Part shown: positions 1 to 64,000 of the stretch, piece after piece
Numbering within the stretch: the first letter of the stretch is position 1
Layout: each line of letters opens with the position of its first letter
Assembly: GCA_019914995.1 (NCBI GenBank)
Contig: CM034138.1
Coordinates: 310,001 to 374,000, forward strand
Direction: 5' to 3'
Length of the DNA: 64,000 nt
From: Acanthochlamys bracteata
Lineage: Eukaryota; Streptophyta; Magnoliopsida; Pandanales; Velloziaceae
The notes under the pieces: generated by a model
What the model was told of the DNA's origin: nothing
Database searches by the model: none
The model's input: the letters and a program-made list of their open reading frames with translations, nothing else
Translations under genes and position numbers: made by a program

Positions 1-169
1 TGATGATATAGGAATGAATATGAAGAATCATATACAGTTAATTAATAGCTTTTTAAGGCCTAGTAGTTGAGATAAAACAGGGTGGGCTAGCTTATAGGTT
101 CTCTTTCAAGTTTTAAAGCTCCTTGAATAACTTTAATAAACTTCTTCATTATCGGCGGTCAGCGAAGAC

Positions 170-543
170 ATGGCCCCAACGGAAGGACTAGATGGAGCTA
201 TGGTGGCGGCACGGAGTAACACTTGCATATATCTGGTTAGAAGAAGAATGTACCATTACATCCCTGGCCGGAAACGCTCGCCCTACAAAGTCTCCAAGTC
301 TGACGTTAGAAAATTCAGTTGGCACAAAGCAGCGTGTCGCATGGCGATGACCGCAGCAGAATCATTCGCCGTTGCGGTAGAGAAGAGTTAAACATCCGGT
401 GGTTTGTAATGGGCTACGACGACACCGTTTTCTTCGTGGACAGATGTGGCATATCGAATTTGCCGTCGGAGAGCGTGATGCATTCGTTCGGGACGGTGTT
501 GGGAATGCGGGGACACAAGCAAATAGCAGTCATCGATCTGTAA
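170..543 (+). pseudogene. Possible broken coding relic, family unknown
   Basis: An ATG at 170 opens 73 codons ending at 391. The text looks gene-like (RSNTCIYLVRRRMYHYIPGR, then KFSWHKAACR). A second frame, open to the stop at 541-543, continues in the same style (REELNIRWFVMGYDDTVFFV). Switching frame near 340-370 gives one more plausible protein of about 120 residues. That pattern suggests a frameshifted fragment of an older gene. I do not recognise the family; the WFVMGYDDTVFFVD stretch loosely recalls beta-propeller or F-box/kelch-type proteins, but this is weak. No intron borders or partner exons are evident. Confidence 0.25.
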
Positions 544-2460
544 GAGAAATTCAAGATGTTACTTGAATGATTCACATTGCATGATGCTGTTACAGGCTAA
601 CGCTCTTCTGTTTCCTGCTCATGGAAAACAATCAATGCGCAGCATGTAATCAAAAGAGTTCTCCAAAAGTAAAGAAGCAGCAAACGTCCAGCAGTAACAA
701 ATGCGGCGAAATTTACAGAATGCTAACTGGTATCTTTTGCATATAGGAGTGTTCCCCTTGTTGCATTTTCAGTAGTTGGGTTCACTCTGAGTTAGATACC
801 TTGAAAGCAAGAGCAGGATCAGTGAAACAGCACGAGACAGCATCGAGCTCACGCGCGCAACTACGGCCTATGTTCTGCCCAAATGCTTCAAGATTGACCA
901 CAGGTGAAACCCGAATTCCAGATGGTTCTGGAATTTGAACCTGAACTTAAACTCATTAAGAACAACAATGGAAACCGTGTTCGGGTTGAAGAAGATGGAT
1001 TAGAACGGGAGCAGAGCACGAGAGTTCTCATCGTCACGCAACGTTGTTAACATTGCAGAGACAGAGGCAATGTTGTTGCTTCAAGAATAATTCCGGCCAT
1101 CCGCTCGCCTGAGTTTTGTGGAACTAAAGTCTCTCTTTTTGGGTTTTGATGTTTGGAAGAAAGTGTTCGTTCTCGTTCCTGGACTTATCTAGATAATGGT
1201 TTGATGACGCTGACTGGATTTCAAAGCAGGTTTGAATCGAACAAAACGGCCAATTAAAAGCCCATAGGCTTAGGATTTCTCTGCTTATCTTAGTACAGCC
1301 TGCTTTAAGTTGCTAGCTTTATAGACCAGTCTGGTTAGCTAGGCCTAAAAACATATATTACAAAGTTGCCAGAGACTATAAATCTTTCAGTTCCTATAAA
1401 CTATAAAATCTTTTCACATAAAACCTAGCCACATGAGCATCCGTGACTATGTGTTTATACAGCAACAGCAACTACTGAAATATTTTAATAATTGGAATTC
1501 TATGGTGATTGACCTGTGGGTGTGTGCGCGATTGTTGTAGAGGTACGCATGCGTACCTTGAAATTTAGGGTTTGGCCCAGACCTAAAACAGGCAGAAATG
1601 CAAATTCATGGTTCATGCACACTGCAGAGAGTAAAGACCGAATTCTAAACCAGTATTATTAACATGTGATATGGGCCTTGTAAGAATAAATCATTGCGGC
1701 CGAATTGGGCCCATTAACACGTACAACACGAGTCACTATTATAATTTCCTTCTGTCTGTCCATATTAGGCTCGCCGACGTTTTCCTATTTTGCTCATTCA
1801 CGTCTCTTTCAAACAGGAGTACTTTTGGAAAAAAAATTTAAATAAATTTTTTTTAAAAAATTAATTATAAAATTAATTAGTAATTAATATTACGATGAAA
1901 ATTTTTTATTTAAAAGTTTAAATAAATTTATTTTTAAAAATTAAAATAAAAAAATAGAAAAGTAAATTGAACTTTCTTTTCAACCAAAAGAAAGAATAAC
2001 AGTAAAAATTGAAATTAATCTCTATGAACAAATAAACAAATTGCGTGTCTGACTATTTTGGTTTTGGTTCGTCAAAATATTAAATTAATTATCTGTAGTT
2101 AGTCTAATGTTTGTTTGGAGCATTGTCAAAACTTGCAGCAGGGCATGCACGACCCAGCTCAGCTGTGCTTTTATTTCCTTCCTCACGGTAGTAGTAGTAC
2201 TACTCCAGCAGCAGCACAAGTAAACAGTAGATTAGGTAATCTAATTTAATGAATCAAGCACGACTCCTGGCTAACTTAATTACTTCACTTCACTATGTCG
2301 AAATTATTAGTAGTAGTTATTAATTAGAAATGGTCTTGGTCAGACGAATTTGTCGGGACTCGAGTTGGCTTTTTGGTTGAAATGGTTTTTTTTGGTTCGC
2401 CCAGTGTTTACATTGTTGCTTGTTTTCCCCACTTGCTCGTGCGCACGTTACCCTACCTAC
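544..2460. other. Intergenic, no supported gene
   Basis: Mixed-composition spacer. A 47-codon reading frame exists on the minus strand around 892-1032 but has nothing to support it. From about 1820 to 1980 the sequence is almost pure A/T and looks like a decayed small transposon or low-complexity tract. From about 2040 on it is probably distal promoter of the AHL gene. Confidence 0.5.
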
Positions 2461-3454
2461 AATACACAACACAACAACAACACCAATCAATCAACAGCGA
2501 TCGCCCGCCCGCCCGCCAGCCTCCCCCGTTCTCTCCTTCTTCTTCTTCTTCAGTCAATGAACCAAAACCCAATCAATCATTTTAGGTAAGTAAACCCTTG
2601 TTCAAATTCATCATCTTCTTATTCTCTCTCGCTCTTATTTATGGTTGTGGACAACTTCAAATATAGAGCTTTCGTGTCACCTGCTTCCACGCCATTATCT
2701 TCATCATCATCATCATATCGCTACTAGCTCTTCTCGATATATATATTGCAAAACACAGATTCGTATAGAAATTGCTTTCTTTGATAGGTAGTATAATGAA
2801 AGGAAAAGGAGAGAACTTCAATTGGCCAAGGAGTCGTTAACTTGGTGCATATATATATGGTACGCATTATTATTGTTCTTCTGTTTCTACCTTGCTTGCG
2901 TTTGTTTTTTTGGGATATATTGATTGATAAAGGAGTAAATTAATGAAATGGTTTATAACAGGTTTGCTTGCTATGCATCTACTGCTGTCGAAAGAAACGG
3001 ATCATGAAGATAAGAAGCACTACCGATTGAATCATCCATCCATCATTCATTATCACTATAAAGTAAAGTAAAGATCAGAAGAGCTAGAAAGCAAAAGCAG
3101 CAGCAGGAACAATCCAAGTAAAGAAGCAAATTTAATGCAAAGATTTCATTATTAATAATTCATCTGCTTCCCTCCTTTGCTTAGATATCCGAGAAGAGTA
3201 GAACAGAGAAAGAGCGAGGGTATTACAAGTTGTCATCAATCGATCTGCTGCAGGTCTATCTGTTGTCAGTCGGTGATTTCAGATAATTTCCGTCTTTTCT
3301 CTTTTTTTACCACACCGTTACATAGTGCTGCACAAGGTAGTGCATTGCTAAACACAGCAGAACAAGAAAACAAGTCCAAAATCTTTCTCCCTAACTAGTT
3401 CAAAAAGACAAGCTTATTCTTCTTGTGTGTTGGGTTTTACATACTTCAGAAGAG
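2460..3454 (+). promoter_or_regulatory. Probable 5' leader of the AHL gene with a leader intron
   Basis: A pyrimidine-rich, CAACAA-rich tract (about 2460-2585) resembles a plant 5' untranslated region and ends in a near-perfect donor, AG|GTAAGTA, with GT at 2586-2587. A good acceptor, TACATACTTCAG, ends at 3449, with CTAAC (3391-3395) as a possible branch site. Removing 2586-3449 would place the conserved AHL N-terminus six bases into the second exon. Other acceptors (near 2962 and 3253) are possible. An ATG at 2557 in the leader would start an upstream frame overlapping the AHL frame after this splice. Inferred from sequence only; no transcript evidence. Confidence 0.45.
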
Positions 3455-4414
3455 CTGGCAAACCGTTGGTGGGGAGGCAGTGCAGTGATGGGAGGGGTCG
3501 ACCCGGTTGCATCCGCATCGCCGGCGATCCCTTCTCTCCATCTACGAAACCCAGAAATCGATCACAATCATTTCTACACCATGCAACAGAGACAATCAGA
3601 AGTACCACCAGACCCAACAACTCCCAACAGCAGCGGCAGCAACCAGAACCAAACCAACGAAGACGAAGACAACGCTGACGCGGCTAACCCTACTTCCGGC
3701 AACAGTGGCGGTTTTGCGTCTTCCACCCGTCGTCCACGTGGTCGTCCACCGGGTTCCAAGAACAAACCGAAACCACCGGTTATTGTAACACGTGAAAGCC
3801 CCAATGCTCTCCGATCTCATGTTCTTGAGATTGCGAGCGGCACTGATATCATGGAAGCGATCTCTTCTTTCGCTCACCGACGCCAACGCGGTGTTTCTGT
3901 GCTTTCAGGTAGTGGAGTTGTCGCTAACGTTACTCTCCGGCAACCAGCTGCGCCGCCGGGTGCGGTAGTTGCCTTGCGTGGAAGGTTCGAGATTCTTTCG
4001 CTCTGTGGTTCTTTTCTACCACCGCCGTCTCCGCCGGGAGCAACAGGGTTAACTGTTTATCTCGCCGGAGGACAAGGACAAGTAGTCGGTGGGAGTGTTA
4101 TGGGAGAGCTGGTTGCTTCAGGGCCTGTAATGATTATAGCTGCAACTTTCGCTAACGCAACATACGAAAGACTGCCGTTGGAAGACGAAGAAACGCCGGC
4201 GGAGAACGCCGTTCAGCCGCCAGCAACATCTGAAGGACTGCAGCAGAGTCCGCCGGGAGCTTCCGCCGGTGTCGGGGGCGGAGATCCTTCTGCAATGCCG
4301 GTGTATAATTTGCAGCAAACCATGGTGAGCAATGGGTCGCAGATATCATCTCATGATGTGTTTGGTTCATGGGCTTCTGCTGCTGCTGGTTCTCGTCCAC
4401 CTCCGTCTTACTAG
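3455..4414 (+). CDS. AT-hook motif nuclear-localized protein, AHL15-like
   Basis: Intronless clade-A AHL. AHLs bind AT-rich DNA in the nucleus and, through the PPC/DUF296 domain, form multimers and recruit partners that affect chromatin, growth and developmental phase change. Counting from the CTG at 3455 (319 residues): conserved N-terminus ANRWWGG (2-8), type-I AT-hook [17 protein letters not shown] (about 92-108), PPC domain (about 119-240) with GRFEIL, and an acidic then proline-rich tail ending RPPPSY. The N-terminal match to AHL15 proteins begins exactly at the CTG, where relatives have ATG. The frame has no ATG between the stop at 3392-3394 and the ATG at 3488; starting at 3488 gives 308 residues and loses ANRWW. 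CTG has G at -3 and G at +4. Family assignment is firm; the start is unresolved. Confidence 0.93.
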
Positions 4415-6679
4415 CTAGTAGTTCTCATCTTTCTTAATTTCCTTCCACACTACCTAGTCTTATTATCATCAAAATCAATTTCTTCTTCTTGTAACTTTGT
4501 AAACTTCTATTATGCGCGCATTAATCTGTTTACTTAGTTTGAATTTCTTCTTTGTTAAAATGTAGCTAGTTTGAAGCTTTGATTTGTACTACCAGCATAT
4601 AGTCGCAATGTAATTTGTAGACACTTAGCTGCTTCTTCTTCTACTTCTTTGAAATAATTATTATCTCGAGCCTTTTTTTCTATTCACGAGTCAAATCCTT
4701 GTTTTTTCCGTATTAGCTATAGCTTATGTCTCGAAAACTTCTAGAAATATTGGGACCTTAACAAAATTTTCTTATTCAAGACAAACATGTTTTGCCGGAC
4801 CGGAGTCGAACAAAAATAAGCTATACAACTCCTACAGAAACAATTCGGCTGGCGTTGAGCAGTTGATCAGCGATGGGAAAAAGTTGCAGCGGTCAGTTCT
4901 CTCTGTTTGTTTTGATTCCTGATCATGACAAGAGTAATATCAAATGAAAATGGCATGCATATGCTTCTTTCATTTTCATTTCATTTCATTTCTTCTGCAG
5001 GAATAAGAACAGGAAGCTGATTGTTAAGACAGATAATTAATTACTAGTACAGGCTGGTTTTGGATTTGGATAGACTTGTGATCTGATTGGTAGTGAACAG
5101 TGAAAAGAGAAGAATTTTGGTTGAGTAGGTTGGACTAAAGGAAATTAAAAGAGAAGAAATTATAACAACTTTCTTCAAATTTCAAAACGTATAATATACA
5201 ACTAGCAGGTTTATAGTTTTGATTGATAGGACTTGGGGGTTGGAGTGATAAGAGAAAGAGTTGTTGAGCATCTTCCATTCATCATCCATTGTGTTCTTTT
5301 TTCTTTTAAGTAAAAAAAAAAGAAGAAAATTCTTATTTAGATTGATGTGGTGTGTGCTTTGTTGGGTTTGTGGAGTGCAGATTTTATGATAAGGGCACTT
5401 TCAGTTTCAGTGCTGTACTTGTGTGTTTCTTCTGGGATTCTGACTACATTATTAATGTTATTTTTAGCTGTTTCATGGAGGAAGCAAAAGAAATTATAAA
5501 GCAATCATACTGAAACAGAAAACAACACTACTCTTTGGCCCTGTGAATTTAGGGTATATTTTAATTTTTTCTAAAAGGTTATTTTTTTGTTAAATTTTGA
5601 ATAGGACTACTTTAATTTTATTTTATATTTTATTTATTTTGATTATATATTTTTGTTGAATATAATTTTGAACGAATTTTTATTTTTATAAAATTTATTT
5701 TTATGAAACTTAAATCAAACACATAAATCTTAAAAAGTTGTTGAATAATCAGTTTTTTTGTTGTTGCTCTTCATTGTCAAAAAAGTAAAACCTCAAATTT
5801 CTACATGCCTACAAGAAAAAAAGGTAAGTAAAATATTATAATAATCTATAAAGGACCAAAAAAAAATTTTCTAGTACACTTCATTGTTTCTTCTATTCTG
5901 GTTTATCTAATAATCCATTCTTGTAGTTATTTGTTAAGAAGAAGGATTTGATGACACCTTCTTCTTTCTGGAATATTAACTGAAATGAAACAAATAATTC
6001 TTGTATTATTTATTGTATTTATTTTATATTCAGTGTGCTCAATTATGTAAGGCATCTGTGTACACGTATACGTTGGCTTCTAAGTTTCTGGATGGATAAC
6101 CTTTTAAATTTCTAGGAGAAATGATCTATGAATGTAGCCAAATTTTATGAAGCAGGAATGAATAATTGAGATTTATTTGGTTCACAGATCACCTCCTAAA
6201 CAGTTATTTCCTTTTTGTCTTCAAAATATTACGTACTCAGAGACAAGAAAATGTTCGTAAACAGATGTGCACCTGCCACTGGTTAAAACTTTTATTTTTC
6301 AACTTAACATGAAATTCATCAAAGAAATTCACTAGAAATAGTTATTATCTTTTCATTCCATGGTCTATTATCTCAGCTTTGATGGGGAACATATATGTGG
6401 AGAATATGAAAGTTAATCATGAACATTCATTCAAATTCAAAGTTTGGTAAGAGGTGGACAGCTAGATAGATATTAGACGAACATTGAAATTTTTGTATTC
6501 AGCAATTCAAGGATTTCTACATTGATTGACAAACTAGCTATTGACATTTGGAACAAAAGTAATAGAAACTATATATACGTTTTATATGCAATCCATGAAA
6601 GTCAAAACACATGCCAAGAATAATAATAAAACTTTGTAAAAGAGATCAAAATATACAAACAACACCATGCACTGAGCTC
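4415..6679. other. Intergenic between AHL and pTAC16
   Basis: The first few hundred bases are probably AHL 3' untranslated sequence. A short TTTCA microsatellite lies near 4970-5000, and AT-rich tracts occur at 5560-5740. The bases just below 6680 should be 3' untranslated sequence of pTAC16 on the minus strand. No gene-like frame or RNA gene was found. Confidence 0.5.
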
Positions 6680-9637
6680 TCAATCGTCGTCTATGTAAAT
6701 TGTTTCTTGCCTGAACAGGCCTCCCAAAAAGTTCTTGGCCTCTGATTTCTGCTCGGGTTCTTCGACCTTTGCTTTGGTTGCAGGTTGCTTTTTCACAACA
6801 GCCTTTTGCGGTGGCAACTTACGAGCCTTCGCCTCACCTCTGACAGTGGCTATTTGCGTTAGTGGTTTTCCGTTGGAAGTTTGAGCAACTGCAGTTGAAA
6901 TTTGTGAACTCAGTTTCTCCCAGGAGAATCCAGCCCCAAAGCCTTTTGCTTTGCTCAAGAGGTCTTCGACGGAAGGTTGCGCTGCAGGAGTTGGTTCTCC
7001 TCTTTCACGAGCTTCTTCAGCAAGGTTAGAGGCCTTAGCTTCTTGTTCTTTGAGCCGCTTCATCTCTTCCTCGAGTTTCTTAGTTGCTTCTGCTGCTTCT
7101 CGAGCTCTCTGAGTGGCTAGCAGTGCATCTTCCTCTGCCTTTGCTTTGGCAAGGGCTTCTGCATAATCTTTTCTTCTCCCATCCTCAGGAATAGCGCTAA
7201 AAGAGATATACCAAACTATTTTAGGAAGACTAGTAACTAAAGCAAGATCATCAAAAAATGAGTGGAAAATGCTCTTATTGAAACCAAATGTAAGCTGCAT
7301 CATTCAATGATGAGACAGCCTAATAAAAAAGTTGCCACAACATATTATGAACACTGATGTTGTAATTGCAGCGAAGCATTGAGATCATGTTGAATGGGAT
7401 TCTACTCGCTAGCTTCTTAAGAACCAAGTCCCATACTTTAACGTTGAGTCATTGACAGGCCTAAATTTGTTTTACAACCTCCCAAATGGATTTTACAACA
7501 TGATACTTCAAATGTGTATTCGACTATTGGAACAATTGTCATTTAGAGGCACAGTAAGTAATTGATCTCTATAAGGAATTGTATCAGCAATTGTGAATAC
7601 CCTAAGTTGGCAAAAGAAATATCACATGAACTCCACCTTCCAAGTGCATAAATAGATAAGGCTTATGCAAGGTAAGTTAACATATCAATTTGTAGGCCCA
7701 GCACACCAAAACCAAGAAGAACAGGACACATGAGCTGCACGCAAGAGACATGGAGCAGATTCAGGTGATCATACACGTTCTATGTCCCTGAAGCTAGGGG
7801 TGTAAAATAAGCACTGGCCCAACTGAGTGATGTGCAGCTTGTGTAAACTGTTCATTGAAGTTCCTCAAAGCTAAACCTTTAAATTAAATACTATACACTT
7901 CCATTCATGACAACGTAGTAAGAATTAAAAGATAAGGAAAATCCAAAGGCATCTCAATCTGGAATGTTACTTGTACTAAAAATCTTCATAAAAGGTTCAA
8001 GAGTACTCTTGCTTAAGAGGTTCTGTTGAAGTTGTGTTGAATCACCTGAAAAATTCAGCTACAGTCTTTGAAGGAGCACAGGGACCTGTACAAACCTCAA
8101 CAACCTGTCAAAAGAAGTTTACTTCAGATAAAAATATTTTCCTCGAGAATTCACTAGCACATCTTTTGCAAGCACGAAATGCCAACCATAACCAGAAATT
8201 TATTTGCACTTTTTCTTGTTTACCTCGTCCCTGCCAGGTGAGTAGGTAATTATCTTAAGGCAGCGCCAGTTCTTCAGAAAATAATAATAAATAAACATAT
8301 CTTTCACCGATAAGAGGAACAATTTCAACTCCAGTTCTTCATAAGAAACTTATCAAACCAATGCTAGGCTAACTTAAGAAGAAACCCATCTCCTCACCTT
8401 ATTCTCTGCAACCAAGGTGTTCGAAAAAATATCCGCAACAAAACTTGCTATCCGTGACATTGGCACCTGTACAACTTCAATCAATTAAACCGCAATTCAC
8501 AAAATCTACAAGCTGCATTCTTGACAACACCAATTTTGTTACTAAAATATATTGACGAGATTCATTGAATACCTTGAATAACTCTTCACTGCCAGCGGCG
8601 GCGGTGCGTTCGCCAGATACAATAAGACCGTAGTCGGTCTCCGCGGCGTATTCGTCGGTGACTGAAGTCTTAATAACCGTGTAGGCAACATCAGTCTCCA
8701 CAACACGCTGCAACAACTCTTCGATCGACAGCTGCTTCGAAGGATTGAAATTCAGCAGCGCTGAAAGATTGCTGATGAAAGAAGTAATCCCATCGATCAC
8801 GTTATACGTCGAACCGTTATCAACGGCGCTAAAATCACCGTTAGCTCCAGAATCGTAAATGATCGCCACGTGGCTGACACCGGCTAGTTGTGCAGCGCGG
8901 ATTACTTCAACGGCGTCGTTAGTGGTGACCTCACTGGTTGCACCGTTTTCTAACGGCCCAACTGTAACGGCGACTTTCGTTGCTGGCCCGATTGCTTTAG
9001 CGATGGATTCAGCGTCGTCGAATAAAGACTCAACGGCGTTAAGTCGCCGTGATTCCTCCGGCGAAATTATCTGTTACAAATAATCTTAGTAGTTATTGGG
9101 CTCGGGCTTTCTTCTCAGGGTCTACTATGGTGTTAGGCCCAAAAACAGAAACAGTTAAACTTGTTTGATTTTGCAGTAGTTTTCTAAACAGAAACAGTTT
9201 AGACTTTGCAGTAGTGTTCTAACCTTGTATGTTGCTGCAAGTCTGGCAAGGTCTTGAGCTGCACTGAGCTCCGGCACGCCGGCTCGGACAATATACCCTC
9301 GTCTTAACAGTGTCAATGCAATCCTGCTTCCAAGTTGGCCAGTGGCTCCGGCGACGAACACCGTCTTCGGATCCTTTCTTCTCCTGTTAGAAAACAAACC
9401 CGTCGACGGATTACTGACTACCGGAATCAATGACTTCGTGTCGAGTGGGATTTTCGCGAAATCGAAGTCGAAGGAGAACGTCTTCTTTGTTGCGACTTCT
9501 CCGCCATCTTCAGTGCTGCTCGGGGTCTGTTTCGCGTACACGACGGTGAATTTCTTCGTTGGTCTCGATCTGACATGGTTCGGAAGTGGAGTTGAAGCAA
9601 GGTACTGGAGGCTGTTCGACGTAAGTGCCGGGGCCAT
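6680..9637 (-). CDS. PTAC16: Plastid transcriptionally active chromosome protein 16 (pTAC16)
   Basis: Five exons on the minus strand: 9637-9224, 9070-8573, 8466-8398, 8104-8046 and 7196-6680, all with GT-AG introns and consistent phases, giving 518 residues (Arabidopsis pTAC16 is about 510). ATG at 9637 reads MAPALTSNS, matching the MAPTLTSNS start of the family. The N-terminus looks like a transit peptide. An atypical NAD(P)-binding Rossmann domain follows (VFVAGATGQLG, residues 93-103). The C-terminal third is a charged coiled coil, then KARKLPPQKAVVKK and the family-specific end GGLFRQETIYIDDD. pTAC16 is found with plastid nucleoids and thylakoid membranes; its exact function is not settled. 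Alternative starts upstream of MAP are not supported. Confidence 0.96.
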
Positions 9638-10124
9638 TGCTGTTGCAGTAGCAATGCAGATGAGTTGTACGATAAACAGTTGCAACGTTGGAAATCAAAA
9701 TGAGCGTGTGATTGAGTGGTGGCATACCGAGTCGTGCTTGCCTATGTGGAGTTGGATTGAGATGGGTTCGTTGCCGACCCAATCAGGTTGAGCCACGTTG
9801 AATGAGCTCTATCAGAAACTGGTGGCTTGAACTCGAACAATTTGCCACACCACTCAGTGAGAATGCGCTGGATATCAACGGACTTGAAACTTATAAAAGC
9901 GGCGTTATTGTATTCATTCGGCCCAATTAAAATTGAGAAAGCCTTTTACGATATCGGCTACTTAGGACAACGTCTGTAATAAAAAATACAAATAAAAAAT
10001 TACATTAAATTATCAACATAATTTGAAAATTTTATATTACGATAAAGAAATGACCAAAAAGTCAAAACCAGTTAATTAGTTGTTAAGTGCGTATAAAGTG
10101 AATATAACTACATTTGTCTTAATA
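9638..10124. other. pTAC16 upstream region
   Basis: Probable promoter and 5' untranslated region of pTAC16 (minus strand), becoming AT-rich beyond 9980. Nothing else is supported. Confidence 0.4.
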
Positions 10125-11310
10125 TAGACCGTTGGTTGGATTAACATTAAGTAAATTAATTTTATATTGAATAAAAATAAAATAGAATGGAGTTAATATA
10201 ATAAAAAGTTTCATAGCCTATTAGTTTAAATTTTTAGGTTGAAGTGAGCTTTTTAGTATATGAATCGGATCATTCAGCTGTTTTATCTTAATTACGTAGT
10301 AACGATGCGCATGCAAAGCGACCAACGCATGTTATAACTCTAACTGATAATATAATAAGCAGACTAAGAGTAGTGTGATTCAGATGAGTTTTTCTCAAGG
10401 TGTAAGTAAGGATTCAGATCAAGTTGGTATATGATGACTGACATTGGTGTGCAGTAACGGTGTTTAGAGACAAGTGGTTGGGATTCTGAGTGATCGACGT
10501 ATTTAATGTGTGATAGAATGCTCAGATGAAAAAAATTATAGATGACTCAATTTTGAGGAGAGATTATTAAGTTAAAAGTGAATAAATTAGTCTCATATTA
10601 AATAAAAATAGGGTTAAGATAATAGAGAGTTTTATAATCCATTGGTTTAAGTGTTTCGATTTGATTGGATTTCTAGTGTATGAGCTGAACGTTTCGGATG
10701 TCTTATTTTAGTTAACTCTTTCAGTGTTGTATCTTCCCAACAGTAATATCAGAGAAAGTTTTGGTTGGATGCCTGATGCACGTATTAGCTCTTGCTGACA
10801 GTAGTTGAATATGTTAAAAGTAGTGCGACTCACAAACGCTTTCTTAAGGTGTGAGTGAGAATGCAGAATAAGTTCGGCTCTGATAGCTAGTTCTTAATTG
10901 CGCATTAACAATATGTAGGCGAGGCGGCCGGCGCATTTTATAGTTCTAGTCGGTAGTATGATAAGCAAGTTAAAAATAATATGAATCAAATAGGCTTCCA
11001 TAAGGTGTGAGTAAGAATTCGGAATAAATTGAACTCTGATGGCCGGCTGTTGGTGTGCAATGACGGTACTCGAAACAAAGTGGATGGGATTTTGATCGAT
11101 TGATGTATTTGGTGCAAAATAGAATGCTCGAATGAAAAAAAATATGGGTGACTCACCCTTAAGGTAGAAATTATTATGTTAAGAGTTAGTAGATTGGTTC
11201 TATATTGAATAAAAATAAGATAAAAATATAGTTAATATATTAGAAAGTTTCATAACCAATTGGATTGAGTTTTTTAGAGTATGAACCGGATCTTTGAGAT
11301 GAACTTTTTT
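10125..11310. repeat. Diverged tandem array of LTR-like repeat units
   Basis: Three landmark motifs recur in order: AAGGTGTAAGTAAG-type at about 10398, 10846 and 11002; TTGAATAAAAATAA-type at about 10165, 10600 and 11204; and TTTCATARCC-type followed by a TTGGTTTAAG-like tract at about 10210, 10633 and 11250. The unit is about 430-450 bp, with one partial unit (about 10735-10880) lacking the middle. The wording resembles non-coding ends of plant LTR retrotransposons, so I infer nested or tandemly duplicated solo-LTR remnants. Copies are substantially diverged, implying age. Confidence 0.6.
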
Positions 11311-11393
11311 GATATTGTATCTTCCCAATATAAACTTGCTGCAAACTATTTTACAGAGAAATTCTTGGAATAAAACATCTGCAAGCAGTCTTA

Positions 11394-11647
11394 GAGCGCG
11401 TTTGGCATGGCGTTTCAAAAGCTGTTTTTCAATTTTTTCCTATTTCATATTTTTTAATATATATTTTATAAGTATTTAGAAAATTTATTAAAAATTTAGA
11501 AAGTGTAGAAAAATTTTACGTAATGAGATCTTTTTATTGCATATTTTTATTTTTTTTAAAAAAAAAATAAAGCTTATTTTTCAAAAAGAATAAAAATATC
11601 TTCCGTTTCAGAAAAGTTCTACTTAATAAGCAATTCTAAACGCCCAC
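11394..11647. mobile_element. MITE, family 1 copy A (TTA target duplication)
   Basis: The left end GAGCGCGTTTGGCA and the inverted right end GTGGGCGTTTAGAA form imperfect terminal repeats; TTA flanks both sides (11391-11393 and 11648-11650). The interior is AT-rich and non-coding. It shares internal words with the copies at 16463, 27562, 42906 and 56155. Size and TTA duplication fit PIF/Harbinger (Tourist-like) MITEs. Confidence 0.6.
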
Positions 11648-11650
11648 TTA

Positions 11651-13538
11651 GTATCAACTTGTACTGCTCGAAATATTAAATACACTAAAAAATTTTTGTT
11701 AAGCGATATAAGCATTGAGATGAAAATAAAGTAAATAGTACAAATACAAAAAAGTTACGTGAAAAAATAAAAACATATGACAAAGTATATTTGTTTTAAA
11801 AAGTTACAATTTTACAGAACTAAAAGTTATTATTTACATTTTAAGTGAAAACGATTACTATAATGCTCTCTTATGTCTCTTCCATTTGTGAACTTGTGAT
11901 GTTGTGATCAATTTTTTGAAAAGTACCTCCCGGCCATATATATAATATATATAAGAAGATAATTGAATTTGTAAACGATTACAATTTTATTTTCCAATTA
12001 ATGTTCAAATCTTCAGACCTTTCATCTTTTAAGTAATGTTTAATTTTTTTTAACCATTGACCTTGAAGCTTTTTAGTTGATGATTCATCTGTATTAATTA
12101 TTGGCATTCGGTTTTGTCGAATGCATATCTAATTTATACATATTTTAATGAACTATTTAATTACTAATATTTAGCGAAGTGATTTTACTTAGGGTGTTTA
12201 TAAAACATCCCAAATGTTACTTTTTATAAACTTATCTTTAATAGAAAATAAAGATAATTTTTAAAATAATTTTTTTTTAAAATTTAATTTTAGAACTTAC
12301 TTTTAATACCAAATTAATATAAAATTTATAAATTTTTTATTTGATTTTTTAAATTTACTTCTTAAAATTCATCCAAATTCAAGTTTGAGGCCTTGCATCA
12401 CATGACATGGCAAGTAAACCAATTTTCAGAACAGTTACCATTAAAGAAAACTTCAAGATTTACAAAACGGAATTCAAATTTTGTGAATTTTAAAGAAAAT
12501 TTAAGTGAAAAATGTTTTAAAAATAAATATATTTTGCATCTAAAATAAATAAAATAAACACAAGTTACAACATATAATTTTTTTTATTTATTAAATTTAA
12601 AAAATATATAAATATTATAAAAAAAATTATTTAAAATTATACAATAAATTAAAAAATACTTTCAAACACCGCCGACAGTTAACTACCGACTCTTCCACGG
12701 AATCTCTAATTAAGTCCGACATCTAGTATAACAAAACTTTTCAAGTTTTTTATCGAACATTCGCTGATTCGCATTCGCAGATTTATTTTATCAGAAAACC
12801 TTCTGTGCGGGAAACTTTATTATTGCAAAGCAATCATGGACCCACGCGCTTATTCATGGCCAAACTTTCAACCGTTGAGCAAAATAAATAACTGTTCTCC
12901 ATCGTACCATGAACACAACACCCACATGAAAGCGCGTGAACAAAGTAAATAAAATAGAAATGAAAAACCTAATTAGCACTCAAGGGTCAAAAGAAAAACC
13001 ATAATCAAAAGCATTTGTTGCGCACAGCTGTGCGCGCGCGTTATTATAATAGAACTTTTGTGGCTAGCCTACATTTATTCATTCAAGAATAACGAAAACG
13101 AATGAATGAACTCACCAATTCAATATTTAGAAAAAATATATATGGGCAACAGAGTCAACTGTCTCATTTTACTATTTTAAATTAGATTGATGGTTGAAAG
13201 TTTGACTAACTGTGCATGTAATTGACAGTTACGGGCTTATTTATCACTATTAAATTTTTTTAAAAAAATTTATTTTAATATAAATTAAATAAATTATTTT
13301 ATAAATTTAACTTTAAAAAATTATTTTTATACAAAATAAATACAAAATTTTATTTTTATTAATATATTAAGTTTTAATATTGTTTTTTGAATTTATTTTA
13401 TAAATTTATCTTTAAGGTAAACACTCCTTGCCAATTCGTGCAACTTTCTTCTCTACACATAATACGTTGTTGTTCGCTAAATGACGAAGGTACCCCTAAG
13501 TAAGCTTATGGAAGATTCAACGCCGTGGTTGTTTTGAG
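11651..13538. other. AT-rich intergenic region
   Basis: Very AT-rich spacer. A segment from about 12192 (GGGTGTTTATAAAA) to about 12676 (CTTTCAAACACCGCC) has short inverted ends and may be another decayed MITE, without a clear target duplication. The stretch 13225-13425 is nearly pure A/T. The end, from about 13430, is likely promoter of the DUF668 gene. Confidence 0.4.
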
Positions 13539-13739
13539 ATGATCGACTTTGTGCTACACTTATTTGATAATAATCAACAAGATACGACTGACTGTATTGG
13601 TAATTTGATCACCGACTTCTTTCATCCTCTCTTCTTCATTTTAGCAGTTATTATTTTCATTGCCACTGTGTACAACGATGACTTAACCGCGTGGAGATCG
13701 ATCAAAGGAACCATAGTGGAAAATGTTCTTTGCTTCTAA
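13539..13739 (+). CDS. 66-codon frame in the leader of the DUF668 gene (possible uORF)
   Basis: The ATG at 13539 gives 66 residues with one strongly hydrophobic segment (about residues 28-44, FFHPLFFILAVIIFIATVY). It ends 117 bases before the DUF668 start and lies in what is probably that gene's 5' leader. It could be an upstream open reading frame or chance. I do not recognise the peptide. Confidence 0.25.
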   Translation: MIDFVLHLFDNNQQDTTDCIGNLITDFFHPLFFILAVIIFIATVYNDDLTAWRSIKGTIVENVLCF

Positions 13740-13856
13740 TTCCTTCACTTTTTATACTTCTTCTGCTTCCCCACTCCGCATCAAGAACAAGATCGTCAAC
13801 GCAAGTAGTTCGAGAAAAAGAAAACGGAAAGAAATTATTTTGTTAATCAAGAGATC

Positions 13857-15347
13857 ATGGTAGTCGCTAAAGGTTGGTTGTCGGAGCTCCGATTCACCGG
13901 AGGAGCTGGGTTGGATAATAATGGAGAAACAACAGGATGCAATAAGTCGGAACAGGTGCTTGGAATTCTATCGTTTGAAGCAGCGGCAACGATGTCGAAG
14001 CTAGTTGCTGCATATTATACTCTATCTGAGGACCAGGTCCTTCAGCTTCGCCGGGACACCATGCGGTCGCAAGGTGTTGCTTACCTTGTTTCTACTGATC
14101 AGTCTTTCCTACTCCGTCTCGCTTGTTCAGAAATTATCAACGACCTCGATCGTGCTGCCGCAGTCGTAAGCCGATTAGGTTCTCGTTGCAGAGATTCTTT
14201 TATCAAATCGTTCCATCGTGTGTACGCTGACCTGAAATCAGGATCTGTTCAGCTTGATCGGCTCGTGCTTTCTTCGACGAAGAAAGGACTCGAAAAGAAG
14301 GTGAAGAAGATGGAGAAGTTCGTTTCTTCGACGTCGAAGCTTTGCGAAGAGATGGAGTCGTTAGCTGAGCTGGAAGCTGCTGAGCGGAAGATGACTGGGG
14401 CGCAATGGAACCGGTTAAGTGGACCCCTTCCAGCTCAAGCGAAGAACGTCGTTGTCCCAGATGACATGTTAGCAGAGATCAAGATCAAGCGACAGAGAGT
14501 GAAGAAGCTGAAGGAAGAATCGTTATGGACGCAGAGCTTCGACGATGCTGGGACGTTAATGGGCAGGGCAATTTGCACGGTTTTCGAGCGTATATGCTCC
14601 GTGTTCGCCGCGGTGCCTGGGATTCCGCCGGTGATTGACAATAAAGAAAACTCTCGGACATCGTTCGTTATGTCAAGTATCAATCAACGGTTTCCGTTCA
14701 AGTTTTCTTCCGGGCCTATGGAAAGAGAGCAGACTGCTCTTGCAAGAGGGGAGATTCCTCTGAGAAACTCTTGCCCTATAATCGGCCCTACAGCAAAAGA
14801 CAATCAGCAAACGCCATCATGGGCGAAGATGAAAGAAGCTGCTGGCCACACGGTTGGTGCCTTCGGTCTTTCGTTACGGTACGCAGAAATCATCACACTC
14901 GCAGAAAGAATTCTCGAACTCCATTCTGCAGGAGAAGAAGATGACGACGATATCAAGGAATGGTCGAGAGAAGAAGCAGCGACAAGGGAAGAGTTGTACA
15001 AGATGTTGCCAGCCGGTTTACGTGCTGCGCTGAAAGGGAAGCTTAAGGAAACATGGAGAGATCCAGGACCGTCAGATGGTGACCTCGCAAAAGGGTGGAA
15101 AGAAGCTGTAGTAAGAATAATGTTGTGGTTAGCTCCGGTGGCACACGACACTCTACGGTGGCAATCAGAACGTAGTATGGATCAAAGGCAACGGTTCGAT
15201 ATGCGGCCTAGAGCTTTCGTACTGCAAACGCTTCAGTTTGCCGATAGAGAGAAGACGAAAGCTGCAGTTGTCGAAGTGCTCGCCGGACTCAGCTGTGTAT
15301 GTTGGTACGACGAACGCCGACGAAACTCGTCGAGGGAGTTTGTTTGA
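13857..15347 (+). CDS. DUF3475/DUF668 protein, PSK-SIMULATOR-related
   Basis: Single-exon gene of 496 residues starting at ATG 13857. DUF3475 covers about residues 36-95 (ILSFEAAATMSKLVAAY) and DUF668 about 328-440 (HTVGAFGLSLRYAEIITLAE, then LPAGLRAALKGKL and LWLAPVAHDTLRWQSER). This architecture is typical of plant DUF668 proteins, including the PSI1-type proteins linked to phytosulfokine-dependent growth. The intronless form resembles the Arabidopsis At3g23160/At5g51670 branch, whose role is not well defined. No signal peptide or transmembrane segment is seen. The central part (about 130-230) is lysine-rich and probably coiled. A molecular function cannot be assigned from sequence. Confidence 0.9.
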   Translation: MVVAKGWLSELRFTGGAGLDNNGETTGCNKSEQVLGILSFEAAATMSKLVAAYYTLSEDQVLQLRRDTMRSQGVAYLVSTDQSFLLRLACSEIINDLDRAAAVVSRLGSRCRDSFIKSFHRVYADLKSGSVQLDRLVLSSTKKGLEKKVKKMEKFVSSTSKLCEEMESLAELEAAERKMTGAQWNRLSGPLPAQAKNVVVPDDMLAEIKIKRQRVKKLKEESLWTQSFDDAGTLMGRAICTVFERICSVFAAVPGIPPVIDNKENSRTSFVMSSINQRFPFKFSSGPMEREQTALARGEIPLRNSCPIIGPTAKDNQQTPSWAKMKEAAGHTVGAFGLSLRYAEIITLAERILELHSAGEEDDDDIKEWSREEAATREELYKMLPAGLRAALKGKLKETWRDPGPSDGDLAKGWKEAVVRIMLWLAPVAHDTLRWQSERSMDQRQRFDMRPRAFVLQTLQFADREKTKAAVVEVLAGLSCVCWYDERRRNSSREFV

Positions 15348-16462
15348 CTTTGACCAAGTCAATATTCTTTTTTGTTTGTTTGTTTGTTTTGGTCATTGGT
15401 GCGATGAGGTAGGTATTTGGTTGTTAATTGGTACTACAATTTCTGTGACGTACACGCCCTGCTTGTCTTCGCTCTCTTTGTAACTACTCCCCATACCAGC
15501 GTAAACACTAGAGAGAGAGCAGTACAGAAGGGTGTATATATCAAGAATATACGTGCTCGCATCAGCGATTAGAATTGATTATAAAATAGAATTTTTTTAA
15601 ATAAAACATATTTTTATTTTTTTATTTATTAAAAATTATTAAAAGTATATAATAAATATTTTATTAAATAAAATTTTTAAAATTTTAAATATTTATAAGA
15701 AAACATATTTGAAAAATATGAAATAAAAAATTAAAAAATTTTATTGAACAAATGAAAAGACAAACGAGCTTCGACTTCTTATAGGGACAATATCGGTCGT
15801 GGAGATTGCAAACTAGAGGTGCTGGTTGAAAGTGTTTAAAATTCTTTCAAAAAACTTTTATTTTATTTTAAAATTTTAAAAAATAAATAATAATAAAATT
15901 TTATAAAGTAAAACTTTTATTTATATTCAATTTTATAAAATATTATAAATATTTATTATAAAAATATGTACGAAACGAAATCGAACGGAAAGTCAAAAGT
16001 AGTAAATCATATTCAATTCTCTTAGAGAGATTTTGCCATGTTTCTGCTACAGTTATGATTGCGATGAGAATGCTTACCTGTTTTAATTAGCACAAAATAA
16101 ATACCCTCAGCTAAGTTTAGTAAGCTGACGTAAAATGAATTAAAAAGAAATTTGATAAATTTGAAATAACTAAAGTATAAAATGAAATTCGACTGAACTC
16201 ATCCTTACCTCAACAAAATTGATATAAGTTGGAATAAGTCAAGATCAAATTCAAAGGTTGAAATCACCAAAACATTTCTTTATCCTTATTATTAACTATC
16301 TACATTATAACAAAACCATCTACAAGTGTTTGTGGAAATGCCTCTGGATTACCTTCGTGTAGAGTGTAGTCGTCTCCGATTCGAATTTCAGCACTTGTCT
16401 AAAGTAGCTCTGTTAATATTATTATTTTGTCCAGTTATATTTACTTCGGTAGACTTTTCTTA
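15348..16462. other. Intergenic, AT-rich
   Basis: Begins with probable 3' untranslated sequence of the DUF668 gene, including a TTTG run near 15368-15390. AT-rich tracts at 15575-15760 and 15840-15970 look like decayed small elements. No gene supported. Confidence 0.4.
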
Positions 16463-16721
16463 AGGAGCGGTTGGATACATTTTTCAGACCTTTTTTTTTT
16501 ATAATTATATATTTTTTTATATATATTTTATAATTATTTAAAAAATTTATTTAAAAATTTTAAAAGTATAAAAAAATTTTAAAATTCTACATAGTAAATT
16601 TTTTTATTACATATTTTTACTATTTTCTTAAAAATAAAAATAATAAAACTTATTTTTCAAAAAAATAAAAATATTTTTTATTTTAAAAAAATTCTATCTC
16701 ATAAGAATACCAAACGCACAC
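16463..16721. mobile_element. MITE, family 1 copy B
   Basis: Left end AGGAGCGGTTGGATAC and right end CCAAACGCACAC are inverted; TTA lies on both sides (16460-16462 and 16722-16724). The interior is non-coding A/T sequence sharing ordered words with copy A. Confidence 0.55.
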
Positions 16722-16724
16722 TTA

Positions 16725-17148
16725 TATATTCTCTTTATATATATTCTCGGCAGAATTATTCTATTTTTTGTTTTGAATAATTGTGTCTCTATATTTTATC
16801 TAACCAAGATGTTATTGGGCCTGGGCCTTATTAATGAGGGTTGTTTATCTTTAGGTGGGTTAGATGGGTCTCAGTTTAATAAGGGCCCATAGGTTTTCCG
16901 GTAATTTGGTAATCCGCTTTCGCGATCAGATGACCGCCTTCCTTAACTACTAAGATCGCACCACGTGTCACATGATTTCCATACATGATGCAAACGTATA
17001 TAAAATCCCCCATTTTCTAGCTTTCACTTGTTGCTCTTCTTGTATAAAATCCCCCAAATTTCAATTTCTCACGCTCTCTAGTTCCCTCCAGATCGGAGCT
17101 CACCAATTTCTCTCTCACCGTTCTCGGGCCAAGTAATTGCCACCAGAG
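16725..17148 (+). promoter_or_regulatory. Promoter and leader of TFIIA large subunit gene
   Basis: Contains two abutting site II-type motifs TGGGCC (16816-16821 and 16822-16827), a G-box CACGTG (16962-16967), and a 13-bp direct repeat TATAAAATCCCCC at 16999-17011 and 17043-17055. Either repeat copy could act as TATA box; the second lies about 95 bases before the ATG at 17149. Functional roles are inferred from motif identity only. Confidence 0.5.
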
Positions 17149-20100
17149 ATGTCTTCCAGCAGTGTGTCCGCCGTTTACCTCCAGGTCATTGATGATGTCA
17201 TGGCTAAGGTTAGGGACGAGTTCATCGCCACTGGCGCCGGTGAAACTGTCCTCGCCGAACTTCAGACGGTATTTTTCTCTATATTTGTCAGTTCTGGTTG
17301 GGATGGATCTCGAATTTGAGTTATTGCAGCGAATCTAAGCGAATTAGGGCTTCTTTAGAGTTTGAATTTGTCGAACGAATTGTTTATTTTGGTAAATTTT
17401 GGGGTTATCAGCTGTGGGAGATGAAGATGATGCAGTGCGGTGCGATATCGGGAACTATTGATCGGCAATCTCTACCCAAGTCTGCTGGTGGGCCCATCAC
17501 CCCTGTTCATGATCTCAACGTTCCCTATGAAGGACCTGTGGAGGAGTACGAGACACCGACGGCGGAGATGCTCTTTCCTCCGGTGAGTCTAGTTTTCTTT
17601 CTTTTGCAATTTTCATTTGGCTTCTGTTTGGAGGATTTATAGGGTTTGTTCTTGAATTTGAGTAGTTTAATCTTGGTCGCTCTTGGTTACAGACTCCCCT
17701 TCAGACTCCAGCACCTACTCCACTGCCACCACCGACACCATTACTGGGGACGGCAGATCAGTCCCCTTACAATATCCCTACTGCACCGAGTGAATATGGA
17801 ACTCCGATAAATGAAATCAGGAATGGCCTTGATTCAAAATCTGGACGGCCTAGTCCATATATGGTGCTGTTCTACTGTTTAGTTTAAACTCTGAATTGTT
17901 GGAATTGGTTGTAAACGTCCTTTTAATCTTTTCAAGCCCATTGATTGTTGCAGCAACCTCCTTCACCCTGGATGAATCAAAGGCCTCTTGGAGTAGATGT
18001 TAATGTGGGTGAGTGTATAGGGCTTTTTTAGTAATGAAAGCTTTGATCAAAGAAGAATACATAGTAATCCGCTTTCATGATTGTGTAAAATGTAGCCTAT
18101 GTGGAAGGGCGAGAAGAAGCGGACAGGGGAGCATCTCAGCAGCCGACAACTCAGGTAAGTTTATTTGTTTGTTTTCCATTACTCAACTATATCTTTAAAG
18201 TGTGGCCATACTCAACCCACATACTCCAGCACATATACACCAAAATAAGATGGGATGAGCACATTGCATTTATTGTATAGTATCAGACCTCACTTGCACG
18301 AGAATTGTCTACAATATATTCTTTTTTCTGGTCAGTACACAATGGTTTGAGGCTTCTATTGTTTTCTAGACACTGTTCTTTACCAATAGGATGCTTGTCA
18401 GGAAGATGATGTTTCTTTCCTACTTTCAGGATTTCTTTATGGTGTCATCTGGCAAGCGGAAACGTGCTGAGTATACTTCTCAAGTGGCTTCTGGTGGCTA
18501 TATACCTCAGCGAGATGGGAGTGGAGACCTGACAATTGAGTTTCTTGTACCCGAGGTTGTTGACTGTGCATTTGAATGCAATACTGCTACCATTATGTTT
18601 GATTTACTTTTTAGCATTTAGATTATGTTAGATGATTATATATTCATGATCGTAAGATGAGGTCTCATCTGGCAGATTAGCATAACCATGAGATATACTT
18701 TTCTCAAATAAGGCACCAACATAACAAGTCCATGAAGTGATTGGGCTTGCAGATGTACTGCCGGGTGTCAATAGTCATATGCATGACTTTTGTTTCAGAG
18801 TCTGATTGTGTTGTTGTTGGTTAAACCTATGTTATAGACCCTACATAATTTATTGATGACACTGGTTATGTGCTGTCATTGTTGTTACCTTATTTTATAT
18901 GTCTAATCTAATTTAAGTTAAATATAATGTGTTTGCAGCGAAGATTTCTTTCCTTCTCTTGTTTTAAATAGGAGCATCTACTTGACGATAATGAAGCGAG
19001 GGAATGTTGATTCGTTAGAGGCTCAATAGATTTGATGTAGGCTTGGTTTCTTGAATTGGGCAGCACGCGATTGTGTTTCTATGCTTTAACATTGTTGGTA
19101 CTTAAAGATTGTCATTTATTTCGCCATAATAGTTACCTAGAACTAGTATATAGTAAAATTGTAGGTGGTTTTGCTGATATGCTTTATTTGGATTTTGGCC
19201 CAAAAGTTTATTTAGACTGCAAGGACTTACCAAATTCCTCATCTTATGTGTGCCAAAGTTATTAATCATTTGATTTTTTCACTCCCTACCATGTGCGACT
19301 TCCATATAATCAATGAAATAATATATTATTTGACACCATCTACAATCATTATGTACGCATTTATTGGGCACCTTAGCGTTCTTTATTCCTCTGTTCTTCT
19401 GAGTTATTTATATGGTGGTTTTCTGCTTCTCTTTTTGTGAGAGAAGGTTGCATCTTGTGGTTCCTGTAAAGGTAATTGTCTATCAAATGTGGAGGAATCA
19501 AATTTGAAGTTTCCTGGTATCATTTTATTCATGCAAGCAGCAGTAATGATGATATTGAAGATTGAAAATTGAAGTTTAGGTAGATGAAGTGGTCTGAAGA
19601 GCTAGGTAGGATGTGGTCAACCAGGCTAAAATACTAAGAATACTGTTTCACACTAAGCATCTAGTTTCTTTTGATGGATGCAGCTGTGTGTGTGTGTTTT
19701 GTGTGTTTATACCGTTGGTACAATGTGTATTTTGTGTTCCATTTGCTTCTGCAGCTTTTGCCTATTACTAACAGCTCTTGTCCTTTCTCCAGAGTGGATC
19801 CTCTGATCTCATGTTCCATTATTTTCCAGTACATCTTTCCGTTGGATCTTCTCATGAAGTCCTTATTGTAATTAGTATGTAGAAGGTGTTATTACAGCTA
19901 GGTACACAGCAAAGTGTGGTCCTTTAGTGTGTGTTGGCTTTCCACCATATTTTGTTGTGAAAGCTTTAGTTAGCTATGTGCATAATATGCAGGGTCAAAC
20001 CAGCCTAGTGGGAATACTTGGTGGTGGTGGTTTTTGTTCTGTTATTGTTTTTGATTCAGCTTCTTGTAGTGTTATTGGCTAACTTAAATGATGGGCAATT

Positions 20101-21148
20101 TCTCTAAACATTTTCACTTTCAATATTTGTAGCTGTTTAATCTTTTTCCATAGAGGACACGTGGTATAGCTTGTGTGGGCTTTCTACCATAAATGTCGTT
20201 TTTTGAGGTCCTGGCTAAAACATAGTCATCTGTCTTCAGAGAAGTCGGCTTCTAAACACTCGTGCTGGAAACGTGGCAACTACTCATGGAACAACTACGC
20301 ACTTGGCAAGAGGAGCTTGTTCAATTCCCCAGCAGGATGGAGTACATGATGATTACGATGATGTAAAATGAAGCCAACACCTGTCCTCACTTTCTTGTTT
20401 GTTTCCTTCAGCTTACAGTTCGTGTGCTTCTTTCTCTCTATAGTTGTTCCACTTCCAAGGGGTGAGCACTGAAGAGTACAATACTCCTACTCCAGCTGAG
20501 CATGGTATTCTCTTATGTACAATTTTGAAGTCGATTTTTTTCTTTATTTATTATTTTTTTGGGTTTGACTTTATCCTAAGTTTCAATTACACACTATCTC
20601 CAGTTGAGCTACAAGAAGCTACTCCCTCAGTTGGCACACCAAAAACATCCAAAAATGAAAATGCAGAGGATGAAGAACCCCCTTTAAACGAAGACGACGA
20701 CGATGAGGAGGACATGGAGGATCTGGAGCTAGGAGAGGAAGAGCCAACTGCTCAGCATTTGGTTCTAGCACAGTTTGAGAAGGTTTCCTTCTGTAGCTTC
20801 TATGTAGAGCAATCTAAATGTCTAGCCTGAAGGTTCCTGCATTGGTAACTAGATCATTCCTACATTGATGCAGGTGAGTAGAACGAAAAGCAGGTGGAAG
20901 TGTACTCTCAAGGATGGCATCATGCGTTTGAATAGTAGAGATATCCTTTTCAATAAGGTCGGATTATTTTCTAAATTAGTAGTCTCCGCAGGATTTGTAG
21001 CGACTGTGCGACAGTATGTATTAGGATCAAACTTGATCTGTCAAATGATATGCAGCTAGCATTTCTGTAGTTTGTTCTGTCTTGTCCTGCATAGTAAGAG
21101 CTAACTGTTTAGATTTTGTTGCAGGCTAATGGGGAGTTTGACTTTTGA
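17149..21148 (+). CDS. TFIIA-L: Transcription initiation factor IIA large subunit (TFIIA-L)
   Basis: Eleven exons: 17149-17268, 17412-17582, 17693-17863, 17954-18008, 18096-18154, 18430-18555, 20240-20362, 20444-20504, 20604-20782, 20874-20957 and 21125-21148. All have GT-AG borders and matching phases; product 390 residues (Arabidopsis about 375). The N-terminal four-helix-bundle part (YLQVIDDVMAKVRDEF) and the C-terminal beta-barrel part (QHLVLAQFEKV, SRWKCTLKDGIM, end NGEFDF) are conserved and join through a proline-rich linker and an acidic run before the barrel. TFIIA stabilises TBP on the TATA box in RNA polymerase II initiation; the precursor is normally cleaved into alpha and beta chains. 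Intron 6 is long (1.68 kb). The exon 6/7 junction is in the poorly conserved linker and is the least certain. Confidence 0.95.
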
Positions 21149-21952
21149 AGCAATAAGGCCGTTTGTTTTCACCGCCTTAGCAGAATATGATTTTCTAAAG
21201 ATGTTCTGTAACTTGATATTTCACTTTCATACGTGATGGACGGTTTTAGTTCCGCCAAATGGATTGACGCTGATGCATGGTGATGTTTAGGGTAAAGGTG
21301 CTGAATCTATTGCACTTTTTGTATATTTATTTACTTTTAGTAGACAGCAATCAGAAGACTGCATCTTTTTAACTTTACCGTTGCATCGCAAACTTATATG
21401 GTGCTTATTTAAGTAAATAGAACAGATGTCTGGGATGTTGTTGGTTGTTGACAAGTGATGCAGACTGTTTCTAACGTTCCATCTGAATGGATTCTCAATG
21501 CACCTCTAATTTTGCCAGCAAAGTCCTAACATGGATTGTTCGTCTTTTCAAATGCTGAAATGCTGAGAATGTTAGTTGGTGAAGTTGAAGCTTCATGCAA
21601 CCCAGGTTTACATCATATTCACGTCTAACCTATATATTGTGTTCTGAATGCTTTGTATTCAAGTCCGTTAACTTGAATTGGTCTTATCAATCAAATTGCC
21701 AGATCGTTGAATCAATATAATCACGTCTCAGTTACATGTTTCAAATGATTGTTTCTTGATGATCTGTCGAACTGCTTTCGCTTCAGTTAAAACAAACAAG
21801 ATTAAAACTAAGAAAGCCCGAAAAATAAAAAGAAGGCAACTACCTCAAGAGTCGAGACCAAACGTAGATCATAACGAACGTGAAAAGGACACCTGTGTAA
21901 TGATACATACTCGCCGTCGGTGGCAGAACATGCGAATATACCTTCTTGTAAG
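21149..21952. other. Convergent 3' region between TFIIA-L and the next gene
   Basis: Mainly 3' untranslated sequence of TFIIA-L (plus strand) and of the small minus-strand gene ending at 21953. No further coding signal. Confidence 0.45.
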
Positions 21953-22453
21953 CTAGACGAGAAAGGACGACGATGCGGTGGGCGGCGAAGCTTGCGTGGT
22001 GTGAGCCAGAGCGCACTGGTACTGAAACAATGGCAGCAGCTTTGACGCCGTCTCCGACGACGGCGTCATTGTCAGGGCTGGGTGACACCAGCCTCCTGGC
22101 GACTTTGCAGCTTCTGCGTTAACAATATTTTCATTAGGTTCCTTCTGTTTTAGTTGATCTCCGTCGTCGTCGTTGTTCTCTTCGATCCACGGAGCTGGAG
22201 ACAAGAGAAGTGGCGAGAGTAAAGGTATAGGTGTTCTTGCGTCAATGTCTTCCCAACCGGTTACTCCATCACTCGTTCTCGGAGCGAGCTGCAGCGAAGG
22301 CGGCGCTCTTTTTTGCAACCTGCTCATGCTCACTGGCTTCTTGGTCATTCCTTCCTCTGTCACAGTGTTCTGCCACGAAGAAGAAGATGGTGACGGTGAT
22401 TGTTCACTATGGCATAAGATTGTGTTGTTGTTATCAATCTCCATTGGCGCCAT
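21953..22453 (-). CDS. Small plant protein of unknown function
   Basis: The ATG at 22453 gives 166 residues to the TAG at 21953-21955; no in-frame ATG lies further upstream in the open stretch. It is serine- and proline-rich and mostly disordered. Recognisable short blocks are SRLQKRAPPSLQL, TPIPLLSPLLLSPAP and GGWCHPAL followed by LLPLFQYQCAL. Similar blocks occur in small uncharacterised plant proteins, so I think the gene is real, but I cannot name it. The open frame continues upstream as RLEGVIKEFCSP, so a longer product or another exon upstream is possible. Confidence 0.6.
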   Translation of the reverse strand: MAPMEIDNNNTILCHSEQSPSPSSSSWQNTVTEEGMTKKPVSMSRLQKRAPPSLQLAPRTSDGVTGWEDIDARTPIPLLSPLLLSPAPWIEENNDDDGDQLKQKEPNENIVNAEAAKSPGGWCHPALTMTPSSETASKLLPLFQYQCALAHTTQASPPTASSSFLV

Positions 22454-24577
22454 CGGAGAACAAAACTCTTTTATAACTCCTTCAAGGCGTTCGATGTTTT
22501 GCTCCACAGAAATATATCCAATTGATAAGCCTAGCTTAGGTAGATAAAAACGAAGAAGAAGAGAAAGTTTCAAGTCCGGGTTTGAAGGCTTTGGTTACGC
22601 AAAAGCTAGCGGTAGTAATGCAGGGGATTGGAAGCAACATACAACTGTGTTGACGATCTCAAACCAAATAAGAATAGCATACAACAGAAATAGGTGATCA
22701 TTCATCAGCTTATTAAAAAAAAAAACAAAAACATTTAATGAATGTTATTTATCTTCTAAAAGCTATATCTTAAATCTTAATTTGACCTGGTGGCACTTGA
22801 TTTCTCAACATCATCCCTTAAAATTTGGGCGGAAGTTTTTGACTCTTGAACTATAATTTTACTCAAATCATGAACATTGTGTATTTGTTCTGCAAATGAT
22901 AACATTCTTAAAGAGCATATACTTATCTTAATATGAATATTGTCATCCATTTCACAAAAGTACCTACTTCTCTTAAGAGTATATACTTCATTTTCTGAAC
23001 TGCTTCTTATTTTATTTAATAACATCAAAGATGGTATGTAACCAAATATAATTTTCCTAAAAATAATAGAGATAACAATCAAATTCATTCAATCTTAATC
23101 CAATCTATAAATTTATACGGGTCAAAATTGTCAACCATAATCTAACTTATTTAATACCCGAGTCAAATTCGGATCGACCTATTTAATAATTAAAATTATT
23201 AAAATTTAATTCTATATTTTTAAAATTTAGCGAAATTATAAGATCAGTTAAAATAAAAGTGCATGATATTCTTAATGACGAGATATAGTGAATGCCCGTC
23301 AAAATGTGCATTCTTTAATATCTTCATCTGTCCTTCAAATATTAAAAAAAATTATTTTTATATTTTTTGAAAATATATGGTGACAGTTGAAATTTTATAA
23401 TTATAAATATATATTAATAATTTCAATAAAAATTCTGATAAACATAGCTATCTAATAAAAATTTGATAAAAATTTTTATACGAAATCTAAATTCGTCAGT
23501 AAAGAAATAGGTACGCAGTAATACTTTCGATAATATTATAAGTATCATTTTATATTATTTTACTAAGATATAAAAATAAATAAATAATTATAAATATAAT
23601 ATAATTTAATAATTTATAAATTTTACTATTATCGATTATTTTTAATGCTAGTATTTTATTATACGATAAGAAAATCAAGAATTATTTCTTCAAGATGTGG
23701 CAATTTAAATTGATGGGTCAATTTTGGATTAACCTGAATCGATCTATTTAATAGTTGGATCAAATTCGTTAAATTCTAACCCAATTTATATATTTATATA
23801 GGTTAAATTTTCTATCCTTAATTCTAATTAAATAGATCAATTTTGGATGAAATTTTTAGATTGGGTCATATATTGTCATTCCTAAAAAATAGTATTAAAA
23901 ATTCTATCGAACATGTAGTTAAATACGAAATATATCTTCGTATAAAATTGGTATAAAGTAGAATATCAAAAGATTGACATTGTGCACCTATACAAAGCCA
24001 AGAGCTAAAAATTAAATAACTAAGAGAAAAATAAATTTGTTCTTTAAATTTTTTTTTTAAATTTTTTTTTTCAGAAAACTAATTATTTTTATCAATTTGG
24101 AAGGATCCCTAAACTGTTTTAGTTTGACCACGTTGGACACCATGATCAATTAAATTAGTTAGCATGAATTAAAAGATAAGATGACAAAAATTTTTATATT
24201 TGTTAGTTTGAATTTTTGGATTGGATCTACAAAAGTTGTTTATAAAGATAAAAGATGAGCATAAGATTTAAATTCCAATCTTTTGCATTACAGTGGTTAT
24301 GGAAGTTGGCCTAACAAATTTTGTAATAATTTGTTCAGTCTAAAGCTAAAAGAGAGTAGGCGTGCATCCAAAATATCCAATCGCCATTAGTTAGGTTGAA
24401 ATCAGAAACCACTATCTATCAGCATTCACCGAGATATCTTTGTAAAAATGTTTGAAAATTTTTATCAAATAAAAAATTTTAAAATAATTTTTTAAAAATT
24501 GTAAAATAATAAAAAATTTATTAATATTTATTAAATAAATTAATTGAATATCAATACCGAATTTTTTTTTTTTTTTA
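22454..24577. other. Intergenic with decayed repeats
   Basis: The first 200 bases are the likely promoter of the small minus-strand gene. A 103-codon frame (ATG at 23088, minus, to 22777) contains CEMDDNIHIKISICSLRM and AEQIHNVHDLSKIIVQESK, which looks coding-like, but no family or exon partner was found. From 23090 to 23910 the phrases AATCCAATCTATAAATTTAT and AACCCAATTTATATATTTAT occur twice with neighbouring GGATCGACCTATTTAAT-like text, suggesting a decayed repeat. The rest is AT-rich. Confidence 0.35.
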
Positions 24578-24580
24578 TTA

Positions 24581-24872
24581 GGGCGTGTTTCAAATATCGT
24601 AACTTTACTTTCTCTTGTCAAATTTTGAATTCCGAACAGCTTATATATTTTAATTATACAAAAAATTTAAAACTCTACTAATATATACAAAATTTTAGTT
24701 TCAATTTTTTTATTTGTATATTTTTTAATATAATTATATTTTTTAATTTTTAACACACTTTTAAAAACTATTAAAATACAAATATTAGACTATATTTTTA
24801 TTTAATTTTTTAAAAAATTTTACTTTTTATATTTATTTTTATGAAATTTAATTACGAATATTTAATAAGCCA
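24581..24872. mobile_element. MITE, family 2 copy 1 (upstream of the lectin kinase)
   Basis: Left end GGGCGTGTTTCAAATATCG is the inverse of the right end (TGGCTTATTAAATATTCG read on the other strand). TTA duplications flank at 24578-24580 and 24873-24875. The interior contains TTTTTTAATATAATTATATT, also found inverted in the copy at 28777-29058. Non-coding; a PIF/Harbinger-type MITE is the best guess. Confidence 0.7.
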
Positions 24873-25279
24873 TTAATAATTTTCTCTTCTAACACACAGC
24901 AACAAAAAACTACCAGGAAACAACCGTGGGGTGTTTCTGAAAGAGGATGGATAACAAAAAAACCAAACAACCCTATTGCATCCTTCTGAAAAAAACTGCT
25001 TTCCATCTTGTTATTATCAACTTTATTCTCGGTCTTCATCCATCGACAAAAGAATCCAAACAAAACAGAAGCCACCTTTAATCATTAACATCTGTTTGAG
25101 ATTATTATAAACTTTAAAAATAAAATTTCTCATATAAAGTTCTCCAAAATAATTTTTAAAAAAAGATTTTTTGAAAAAAAACTTCCAAACATTCCACGAA
25201 ACATCAACCTCTTTCTAACATTACAAACATCACTTCTCGCTTCGTCTCCAACAACCAAAACTCTCCAAACTTTTCTCTA

Positions 25280-27398
25280 ATGTCTACCATCACTCTACTT
25301 GGTCTTGCTCTTCTTCTTCTTCTTCTCTTCACCGCCGCAACGGCGCAGTCCGACGAGTTCATCTACGCAGGCTTCCGACCATCGACCGCCAACGTTCCCA
25401 ACCTCAGTCTCAACGGCGTTGCAGAAATTCAAAGTTCAGGCGTTCTGAAACTCACTAACGAAACAAGCCGATTAATCGGTCGAGCTTTCTGGCCTAACAA
25501 GCTCTCTTTCAAGAACAACGGCGACAATAATGTCTTCTCCTTCTCCACAGCCTTCGTTTTCGCAATAGTTCCCGAGTACCCAAAGCTCGGTGGACATGGG
25601 TTAGCGTTCGTTGTATCAGGTTCACAGGAATTGAAAGGCTTACCGAGCCAGTACTTGGGTCTTCTCAACGCCAGCGATGTCGGAAACTTTTCCAATCATT
25701 TGTTCGCCGTCGAGCTTCGATACGGTACAGGACTTTGAGTTCGGTGATATCAACGACAACCATGTTGGTATCGATATCAACGATCTTGCATCTAATTCCT
25801 CCGCTAACGCTGCCGTCTTCTCCGACGATGGTTTGAGTAACCAGACGATCAATCTCAAGAGTGGGAATCGAATTCAGGCGTGGATTGATTACGACGGCGT
25901 CAATAAACTCGTCAACGTCACTTTGTCGGAGAGCTCGACGAAGCCTGCGAAGCCGTTGATTTCTTACCCTATCGATTTATCTCCGATCTTACACGATCAA
26001 ATGTTCGTCGGTTTTTCTTCATCAACTGGTTTGTTGGCGAGCTCGCACTACTTGTTTGGATGGAGCTTCAAGATGAACGGCGCTACGAAATCCTTAGATC
26101 TATCTTCGCTGCCGACGTTACCGCCGCCGCCGGGGAAAAAAAGCAGCACACTGATTGTTTCAGTAACTTTATCTAGTGTGATTTTTGTTATTGCCTCCGT
26201 TGCGGCGGCGGCGTACTTGATCCACAAGATTAGGAACGCCGACGTGATCGAGCAGTGGGAGCTCGAGTGTGGACCTCACCGCTTCTCCTATAAAGAACTC
26301 AAGAAAGCAACGAAAGGGTTTCGTGATCGAGAGCTTCTTGGCACCGGCGGGTTCGGGAAAGTTTACAAAGGTGTGTTACCGGGATCGAAAGCTGAGGTCG
26401 CTGTTAAACGCGTTTCACACGAATCACGGCAGGGGATTCGCGAATTCGTGGCTGAGATTGCTAGCATCGGGCGTCTGCGTCACCGGAATCTAGTTCAGCT
26501 TCAGGGATGGTGCCGCCGGCGAGCTGATCTATTACTTGTCTATGATTACATGCCTAACGGCAGCCTCGACCACCGTCTTTTCTCGGACAACACCGCCGCC
26601 ACCACAGGCCAACCGCCGGAGCTGCTGACGTGGAAGCAAAGAATGTATATTCTCCGAGGGGTTGCTTCTGCTCTGCTTTATCTTCATGAGGGATGGGAGC
26701 ATGTTGTGATCCACCGCGATATAAAAGCGAGCAACGTTCTCCTAGACGCCGACATGAACGGACGGCTAGGAGACTTCGGTCTAGCGAAGCTATACGAGCA
26801 CGGAGCGAATCCTAGTACTACCAGAGTGGTGGGCACGTTAGGTTATCTTGCGCCGGAGCTCACTAGAACTGGTAAGGCGACGACACTCTCCGACGTCTTT
26901 GCCTTCGGCGCCGTTGTTCTAGAAGTTGTTTGCGGACGGCGACCGATTGAACCCAAAGCATTTCCTGAAGAGCTTGTTCTAGTCGATTGGGTTTGGGAAA
27001 GATGGGCATCTGGACGGTGGGATGACGTCATCGATCGCCGTCTTTCCGGTGAATTCGATCGCGCGGAAGCAGAAGTTGCTCTTAAAGTTGGACTAATGTG
27101 TTCACAACCTTCTGCTGAAGCACGGCCAAGAATGAGAGAAGTTGTAAGATTTCTAGATAACGTCGGAGCGGAAATGCCGGAAGTTCCGGTGACTCCGCCG
27201 TCATACGACGGTAGGAGCGATGTAGGGTTCGATGATTATCTACACTCTTACCCGTCTTCTTCCTTCGAGAATGTTTCGATGGTGTCTATCGGAGATGCAG
27301 CGACGACGACGCCGCCACCAACGGCGGTTATCGGCGGTGAACGGTTTGGTTACTCGCCTCTATCCGTGCAATCGCGTGAGCACGTGAAACCCACGTGA
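25280..27398 (+). CDS. L-type lectin receptor kinase (LecRK-IV-like), frameshifted
   Basis: Intronless gene, ATG 25280 to TGA 27398. In order: signal peptide (about residues 1-22), legume-lectin domain (EFIYAGFR to [12 protein letters not shown]), one transmembrane segment ([20 protein letters not shown]), and a complete Ser/Thr kinase with glycine loop [39 protein letters not shown] and SDVFAFG. Such proteins sit in the plasma membrane and sense extracellular or wall-derived signals in immunity and development. One extra C at about 25715 (GTCGAG-C-TTCGAT) breaks the lectin domain: the first frame stops at 25736-25738 after 152 codons, and the other runs to the end. Without that base the total is exactly 706 codons, a normal length. 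No other damage is visible, so a recent null allele or a sequence error are both possible. The ATG at 25677 is not a separate gene start. Confidence 0.92.
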
Positions 27399-27561
27399 CG
27401 CGGTGTCGTGTAAGTACATAGAAGCAAAAAACGACAGCTGCTGTTTCTCTGACACCGTTGGTTTTGAAGATTTTGTCTTCAATTTCTTTTTTTTTTTTGG
27501 GTTTGAATTTGAGAGATGAAAATGAAACGAAAACTGTTCTTACTTGTTGGCTCTGTACTTA

Positions 27562-27774
27562 CGAGCGCTTGATAATGATTTCTTAAAAATAATTTTAATT
27601 ATATATTTTTAAATATATTTTTTAAGTATTTAAAAATTTAAAAAATATATATAAATTTTACGTAATAATTTTTGTATTATATATTTTATTTTTTAAATAA
27701 AAAAATAAAATTTTAGTTTAAAAAAATACTTCGTTTTAAAAAAATTTATTTTAAAAGTATTTCAAAATGCATAC
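27562..27774. mobile_element. MITE, family 1 copy C
   Basis: Begins CGAGCGCTTGATAATG and ends TTTCAAAATGCATAC, with TTA on both sides (27559-27561 and 27775-27777). It starts about 160 bases after the lectin kinase stop, so it may lie in or near its 3' untranslated region. The terminal inverted match is weaker than in copies A and D. Confidence 0.5.
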
Positions 27775-27777
27775 TTA

Positions 27778-28776
27778 TAAAAAAAATATACAAAATAATC
27801 AAAGATCTGATGAATCTCAAGTGGGGCATGTTTGTACATATTGTGGGGCCCATTAAAGATTGGTTAATTTTGGCGTGCTTGTCTGTGTTCGAAAAGGTGA
27901 TGTAAGTATATCATCTAGGACTAGGAAAACAAATTGTTTATTTTATCTTCTTGTTTCTGTTGGATTTTGTTTTTCAAGATTATCATCATATAAAATGAAT
28001 GATTAGCTCCTCTTTCGCTAATAAACCATCTAAAATTTTCAAGTAACACCGGCTTGTTATCTGAAAAAATAAGAAGAGTGTGAAGCTAATCAAGATTGTT
28101 CACGAATATTTCGAATTTCTGTCAACTAGCATTAACATGACTGTCTACAAAATCAATACCAAATATACGCAGTGGCAGATTAGTAATAATCTGGTAAAGA
28201 CGTCCTCACCAACGGTAACAATAGCGGCAACAGCGGAGTGCTGGCGGCCACTCTATTAAGGCCCATTAAGCTCTAAAAGTCTGGCTTATAAAAAGAAGGC
28301 CCCTTAGGAAGAAATTTCGGCCGGTTCTTAACCAGCTTCCGCTTCTCCTTCGTTTTCGACTTGCTGCGAGTTTTTTGAAAATTTAAGGGTTTTTTCTTCT
28401 TCACTTCGAGCTCGACGATCGCCATTAATGGTGGTCTGAGAGCTTATAATTAGCTTGTAAATTTTCAACCATTTTCTCTATCAATGATTCAGTGCCGGTT
28501 CCGGTGATCGACAGCTCTGCAACTTCACAGGTTTATTTTTCCGTTGAAAAGTTGGTCCCATTCTGCCACTGTAACATTGTTTCTTGACCTTTAGATTTTT
28601 TTATGTGAATGAAACTCTGGTTTACTATTATATGATGCAGCCTGCTTGCAGATTGTAACGGTATCTTTTTTTCTGATACGAGTGATCTAAAGTAACATTT
28701 TATATTTATTTTCACATAATTCATTTTTTAATAACTTATTTTTAAATTTTTATTAACTTATTTTGTAATAAATTTA
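27778..28776. other. Intergenic
   Basis: Mixed-composition spacer. The GC-richer stretch 28190-28530 resembles a promoter and leader (pyrimidine-rich tract near 28330-28400), but no coding frame follows on the plus strand. Possibly a remnant or non-coding transcript. Confidence 0.3.
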
Positions 28777-29058
28777 GAGCGTATTTCAAAATTCGTAACT
28801 AAATTTCCGTGAAAATAAAAAACGAAAAGTAAAAATTTTTGAAAAATAAAATAAAAATGAAATTCTTCGCTAGTTTTTAAAATTATGTTGAAAATTAAAA
28901 AATATAATTATATTAAAAAATATGCAAATAAAAAAATTGAAACTGAAGTTCGTATATGAAAATAAAATTTTGAGTTTATAATGTAATTGAAACATATAAA
29001 GTGTTTGTAATTTAAATTTGACGAAAAAGATAGAGTTACGGACGTTTAAAATACGCCG
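28777..29058. mobile_element. MITE, family 2 copy 2 (inverted relative to copy 1)
   Basis: Left end GAGCGTATTTCAAAATTCG and right end (CGGCGTATTTTAAACGTCCG on the other strand) are inverted repeats; TTA flanks at 28774-28776 and 29059-29061. The interior AATATAATTATATTAAAAAA is the reverse complement of the matching part of the copy at 24581-24872. Confidence 0.7.
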
Positions 29059-29703
29059 TTAGTCATACTAAAGACTCTGACAGCAGATTTGGTTGCTATA
29101 ATACCAGAAAGTAGATGATTCAATAGCTTGTAGGCATGAAGTATGAAACCTGATATTAGAATGCTAGAGCAAGGAATGACAACGGTTCAAGGCACTTTCC
29201 TGGCTTTACAATAAGGACGATATGTATCAGTTTGTATCCGTAATGTTCAAGGATGCATATTCTAAACACTACCGAGGTAAAAACCAAGAGACATAATCAT
29301 AGGAATTTTCTTTGACAGAAGAAACAATTTAAGAGAAGCTGCATTGCACTGCCCAATACGGACTAATAAACAATCCGATGGAATCCTATTTACAATGACC
29401 AATATGAACTCATTATAATAAAAAGTTGAATCCCTTGATACTTAGTTGTCACAAACCTATACAGCAGACTCTTCTCCAGGCCATGCTTTTGGAATGACTT
29501 AGAAATTGATATAAGCTAACCTTTTTCCCCTCATTAATACACAAAGAGGCCCTATCTTCAGAAAATCTCTCAATTCAAGCGCTTGTGTGCCTGTGTTTTT
29601 GCTCGTCATCTGATGCCATTTTGTTCAGCTTCCATGTGCTAGGAGGTTTGGAATTGGAGCATCCTTCTAGTGGTTCCAGATCTCTCACCAAGGGACTCTG
29701 ACA

Positions 29704-32700
29704 TCACACAAAACCGACCATGTCAGTATTGGGGCGTGGTCTTATAGGAGGCCGAGACCTGCTTCTTTGGTTACCAGGTTTATCTTTGTCATCTCCAGAT
29801 TTTCTGACTCTTTTCATTTTTTCTAGAGAACTGCCCCCAGCTTTTAAACTCTCATCACTCTTCATATCGCTGACTTCAGGAGCTCCAGCTGGATGCATGT
29901 TAAGGTCAACCTCTACATCACCTAAGCCAGTATGTCTGAAGTCATTACCTGCTTCTGAGGAGTCTGATTCAGGCCTCGTGCTGGGTTCAGCACTCTCAAT
30001 CTTAATCTCAGGCTCCTTCTGACCAATGCTTGCCTTGAAAGGTCTTGTACTGTCCGTTGCATACTTTTCACTAGATTTACTTGAAACACTAGGATCCTGA
30101 TCGGATTCTCTGAGAGTCCTGGAAGGCCTGCCTCTGGGACGTCTACCCTTGCTTGAGTTATCACCAACTGTGTCCATGCAGTCAGGCCTGGATATGGCAA
30201 TAAATGTAAACCAACATTTTTGCAATATACACCACATGTGAACAATTAGCAGTAGGGCATTAAACCTTCTCAAAGGTCCCTCAGGTCTTGCTTTGAGGGC
30301 AGAGTGGGATCTTTCTTTTATTCTTTTTTGTAATGGCCTGCTTGTGAAGATTGGGGTGGGGCATGTCAAAGGTTAATTATTGCAATTATAATTGGAACAT
30401 GAGAAAGCAGTATAGAGTTCGATCTGTGAAATTACTAGCAGAATAATACCAAAACCTAAGATCGACAAAAGACTCTTTAAGTTTAAAAGGAAATTGCAAG
30501 AAAGTGATATTATTTGATAGAAATACTAGCAAAAAGTGATGCTATTCTTCCTTTTCCTTGTGTAACAAAGGCAACAAAAAATCGCATCACCTCGGATGAT
30601 CAGATGGTTAATGGAGTTGATATATAATAACAGAAACTTATTCTTGCAAACAATGCACATTCAAATGCAACATGAATTTATAAGGAAATCTTACTCTTCA
30701 GATGCAGAACCTGGATCCGATAAGCTCTTTTGTCGACCCTTTTTGGGAGAGATCAGCATGTTAGTATAAGAGAAAGGAAAAAAACCCAAAAACAAGAAGC
30801 ACGTTCCCAAAATCACATACTGCTTCACCTTTATAAATTTCCAGCGTTCCTCCTTCAAACGAAGTACTTCAACATCCCCGTCATCATATATAATCTGAAA
30901 AAAGTACCAAACTTATGATGTCTATAAACACTAAGTGAAAAACGATTCTGACCCCAAAGAGGCAAAGACAGTCCTTGTTACCTTGTGCTTCTTGGTGACA
31001 GGATAATAGGCATCCACAAAGCCAGTGTAGAACCTGACGATGATATGAAGCACCGTTAAGATGCATATCTAAACATACATAAATTGATGAAAGCGATGGC
31101 AAATAGAACTATGCTAAGCACACAATAATATCAAGAAAGTAATTAACAAAGATATTCCACTTTCCATTGAGACATTTCTTCAATACTAATGAAAAAACAA
31201 CAGTTTCAAGCAAAAACATTTAAAACACATCAAGTATGTGAACAAGAATCTGCATTTTCTATAAAAACCATCAATTGGGAAAAGAGCTACACATACTGCC
31301 TAAAACAGCAAAGAATAAATAAATAAATAAGAAATATCATTCTATAATCAGGATCTAATCCTTAACCTGGGGCGATACGCCTGAGAACACTTTAGCATAC
31401 CATCGTTTGTCAATATGCAAGAAAGGTGGTAAAGTAAGGTACAAATCTTAAGAGACCACCTTTCTTCCCACAATACCTACTAGAATATGTAGACAAGTTC
31501 ATGTAAGGCTGCACTTCATACACCTTAAAAAACTGTGAAGACATGGAAATCCAGAAATCATGCTGCAACAACAAAATTTTAGTAGTCCTTACTTTTCATC
31601 ATCTGGCCACCATACTTTTATTCTGGAGCCAATAATCTTCTCATCTAATTCTTCCTCCTGATTTGGCATCTCTGAACTCTGAAACTAACATAAAATAATA
31701 AATTATGGTCATCTAAGTTAAAAGGACTTAGGATATAACATAATAACATAATGGAAGGTAAGCAAAAACATAAAAAGGGTAAAAAGGCATGACAATTAGC
31801 ATATACTAGAACTGTTAGATCTGTTGCCCATTAACTCTTTCCAAAGAACAGAGTGTTCTTTGCAAATACTCAAAGAAAATACCTTTACACTCAACTCTTC
31901 AGTTTCAATTTTTACAGGGTCTAGCCTTTGAAGTGCAGGTCGACCCCTTCTACGATGAGAAAGATTGGTAAGGCTTGCGCTAGTGCATTCTTCAGGCTCA
32001 ATCTTTATTCTAATAGATCTGGAATTTGTCAATGGTGAGGAACCATTGTTCACTGCCGATGCCAGTGTTCTGCCTGCAGCAGTACTGGGTTCTTCACTGT
32101 GCACTCTTTTCTCCTCCGGCATTCCAGAGTCCTGCATAATCTTCAGATCAAAAGAATAAAATACAGAATCGAACAAGAAATTCATAAAGAATTAAGACTT
32201 GTCAGAAACTTCAATCTGCCTTCAATTTTTTTTAATTTGAACTAAATTCGATGTTAGCATAATTTGATAAAACAATGAAGAGGCAATTGCCCTTCATGTT
32301 TGGAATTTCAGTGCTTGTTATGGTCTAGCAGGTCATTAAGACTATAACAAGTAATTTTCTTTTGGAAGAGTGGAAATTAGAAGTAAAAATGACAAAGCCT
32401 AGGTGCATCTGATAGCTAACATGCAAATGCAGAATGTAGATAGCCAGTATTGTTACAGGTGTTTCTGCATGCAAACATCTGGACTTGAAAGCATCTGAAA
32501 TAAATTTACAACTATTGCCTTAAGAAGAATAGTGCACCTCTTGTTCATCTGAAAGATTCAGTTCAGATTGCTCAGAACCATCAGAGTCTTCCAGGCATAT
32601 TGAAGCAACTATCTCCATATAATCTCTGTATGAAGCATCAGGGGACTCAAAAAAATTTTCCAGGTAAGGCTTTAGCTTCTTGGAACAGTTTCGAAGTACT

Positions 32701-35700
32701 TTCTCCCCTAGGTTGCAAGCAAGACACATATCATCCTGCATACATGAGCAATTCATATTTCTTAAAGAGCAAAGCAGAGAGACGAAACAGAGAGACCGTA
32801 GAAAGCTTTTTACCTCTCTATCCTTTTTCACGCTATCTAAAAGGCATCCGAGGAGATCTAAAGATAAATCTTCACTTTCTTTGATTAAAAGTGTCATGAT
32901 GGATTCCATGCAATGAAAAACTTTCTCAGAATTATCTGACCTGAAGTGTTTAATGCACATAAGATATAGTTTACAAGCTCAAATTACATGTAGCAAGAAA
33001 GTTGAAAGCAGTGCATCAATCAACACTACCATTTACATGGACATAAAGAGGTCAATGGCTAAGAACTACCAAGGGAAAGTCAAGTAGCTTTCATCTTCGC
33101 TATTAGTTAATTTTCTTTATAAAACGTCTTCATTCCTATAACAACTAGCAAATCATGCTTAAGTATTTTTTTGGAAAAAAATAAGGGTTTTTCTTGATTA
33201 AATCACCCTCTTACTGTACAAAAATATTTTTGTAATCACTCTTTTCAAAATAAGTTTCTCTAACCCGTTGTTTACTTAACTGACCAAACTACCCTTAGGG
33301 TTTCTCCATCCTCTTCATTTTCTTCTTCTTCCACTTCTTCTTCTTCTTATTCTCAATAATAACCAATATTGCAACGTGTCTCTGGGAGCTTATGTGCAAA
33401 TTTTCGACGAAATAAAAAAAAATAATGCAGCTGCCTATTTACATCTCCAGAGAAAAATCTGCATCATACCATTTAAGATCTAGCGTCAAAAGATCTTCAA
33501 AAAGGTGCAAAAAATAGAGATTTATTATTCAATCCCGATTGAAAATTTTAAAAAAGACTTAGAACGCATCAAATCCAATCTCCACCGTTAGATAAATAGA
33601 ATTATGCGTTAGAAATACACTAATATAATTTTAACTCATCAGAATACGAATTAACCTCCATCCGGCCTCTTCATCAATACTATAGCAAGAAAAAAACAAC
33701 GGTGAAATCATGGTCCTTATTTCAAAGAATTGAAGAATGGTCATTATTCGAAAGAAGTCGAACTAGACTTCTCTTCAACTGATTGAAAATTTTAGAAAAA
33801 ATTTAGAGCTCCAAATTCAATCTCCATCGTTGGACATAAACAATTATTTGTTAAAAATATTCTAACAAAATTTAAACTCAATCAGAACAATAATCAATTG
33901 CTATCCTGCAAGTTTGTCAAAATAGAGATTTTGGGTAGAATCATTCTGCTTGAGTAGGATCGTTAAATCGAAATTTTAAAGTAAGATAATAAATTTTACA
34001 TACCGATAAAATTTATTATTTTTTTAATACCATTAAGGATCTTAAAAACTTTTCTAATATATTTATAAAAACTTTTTAGTACATTTACAAAATTTAGAAA
34101 AAAGTTCTTTAAATTTTATAAAAAAACTCCTCTATATTTTATAAAAAATCACTCAAAATTATACTTTTACAGAAAATCTTATTATATTTAACAAAAAAAC
34201 TCCCTAGAATTTTACAAAAAAATCCCTCATATTCAGTTAATTATAAAATTTTCTTAAAAAGTAAAATCGTTTAAAATCGTAAAAAGGTTGGAATTATACC
34301 GATTTTAATATTTAAATTGGGATCCGGATGGGATTTTCCTCAAAAAAAAATTTTACTTGAAATATGATCGTTTTGGTGATATAAAATCATAAAATCGTTT
34401 TAAAATTTAAATCAAAATTTTGATAACCTTGCTATCCGGCCTTTTGATGAAGATGACAGTAAGAAAACAACAATAGTCAAATAATAGACCTTATTCAAAA
34501 AATTGTTGAAAAAATGGTCCTTATTTGAAAAAAGTCGAACTGGACCAGTATCCACTTAGTTAGACTGTTTTCAAATAAGAATCATTCTTCGACTTCGTTC
34601 AATTTTTTTTCGAGTGAAAGAACAATAAGAACCATTATTTTATACTTTTCGATTGAAAATTCTAAAAAGAACTTACAGAGATTCAAATTCAATTTCCACT
34701 TTTAAATATTAAAAACGACGACTTGAAAATATGCTGATAAAATTTGAATCTCAGGCAACCTTTTGAACAAAATGATAGTAAGAAAATAACAATGGTCGAA
34801 TAATGGTTCTTAAAAAAAATAAATTTGAAGCATAGTTCTTATTCCCAAAAAAAGTCGGATTGGACCACTCTTACACAGTTCAACTATTTTTGAATAAGGA
34901 TCATTCTTTAACTGAGTTTGACTTTTTCAAATAAAGATCACTCTCTGAACCTTTTTTTTTCGAATTAGGAATATTGTTCGATATTTATAGATCAAAAATT
35001 TCAAAAGGAACTTAAAGAACTCCAAATTGAATCTCCATCATTGATTACCAACAACTATGAGAAACACTAATAAAATTTCAGCTCAATGAGATAAAAAAAT
35101 TGAAATTTATCCGACCTCTTAATCAAGATAACAACATGAAAACAACAACAGTCAAATAATGATCCTTATCGAAAATGAAAATCCAAGAATGATCCTTATT
35201 CGAAGTTGAATTGAGCATTCTTTGACTCAGTTTGATTGTTTTGAATAAGGACTATTCTCGGACTAAGTTCGACTTTTTTGAAAAAGGATTATTTTTCGAC
35301 TTTTTTGTACAATAAGATGGTTAGTTAAAAAAGAAAACCCAAAAAATAATGGCGTCAAAGTAGTCAGTGATTTTTTTAAATTCATAAGACAACATATTTT
35401 GGAGATACAAGTTCATAAAGTAAAATTAGACATGCGAGATAAGTGACTGCTAAATTGTTAATATAGACATGTATAATTCTAGCTAAAAGCATTATACGGG
35501 ATATTTCCCTATTATACAGTAATTGGAAAAGGCAAACGCAATCAAACCAGCCAAGACATCCATATCAGAGTTTGCTTCGTAATCCCTTTGATTTTTTATC
35601 CTTAAATGATATAATGTGACAAGATAAGATGAGGACTTGCTTTACCAGAAGAAGAAAGTATGGTTTTTTGAAACAAAAATTGCGTTGTATGCTCTTACAA

Positions 35701-37289
35701 CTATTGAGAAGAGATATATAAACATCAGAGAAACTGGAAAGAACAAAAATGTCAAGGTGTCGTCATTGTCAGTCATGCATACCTTATAGCCTTCAGGAAA
35801 TTAGAAAACATTTCCAGAATGAGATCATCCAATTCCATATCCAGCATCATAACACATGCTTGGATACTTGAAAGGCCTTCTAGAATTGTGATTCTTTTAT
35901 AGTATAGATGACTAGAGATATCATCTAGATCTTTCAGAACTCTAGCGATTAAGGTGAAGATCTCCTGGAAGAGAAAGTACATGAGCAACAAACATGAAAA
36001 AGAAAACAAAGAATTACAACAAGCTGGAGGAAAACCTTCATTATATCGTCACTATATGGAGCATCTGGTGCCGTTATTCTTAAAAGCTCATTGATGCAAG
36101 ATGCAACAGCGACTTTCACATCCACGTCCTCATGCCTTAAGAGGTCTTCATTTGTTAGAGCCTTCATTAGAGGATGAAGAGCAATTGACATTGACTGTGA
36201 TGGTGACTGACTTATCCTCGTTAAGACACTTTCAGCTTGCTGGAAATTTAAGGATTAAAGATAACCGTTATTTGTTTCACACACAAACTGTATAGGGCTA
36301 GACATGCCTTTCATTAGAACAAGAATAAATTTTGGAGCATCCCAACTGCTGATTATGTTTACACATGGTTTATAAAATCACCATGATATTTCCTATAGCT
36401 AAATATAACAAACATAACCTAGTAAAACATCAACCTCTTGTGCTATTTACACACTTGTAAGCTATTCTTCAAATTGACATTTTTACATTTGTTGCAAACA
36501 ATTTTGATTCAAGTGAAGGTCTTGCTTACAGTATCATGGCATGCCACCAATTGAGCTATCTTATTTCACATTATAATCCAGTTTAGACAGTAAATTCAAC
36601 GTTTTTAAGAGAATAGCCTGCTCTTTGATAATTTCTTACTCACATCTACTCATCTCCTTTTAAATATCCTGAAGACAGACTGCTATATTTATTCATCGCT
36701 TGAATCATTAACTTCGTGGCGTATTAATGATCAATCATCAGTTCCTCCAGTAGAGCAATTTCCACTTCCAAATAGCACAATCGTTCCCATTTGTCACAAT
36801 ATGGCATCATAGAGAAACCTGCCATCAAAAGATATGGTTTCTAGAACCTACCCTTTCCAGCATGATGTGTGACCTAGAAAATGTGAAATCATAATCTACA
36901 ACAAAAAATTCCCCAATGTTTCGGCCTGTTTCCCATATATGATCACCAATTTACCTTCCCCTACAACTTACATGACATTCGCATAGCATGCACGCTCAAT
37001 ACCCAAACACCAATTCCAATGCCACATAGAGAAATATCTTCCAGATGCAATCCGCATTATCACAAACACTGCAACTGCATGTCAATGTACACAAATCGAT
37101 AGCTAAAAAATAACTACAAACACAAATAAATCCCTAAAACACTGAATGCATAATTAAATAAATATGTTAAATAAACAAATATCTCACTTCGAGGTTAAGC
37201 GCCAGGTCATTTACATCCATGGTAGCCTCAGCCAACTGTTTTCCAACCTCCATAACTTCGCGCTCGAGCTCATTCCCTTGTCCTGCCAT
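29704..37289 (-). CDS. PDS5: Sister chromatid cohesion protein PDS5, homolog C/D type
   Basis: Twelve exons on the minus strand: 37289-37188, 36239-36036, 35964-35783, 32940-32814, 32735-32538, 32131-31883, 31678-31593, 31033-30982, 30894-30829, 30738-30695, 30337-30266 and 30187-29704. Phases agree; product 621 residues. The N-terminal half is the conserved HEAT-like region of plant PDS5 (LMKALTNEDLLRHEDVDVKV, AVASCINELLRITAPDAPY). An AT-hook-like RRRGRP comes next, then a Tudor-type domain (GSRIKVWWPDDEKFYTGFVD, VTKKHKIIYDDGDVE, LRLKEERWKFI), and a basic tail with [11 protein letters not shown]5 binds cohesin and regulates its loading and release, aiding DNA repair and recombination. The exon 11 acceptor may be three bases earlier. 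Intron 3 is 2.84 kb because of an inserted transposon. Confidence 0.93.
33537..35308. repeat. Internal imperfect repeat units within the MULE
   Basis: Four diverged units begin with GATTGAAAATTTTA-like text at about 33537, 33781, 34647 and 34989 (the last GATCAAAAATTTC). Each continues with CCAAATTCAATCTCCATC-like and then GGTCCTTATTCGAAA-like phrases. Unit length is roughly 245-350 bp. The second unit is split by the nested MITE at 33909-34431. Confidence 0.7.
33909..34431. mobile_element. hAT-type MITE nested in the MULE
   Basis: Left end CAAGTTTGTCAAAATAGAGA and right end CAAGGTTATCAAAATTTTGA (other strand) are inverted repeats starting with the hAT-like CAAG. The 8-bp flanks CTATCCTG (33901-33908) and CTATCCGG (34432-34439) differ at one base. 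Removing the 523-bp insert restores continuity with the first repeat unit (CTCCATCCGGCC). Non-coding. Confidence 0.75.
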
Positions 37290-38207
37290 TAACCCTAGAT
37301 ACACAGAAACCACAAAAAAGTTTAAACACCACAATCAGAAGCAATCAAAACCCCACAAAAAAAAAAAACAAACAAAGAAACAAGGACAACAATCACGCGC
37401 ATACCGAGATGAAGAAACAGTACAGAGAAATTTTAAGCGATAAATTAAAATTTTGATTGATTGGATGTGGTAAATTAAAATAATTTTTAGGGGGATTTGG
37501 AGTGAATGTGAATTTATGAATTGTTCGAGGGAGAGCAGACAATGGGAGAGAGTGAGTGCGCGACAAAAGAAAGAAGGAAAGAAAACGTACTCGAATCTAA
37601 GAGCTGGGGGGAATTGAAACAGGATTCCGGCCCTATTTATAGAGTCCGGTCCACGGACTTCAAACCTGGATCATTTTATCAAATAGGCTTCAAAAGGATT
37701 TTGCAGCAAAATCCAGCCTGTCAAAATCTATTAATTGACTACGTTATGGAAACTCTGTTTGAAGTTATTTTGCTTATAAACTTTCCTAACTCACTTATAA
37801 ACTTCACTTATAACTATCTCATTTTAAATCTAAAAATTTCACTTTTAAATTTATTTTTATAAAAAATAGTACAAAAAATTAAATTCAACTTTCTCTCGAT
37901 AATTGTTATTTAATGGCAAAATAAGTCGGCGACTAACAAAAAAGTCAACTTATTTTCGTAAATAAGTGTTTCCATTTTGTTTTAGAAATATCCAAAACAA
38001 AAGCTTCCTTCCCTAAAATAAGATAAACAGGTGAAATTTTTTTCAGCATGCTGATACAGGGGCAAATACTTAACCATACATTTAAAAGACTTCTTCATTT
38101 CTGGAACGCGATCCGTGTCTGCTTCCCTTGTTACTCACTCAGAATAAGAAAATCTTCAACAACCCTCTTCATTCCCAAACTTTTGATGCATATTATCTCC
38201 AAGGTCC
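37290..38207. other. PDS5 promoter and GAPN 3' flank
   Basis: 37290 to about 37650 is the likely leader and promoter of PDS5 (minus). The AT-rich segment 37780-37980 resembles a decayed small element. The bases just below 38208 should be 3' untranslated sequence of the aldehyde dehydrogenase gene. Confidence 0.4.
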
Positions 38208-41200
38208 TCACCCCATACTATATGTCGGAGCTGGTAGATTGATGACAGTGCTCTTCACCTTCGTCATCATGTTTATGCTGTTTGTGATACCCTGAGAACC
38301 GATGCCACTGTCCTTTAAACCCTGAGATATAACACAGGCGTATTAGTCTACATTTTGTATACTGCCTTTTGTTTTGATAAATGTTTCATGAGGAATGCAT
38401 CAATCTGATTATGGTAAACGGGACTTGAGAATGGACGTTATACAGCAATATTGCCTGGAAAGGAAAATGATCTGGTCCGCGTGCCGGTGCTGAATTTATT
38501 TGAATTGTTCCTGTCTCCATGGCATCACTTATCATAATCGCTTTATTAATATCTCTCGTGAAGACACAACCCTGCAATGTATCCCAGAGATCCAAGTAAG
38601 TTAGACCTCCCTTTTGGAAACATATTTTTGCGCAAATGACATTACTGGTGAAATTGGTCCAATAAAGATCAGTTACTATATACTAAACTGTGATCAAATA
38701 CTGTAATACATTTCTAATATTCATAGTTCAGGATTTACGAATTTTTTCTATTTTCCCTGTTGATATCCTAGTGGCCTCTGCAATTCCAACAAATGGTTCA
38801 AAGATAGTTACTTACCTGCAGACCCAAAGAGCTAGCATTGCAATGGTGGATACCTTCCTCTGCAGACCTGATCCTGATTACGGATAAGACTGGGCCGAAG
38901 GGTTCTTCCCAAGCAATGCGCATATCAGGTCGAACATGATCTAATAGCAGTGGCCATATGAGATTTCCTTCCCTCCTATATGCTTGGCAAAATGTTGCTC
39001 CCTTTTCCTTTGCATCCATAACCAGTCCTTCAATGAAGTTTGCTGATGACTCCGTCACAACTGGAGTAATATCACAGTCATCCTCAGGTGATCCAACAGT
39101 CAATTTCGCCAGTTTTGTGTTGACATTCTCCATGACAGCATCAGCTACAGACTCCATGATCAAGACGACCTTAATGGCTGTGCATCTCTGACCACTGTTG
39201 TCAACAAAAGTTCTTGGTCTAAGTAACAGGATATGACAATTCTTCTTAAGAGATCTGAAAATTCTGAAGAGAACAATGCAATCTGACAGTAACTCAAACA
39301 TTGGCGATGCATAGACTAGAGCTACCTGTATGAGAAACCTCCTTTCACTATGTTGGCAGCAACTAGATCCAGATCAGCATCTTCAAGAACAATGCATACA
39401 TCCTTCCCTCCCAGTTCCATCTGAAGAGGGATCATACCAGCTTTCTTGAAGATGGCAATGCCCGTATCACCACCAGTGAAGCTGTCAAGGAAACACTATT
39501 ATAGCCAATGGAATAGCCAAAAAATAGGAGCTTGAGATGCTAAGAAAGAATTATTCGCGGGAAAAAAAGGAAAAAGAATCAAGAAAACGCTGAAAAAGAA
39601 TAATATAGCAACAATCCATGAAACATAAATCACAGACTTAATTGCATTACCTTATACAATTAACACCAGGATGCATAGTCAGAAAATCACCAATTTCAGA
39701 GCCTTTGCCTGTCACAGCGGTGATCAACCCTTTTAGAAAACTTGCCAGGTGGAAGCAGTGCACCATGTGCAGAGCAGCCACTGCTCCCTGTTAAAAAGTA
39801 TCAAGTAACATATCACCCGACACGTAATAGGTATAAATGCCAGGATAGCTAGCCTTTCGGACAGCAACGCCCATGCAACTCAGAGAAGATACCTGAGTTG
39901 GGGGCTTGAGAACAACTGCATTGCCAGCAATCAAAGCAGGAGCAACTTTAGAGACTGCCAGGTTGACTGGATAATTGAATGGTGGGATTGCTAAGACAAC
40001 TCCAAGACGAATCTGCAAGGAGATGCACCATTCGTATTACAAATACAAAAGAAAACATGAGCAAGTAGCATGCCTCAGATTCGAACAACCATCATAATTT
40101 AAGCTCATCATTTTTGCAGTTCACAATAGAAGAAAGATCTTTCCACAGAACCCTAAGTTTAAGGGCTCAACATCAACAATGCAAATCACTTCGAACCATT
40201 TCAGTAGCCCAGCATGGGCATTCAACTGTGAACCCTTGAGACAGATTTACTACCATACAAGTCGAAAGAAAAGCTTGCTATAAGAGTAATCATACGAGTA
40301 TGTACCTTAGAAGATAAGCAATACTTGGTGCGCTCATTGCCAGGGAAGATGTCAGAGACCAAGAATTTCCCCCTCTCCCAGAATCCGAACCCCCTCTTCT
40401 GCAGTATACAATATCAGATCTGCGGATCTGACCACCTATGATCCAAGACAAGATGAGGATGTAGCCATCCATGGAACCTGAATACTGCTGTGATAGACAA
40501 AATATTCCAATATAATCAATGGTATCCTACTTATGTCACCTCAGTAACTGAATCCTTTGCAGGCTTGGCGATCTCCTTGACAAGGCATTCTGCAATGGCC
40601 ATCTTATGTTCCCTCAGGAGTGCCGCAGCCCGGTGAAGAAGCTCTGCCCTCTTCCACAACGGTGTCCTTGCCCATGCCTTTTGTGCAACCTTCGCGCCCT
40701 CAATAACCTTGCTCACCTCCTCCTGTGTACATGCTGATTCCTTTGCAGTCCACTTCAGTATCCAGAACAATCACCACAACATACGCTTCTCATAAATCTT
40801 TCCAAAAGTTTATTTTGGAAAACTACAGTTGCAAACAGTTGATTTACAGTTGAGAAGGTTCACGTTTTACAGTCATTTTACTATTTTATTATGATAAAAT
40901 CAGAACTTCAACGAAAACTTGAGTTGATCTTGGCCAAAATCAAAATTTTATATAGGGAATCAAAAGATTATACAATCCAACTAATGAATTATAGGCTATA
41001 ATTGGAAAAGGAACAATGTAAGATGTTTACTTCTAGTTCTAACGAACTAACAAACCAACCCAAATTCACCAAAGACAAAAAACAGAAACTATTTTTATCA
41101 ACTTGGTTAGGCAGCGATCTTAAAATCTAAATATCTAATTAAATACCTTGAACTTTGTACTGCGTTTTCCGGGAAGTCGGATTGATGATGGAAACTGACT

Positions 41201-41297
41201 TCCCTGAACTGGACTCTCTCCATTCTCCATCAACAAAATACTTGAAAACTCCATCATCATCGTTAAAGATTTCCTCAAACACTCCCTTTCCCGCCAT
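38208..41297 (-). CDS. GAPN: Non-phosphorylating glyceraldehyde-3-phosphate dehydrogenase (ALDH11/GAPN), frameshifted
   Basis: Nine exons on the minus strand: 41297-41147, 40733-40540, 40435-40306, 40012-39893, 39787-39651, 39481-39326, 39194-38816, 38571-38455 and 38321-38208. The enzyme oxidises glyceraldehyde-3-phosphate to 3-phosphoglycerate with NADP+ in the cytosol, supplying NADPH. The start [20 protein letters not shown], catalytic Glu in MELGGKD (about 266) and catalytic Cys in GQRCT (about 300) are present; a corrected product would be 498 residues (Arabidopsis ALDH11A3 496). Exon 3 has 130 bases where 129 are needed: a run of five C (40369-40373, plus strand) replaces the expected four, shifting the frame and giving a stop within about six codons. 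Intron 8 has a GC donor (38454-38453). Everything else looks functional, so a sequencing homopolymer error is as likely as a null allele. Confidence 0.93.
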
Positions 41298-42524
41298 CTC
41301 TGATCGATCTTTGTTTCTTGTTCTCTGTTGCTGCTATTGATCTGAAGTAAAAAGACCTGAGAAAGTTGAAAATGAATAGTCCAAGGCTTCGCCCAGGTGT
41401 GACAAGTGCTTCCTGAAGTGAATTCTCGATCAAGTTTGACTAGTATTCATAGAGTTTTTGTAACAACAACACTACTTGGTTTGGAACTTCATTAGATTCT
41501 TAAATTTTAAATGAAAGATTATCAGTGGTTTATAGCTAAAAACTAAATACTTAACCGATCTTTAACAATTATAGAAAATTATTGGACTTGGCAAGTTAGA
41601 TAGATATATATTGCTTAAAATTAAAGTCTAATATAGTGTGATTACTTAATTATTTGTTTTGGGTAGAGAATTAATTAATTACTCTTAGAACTAACTAATC
41701 AACAGAATTTTTTTTGAAAGAATTGTTATTATTACAATTATTAGTTTTAATAGAGAAACCAGCGACCTAGATACAGTCAGTAATTAACAATCACACTTAA
41801 TATTAACGCAATATGTATCATACAATTTCATCTAATGTAATACGAAATTAACATTCTAGTTTTGAGATTAACATAATCAAATTTTAAAAGCTGGTCTTAA
41901 ATCATTAACATAAAATATAAATAATGCAGTTAGGAAATAAGTGGGCCTATGAATTAACAGTAGCCCTATAAAAGCCTATTAGTTTGCAACGTTGTGGGCC
42001 TATAAACAAGGGTTGTATGACCAAAAGCAATCCCAGATATTATCTAGTTGACCTTATTAATTAGGCCCATTTACTTTTTCAAGTGAAAATTTCGTTTTCT
42101 AAACGCCTAGCTTAGGTATCATCCTGAATTCCTGACATTTTGAAATTATCCACGTCATCTAAATTGCCACTTGGCCATACCTGATTAGGCTCTATTATCT
42201 CGAACAACGTGGCATAAGAAAAACTCCCGCGATATTTCTCATAAAAAAACTAAACACAAATTAAATCGTAGAACGAAAGAAAGAATTCGGTCGATCTCAT
42301 TTGGAAATCGATCGCCAGAATCTGCCACCGTGGCGCCACCGGAGCCACAAAACAATCTTCTCAATCGCCGGAGAAAACATTCCTCCACCACTTCTGTAGC
42401 TCAAACAACTCCCTCTACTTCTTCCGCTGAATCTACTAATATACGAGAGAAGACATCTCGGCCGTCAGATCAAGATACGTTCCCTTTTTGGCAGCAGAAC
42501 TGGTTCCTTGGGTTGCTCTTGCTG
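41298..42524. promoter_or_regulatory. Divergent intergenic region between GAPN and SDF2
   Basis: Shared upstream region of two divergent genes. GGCCCA/TGGGCC-type site II motifs occur near 41942, 41994 and 42063. A UPR-type element is at 42150-42159 (separate entry). The frame upstream of the SDF2 ATG is open from 42189, including a GTG at 42330 in strong context. The middle (41480-41940) is AT-rich without genes. Confidence 0.45.
42150..42159 (+). promoter_or_regulatory. pUPRE-II-like element upstream of SDF2
   Basis: CCACGTCATC is identical to the core of the plant unfolded-protein-response element bound by bZIP factors such as bZIP28 and bZIP60. It lies 366 bases before the SDF2 ATG. SDF2 is a known ER-stress-induced gene in Arabidopsis, so the match is biologically coherent; activity here is inferred. 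Confidence 0.5.
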
Positions 42525-45246
42525 ATGGCGATCGCTTGCTTCGCTCTCTCGCTCATTGTTCTGCTAGGGTTCGATTTCAATGAGGGTTCTGTGGGATCCA
42601 CCTACGCTGCTACTCCTGCTGCCGCCACCGAAGGCGTCGAGGTCAGTTCATGATCTCGGTTCAGTATATTATTTCTTTCGTTTTAACAAAGTTGGGATTT
42701 TTTTAGAATATTGGGATTTGAATCCTTAAAATTTTGTTGTTGTGAATGTATTGGGGATTTTTTGGTTTTATATAAGGGGGCTAATTTTCAGCTCCTATGG
42801 GATTTTAAAAAAATCAAATTGTGAGTTTTTGAATTTTCGGAATTTGAATCTTAATCCCAAAATTTTGTTTTTGTTAATGAGTAGGTGATTTTTTGGATTC
42901 ATTAAGAGGATGTTTGGGAGTGCTTTTCAACTCTATTTTATTTCAACTTTTTATTTCATGTTTCATAATAATTTTTTACAATATTCTACAAGTTTTTTTA
43001 AATTTGAAAGTACAAGAAACTTCGACGAAGATTTTGTTATTACTTATTTTCATTATCTTCTGAGATAAAAAAAAGTAGAACTAGTTAGTCAAATATTCTC
43101 AAAATATCTTTCGTTATAAAAGCTCCATTTGTTAAGAACTTCCAAACTTCCCCTAAGTCTAGGCTGGTTTGATCAGGCTTTCTTTCCCTTTAAATTAGAA
43201 TATGAATCAATTCGGTGTTTAATTTATACAATCTGCTGACATTTTTTAAGTACCCACCTTTTTTTTCTTTTGAATGAAAGTATTCTGTGTTTCTTGGTGC
43301 AGATAACATATGGTTCGGTGATTAAGCTTATGCACGAAAGGACAAAGTTTAGACTGCATTCACATGATGTGCCTTATGGATCGGGCAGTGGGCAGCAGTC
43401 AGTAACTGGATTCCCCAGTGTTGATGACTCCAATAGCTACTGGGTATTACCATGATCTTGTGTTGAGTCCATGACACCTTATTTGTTTTCTGCAAAATGT
43501 CAACTTAGTTGGTTTTTTTTATTAAAATTGCATCCTTTATATTCTAAAGAATGCCTCTTCTCATTATGCTTGTGGATGGTTCTGCTATGATACTAATCAC
43601 ATCTTAGTGCCTTGTTGCGTTAAAAACTCATGTAATTCTGGTTGTTACCATGTGTTAACAGGTGTGGTAAATATAGGATTTTACTGATGTCTTTATGCTT
43701 GTGCAGGTTGTGAAGCCTACAAAAGATTCTTCAGCCAAACAAGGCGATGCAATCAAGAGTGGGACTATGATTAGGTTACAACACATGAGAACTCGGAAGT
43801 GGTTGCACAGCCACTTGCATGCTTCCCCCATTACTGGCAACCTGGAGGTGTGGCTTTTTCAATTTTCTGACTATTCATTGCAACTATCTGTGGCTATAGC
43901 ATCATTAAATTAGGAAGTTTTGTTGTGTTTATGAATGTGAACTCATGGATATGAATGTTGTGAAATCACTACTCAACATGCTGTAGAAAAGTAAACTAGC
44001 AAGTAACGTAGCATCTGAGTCTCACACAAAACCACAAGTTTTAAGTCACATATACTATATTATCAATGTTAATATAGGCTACGAGATGCCTTTTGTTTAT
44101 GTCGTCATACAATTATCTGTTTGTTGCGATCAACTATTGGATTTCTGCCTTAACTGTATTTTCATGAGATTTCATGTTATATCTCATCCACGCTAAAGTC
44201 TTTTTGGTACTTCCATTCAAATTTCGTATTGCTCAACCAATAGAATTAATCTGGATTCTGGTAGCACTATTAGTTGCTCTCCGGAGTGAAAAACTAAAAT
44301 AGAGTGTATAACTATTGAATGGTAAGAATCAGCATCCTGTGATTAAAAGGCATGTTAGATGTGGCTGACTATGTAGCTCGTAGCTAGATATCCAAAGGAT
44401 TTATTGAATGTTAACACCTGGTATTTGACATATTTCATCTCCTATATCTCCTGGTTTGACTCTACAGTCTACACTAAGGTGTCATATTGAGCATATGGTT
44501 CTGTATTAATTGAATATTGCTCAACACCAAGTTTTCTTTTGTAGGTAAGTTGCTTTGGTACTGATGGCGAGTCCGATACTGGGGACTATTGGAGGTAAGG
44601 AGCTTCGTTTGAATTCCCTTCATTCTGCCAATGTGATTGTAGGCTGTGCATCCTCCACTCAATTGTTATGCATTTGCAGGCTAGAGATCGAGGGCAGCGG
44701 AAAAACTTGGAAGCAAGACCAAAGAGTGAGACTGCAGCATGTTGACACTGGAGGTTACTTGCACAGTCATGATAAAAAGTACCAACGTATAGCAGGTGGT
44801 CAGCAAGAGGTACTATTTTCTCTTCTGTATGATGTTTTAGCATGGATAAAGCATAGTTATAGCTGATTTCCTTTCAACTTCATTATAACTCTGATATCAT
44901 TGACTTGCTCTTTTGCGGTTACAGAAAGTGTTTAGATCTTTTAATCTATTAAAGGAATAAACAGCCAAAAGCTATTCTTCTGTACGCGTGAGCCTGTTTC
45001 TGTTGCCATGAGCCTTTAAGAACTAATAAAATGGTCTAGCTTTTCTAGCATATAAACTATCTGTATCAGTGTAAATTCCCTTGCAGGCCACACTAATCAT
45101 TCCCTTCTGACTTTCCTGGGCTAAATGGTTGGTCTACTACTACCACGGGTTTGTTGTTCTTGCAGGTCTGTGGAGTTCGAGAGAAGCGGGCTGACAATGT
45201 TTGGCTAGCGGCAGAGGGTGTTTATCTTCCTGTTAGCAAGAAGTAA
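42525..45246 (+). CDS. SDF2: Stromal cell-derived factor 2-like protein (SDF2)
   Basis: Six coding exons: 42525-42641, 43303-43443, 43707-43847, 44545-44594, 44680-44809 and 45166-45246, all GT-AG with consistent phases. From ATG 42525 the product is 219 residues: signal peptide MAIACFALSLIVLLG, then three MIR repeats (ITYGSVIKLMHERTKFRLHS, GTMIRLQHMRTRKWLHSHLH, QRVRLQHVDTGGYLHSHDKK), ending AAEGVYLPVSKK. SDF2 works in the ER lumen in protein quality control, with ERdj3B in Arabidopsis, and is needed for biogenesis of the EFR immune receptor. There is no C-terminal HDEL, as in Arabidopsis. The frame stays open upstream to 42189 without an ATG; a GTG at 42330 in the context GCCACCGTGG would add 65 residues. 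I prefer ATG 42525 because it gives the family-type signal peptide. Confidence 0.95.
42906..43153. mobile_element. MITE, family 1 copy D, in SDF2 intron 1
   Basis: Left end GAGGATGTTTGGGAG and right end GGGGAAGTTTGGAAG (other strand) are well-matched inverted repeats. TAA flanks at 42903-42905 and 43154-43156, the same target as TTA on the other strand. This is the clearest copy of family 1. Confidence 0.7.
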
Positions 45247-46153
45247 CTGTAGCGTCATTTGAAGCTATGAGATGTAATGATCGATTTTGCAATAGAATGG
45301 TATACAACTCCCGTCACTAACCTGGATTTACGAAGATGATACATATATCACCTGATATTGGGACCATGGCGTCCTATGTAGATTCTGCTGCATTTTTCTT
45401 CTAAGTTTATATGATTGCATTTTGCTTGAAGGATTGGTTCTGAAGTTGTTATTCTAACAAATCCAAGTACTCTTCTGATTACTACAAAATCTAACTTTGA
45501 TATTATTAATCATCAACCCAATAATTTTAGAGTGGGATTCCAGTCTACTTGCATACAATTTCAGCAATGTCAGATTCTGTAACCTCTTCCTAGGTTCAGG
45601 TAGAAGTTAATAAATTCTGTAGAAGTTTCGGACTCACAAAGCCGTCTCTGTAGGGATATTAGCTTCAGGTCATAATCACGCTCGGCATCCCCCATCTCCA
45701 TGTTAACTCTATCAATCGCAGAAGAGGCAAAACTTAAATAAATTACTCTTCGTTCAAGCACCAAAATCAGTTTAAAACGAAAGGTGAATTTCAGATGAAA
45801 CTAAGGGGACTTTTTAATAAAATTTATATATATACAAATATGGAATGAAAAGCTATGTAGATGGGTAAAATTTCACCTGTACAAAATGTTCACGTTTTAC
45901 TGGCTAAAAGTTTACGGATAAGTTTTTACTTTTTATTGAGCAGTCATGAGTTTTTAATTTTTTGTAAACAACCTTCGCTGTTATTAATTCATAATTACCA
46001 AAAGGCAGCTGACATAAAATATAACGAAATTAAAAGGACATTTTCACAAAATGCCCTTCAAAACCCTAGTTAGCCAACCCCTCTTCCATTCTTCTCGCCG
46101 CCAGAGAGTTTTCGGAAACCGTCACTTGTTCGTCATCCGATTGCTCTACCAAG
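45247..46153. other. Intergenic between SDF2 and RPL23
   Basis: SDF2 3' untranslated sequence, then spacer. A minus-strand frame from the ATG at 45704 (44 residues, MEMGDAERDYDLKLISLQRR) has coding-like composition but no partner exon; it may be a relic. The last 100 bases are the RPL23 promoter and leader, with a telo-box AAACCCTA at 46061-46068, common in plant ribosomal protein genes. Confidence 0.45.
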
Positions 46154-48017
<1,864 letters not shown>

Positions 48018-51000
48018 TCGTCAATCTCATCATAACAGTCTTTGCCCTGATGAGTTGTCTAGGTTTTCCATTAGCTGTAGGCTTGTTCTGGAAGTTTTTC
48101 TTATGTTCTAGGAAGTTTTGCATGAAAACTGGCCCTGTAATCGAGATAGTAATTCCCTCTCATGGAGGTCTATCATTTTTGTGGAACCTTATGTTGGTCC
48201 GTATGGGACTTGAAATTCAGTATATTCAGTGACGGTGCTTCCTGTTTTAGCTTTTTTTTTTTTTTGGATTGGAATGGTGAAATAGCCTGGTGGAGTTCGT
48301 TATTGGTCGTCGATCCTTTTACCAAATTGTTATTGGAAAGATATTCTGTACTCAATCGCTGAAGCTGAACCCGACCCCGAATGAATAATAAACAGAAAAT
48401 TAAGGCCATGATTGGCCGGTCCCAAATTCGGCTCATAGAAGAATCCAGTGATAGAGTTGGGCTTCGGCCCTAACCTTTTTAATCGCTGGAAGCGATAGTT
48501 TCCTCCAGCTGGTTGTGGCATGTGTATAGGAGAAGCTCGCGCTTTCTTCCTGCCGCCACCATGGCTGATGTCTCCAAATCCAGCCGAACCCTAAACCTAG
48601 AAACCCGATCTCAGCTTACGCGCGTGCGCTGGGTTTCGTTTAGTATACTGTATCATGGGCTTCGCGGCTGGGACGGCCGGCGGTGATCTCGCCAGCAACT
48701 CCCGCTGCGGCGATTTGTCGATTGATTGATTGATTGATCGAGAGGTAATGGGAGTTTTTTGAAGCTCTCGTCAAGACGTGAGTTGGATTGATTGATGGAC
48801 ATCATGGACTGATGTTGAGCCATAACGAGTTGGATCGGATGGATTCGGCTTTCAATTTTCTCCGAACAAGAAGTAGAAAGCTCTCGTAGCGTTGCTTTCT
48901 CCAGCAATGCTCGAGCTATCCTTCTTTTTATGGTCTGTTGAGAAATTGTTATTGATTTGGTTCAAGGAAACTTGCAACAATCTGGTCCCTAAAAGCCAGA
49001 ACTCAAACTTTGCGGCTCGGACGGTCCCTGATTGCCTTTTGATTCTTTCCATCTTTTTCAAAAGCTCGACTTTTTAAGCATTCCCAAACGACCCTTAGAT
49101 CTTTTGCTGCTCATTCGAAGGCTTATGTTTGAACCTCTCTCCTTGCAGCTGACGCTTCAATCATAAGACTGAAGAAAGCCTAGAGTTGCTTTTGAGATTT
49201 TGCGAATGGTGCTTGCTTCTTTCTATGGTCCCTGTTCTGTGTTGGTGGTGGTTGGTGTTGCGCTCAATGAGATGTTGTGGTCCAGCTGGGAAGGCCAGCA
49301 GTTTTGATGCCGGCAACCGCTGCAACCCAATCTCTACTAGTCATGAACTGTTGTATAAACATATACACGTAATCAATGATAATAGAGGAAGATTGATGGA
49401 ATAGAAGCAGCATCTATAAAGCATGCAATTCTTCTCTAGCATTGGTTCTAGCTATTTCATCACAAATGAAAGAGTACTTCTTTGTGAAAAATTCCTTTCT
49501 ATATGTATGTATATATGTATATATTTATGTGTGCTTGTGAGCGCATAAGGATGATGAGAAACAGCACATTATTTATCGGCATAATTGTACTACACTGATA
49601 TCCAGAGATGGTGGAGGAAGGGCGGTGAGATTGTGAGCTTGCTGAATTTCGATTATGCAATGATTATGAATGAGCTACCAATTCAATGGCTTTGTTTAGG
49701 GTTTAGGGTTTGTTTCTCTGTCTCTCGCTTTTCCTACTGAATGGCGTGCGTGCATGCACCTTTTTCTTGTTAAGGCAATGATGAGGAAAAATTAGCTGAT
49801 GCAGGATCTTGTTAAAACTCTCTCTTGTTCTCTCTTTGTAGCCTGCACTGCTCTTAAGTACACAGCATGACAGTCAGGACGGCCACTGGCAAAGTCAGGA
49901 GGCAACCACTGCAGCTGTAATTAGAGCAGGCGGTGGAGCGACGGAGAGAGCACTGTATGGGTGAGAACAGTCCTGGAATGGGTAACAGCTTTTGATCTGG
50001 ATGATTGGTCAAAGGCAAATCTGAGCCCTGTCCCTCTTCCTCGTTCTGCTATTATGATTGTCTCTGTCTGTCGATAATATATTGATAGATAAGAGTTGTA
50101 TGGGATTTGATTTTGGTTTTTCTCTGAAGATAGTTCTCCATCTGGACTTCTGGAGAGCTTAAATGTGGTTGGAAGCTCTTATGGCTATTGTCCTTCTTTT
50201 ACCATTTGTGTACTATAGACATTTGTTTATTATGATCTTGCATAGGAGCACTTTGACCGATTTAGTTTTTAGCAGTGTTGAGGAATTTTTAAGATTGTTC
50301 GTTGGTGGGTTGGTGGGTTAGGTTCTTTTCGTTCTGAAGAGATCAATGTATGAAGTTATGAAGTTCGGAGAAGTTTACTACTATCATTATTGCGTTGAAC
50401 TTTTATCGAGCATGATGGTTCTAGAGGAAAAGTAGATTTTAACAACTATGCAAATAGAGGTTATGTTTTAAGCTGATCCAGCATCTGTTTTCAAGTAGTA
50501 TGATGTAGGACATGTGGTGTAGTGCTTATATTGGTACTTAAGTGATTCTCTTCAGTAGGAAGTAGATGCCTACTGAAGATAATGCTTGCCAGCTTGAAGC
50601 CTAGTGTAAGCTATTATGCACTGTGTTTTGGCTGCCAACTTCAAAATGATGTAGGTAATAAACTTTGTATTTCTATGACAAATGATGGTAGTTTTTGTTG
50701 CTGACTACTGATTCTTTGCTTCTTTTCTTTGGTGATATGCTTTTTGGCTCTCTGAACAGGTGCGAGTAGGTATGTTTTTTAGATCACTATCTTCAACAGC
50801 CTGGCTTGCTTATGTCTTGCAGCAAAAAAGTTTCTGCTTGAAGAACAAATTTTGGCGCGAGGCATTTGAAAAACCCTGTGGTTCTCCATCAGAAACTAGT
50901 TTTTTGAGGGATGATGGGGAAAGCAATTTTAAATGTTTCTTTTTGAGAAGTTAAATAATTTTCTTAAGCCTTATTACCCATGAAACATTCATCATGTACG

Positions 51001-51552
51001 ACTTGACTTCAGTAACAATATCAATACCTTCCGGTGGTATTGATTAATTTGTGATCCAATTTATCTTTTGTGTGTATTTATCGTGTTTGCCTACCTGTTT
51101 GAAAACCAACAGCATCAAATGTATGAATGTTGAGCTTGCAATGGATTGCAGAAGCTAATATTTATTTCATCCGAGAACCTGATTTTAGAAATTTATTTTA
51201 CAGCTTATATCTTTTAGCAACTTATTTCCATCGCTCTTTCTAAGAATTCATTTTTCAGAAAAGTCACTTCCATGTAAATAAACAAGCCCAAAATGAAGCA
51301 GAGGGAAGGACCACCAAACTGTAACATTCATAAGAGAGCCTTTGTAGATTTTGGTTTCCAGTAGCTCTTACAATCAGTAAATACAGCGACCAACACGAAC
51401 GACCGCCTGTAAAGATAACAAGCCAAGAGAAAAGAAAGGTGAAGACCAACATAGTTCCTTACTCGATCATTAACAACAACCATCTTGTGATAATAAATTG
51501 GCAGCAAGAAACACTGGATTCAACAAGCAAGAAAGAAAGAAACACACTGGAT
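48018..51552. other. Gene-poor region, possible non-coding transcript
   Basis: After the RPL23 3' untranslated region there is no recognisable gene for 3.5 kb, although composition is not AT-rich and looks transcribed. Splice-like acceptors occur near 49147 (CTTGCAG), 49841 (TTGTAG) and 50760 (GAACAG). Two TTTAGGG units lie at 49694-49711. A 64-codon frame at 50760-50954 starts at GTG and is not convincing. A spliced long non-coding RNA is possible. The segment 51000-51552 includes the 3' untranslated region of the response regulator on the minus strand. Confidence 0.35.
48561..48686 (+). CDS. 41-codon frame with optimal start context
   Basis: The ATG at 48561 lies in GCCGCCACCATGG, an ideal initiation context. 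The peptide MADVSKSSRTLNLETRSQLT continues to 41 residues and stops at TGA 48684-48686. It could be a short first exon of an unrecognised gene, a small peptide gene, or chance in a GC-richer stretch. No homologue is recalled. Confidence 0.25.
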   Translation: MADVSKSSRTLNLETRSQLTRVRWVSFSILYHGLRGWDGRR

Positions 51553-54500
51553 TCAACAAAAACCAGTTTCGCACACAGGCCCTACAGAGAACACATCGTA
51601 TCCTGCATCGCCATCCATGGACACCAAATCATTCTGTTCCTGCATAATAAATTAGCAGATAATGGGAGATCAAGTTTGCTGAGGTAATTGTATATTGTAA
51701 TCTTAAAATTTAGTTGAACTATATGCAGTCTGTATATTTCCACTAGGTTTCATCTCTAAAACATCATCATAACGAAGCATGATTTAAATATTGACTGTCT
51801 GTACTTTTGCACTAGATTTATTCTCTACAACATCATCATAACGAAGCGGGATTTAACTACTGATATTAAAGACAAAGGATCTTACCGATTTGATTAAGCC
51901 ATTCACCAAGTCATCTAAGCTGCAATTATTGGAGCCTAAGCTACACTGCAGCTTTGTTGTATCCGCTGTAAAATCATCTTTCAGCTGATCACTGTCGAAT
52001 TTCTCAATCTGACTCTGCTGAGTGAGGTACACAAAATCATGATTTGTTTGGACAGATGGGTGAATGTCCAATCTAAAGTTATAAAGATTGTTCTTTACTA
52101 TTAGATTATCAGAAGGGGGCTCATTTCTAGATTGATTCGGCAGAGAACAGTTTATTGCACTGAAATTCAACTGATTTGGCTCCCCCCAGTTTTGCCTGGC
52201 ACCACTTATGCTTCTGAATTTCACCTGATTCACATTCTCAGCCATGTCAATAGGCGTAGCTATCATGTTTGAATTAATGGAGATAGCCGGATTCTGGCAG
52301 TCATTTCCAACAACTGAATTTGGCAGGTTCATGATGACTGCGTTACTGGAAGGCAAGTCATGATAGTTACTTTTTGCTTGAGGGAATGATATGGAACCAT
52401 TGCCTTCTAATTTATTAAGAGGAAAGTGCTCATGGCTAATTGGGGTAGATGTAGACATTGTGTTGCCCGAGCAACAGGCTGATGGAACAGCAGCTTCTAG
52501 GGGATGTTTACATCTTCCAAGGTCAACCAAAGAGGATGAATCTCCTAGAACTATATCAAAAGGGTCTTTAGAATTTGTATGCTGCTGGGTGGGCAAAAGG
52601 GTATGAGAATCCTGTGGATTTGAGCTAATGTTGTTACCTGCTTGAAGTCCATTTCCAGCTAGACCTCCATGAGCAGAGGCATTTGCCTTCGGCACTATCC
52701 TATTTTGCTCCAGTTGATCTAGTTCTGATGATAAGGGGATACCATGAAGTAAATTGCCCTCTTGGTATCCTGATGGCTGAACAGCCTGAACCTTTCCCAG
52801 ATCACTACTTGGAGTGCTTATCGCATTTGTGGAACAACCAAACTGAATCATCCCTGAGGATGGAAGACCCTGCCATCCATATCCATTCAGAGAATTAATT
52901 CTGCCAAGCATTGCATTTGAACCATAACTTGGAAATGCAGGTAGATGTCTAGAACCAGCTGAGGCATGACAAGTTCCAAAGCCATTGAATGAACCAGTTG
53001 ACATATAAGGGTCCCTAGCTCTCATTGCAGCAACCACATTAGCCTGTTGACTTGACATTTCAGTGAGCCTCCTGAGGTAAAGCCGATACTTCTGCAGCCG
53101 CAAGAGAATTCCAAAAGATGGTATTGGTAAGTAAAAGGCAGTCACGCTTTCAAACTAGTACTCCAAAAATCCATTACAATTGGAGTCATTACTAATATCC
53201 TGTGCTGATATGCCATGATTAATGCATCTTTCTTAATGATGAACGAAGATAGACTCAGGAGAAGAATGAGAATAGAGAAAGGGGCAACGGTAGAAGACAT
53301 AAATACCTGTAAATGACTTGCAACATTTTCTCTAGTAATCCCTTCAACATTCATAAGCTTAAGTATCTTGTTCGGCACAGCATCTGCAAAAGAAACACCC
53401 AGAATCACTGAATCAGTATAGAAACAAACACAAACTTAATGTGTAATCGTGCAAAAACTTATAAAACTTGTTGTAAGTACTACTTGGGACTTACTATGAC
53501 CGCCCAACTGCCTCACGGCTGCAACAAATTTCTGGTGCAGATCAATAGACCAGACAACCCTTGGCTTCTTCTGAGTCGAAGGATCCTCATTCTCTTGTGT
53601 GTTATCTCGGCTGTCATTATCATCTTCATCCTTCCTCTTCTTGTTATGCTTGATGCTGCGATCAGACCCAGCATCACTTGCTAAACCATGCCCACCTTCG
53701 GAATTAGTAATGTGCAACCTGTCACCGTCCTCATTTTCAAGGTTATTCTGACCTCTGTTGTCAAACTTCCTCCTCCTGACAACATGCTGCCATATATTCT
53801 TGAGCTCCTCAATCCTCACTGGCTTCAGCAGATAGTCGCAGGCACCATGAGTAATTCCCTTCATAACTGCCTTGGTGTCACTATTTCCAGACAGCACTAC
53901 AATGAGAGCACATCAAAATCAGTGCTTTAGGCTAAACTAAGATTCAGATTGAAAAGAAAAGCAATTCTTTTGCTCTTAAGGAATATACATAAGACGCTAA
54001 GATATTCAACTAAATGTTCAATTCACTCATTTCGGCATCCATGAATAAAATGCTAAAGAAGAAAGCAGCCCTTAATTAAAGTCAAAATAGTTGTCGGATA
54101 CCAAAAGTGAAAGTTTGAGCTTACTAATGACCGGCAGGTCCATCTCAAGACCAACGAGCTCCAGGAGCTTGAAGCCATCCATGTCTGGCATGTGTACATC
54201 GCTGATCACCAGATCAAACTTGTTCTTGTTCTCCCTCAACAGCTTCAGAGCTGTGACTGCTTGTCTTGTGGTTGTGACTGGACAAATGCTAATTGATCAA
54301 TTTTTCTCAAATATTCATAATCTAGAAGCTTATTTGTGTAAACAGAAGTAATTAGTCAACAATTCAACCTAAAAATTTCACTACAGCAATTCATTAGAAA
54401 CAAGAAAATAGGGATTACAAACTTGGAAAATTACAAATAATAAGAAATATTTTCTCAAGAAAACACCAAAAATCACATTGATCAAAGGGTCCATATGGGG

Positions 54501-54803
54501 CAGAAAGCTGAAAAACCAAGCATTAGTTTAAAAAGTTGGGATGAAAAATGTCAACTTTGACTAGAAATTTCAATACAAAATTTTTCTCCAAACCAAGAAA
54601 AGAATATAAAGTTGAACAAAAAGAAGAGCAAAAGAAGCAGAGATCTAACCTTTGTACTGGCATTTAATGAGAAGAGTCTCCAACAACTTGAGGCAAGTTG
54701 GATCATCATCAACAGCCAACACTCTCATTCCAATTGGAAACTGATCTCTTGAATTCCTTAAGTCATTCCCCATACTTCCCTTCCACACTTCCTCAACGAT
54801 CAT
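51553..54803 (-). CDS. Type-B response regulator (ARR10/ARR12-like), cytokinin signalling
   Basis: Six exons on the minus strand: 54803-54650, 54277-54125, 53896-53495, 53383-53307, 53091-51886 and 51639-51553, phases consistent, 692 residues. The receiver domain has Asp-Asp at 32-34 (VDDDPTC), phospho-acceptor Asp78 (VISDVHMPD), Ser105 and Lys127 (YLLKPV). A GARP Myb-like DNA-binding domain follows at about 212-272 ([15 protein letters not shown], then [20 protein letters not shown]), then a long Asn/Ser/Gln-rich activation region. It receives phosphate from histidine phosphotransfer proteins and activates cytokinin-response genes in the nucleus. The ATG at 54803 gives [13 protein letters not shown]11 or the [10 protein letters not shown] Met are less likely starts. 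The GARP loop QLGGHNAVPNKIL differs from the usual QLGIDKAVPKKIL. The last exon ([19 protein letters not shown]) matches the family C-terminus loosely. Confidence 0.95.
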
Positions 54804-56587
54804 CGTTCCTTTTAACTTCAATTACTCTCAAAAGTTTATGAAATGAATCAACCCAGCTCTAACCAGATCACAAAACCTCCAAAACTCCTCTCAACAAGCT
54901 TCAAAATCTCTGTTTTCAATCAACCCAGATCTCTTAATACTCAAAAACTAACTCTTACCAAGATCACGAAACCTTCAGAACTATTCTAAACAAGCTTCAA
55001 AACCTCATCTTTAAAACTCTCTAGATCTCTAATCATCAAAACTACAAGATTTCACAACGTAGCCAAAAGAAGTAAAGAAATGGTCTGAAAGCAAAATCAG
55101 TCTACGGCTTGAGAGTAAGTGAGATAAGGGTATGGAAGGAATCGATGGATTGGAGAATAAGTGGGTTTGGCGAAAGGGATGAATGAAAACAATGTAATGG
55201 TGTTTTTGATAGAGAAAGAAAGAAACGAGTCAAAATGAGGAAAGCTCTCTGTTTCCTTTCTCTACTCAGAAAGAAAAATTACAAAAATTTGTTACCATGC
55301 AAGTACTGATTGAATTGATTTCTAATTATTTGTAACCCTTTTAATTATTCAACTAAATTGATCTAAATAAAAACAATTTTATGAAAAAACTTTGATCTAT
55401 CAAATAATACAATTTTTGTCGTATTGATTAATAATTGATTTACTTGATTGGATAAATTGTTGGTACAGTGATCATTATTGTTGTTTATTTTGTTGTGATT
55501 TATTATTGATTTAAATTTGATTGGATTGTTTTTAATAAGATAAAATAACTTTTCGTTTTAAAAATTTTTATAACAAATGATTATATTATTATTATTAAAT
55601 ACTATAAAACTATTTTAAAAAATAAAATTCAAAAAGCAAAAAAATGTTTGAAATGCACAGAAACGATCCCAAAATTATATTTAATTAAACGTAAAGTTAA
55701 AAAAGTAAAAAGAAAAGCAATTCAGGCGTGCAATTATTATGTATTAATTAATTAATTAATTCTCGACCGTAGCAATAACTTTACCGTACTCTACTAATGA
55801 GCTTTCTTTATTAATAACCACGATTTGGCTGAGATGCATTCTAAACCGTGCGATCAATATCAGACGGCGAGTAACACCTCCGTGTTTATTAATTGTGTAT
55901 TATAGAATATTTGAAAGAAAGATTGTCAGACTAGCGGTACAAGTTTCTTTTTTGCAATAGTACAATAAAAAAGAAAAACACTTTTTCTTTATTGAACCAT
56001 CTTTCAACTATTAAATAAAATTCGTTCATCAAAAAATTATACATAAAAGCAAAAATTGATAAATATTATTTATTTATTTATTTATATATTTTGACAAAAT
56101 AAGAAACTATAATTTATTTATTCATGAACACGCGCGCGTGCGTGTAATAGAATTAGTCTCTGTTTGCCGTTGCTTATTAAAAAAATAATTTTTTAATTTT
56201 TTATCTTATATTTTTTAATATATATTATATATATATAAATTTTATTTAGAAGATGTAAAAAAATTCTATATAATAAAACTTCTTATTATATATTTTTATT
56301 TTTTTAAAAATAAAAAAATAAAACTAATTCTCTTAAAAAGAATAAAAATATTCTTTATTTAAAAAAATTTTATTTTATAAACGCTTCCGTAGCGCTCATG
56401 AAAAAATTTGAAACCTTTTTCCAAGCTTAAACTTTTCTTCTTCTTTTTTTTCTTTTTGCAGCACTCAGCAGCAGTGCTAGTTATCTTTTCTATCTAGCAC
56501 AAAAGCTCTTAAAAGAAAAGAGAAGACTAGAGTTATCCACTTGAAAATGTTTCAAAAGATTCCGTACTTGCTTCTACAGTACAGAAG
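54804..56587. other. Response regulator promoter and AT-rich spacer
   Basis: 54804 to about 55300 is probable 5' leader and promoter of the response regulator (minus). Beyond that the sequence is AT-rich with a (TTAA)n tract at 55743-55762 and a CGCG-rich patch near 56110-56122. A family 1 MITE copy lies at about 56154-56396. Confidence 0.45.
56154..56396. mobile_element. MITE, family 1 copy E (ends uncertain)
   Basis: The interior matches copies A and B in order (TTTTTTAATATATATTATAT, then a TTATTATATATTTTTATTTT-like tract). The ends GTCTCTGTTTGCCGTTGC and GAGCGCTACGGAAGCG (other strand) are only loosely inverted. No clean TTA duplication on the right. Confidence 0.4.
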
Positions 56588-57046
56588 TGTAAGTTAATTT
56601 TATAATTTTATGTGATATTATAATTTACATAGAATATAATACCAAAATTTAGAACTCAATAATTTTTATATAATTTAAATAAGAGAAACATACCTTAATC
56701 CATAACGCTTATCTTCAATCAATTATTTACCTTTAGAAAACTTAATTTCTCCTTCTTGATCCTTATTTGATCCTAAAACAATACTTAAGTGATGGAATAG
56801 ATAACAAAACTTTAGATATTATTTTAGATAGAGAGAGGACCAAGTATTTATTAGAAAAGTATTTATAACCCACAATCATTATAGTGAGTAGTTATCATAA
56901 TTTCTCTCAAGTAGAGAGTTATTATAATTTCTACTATATTGAGTTATTATAACTTCCCACATAATGATAGTTTTAATAACTCCTTAATCAATAAAATTTT
57001 ATCATTATACATTAAACTAAACATTACACATGAGCCACGTTCAACA
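56588..57046 (-). repeat. 3' LTR of the copia element
   Basis: Bounded by TG...CA on either strand (TGTAAGTT at the low end; TGTTGAACGTGGCTC read on the minus strand). Preceded by target duplication AGAAG at 56583-56587. Followed inside the element by a purine tract AAATGGGAGAA (minus strand, 57057-57047). 459 bp. Confidence 0.85.
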
Positions 57047-57699
57047 TTCTCCCATTTGGCTCATGTATTATAATGTTCAACTTAATGGTTCAATAAAATT
57101 TAATACGCAATAAATAAATTCTTTCGTTAATTGGTTGTAATATAATATTATTATTAAATAAAGACTAATATGAGTCATGGCGGTTCTATGTCATTAATTC
57201 AATATAGTTACTTATATGTACTACAAAATTAGTCTTAAACTTAATAAGACCTATAAATGAGAATTATCATAATGGTCCGCGAAATGTCTTTATAAAAAAT
57301 AAATTCTGTCATTGTTCCTATCAAATATTTATGTATATACCAATAAAATATATGATATATATAACAGAAACAATACATAAATGAGCTCGAGTGTCAAGTA
57401 CGTAAATATTGAAAATTTATTATGATGCCCATTCTTTCGACATGCTCAGTAAATGTCTTTGGAGGCAACCCTTTAGTTAATGAATCCGCAATCATTAGAT
57501 TGGTGCTAACATGCTCAATTGACACTATTTGTTTCTGAACTTCTTCTTTAACGGCAAGATATTTAATTCCATATGTTTAGCATCCTTAGAATACTTGTCG
57601 TTCTTAGAGAAGAAAACTACTACAGAATTATCAAAGTAAATTTTCAGCGGTTTGACAATACTATCGGCAACGCCAAGCCTAGAAATAAAGTTCTATAGC

Positions 57700-60600
57700 T
57701 AATTAGCTTGAATTGTGGCCTTAAAGCATGCCACAAATTCAGCTTCTATAGTGAAAGTAGCAATGACAGACTGGTTTGCATTTGTCCATAATATTGCTCC
57801 TCCAGTCAAAAGGATCACATACTTAAATGTGGATTTTCTACTATCAACACATCCACCAAAGTTTGAATTCGAAAATCCGACAACTTCCAAGTTGCCATAT
57901 CTTCTGTAAATGAGCATATAATCTTCCGTTCCTTATAAGTATCTTAATACTTTTTTTGCTGCTCTCCAGTGATCATGTCCTGAATTACTCTGGTATCAGC
58001 CTAGCATTCTGACGGCAAAACTGATGTCGGGTATAGTATAACTATGAGAATACATCAGGCTCCCAACAAGAGATGCATAAGAAATATCTTTCATTTTTTG
58101 CGTTCCATTCTTTGGACATTAGATAAGTTTAAATTTGTCACCTTTTTGGATTGGAACAATACTTGCTGAGCAATTTTTTATTCAAAATCTCTATAAAACT
58201 TAATTGAAATATGCTTTCTAAAACAACTCTAACAATCATTGTGATCGATCTTGATAAATTTTAATATCAATCACAAAAGTTGCCTCTTCGATATCTTTCA
58301 TTTCAAAGTTCTTATAAAGAAATTTCTTAGACTCATGTAATAAACCAAAATCGTTTGTAGCAAACAAGATATCATCAATATACAGGATTAAAAATATAAA
58401 TTTGCTCCAACTAATCTTTGCATATATACACCGATCAACAGTATTTTCTTTAAATCCAAAATAGATGATAGTATCATTAAACTTAAGATACCATTATCGG
58501 TAAGCTTAATTAAGTTCGTATATTGATTTCTTAAGTTTACATACCAATTTTTTTTTCTTTCAACCAAAAAGTCTTCAGGTTGACACATATATACTTCCTC
58601 ATCTAAATTCTCATTTAGAAAGGCGGTTTTCACATCTATTTGTTGTATTTCTAAATCATAATCAGATCCAAAGACATGATAATTCTAAATGAGTCTTTTT
58701 TTTTGAAACTGGAGAAAATATTTTATTATAATCAATACCATTCTTTTGAATAAAACCTTTAGCAATAAGTGTAATTTTATATCGTTCGATATTGCCATTT
58801 GAGTAACGTTTGGTCTTAAAGACCCACTTGTACCCAATAACACTTATATCCTTCTGGCAATTCAACAAGTTCCCAAACTTTATTATATTGCATAGATTTC
58901 AGCTCATCTTTCATGGTATCTGTCCATTCATAACTATTAGCACCATAAATGACTTGCAAAAATAAAACTGGATTGTCAATAATACCTAAGTTAAAAACGA
59001 CTCTTATAACTAAACTACATAATCGTTTGAAATAGCAAATTTTTTTTGTCTTTTAGATCTTCTTAATGCTATTTGTTGTGGCTCATTTACAATAGATTCA
59101 CCAAGATTTGTGGCATTCAGAGGAGTTTCATTTATTTGTTGTTCTTATATATTGTTAAACTGTTCTACAGTTGTAGAAATAACAACTTTATAAAAGGTTG
59201 AGGCAGAGAAATTTGTTCTCTAATTTCTTTAATTTTCATTTTGAGTGGTTCTACACTCCCACTGACTTTGCCATATTCAATAAATCTATCATTTCTAGTT
59301 TCAGCAATTTTTATACTATGTTAGGATAATAAAATCTATACCCTTTTGATTTTTCTGGATAACCAAAGAAAAATCCACTGATTGTTCTGGCATCCAGCAT
59401 CCTTTCATGTAGATTATAAATTATTATCTCTACCGCGCAACCCCAAATATACAGGTGTCTAAGTTTCTTTTCTGTCCACAGTTCAAAAAGAGTTTATAGA
59501 ACTGCCTTAATAGGAACCCTATTTAATAAATAATGGCAGTTTTTAAAGCATGCATCCACAATAATTTGGATAAAAATAAGTTACTTAACATACTTCTAAA
59601 CATATCTATTAGAGTATGATTACGCCTTTCTGCTACACTATTTTGTTGTGGTGTACCTGTCATTGTGTTTTGAGCACATATGCCATACTTTTCAAAAAAT
59701 TTAGGAAATGGGCCTGGACATTGTCACGTTTCATCATACTTTTCATAATATTCACCACCTATGTCATATCTGATAATTTTTACTTTTCTATCTAATTGTT
59801 TTCAACTTCAGTAATAAATACATCTAAAGCATTTATTGCATGAGATTTTTCATGTAACAGATAGATATAACTATAACGTGAAAAATCATCATTATAAGTG
59901 ATAAAATACTTTTCTCTACCAAAAGATGAAATATCAAAAGATCCACAAATATCAGTATGCATAATTTCAAAAAGTTGTGTGCTTCTTGTGGCTCTTTTCT
60001 TTGTGTGATTGGTTTGTTTTTCTTTAATACCATCCACACATATACCAAGATTAGTAAAATCTAAATTTGAAGTATTACATTCTTTACCAATCTTTCTAAT
60101 CTTGATTTGGATATGTAACCCAAACGTTTATGCCACAGGTAAGCTGAATATTCATTCACTAAACCTTATTTAGTGTCAACATCATGATGCAAGGTTAAAG
60201 GTGTTCCAATAAATGAATTATCAAGTTTTAACTTTTATAACCCATCACATAAGACAATAGAACCAATAATATTGTTTTGTTTAAACAAACTAAAATATCC
60301 ATTTTCAAATTTAAAAATTATCCATGAATGTCAAATTTTGACAAATAAATTAAATTACGGAAAATAGAAAGTATGTAAAGTATTTCAAACAAATCCAGTT
60401 GATATCTACTGTCTAAAACTAAATAATAAATTCCTATGACTTCAATAGAAACTTTGACTAGATTCTTTATAAAAATAAAATTTTCATTTGGGTTTATGAT
60501 TGGGTCGTAATAAATCAGATCGTATTTGAAAAACGTGGTGGTATAGCCAAAATCAATCCACCAAGTATTATAAGAAACTTCAACTAATTTGGTTGAAATA

Positions 60601-61510
60601 TACAAAAGCATAATGTTTACCTTTCTTTTCGAACCAAGTCTTACGTTTCGGAAAATCTTTCCGATGTGTCTAGATTTTTTATAGAGGCGGTCATTTGTCA
60701 TCTTTTTATGTTCCTTGTTATAGAATGAAGCGAGAACACCTATTTGTCTTAAATAGTCTTTGCGCTTTTCTTTCCATTCTTTCTTCCGCTTTCTTTCCAA
60801 TTTTTTGATGTTTAATAAAATGAACGGAATGAGTTCCCAAGTTCTTAAGCATTTATCCTCTTATACAAGCATATTGTGCACTACACTCATATTTTATTTG
60901 CCCTTCATGATATTATAGTTCATTTAGAATGAACAATAAAGGCAAAGAATTAATAATCTGCATAAGAAAAATTCTCATCCACATTCATTTCCAAAGAACT
61001 TTAATCTTGTTGCAATGTTTTTGACATTTCAATAACATGCTAACGCATAGCACGAAAGACATCAAATTTCATGATGGTCAATGTACCCATAAGTGATTCC
61101 AACGACTTATCAATTTGTTTGGGAACGTTTTTCCATAAATTTCATAAATTTCTTAGCACTTTCAGTGTTGTTAGAAAGAATTGACTTAATGTTCTTTGTG
61201 ATCATTCGAATAAACATTAGGTTTAGTCTATTTGATCTTCCCAAATATTATGGAAAGATATTTCTTCATTCATCGCTGTCATCATCGTAAGAGTAGCGGA
61301 TTTCTTAGTTAGAATGGTAAAATCAAGATCCAATACACCTAAGTGAAACTGAATTTGCTCACACCCGGTTAGAAAAATTAAGTCCGTTGAATAGTGATAC
61401 TGAGACGTAGCATGCAAATGCAAAAAAAAAAATAATCTTTGTAAAATTAATAAATGCTCATAAATTAATCCTTTAAATTTCAAACTTCTAAATACATAAG
61501 ACAAATTCAA
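57700..61510 (-). pseudogene. Copia gag-pol remnants (GAG, PR, INT, RT, RNase H)
   Basis: Read from high to low coordinates: GAG-like text (CEQIQFHLGVLDLDF) about 61230-61400; protease region about 60400-60800, where the expected Asp-Ser-Gly active site reads WWIDFGYTT; integrase about 59790-60050 (HTDICGSFDISSFGREKYFI); reverse transcriptase about 58390-58870 (YKWVFKTKRYSNGNIERYK and MKTAFLNENLDEEVYM); RNase H about 57700-57920 (GCVDSRKSTFKYVILLTGGA). The domain order defines Ty1/copia. Frames are broken many times, so no functional polyprotein can be made. Boundaries are approximate. Confidence 0.8.
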
Positions 61511-62289
61511 ACTATTTATTTAAGTAATAAAAATATATCAAGTTCTTCTTTGGGTGAACCAACGACATATAACATATAAAAAAATAATGATGCTAAATAA
61601 AAATTTTAACTTAATTTAATAATTATATATATTCAAATTAGACATATTTGCTATTTTTGGATATACAAAACAAATCTAATAAAATATATAAATCACCATA
61701 TCATATTTATGAAATATAAGAATTACCAATCAACCTTTGGGTGATTTTAAATGTCTTATAATTATAAATCCATTGTAAAATATTTCAATTATCAATTATC
61801 ACATACTTTATGAATAATTGAATATATATAATTTGAAATTCACAACATGTTTATGATTAGGCCACTTTGGTGACTAACAAACCATCATAATGTAAATTCA
61901 AATTAACATACAAATTATACAATTTAAAATTTGTAAAACTTACGATTTGACCACTTTGGTGACTAATAAACCATCATAATACAAATTCAAATTATATAAA
62001 TTTAATAATTGCAAGAAAATAATTCATACATATATGATATAAATTCTTCTATGTAACATATCACATAAATCACCATATAATAGCATACAATTTATGATGC
62101 TAATAATTTAATTGGCGAACTTTATACATACTTGATAAAAGCATACAAAAATTTTAATTTATAATTACCAACGGCAGCGAAAAATATAAACTCCCAAAAT
62201 AAATAATTTGAGAATTTTCATAATCAAGAGAGAAAAGAAATCTTTAATAAAAAATCATTGATTTCTAAAACCTTGGCTCGGAGACCACA

Positions 62290-62750
62290 TGTAAGTTAAT
62301 TCGTAACTCTATATGATATCATAATTCACATAAAATATAATACGAAGATCTAGAAACTCAATAATTTTTCCATAACTTAAATAAGAGAAACATACATTGG
62401 TTCATAACGCTTATCTTCAATCAATTGTTTGCCTTTAGAAAACTTGATTTCTTCCTCTTGATCTTTACTTGATCCTAAAGCAATACTTAAGTGATGAAAT
62501 AGATAACAAAGCTTTAGATATTATTTTAGATAGAGAGAGGACCAAGCATTCATTAGGAATGTATTTATAACACATAACTATCATACTGGGTAGTTGTTAT
62601 AACTTCTTTCAAGTGGGGAGTTATTGTAACTTCCCATTATATGAAGTTATTATACCTTCTCACATAATGGATAGTTTTAATAACTCCTTAATCAATAAAA
62701 TTTTATCATTATACATTAAACTAAACATTATACATGAGCCACATCCAACA
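62290..62750 (-). repeat. 5' LTR of the copia element
   Basis: 461 bp, TGTAAGTT at the low end and CATCCAACA at the high end, i.e. TG...CA. It matches the LTR at 56588-57046 along its length with many substitutions. Followed by target duplication AGAAG at 62751-62755. Confidence 0.85.
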
Positions 62751-62755
62751 AGAAG

Positions 62756-63456
62756 CGCTTAATTAATTTCTAATCTCACAACTTAACAATAACTTCATCA
62801 ATGCCTCTAAGAAAATTTTAATAAAAAAAAAAGAAAAAACAACTAATTCAGCAATTCTTGATTCATGAAAACAAAAGCAGCTTAGTTTCAATTGTTTTTC
62901 CACTTGCCTTTGTTACAGCTTTCTGATTCGTCCATAAAATCACTAAGAACAACGGACATATAGCAAAGCGAGTCCCAGAACAAACCAGGTTAACGGTATT
63001 TGCTTCACTCTACCGCATGAGCTGTTTGTGCTTCAGAAGAGTAGTTGTGCCTAAGATCCCAGTAGAACACAGAAGATTAGAGCAATATAACAGGGCAATG
63101 AGAACATAAGCATTTAGCATATTGACCACGTAAGCAACAGTGAGCAAGGCAAAAAACATGAAACGCATTGGACTGAGGCAAAAGAGGCATCACTGTCTAC
63201 TTCATCTTTATTAGTACAGGCTCAAATTTTCCAAAACTCAATAACAGAAGAGGAGAATTCCTCTAGTCCTATTATATTGCATCGAATACACAGGACACGA
63301 AACTGCCAATAACCAAAATTATTATGTTACTGATACTGATGTATAAATACGAGCAATGCGGCAAGACATGCATATAACTTTCCATGAATTTAAAAAAGTC
63401 AAAGGTATAAAACTACATCGGGCATAAATTTGTCAAAATCCATTTAATTAGGCTTT
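62756..63456. other. Intergenic and pyruvate carrier 3' flank
   Basis: The upper part should contain 3' untranslated sequence of the minus-strand pyruvate carrier gene. No other coding or RNA feature is supported. Confidence 0.4.
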
Positions 63457-64000
63457 TTATGAAGCAAATATGGAATACCGGATTTTACGTGTAAGTTGAT
63501 AAATGCCTGTTCCAGCCATCGCAAGACTCACACTGAAGAGGTTCCAGTTCTTCTGCAATACCACATAAGCATTCAAGTAAACATATGCTCACGTAACCAC
63601 TCACCTAAGTCATGCATAAAACTTTGCACATTACCCTAGCCTGTAAAACACAAACATCACTATCACGGTCAAAACTATTGAGATTTTTGAGAGAGTACAA
63701 GACAGTTTCCATGTCATCAATTTCAAATTAGTCTAGGATGAATGTTTTTGTTTTAGTTGATATGCTCAGTATTCGCATAAGGAAACGATATCTAGTGACT
63801 TACGGGTGTGATAACTGTGCTGTAACGAGACCAAATGATTCCGGTAGCTGTAAGAACTGTTTATCAAAAGCCAATGAGATGACATGTTAACAAACGAAAA
63901 GAAAAGAAACCTCGACTCTGAATAAACACAGATAACATTAAAAATTCTAAAAGATTTTGGCACATTAGTCACGGCATGCCTATTTGCTGTGGGTAAGATA
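63457..64000 (-). CDS. Mitochondrial pyruvate carrier, MPC2 type (3' part, runs off the window)
   Basis: Last exons of a minus-strand gene. The final exon 63552-63457 encodes KNWNLFSVSLAMAGTGIYQL then TRKIRYSIFAS and TAA. The preceding exon 63847-63804 encodes TGIIWSRYSTVITP. Both match the C-terminal half of plant MPC2-type proteins (NRGA1/MPC3/MPC4), which pair with MPC1 to import pyruvate into mitochondria. At the window edge, 63998-63981 reads SYPQQI, the expected upstream residues, but the exon end is unclear: no GT donor in phase is seen, while a GC donor at 63979-63978 would join in frame and omit about three usual residues. The start lies outside the window. Confidence 0.85.

Follow-up and report, generated by a model that had tools for sequence, protein, structure and literature searches.

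An AHL gene and its duplicated sister genes very probably start translation at a CUG codon kept through gene duplication

The window, which is the whole stretch of 64,000 nucleotides analysed here (bases 310001-374000 of contig C13, from a genome of 195.5 Mb in 557 contigs whose source organism is, to judge from its genes, a plant), carries an open frame of 339 codons (3395-4411, closed by a stop at 4412-4414) that encodes a protein of the AT-hook motif nuclear-localized (AHL) family (locus L019; Table 1). AHL proteins are DNA-binding regulators of hypocotyl growth, of flowering and of ageing, and the coding sequences of AHL clade A are without introns. In the window gene, an AT-hook with an R-G-R-P core precedes the PCC domain, as is expected of AHL clade A, and the whole protein lies in one open frame, which matches the intronless organization of that clade insofar as it can be read from the frame rather than from a cDNA. 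The closest clade A proteins are presumably Arabidopsis AHL15, AHL19 and AHL20, or AHL25 in the case of one further pair of genes described below (L017/L018). The AHL15, AHL19 and AHL20 proteins resemble the window gene in that an R-G-R-P AT-hook is followed by one PCC domain in a single open frame and in the A-N-x-W-W motif, but they differ in that this motif follows an ATG-coded Met, whereas a CTG stands in its place in each such gene found here. The window gene departs from the clade A pattern in the codon before A-N-x-W-W, and this is a departure of the start codon and not a family-defining AHL feature. The original prediction, that a CTG at 3455 with G at both -3 and +4 occupies the position expected of an ATG and that no in-frame ATG occurs from the stop at 3392-3394 to 3488, is borne out by the sequence in coordinates and context alike (bases 3452 and 3458), and the same CTG recurs in all eight such genes found. 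A search of solved structures gave no matches, and a tRNA scan of the window (bacterial setting) gave no genes.

Table 1. Features of the AHL gene and its leader, in window coordinates.
Feature	Coordinates	Strand	Basis
Candidate 5' leader intron(s), GTAAGT donor at 2586, AACAG acceptor to 2961	2586..2961	+	Consensus and similarity to L020
In-frame TAA closing the frame upstream	3392..3394	+	Sequence
Leader stretch of 32 bases up to the CTG, identical in the duplicate L020	3423..3454	+	Alignment
AHL coding sequence from the CTG, 319 codons and stop	3455..4414	+	Open frame, PCC domain
Proposed CTG start codon, with G at -3 (3452) and +4 (3458)	3455..3457	+	Same codon in 8/8 sister genes found
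Initial 78 bases of the frame, with reduced synonymous change in codons 2-14 and a somewhat stabler predicted fold (z about -0.9)	3455..3532	+	Comparison with synonymous recodings
A-N-R-W-W block right after the CTG (GCA AAC CGT TGG TGG)	3458..3472	+	Unchanged across the six aligned genes
First in-frame ATG (codon 12), flanked by G at -3 and +4; may start a shorter form	3488..3490	+	Sequence
AT-hook core R-R-P-R-G-R-P	3728..3748	+	Translation
PCC (PPC/DUF296) domain	3812..4153	+	Pfam PF03479, E 2e-22, residues 140-253

A search of the genome for the PCC domain gave 42 matches, and the regions of 20 of these were fetched, the other 22 being mostly partial matches. Among the 20 regions, a W-W N-terminus is present in eight AHL genes, which form four duplicate pairs. 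The sequence L-A-N-R-W-W is found in the window gene (L019, contig C13) and in L020 (C14), L014 (C10), L021 (C15), L013 (C2) and L016 (C1), and L-A-S-S-K-W-W in L018 (C20) and L017 (C19). All eight genes have CTG as the first codon, with A at -4, a purine at -3 and G-C at +4/+5, and in none is this codon ATG. From the upstream stop to the CTG, no in-frame ATG occurs in any of the eight (read directly in seven and, for L021, from a gap of 21 bases). As is expected of a main open reading frame with a non-AUG start, conserved protein sequence lies between the in-frame upstream stop and the first in-frame ATG, and a near-cognate CTG in favourable context heads the conserved N-terminus in 8/8 genes. 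Since all of them come from one genome and make up only four duplicate pairs, they cannot be counted as eight independent cases. Whole-genome scans with exact motifs, which a gene with an altered motif could escape, identified 16 matches to A-N-x-W-W with any first base, none of them led by ATG; six are in AHL genes, all with CTG, and ten lie elsewhere (nine with TTG, one with CTG). The corresponding scan for L-A-S-S-K-W-W gave two matches, L017 and L018. An ordinary conserved ATG start is present in eight other AHL genes, again in four pairs (MDPAAVA, MDPISAS, MAGLDLG and MATN), so the CTG start is not general to the AHL family or to the assembly. The departure had been taken for an oddity of a single gene, and it turns out to be common to the set of eight genes found.

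In the aligned sequences, conservation rises at the CTG. Over 300 bases of leader, the members of a duplicate pair share 46-72% identity, with gaps of varied length, compared with 80-90% over the first 150 bases from the CTG. Gaps in these 150 bases are multiples of three in three of the pairs, and a base-level alignment of L013 and L016 over the same region splits them as 3, 7, 2 and 12. The start codon itself is CTG in 6/6 aligned genes, and none of the nine other invariant leucine columns uses a single codon; CTG accounts for 14 of the 141 internal leucine codons in seven of the CTG genes (L017 left out). One codon is used throughout in 7/77 invariant Leu/Ala/Gly/Val/Pro/Thr/Ser/Arg columns of the six genes, the start being among the seven. 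Codon conservation over the start block had been proposed as a check on the original prediction, and with the four CTG pairs pooled, synonymous change in codons 2-14 is about four times below that of the remaining codons (3.5 changes in 33.5 sites, or 0.104 per site, against 276.3 in 680.8, or 0.406; binomial P 0.00025). When the three intact CTG pairs are taken singly, 3-9% of the 13-codon windows further along show as little synonymous change as the first one. Near-start synonymous change is also reduced in the four ATG-start pairs, pooled in the same manner (9.0 in 40.7, or 0.221, against 264.7 in 726.8, or 0.364; P 0.036), of which two are as low as the CTG pairs, with 1.0 change in about 10 sites each, and the contrast between the CTG and ATG groups is modest. 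Only the first 48 codons of L017, whose frame breaks later, entered the synonymous counts, and 80 of its codons were taken for Ka/Ks.

The first 78 bases of the frame are predicted to fold more stably than synonymous recodings in 8/8 CTG genes (z from -0.91 to -3.19, mean -1.69), and z is still negative in 8/8 with the CTG held fixed in the recodings (-0.96 to -2.99). In the ATG-start sisters, the corresponding mean z is +0.39, with 2/8 negative, and the pair means of the four CTG pairs all lie below those of the four ATG pairs. Further downstream, the mean z of seven CTG genes ranges between -0.83 and +1.14 over the next seven windows, and among the later windows of the ATG genes, one averages -1.05. 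L017 entered this test with its first window only, and L022, L025, L026 and L028 lie outside the ATG control set. The strong signal is confined to L013 and L016, the other six CTG genes having z from -0.91 to -1.83, and with plain base shuffles over bases 0-80, the z of L018, L019 and L020 comes close to zero (-0.30 to -0.42). A short hairpin near the start (bases 6-48), predicted in the six A-N-R-W-W genes, was rejected as its stability is not above that of synonymous recodings, and so was one RNA fold common to the six aligned genes, in which 9/16 predicted pairs are disrupted in one or more of the genes. In the folds predicted for the four duplicate pairs, 0/90 base pairs are broken and four change on both sides, a weak indication given that each fold was predicted from the same two sequences. 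A hairpin downstream of the start is said, after Kozak, to aid recognition of the start codon, and the predicted folds give a hint that structure downstream of the CTG may help CUG recognition in these genes. The fold and synonymous-site signals are compatible with a regulated CUG start and are no proof of regulation.

The leader of the window gene probably holds one or two introns within 2586-2961, on the basis of consensus sites and similarity to the duplicate, and an inner second donor is possible. At 2857-2871 and at the matching place in L020, the sequence ATGGTACGCATTATT is conserved between the duplicates and may hold this second donor (ATG|GTACGC). The 300-base leaders of L019 and L020 are 72% identical overall, and the identical 32-base stretch at 3423-3454 could serve as a cis element. 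Over the 500 unspliced bases inspected upstream of the CTG, the leaders carry several short upstream open reading frames (uORFs), all of which end before the CTG, and AUGs in the leader would reduce the scanning that reaches the CUG unless they are dealt with by introns or reinitiation. A conserved upstream frame was considered and rejected, the peptides of the window gene and its duplicate not being conserved by eye. The uORFs at offset -90 in L013 and -113 in L016 encode the somewhat similar MEVVIDLIKKQQ and MEALMIILKKLQGKKP and end about 51 and 62 bases upstream of the CTG, respectively. Depletion of out-of-frame ATGs between the CTG and the first in-frame ATG, with none observed in six genes where 2.38 were expected, did not reach significance (P 0.062), and L017 and L018 have one such ATG each before the first in-frame ATG.

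A leader with probable introns raises the alternative that splicing joins an exon with an upstream ATG to the frame immediately ahead of the CTG, which would then be an internal leucine codon, and sequences resembling acceptors (TTCAG and GAAGAG) do occur upstream of 3455. We therefore scanned for splice models of the form ATG..GT-AG..CTG with near-consensus donors up to 1500 bases away and an ATG within 200 bases of the donor. Such models can be written for L014 (nine), L019 (eight), L020 (nine) and L018 (six), and one of them (ATG GTA CGC..) occupies corresponding positions in the window gene (offset -598 in L019) and in its duplicate (offset -559 in L020). However, the putative exon shared by these two genes was rejected as coding, since it is without protein constraint (nonsynonymous change 0.31 against synonymous change 0.23 per site, over 15.5 synonymous sites). 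No near-consensus model adding an in-frame ATG exists for L013, L016, L017 or L021, that is, for 4/8 of the genes, and in L016 an in-frame TGA lies 12 bases upstream of the CTG with no AG in between, which leaves no acceptor by which a GT-AG intron could join an upstream ATG to the frame. The residues encoded upstream of the CTG are, by eye, unlike between subfamilies, and an internal leucine codon is not expected to remain CTG in 8/8 genes. We consider it improbable that the CTG is internal to a protein begun on an upstream exon.

Translation could instead start only at the ATG at 3488, the preceding block being a conserved leader element and not protein. This ATG has a good context of its own and recurs at the same offset, as codon 12, in L014 and L020, and a nucleic-acid element would also account for the low synonymous change after the CTG. 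Against this, the A-N-R-W-W residues are constant between subfamilies while their codons vary (GCG/GCA, AGG/CGT), and the first in-frame ATG is found only at codon 32 in L013, 36 in L016 and 58 in L021. In L013 and L016, the 30 codons from the start to the first ATG align as protein (Ka 0.12, Ks 0.54), and the distances from CTG to ATG (93 and 105 bases) differ by 12, a multiple of three. An exclusive start at 3488 is, in our estimate, as improbable as the upstream exon. That the CTG is an assembly or base-calling error, or the mark of a decayed gene copy, might be entertained in view of the broken frame of L017 and the altered AT-hook of L021, which suggest that some members may be decaying, but the identical CTG occurs at eight separate loci on eight contigs, and the window gene compared with its duplicate L020 has a Ka of 0.048 and a Ks of 0.53, as under selection. 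Such an error or decay is barely credible as an explanation, and from the comparison of these loci the CTG start looks like an old, kept feature.

Weighing these alternatives, we hold it very probable, from the comparison of the sequences, that the window gene and its sister genes are initiated at CUG and that this start was kept through gene duplication. The original prediction had offered initiation at CUG or at the ATG at 3488 as two options, of which CUG is now strongly favoured because the block before this ATG evolves as protein, because the CTG is fixed in good context in the eight sister genes found, and because in L016 an upstream ATG cannot be supplied through a GT-AG intron; the two are nevertheless not mutually exclusive, and AUG 3488 may give a second, shorter product. 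In the scheme that we infer, scanning ribosomes would recognize the CUG from the bases around it (A at -4, a purine at -3 and G at +4), perhaps slowed by RNA structure just downstream, which would aid recognition. The initiator Met-tRNA would decode the CUG, such that the protein would start with Met-Ala-Asn-Arg-Trp-Trp, the initial Met probably being trimmed. Only part of the ribosomes would start at the CUG, and those skipping it could proceed to the in-frame AUG, at codon 12 in L014, L019 and L020 and at codon 32, 36 and 58 in L013, L016 and L021, respectively, and give a form without the W-W block. Given the uORFs of the leader, reinitiation or leader splicing should also be considered in this scheme.

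The CUG start proposed for these AHL genes is a new case of an already known kind of start, that of AGAMOUS, where the codon is ACG, and of RpoTp. In PMC3022604, AGAMOUS of Arabidopsis is described as translated exclusively from a non-AUG codon, and the RpoTp genes of Nuphar advena and tobacco as CUG-initiated plant nuclear genes; for Nuphar RpoTp, changing CUG to CAC abolished plastid import of a GFP fusion. As described there, RpoTp is like the AHL genes in having upstream stops, no upstream ATG and a CUG heading a needed N-terminus, but it is unlike them in that single genes with an organelle transit peptide are concerned, whereas here duplicated regulator genes carry a short W-W block. AGAMOUS is likewise a plant transcription regulator with an obligate non-AUG start, but with another codon and in another protein family. 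Few plant genes dependent on a non-AUG start were known as of 2010 (PMC3022604). In plant initiation profiling, CUG is the commonest near-cognate start (PMC11062462), and in Arabidopsis N-terminal proteomics, 25% of the novel N-termini come from near-cognate codons, in an A-rich context (PMC5461538). The near-cognate starts reported there share with the AHL genes the A-rich upstream context and a purine at +4 (PMC11062462, PMC5461538), but many of them are alternatives beside an annotated AUG, whereas in the AHL genes CUG replaces the expected AUG throughout a duplicated gene set. Neither AHL nor AT-hook appears in the main text of PMC5461538 or in the main text of the ESUCA uORF paper. We found no report of non-AUG starts in AHL genes in the open-access papers searched, a scope outside which van der Horst 2019 and Li and Liu 2020 fall, and matches there to the motif strings ANRWW and ANPWW are unrelated by title.

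The three intact CTG pairs have Ks values of 0.53-0.62, and comparisons between the A-N-R-W-W pairs give nearly saturated values of 1.8-2.3. In a tree built from 18 AHL cores, the pairs are supported and the order of the subfamilies is not; its best form has two changes of the CTG state, and from these sequences that state may have arisen once or more than once. Prokaryote genome contigs and viral contigs, scanned once each, gave no relatives. It is conceivable, though we rate it rather doubtful, that the CUG start is ancestral in a large AHL group of flowering plants and was kept through gene and genome duplication in four pairs (three or four subfamilies) since it sets a low, tunable dose and the ratio of long (W-W) to short forms, with the RNA structure of the first 78 bases being part of the control; were this so, the ATG of Arabidopsis AHL15, AHL19 and AHL20 would be a later change. 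With a shared CUG start, the dose and the N-terminus of these AHL proteins may be set at translation initiation. Annotation based on ATG would remove 11 to 57 residues from these proteins, the conserved N-terminal block included, and the eight duplicated CUG-start genes offer a natural experiment on why such starts persist.

Two members of the set have altered coding sequences. In L017 (C19:6768000-6773000, minus strand), the CTG-led frame ends after 81 codons and the PCC domain lies in another frame, the break between start and domain being due to gene decay or assembly error; in its duplicate L018, the CTG start and the PCC domain lie in a single frame. The AT-hook of L021 (C15:7052300-7057300, minus strand) reads R-S-R-G-R-P, and this gene is without the codon-12 ATG; its Ka with its duplicate is 0.129, compared with 0.048 and 0.057 for the other two intact pairs.
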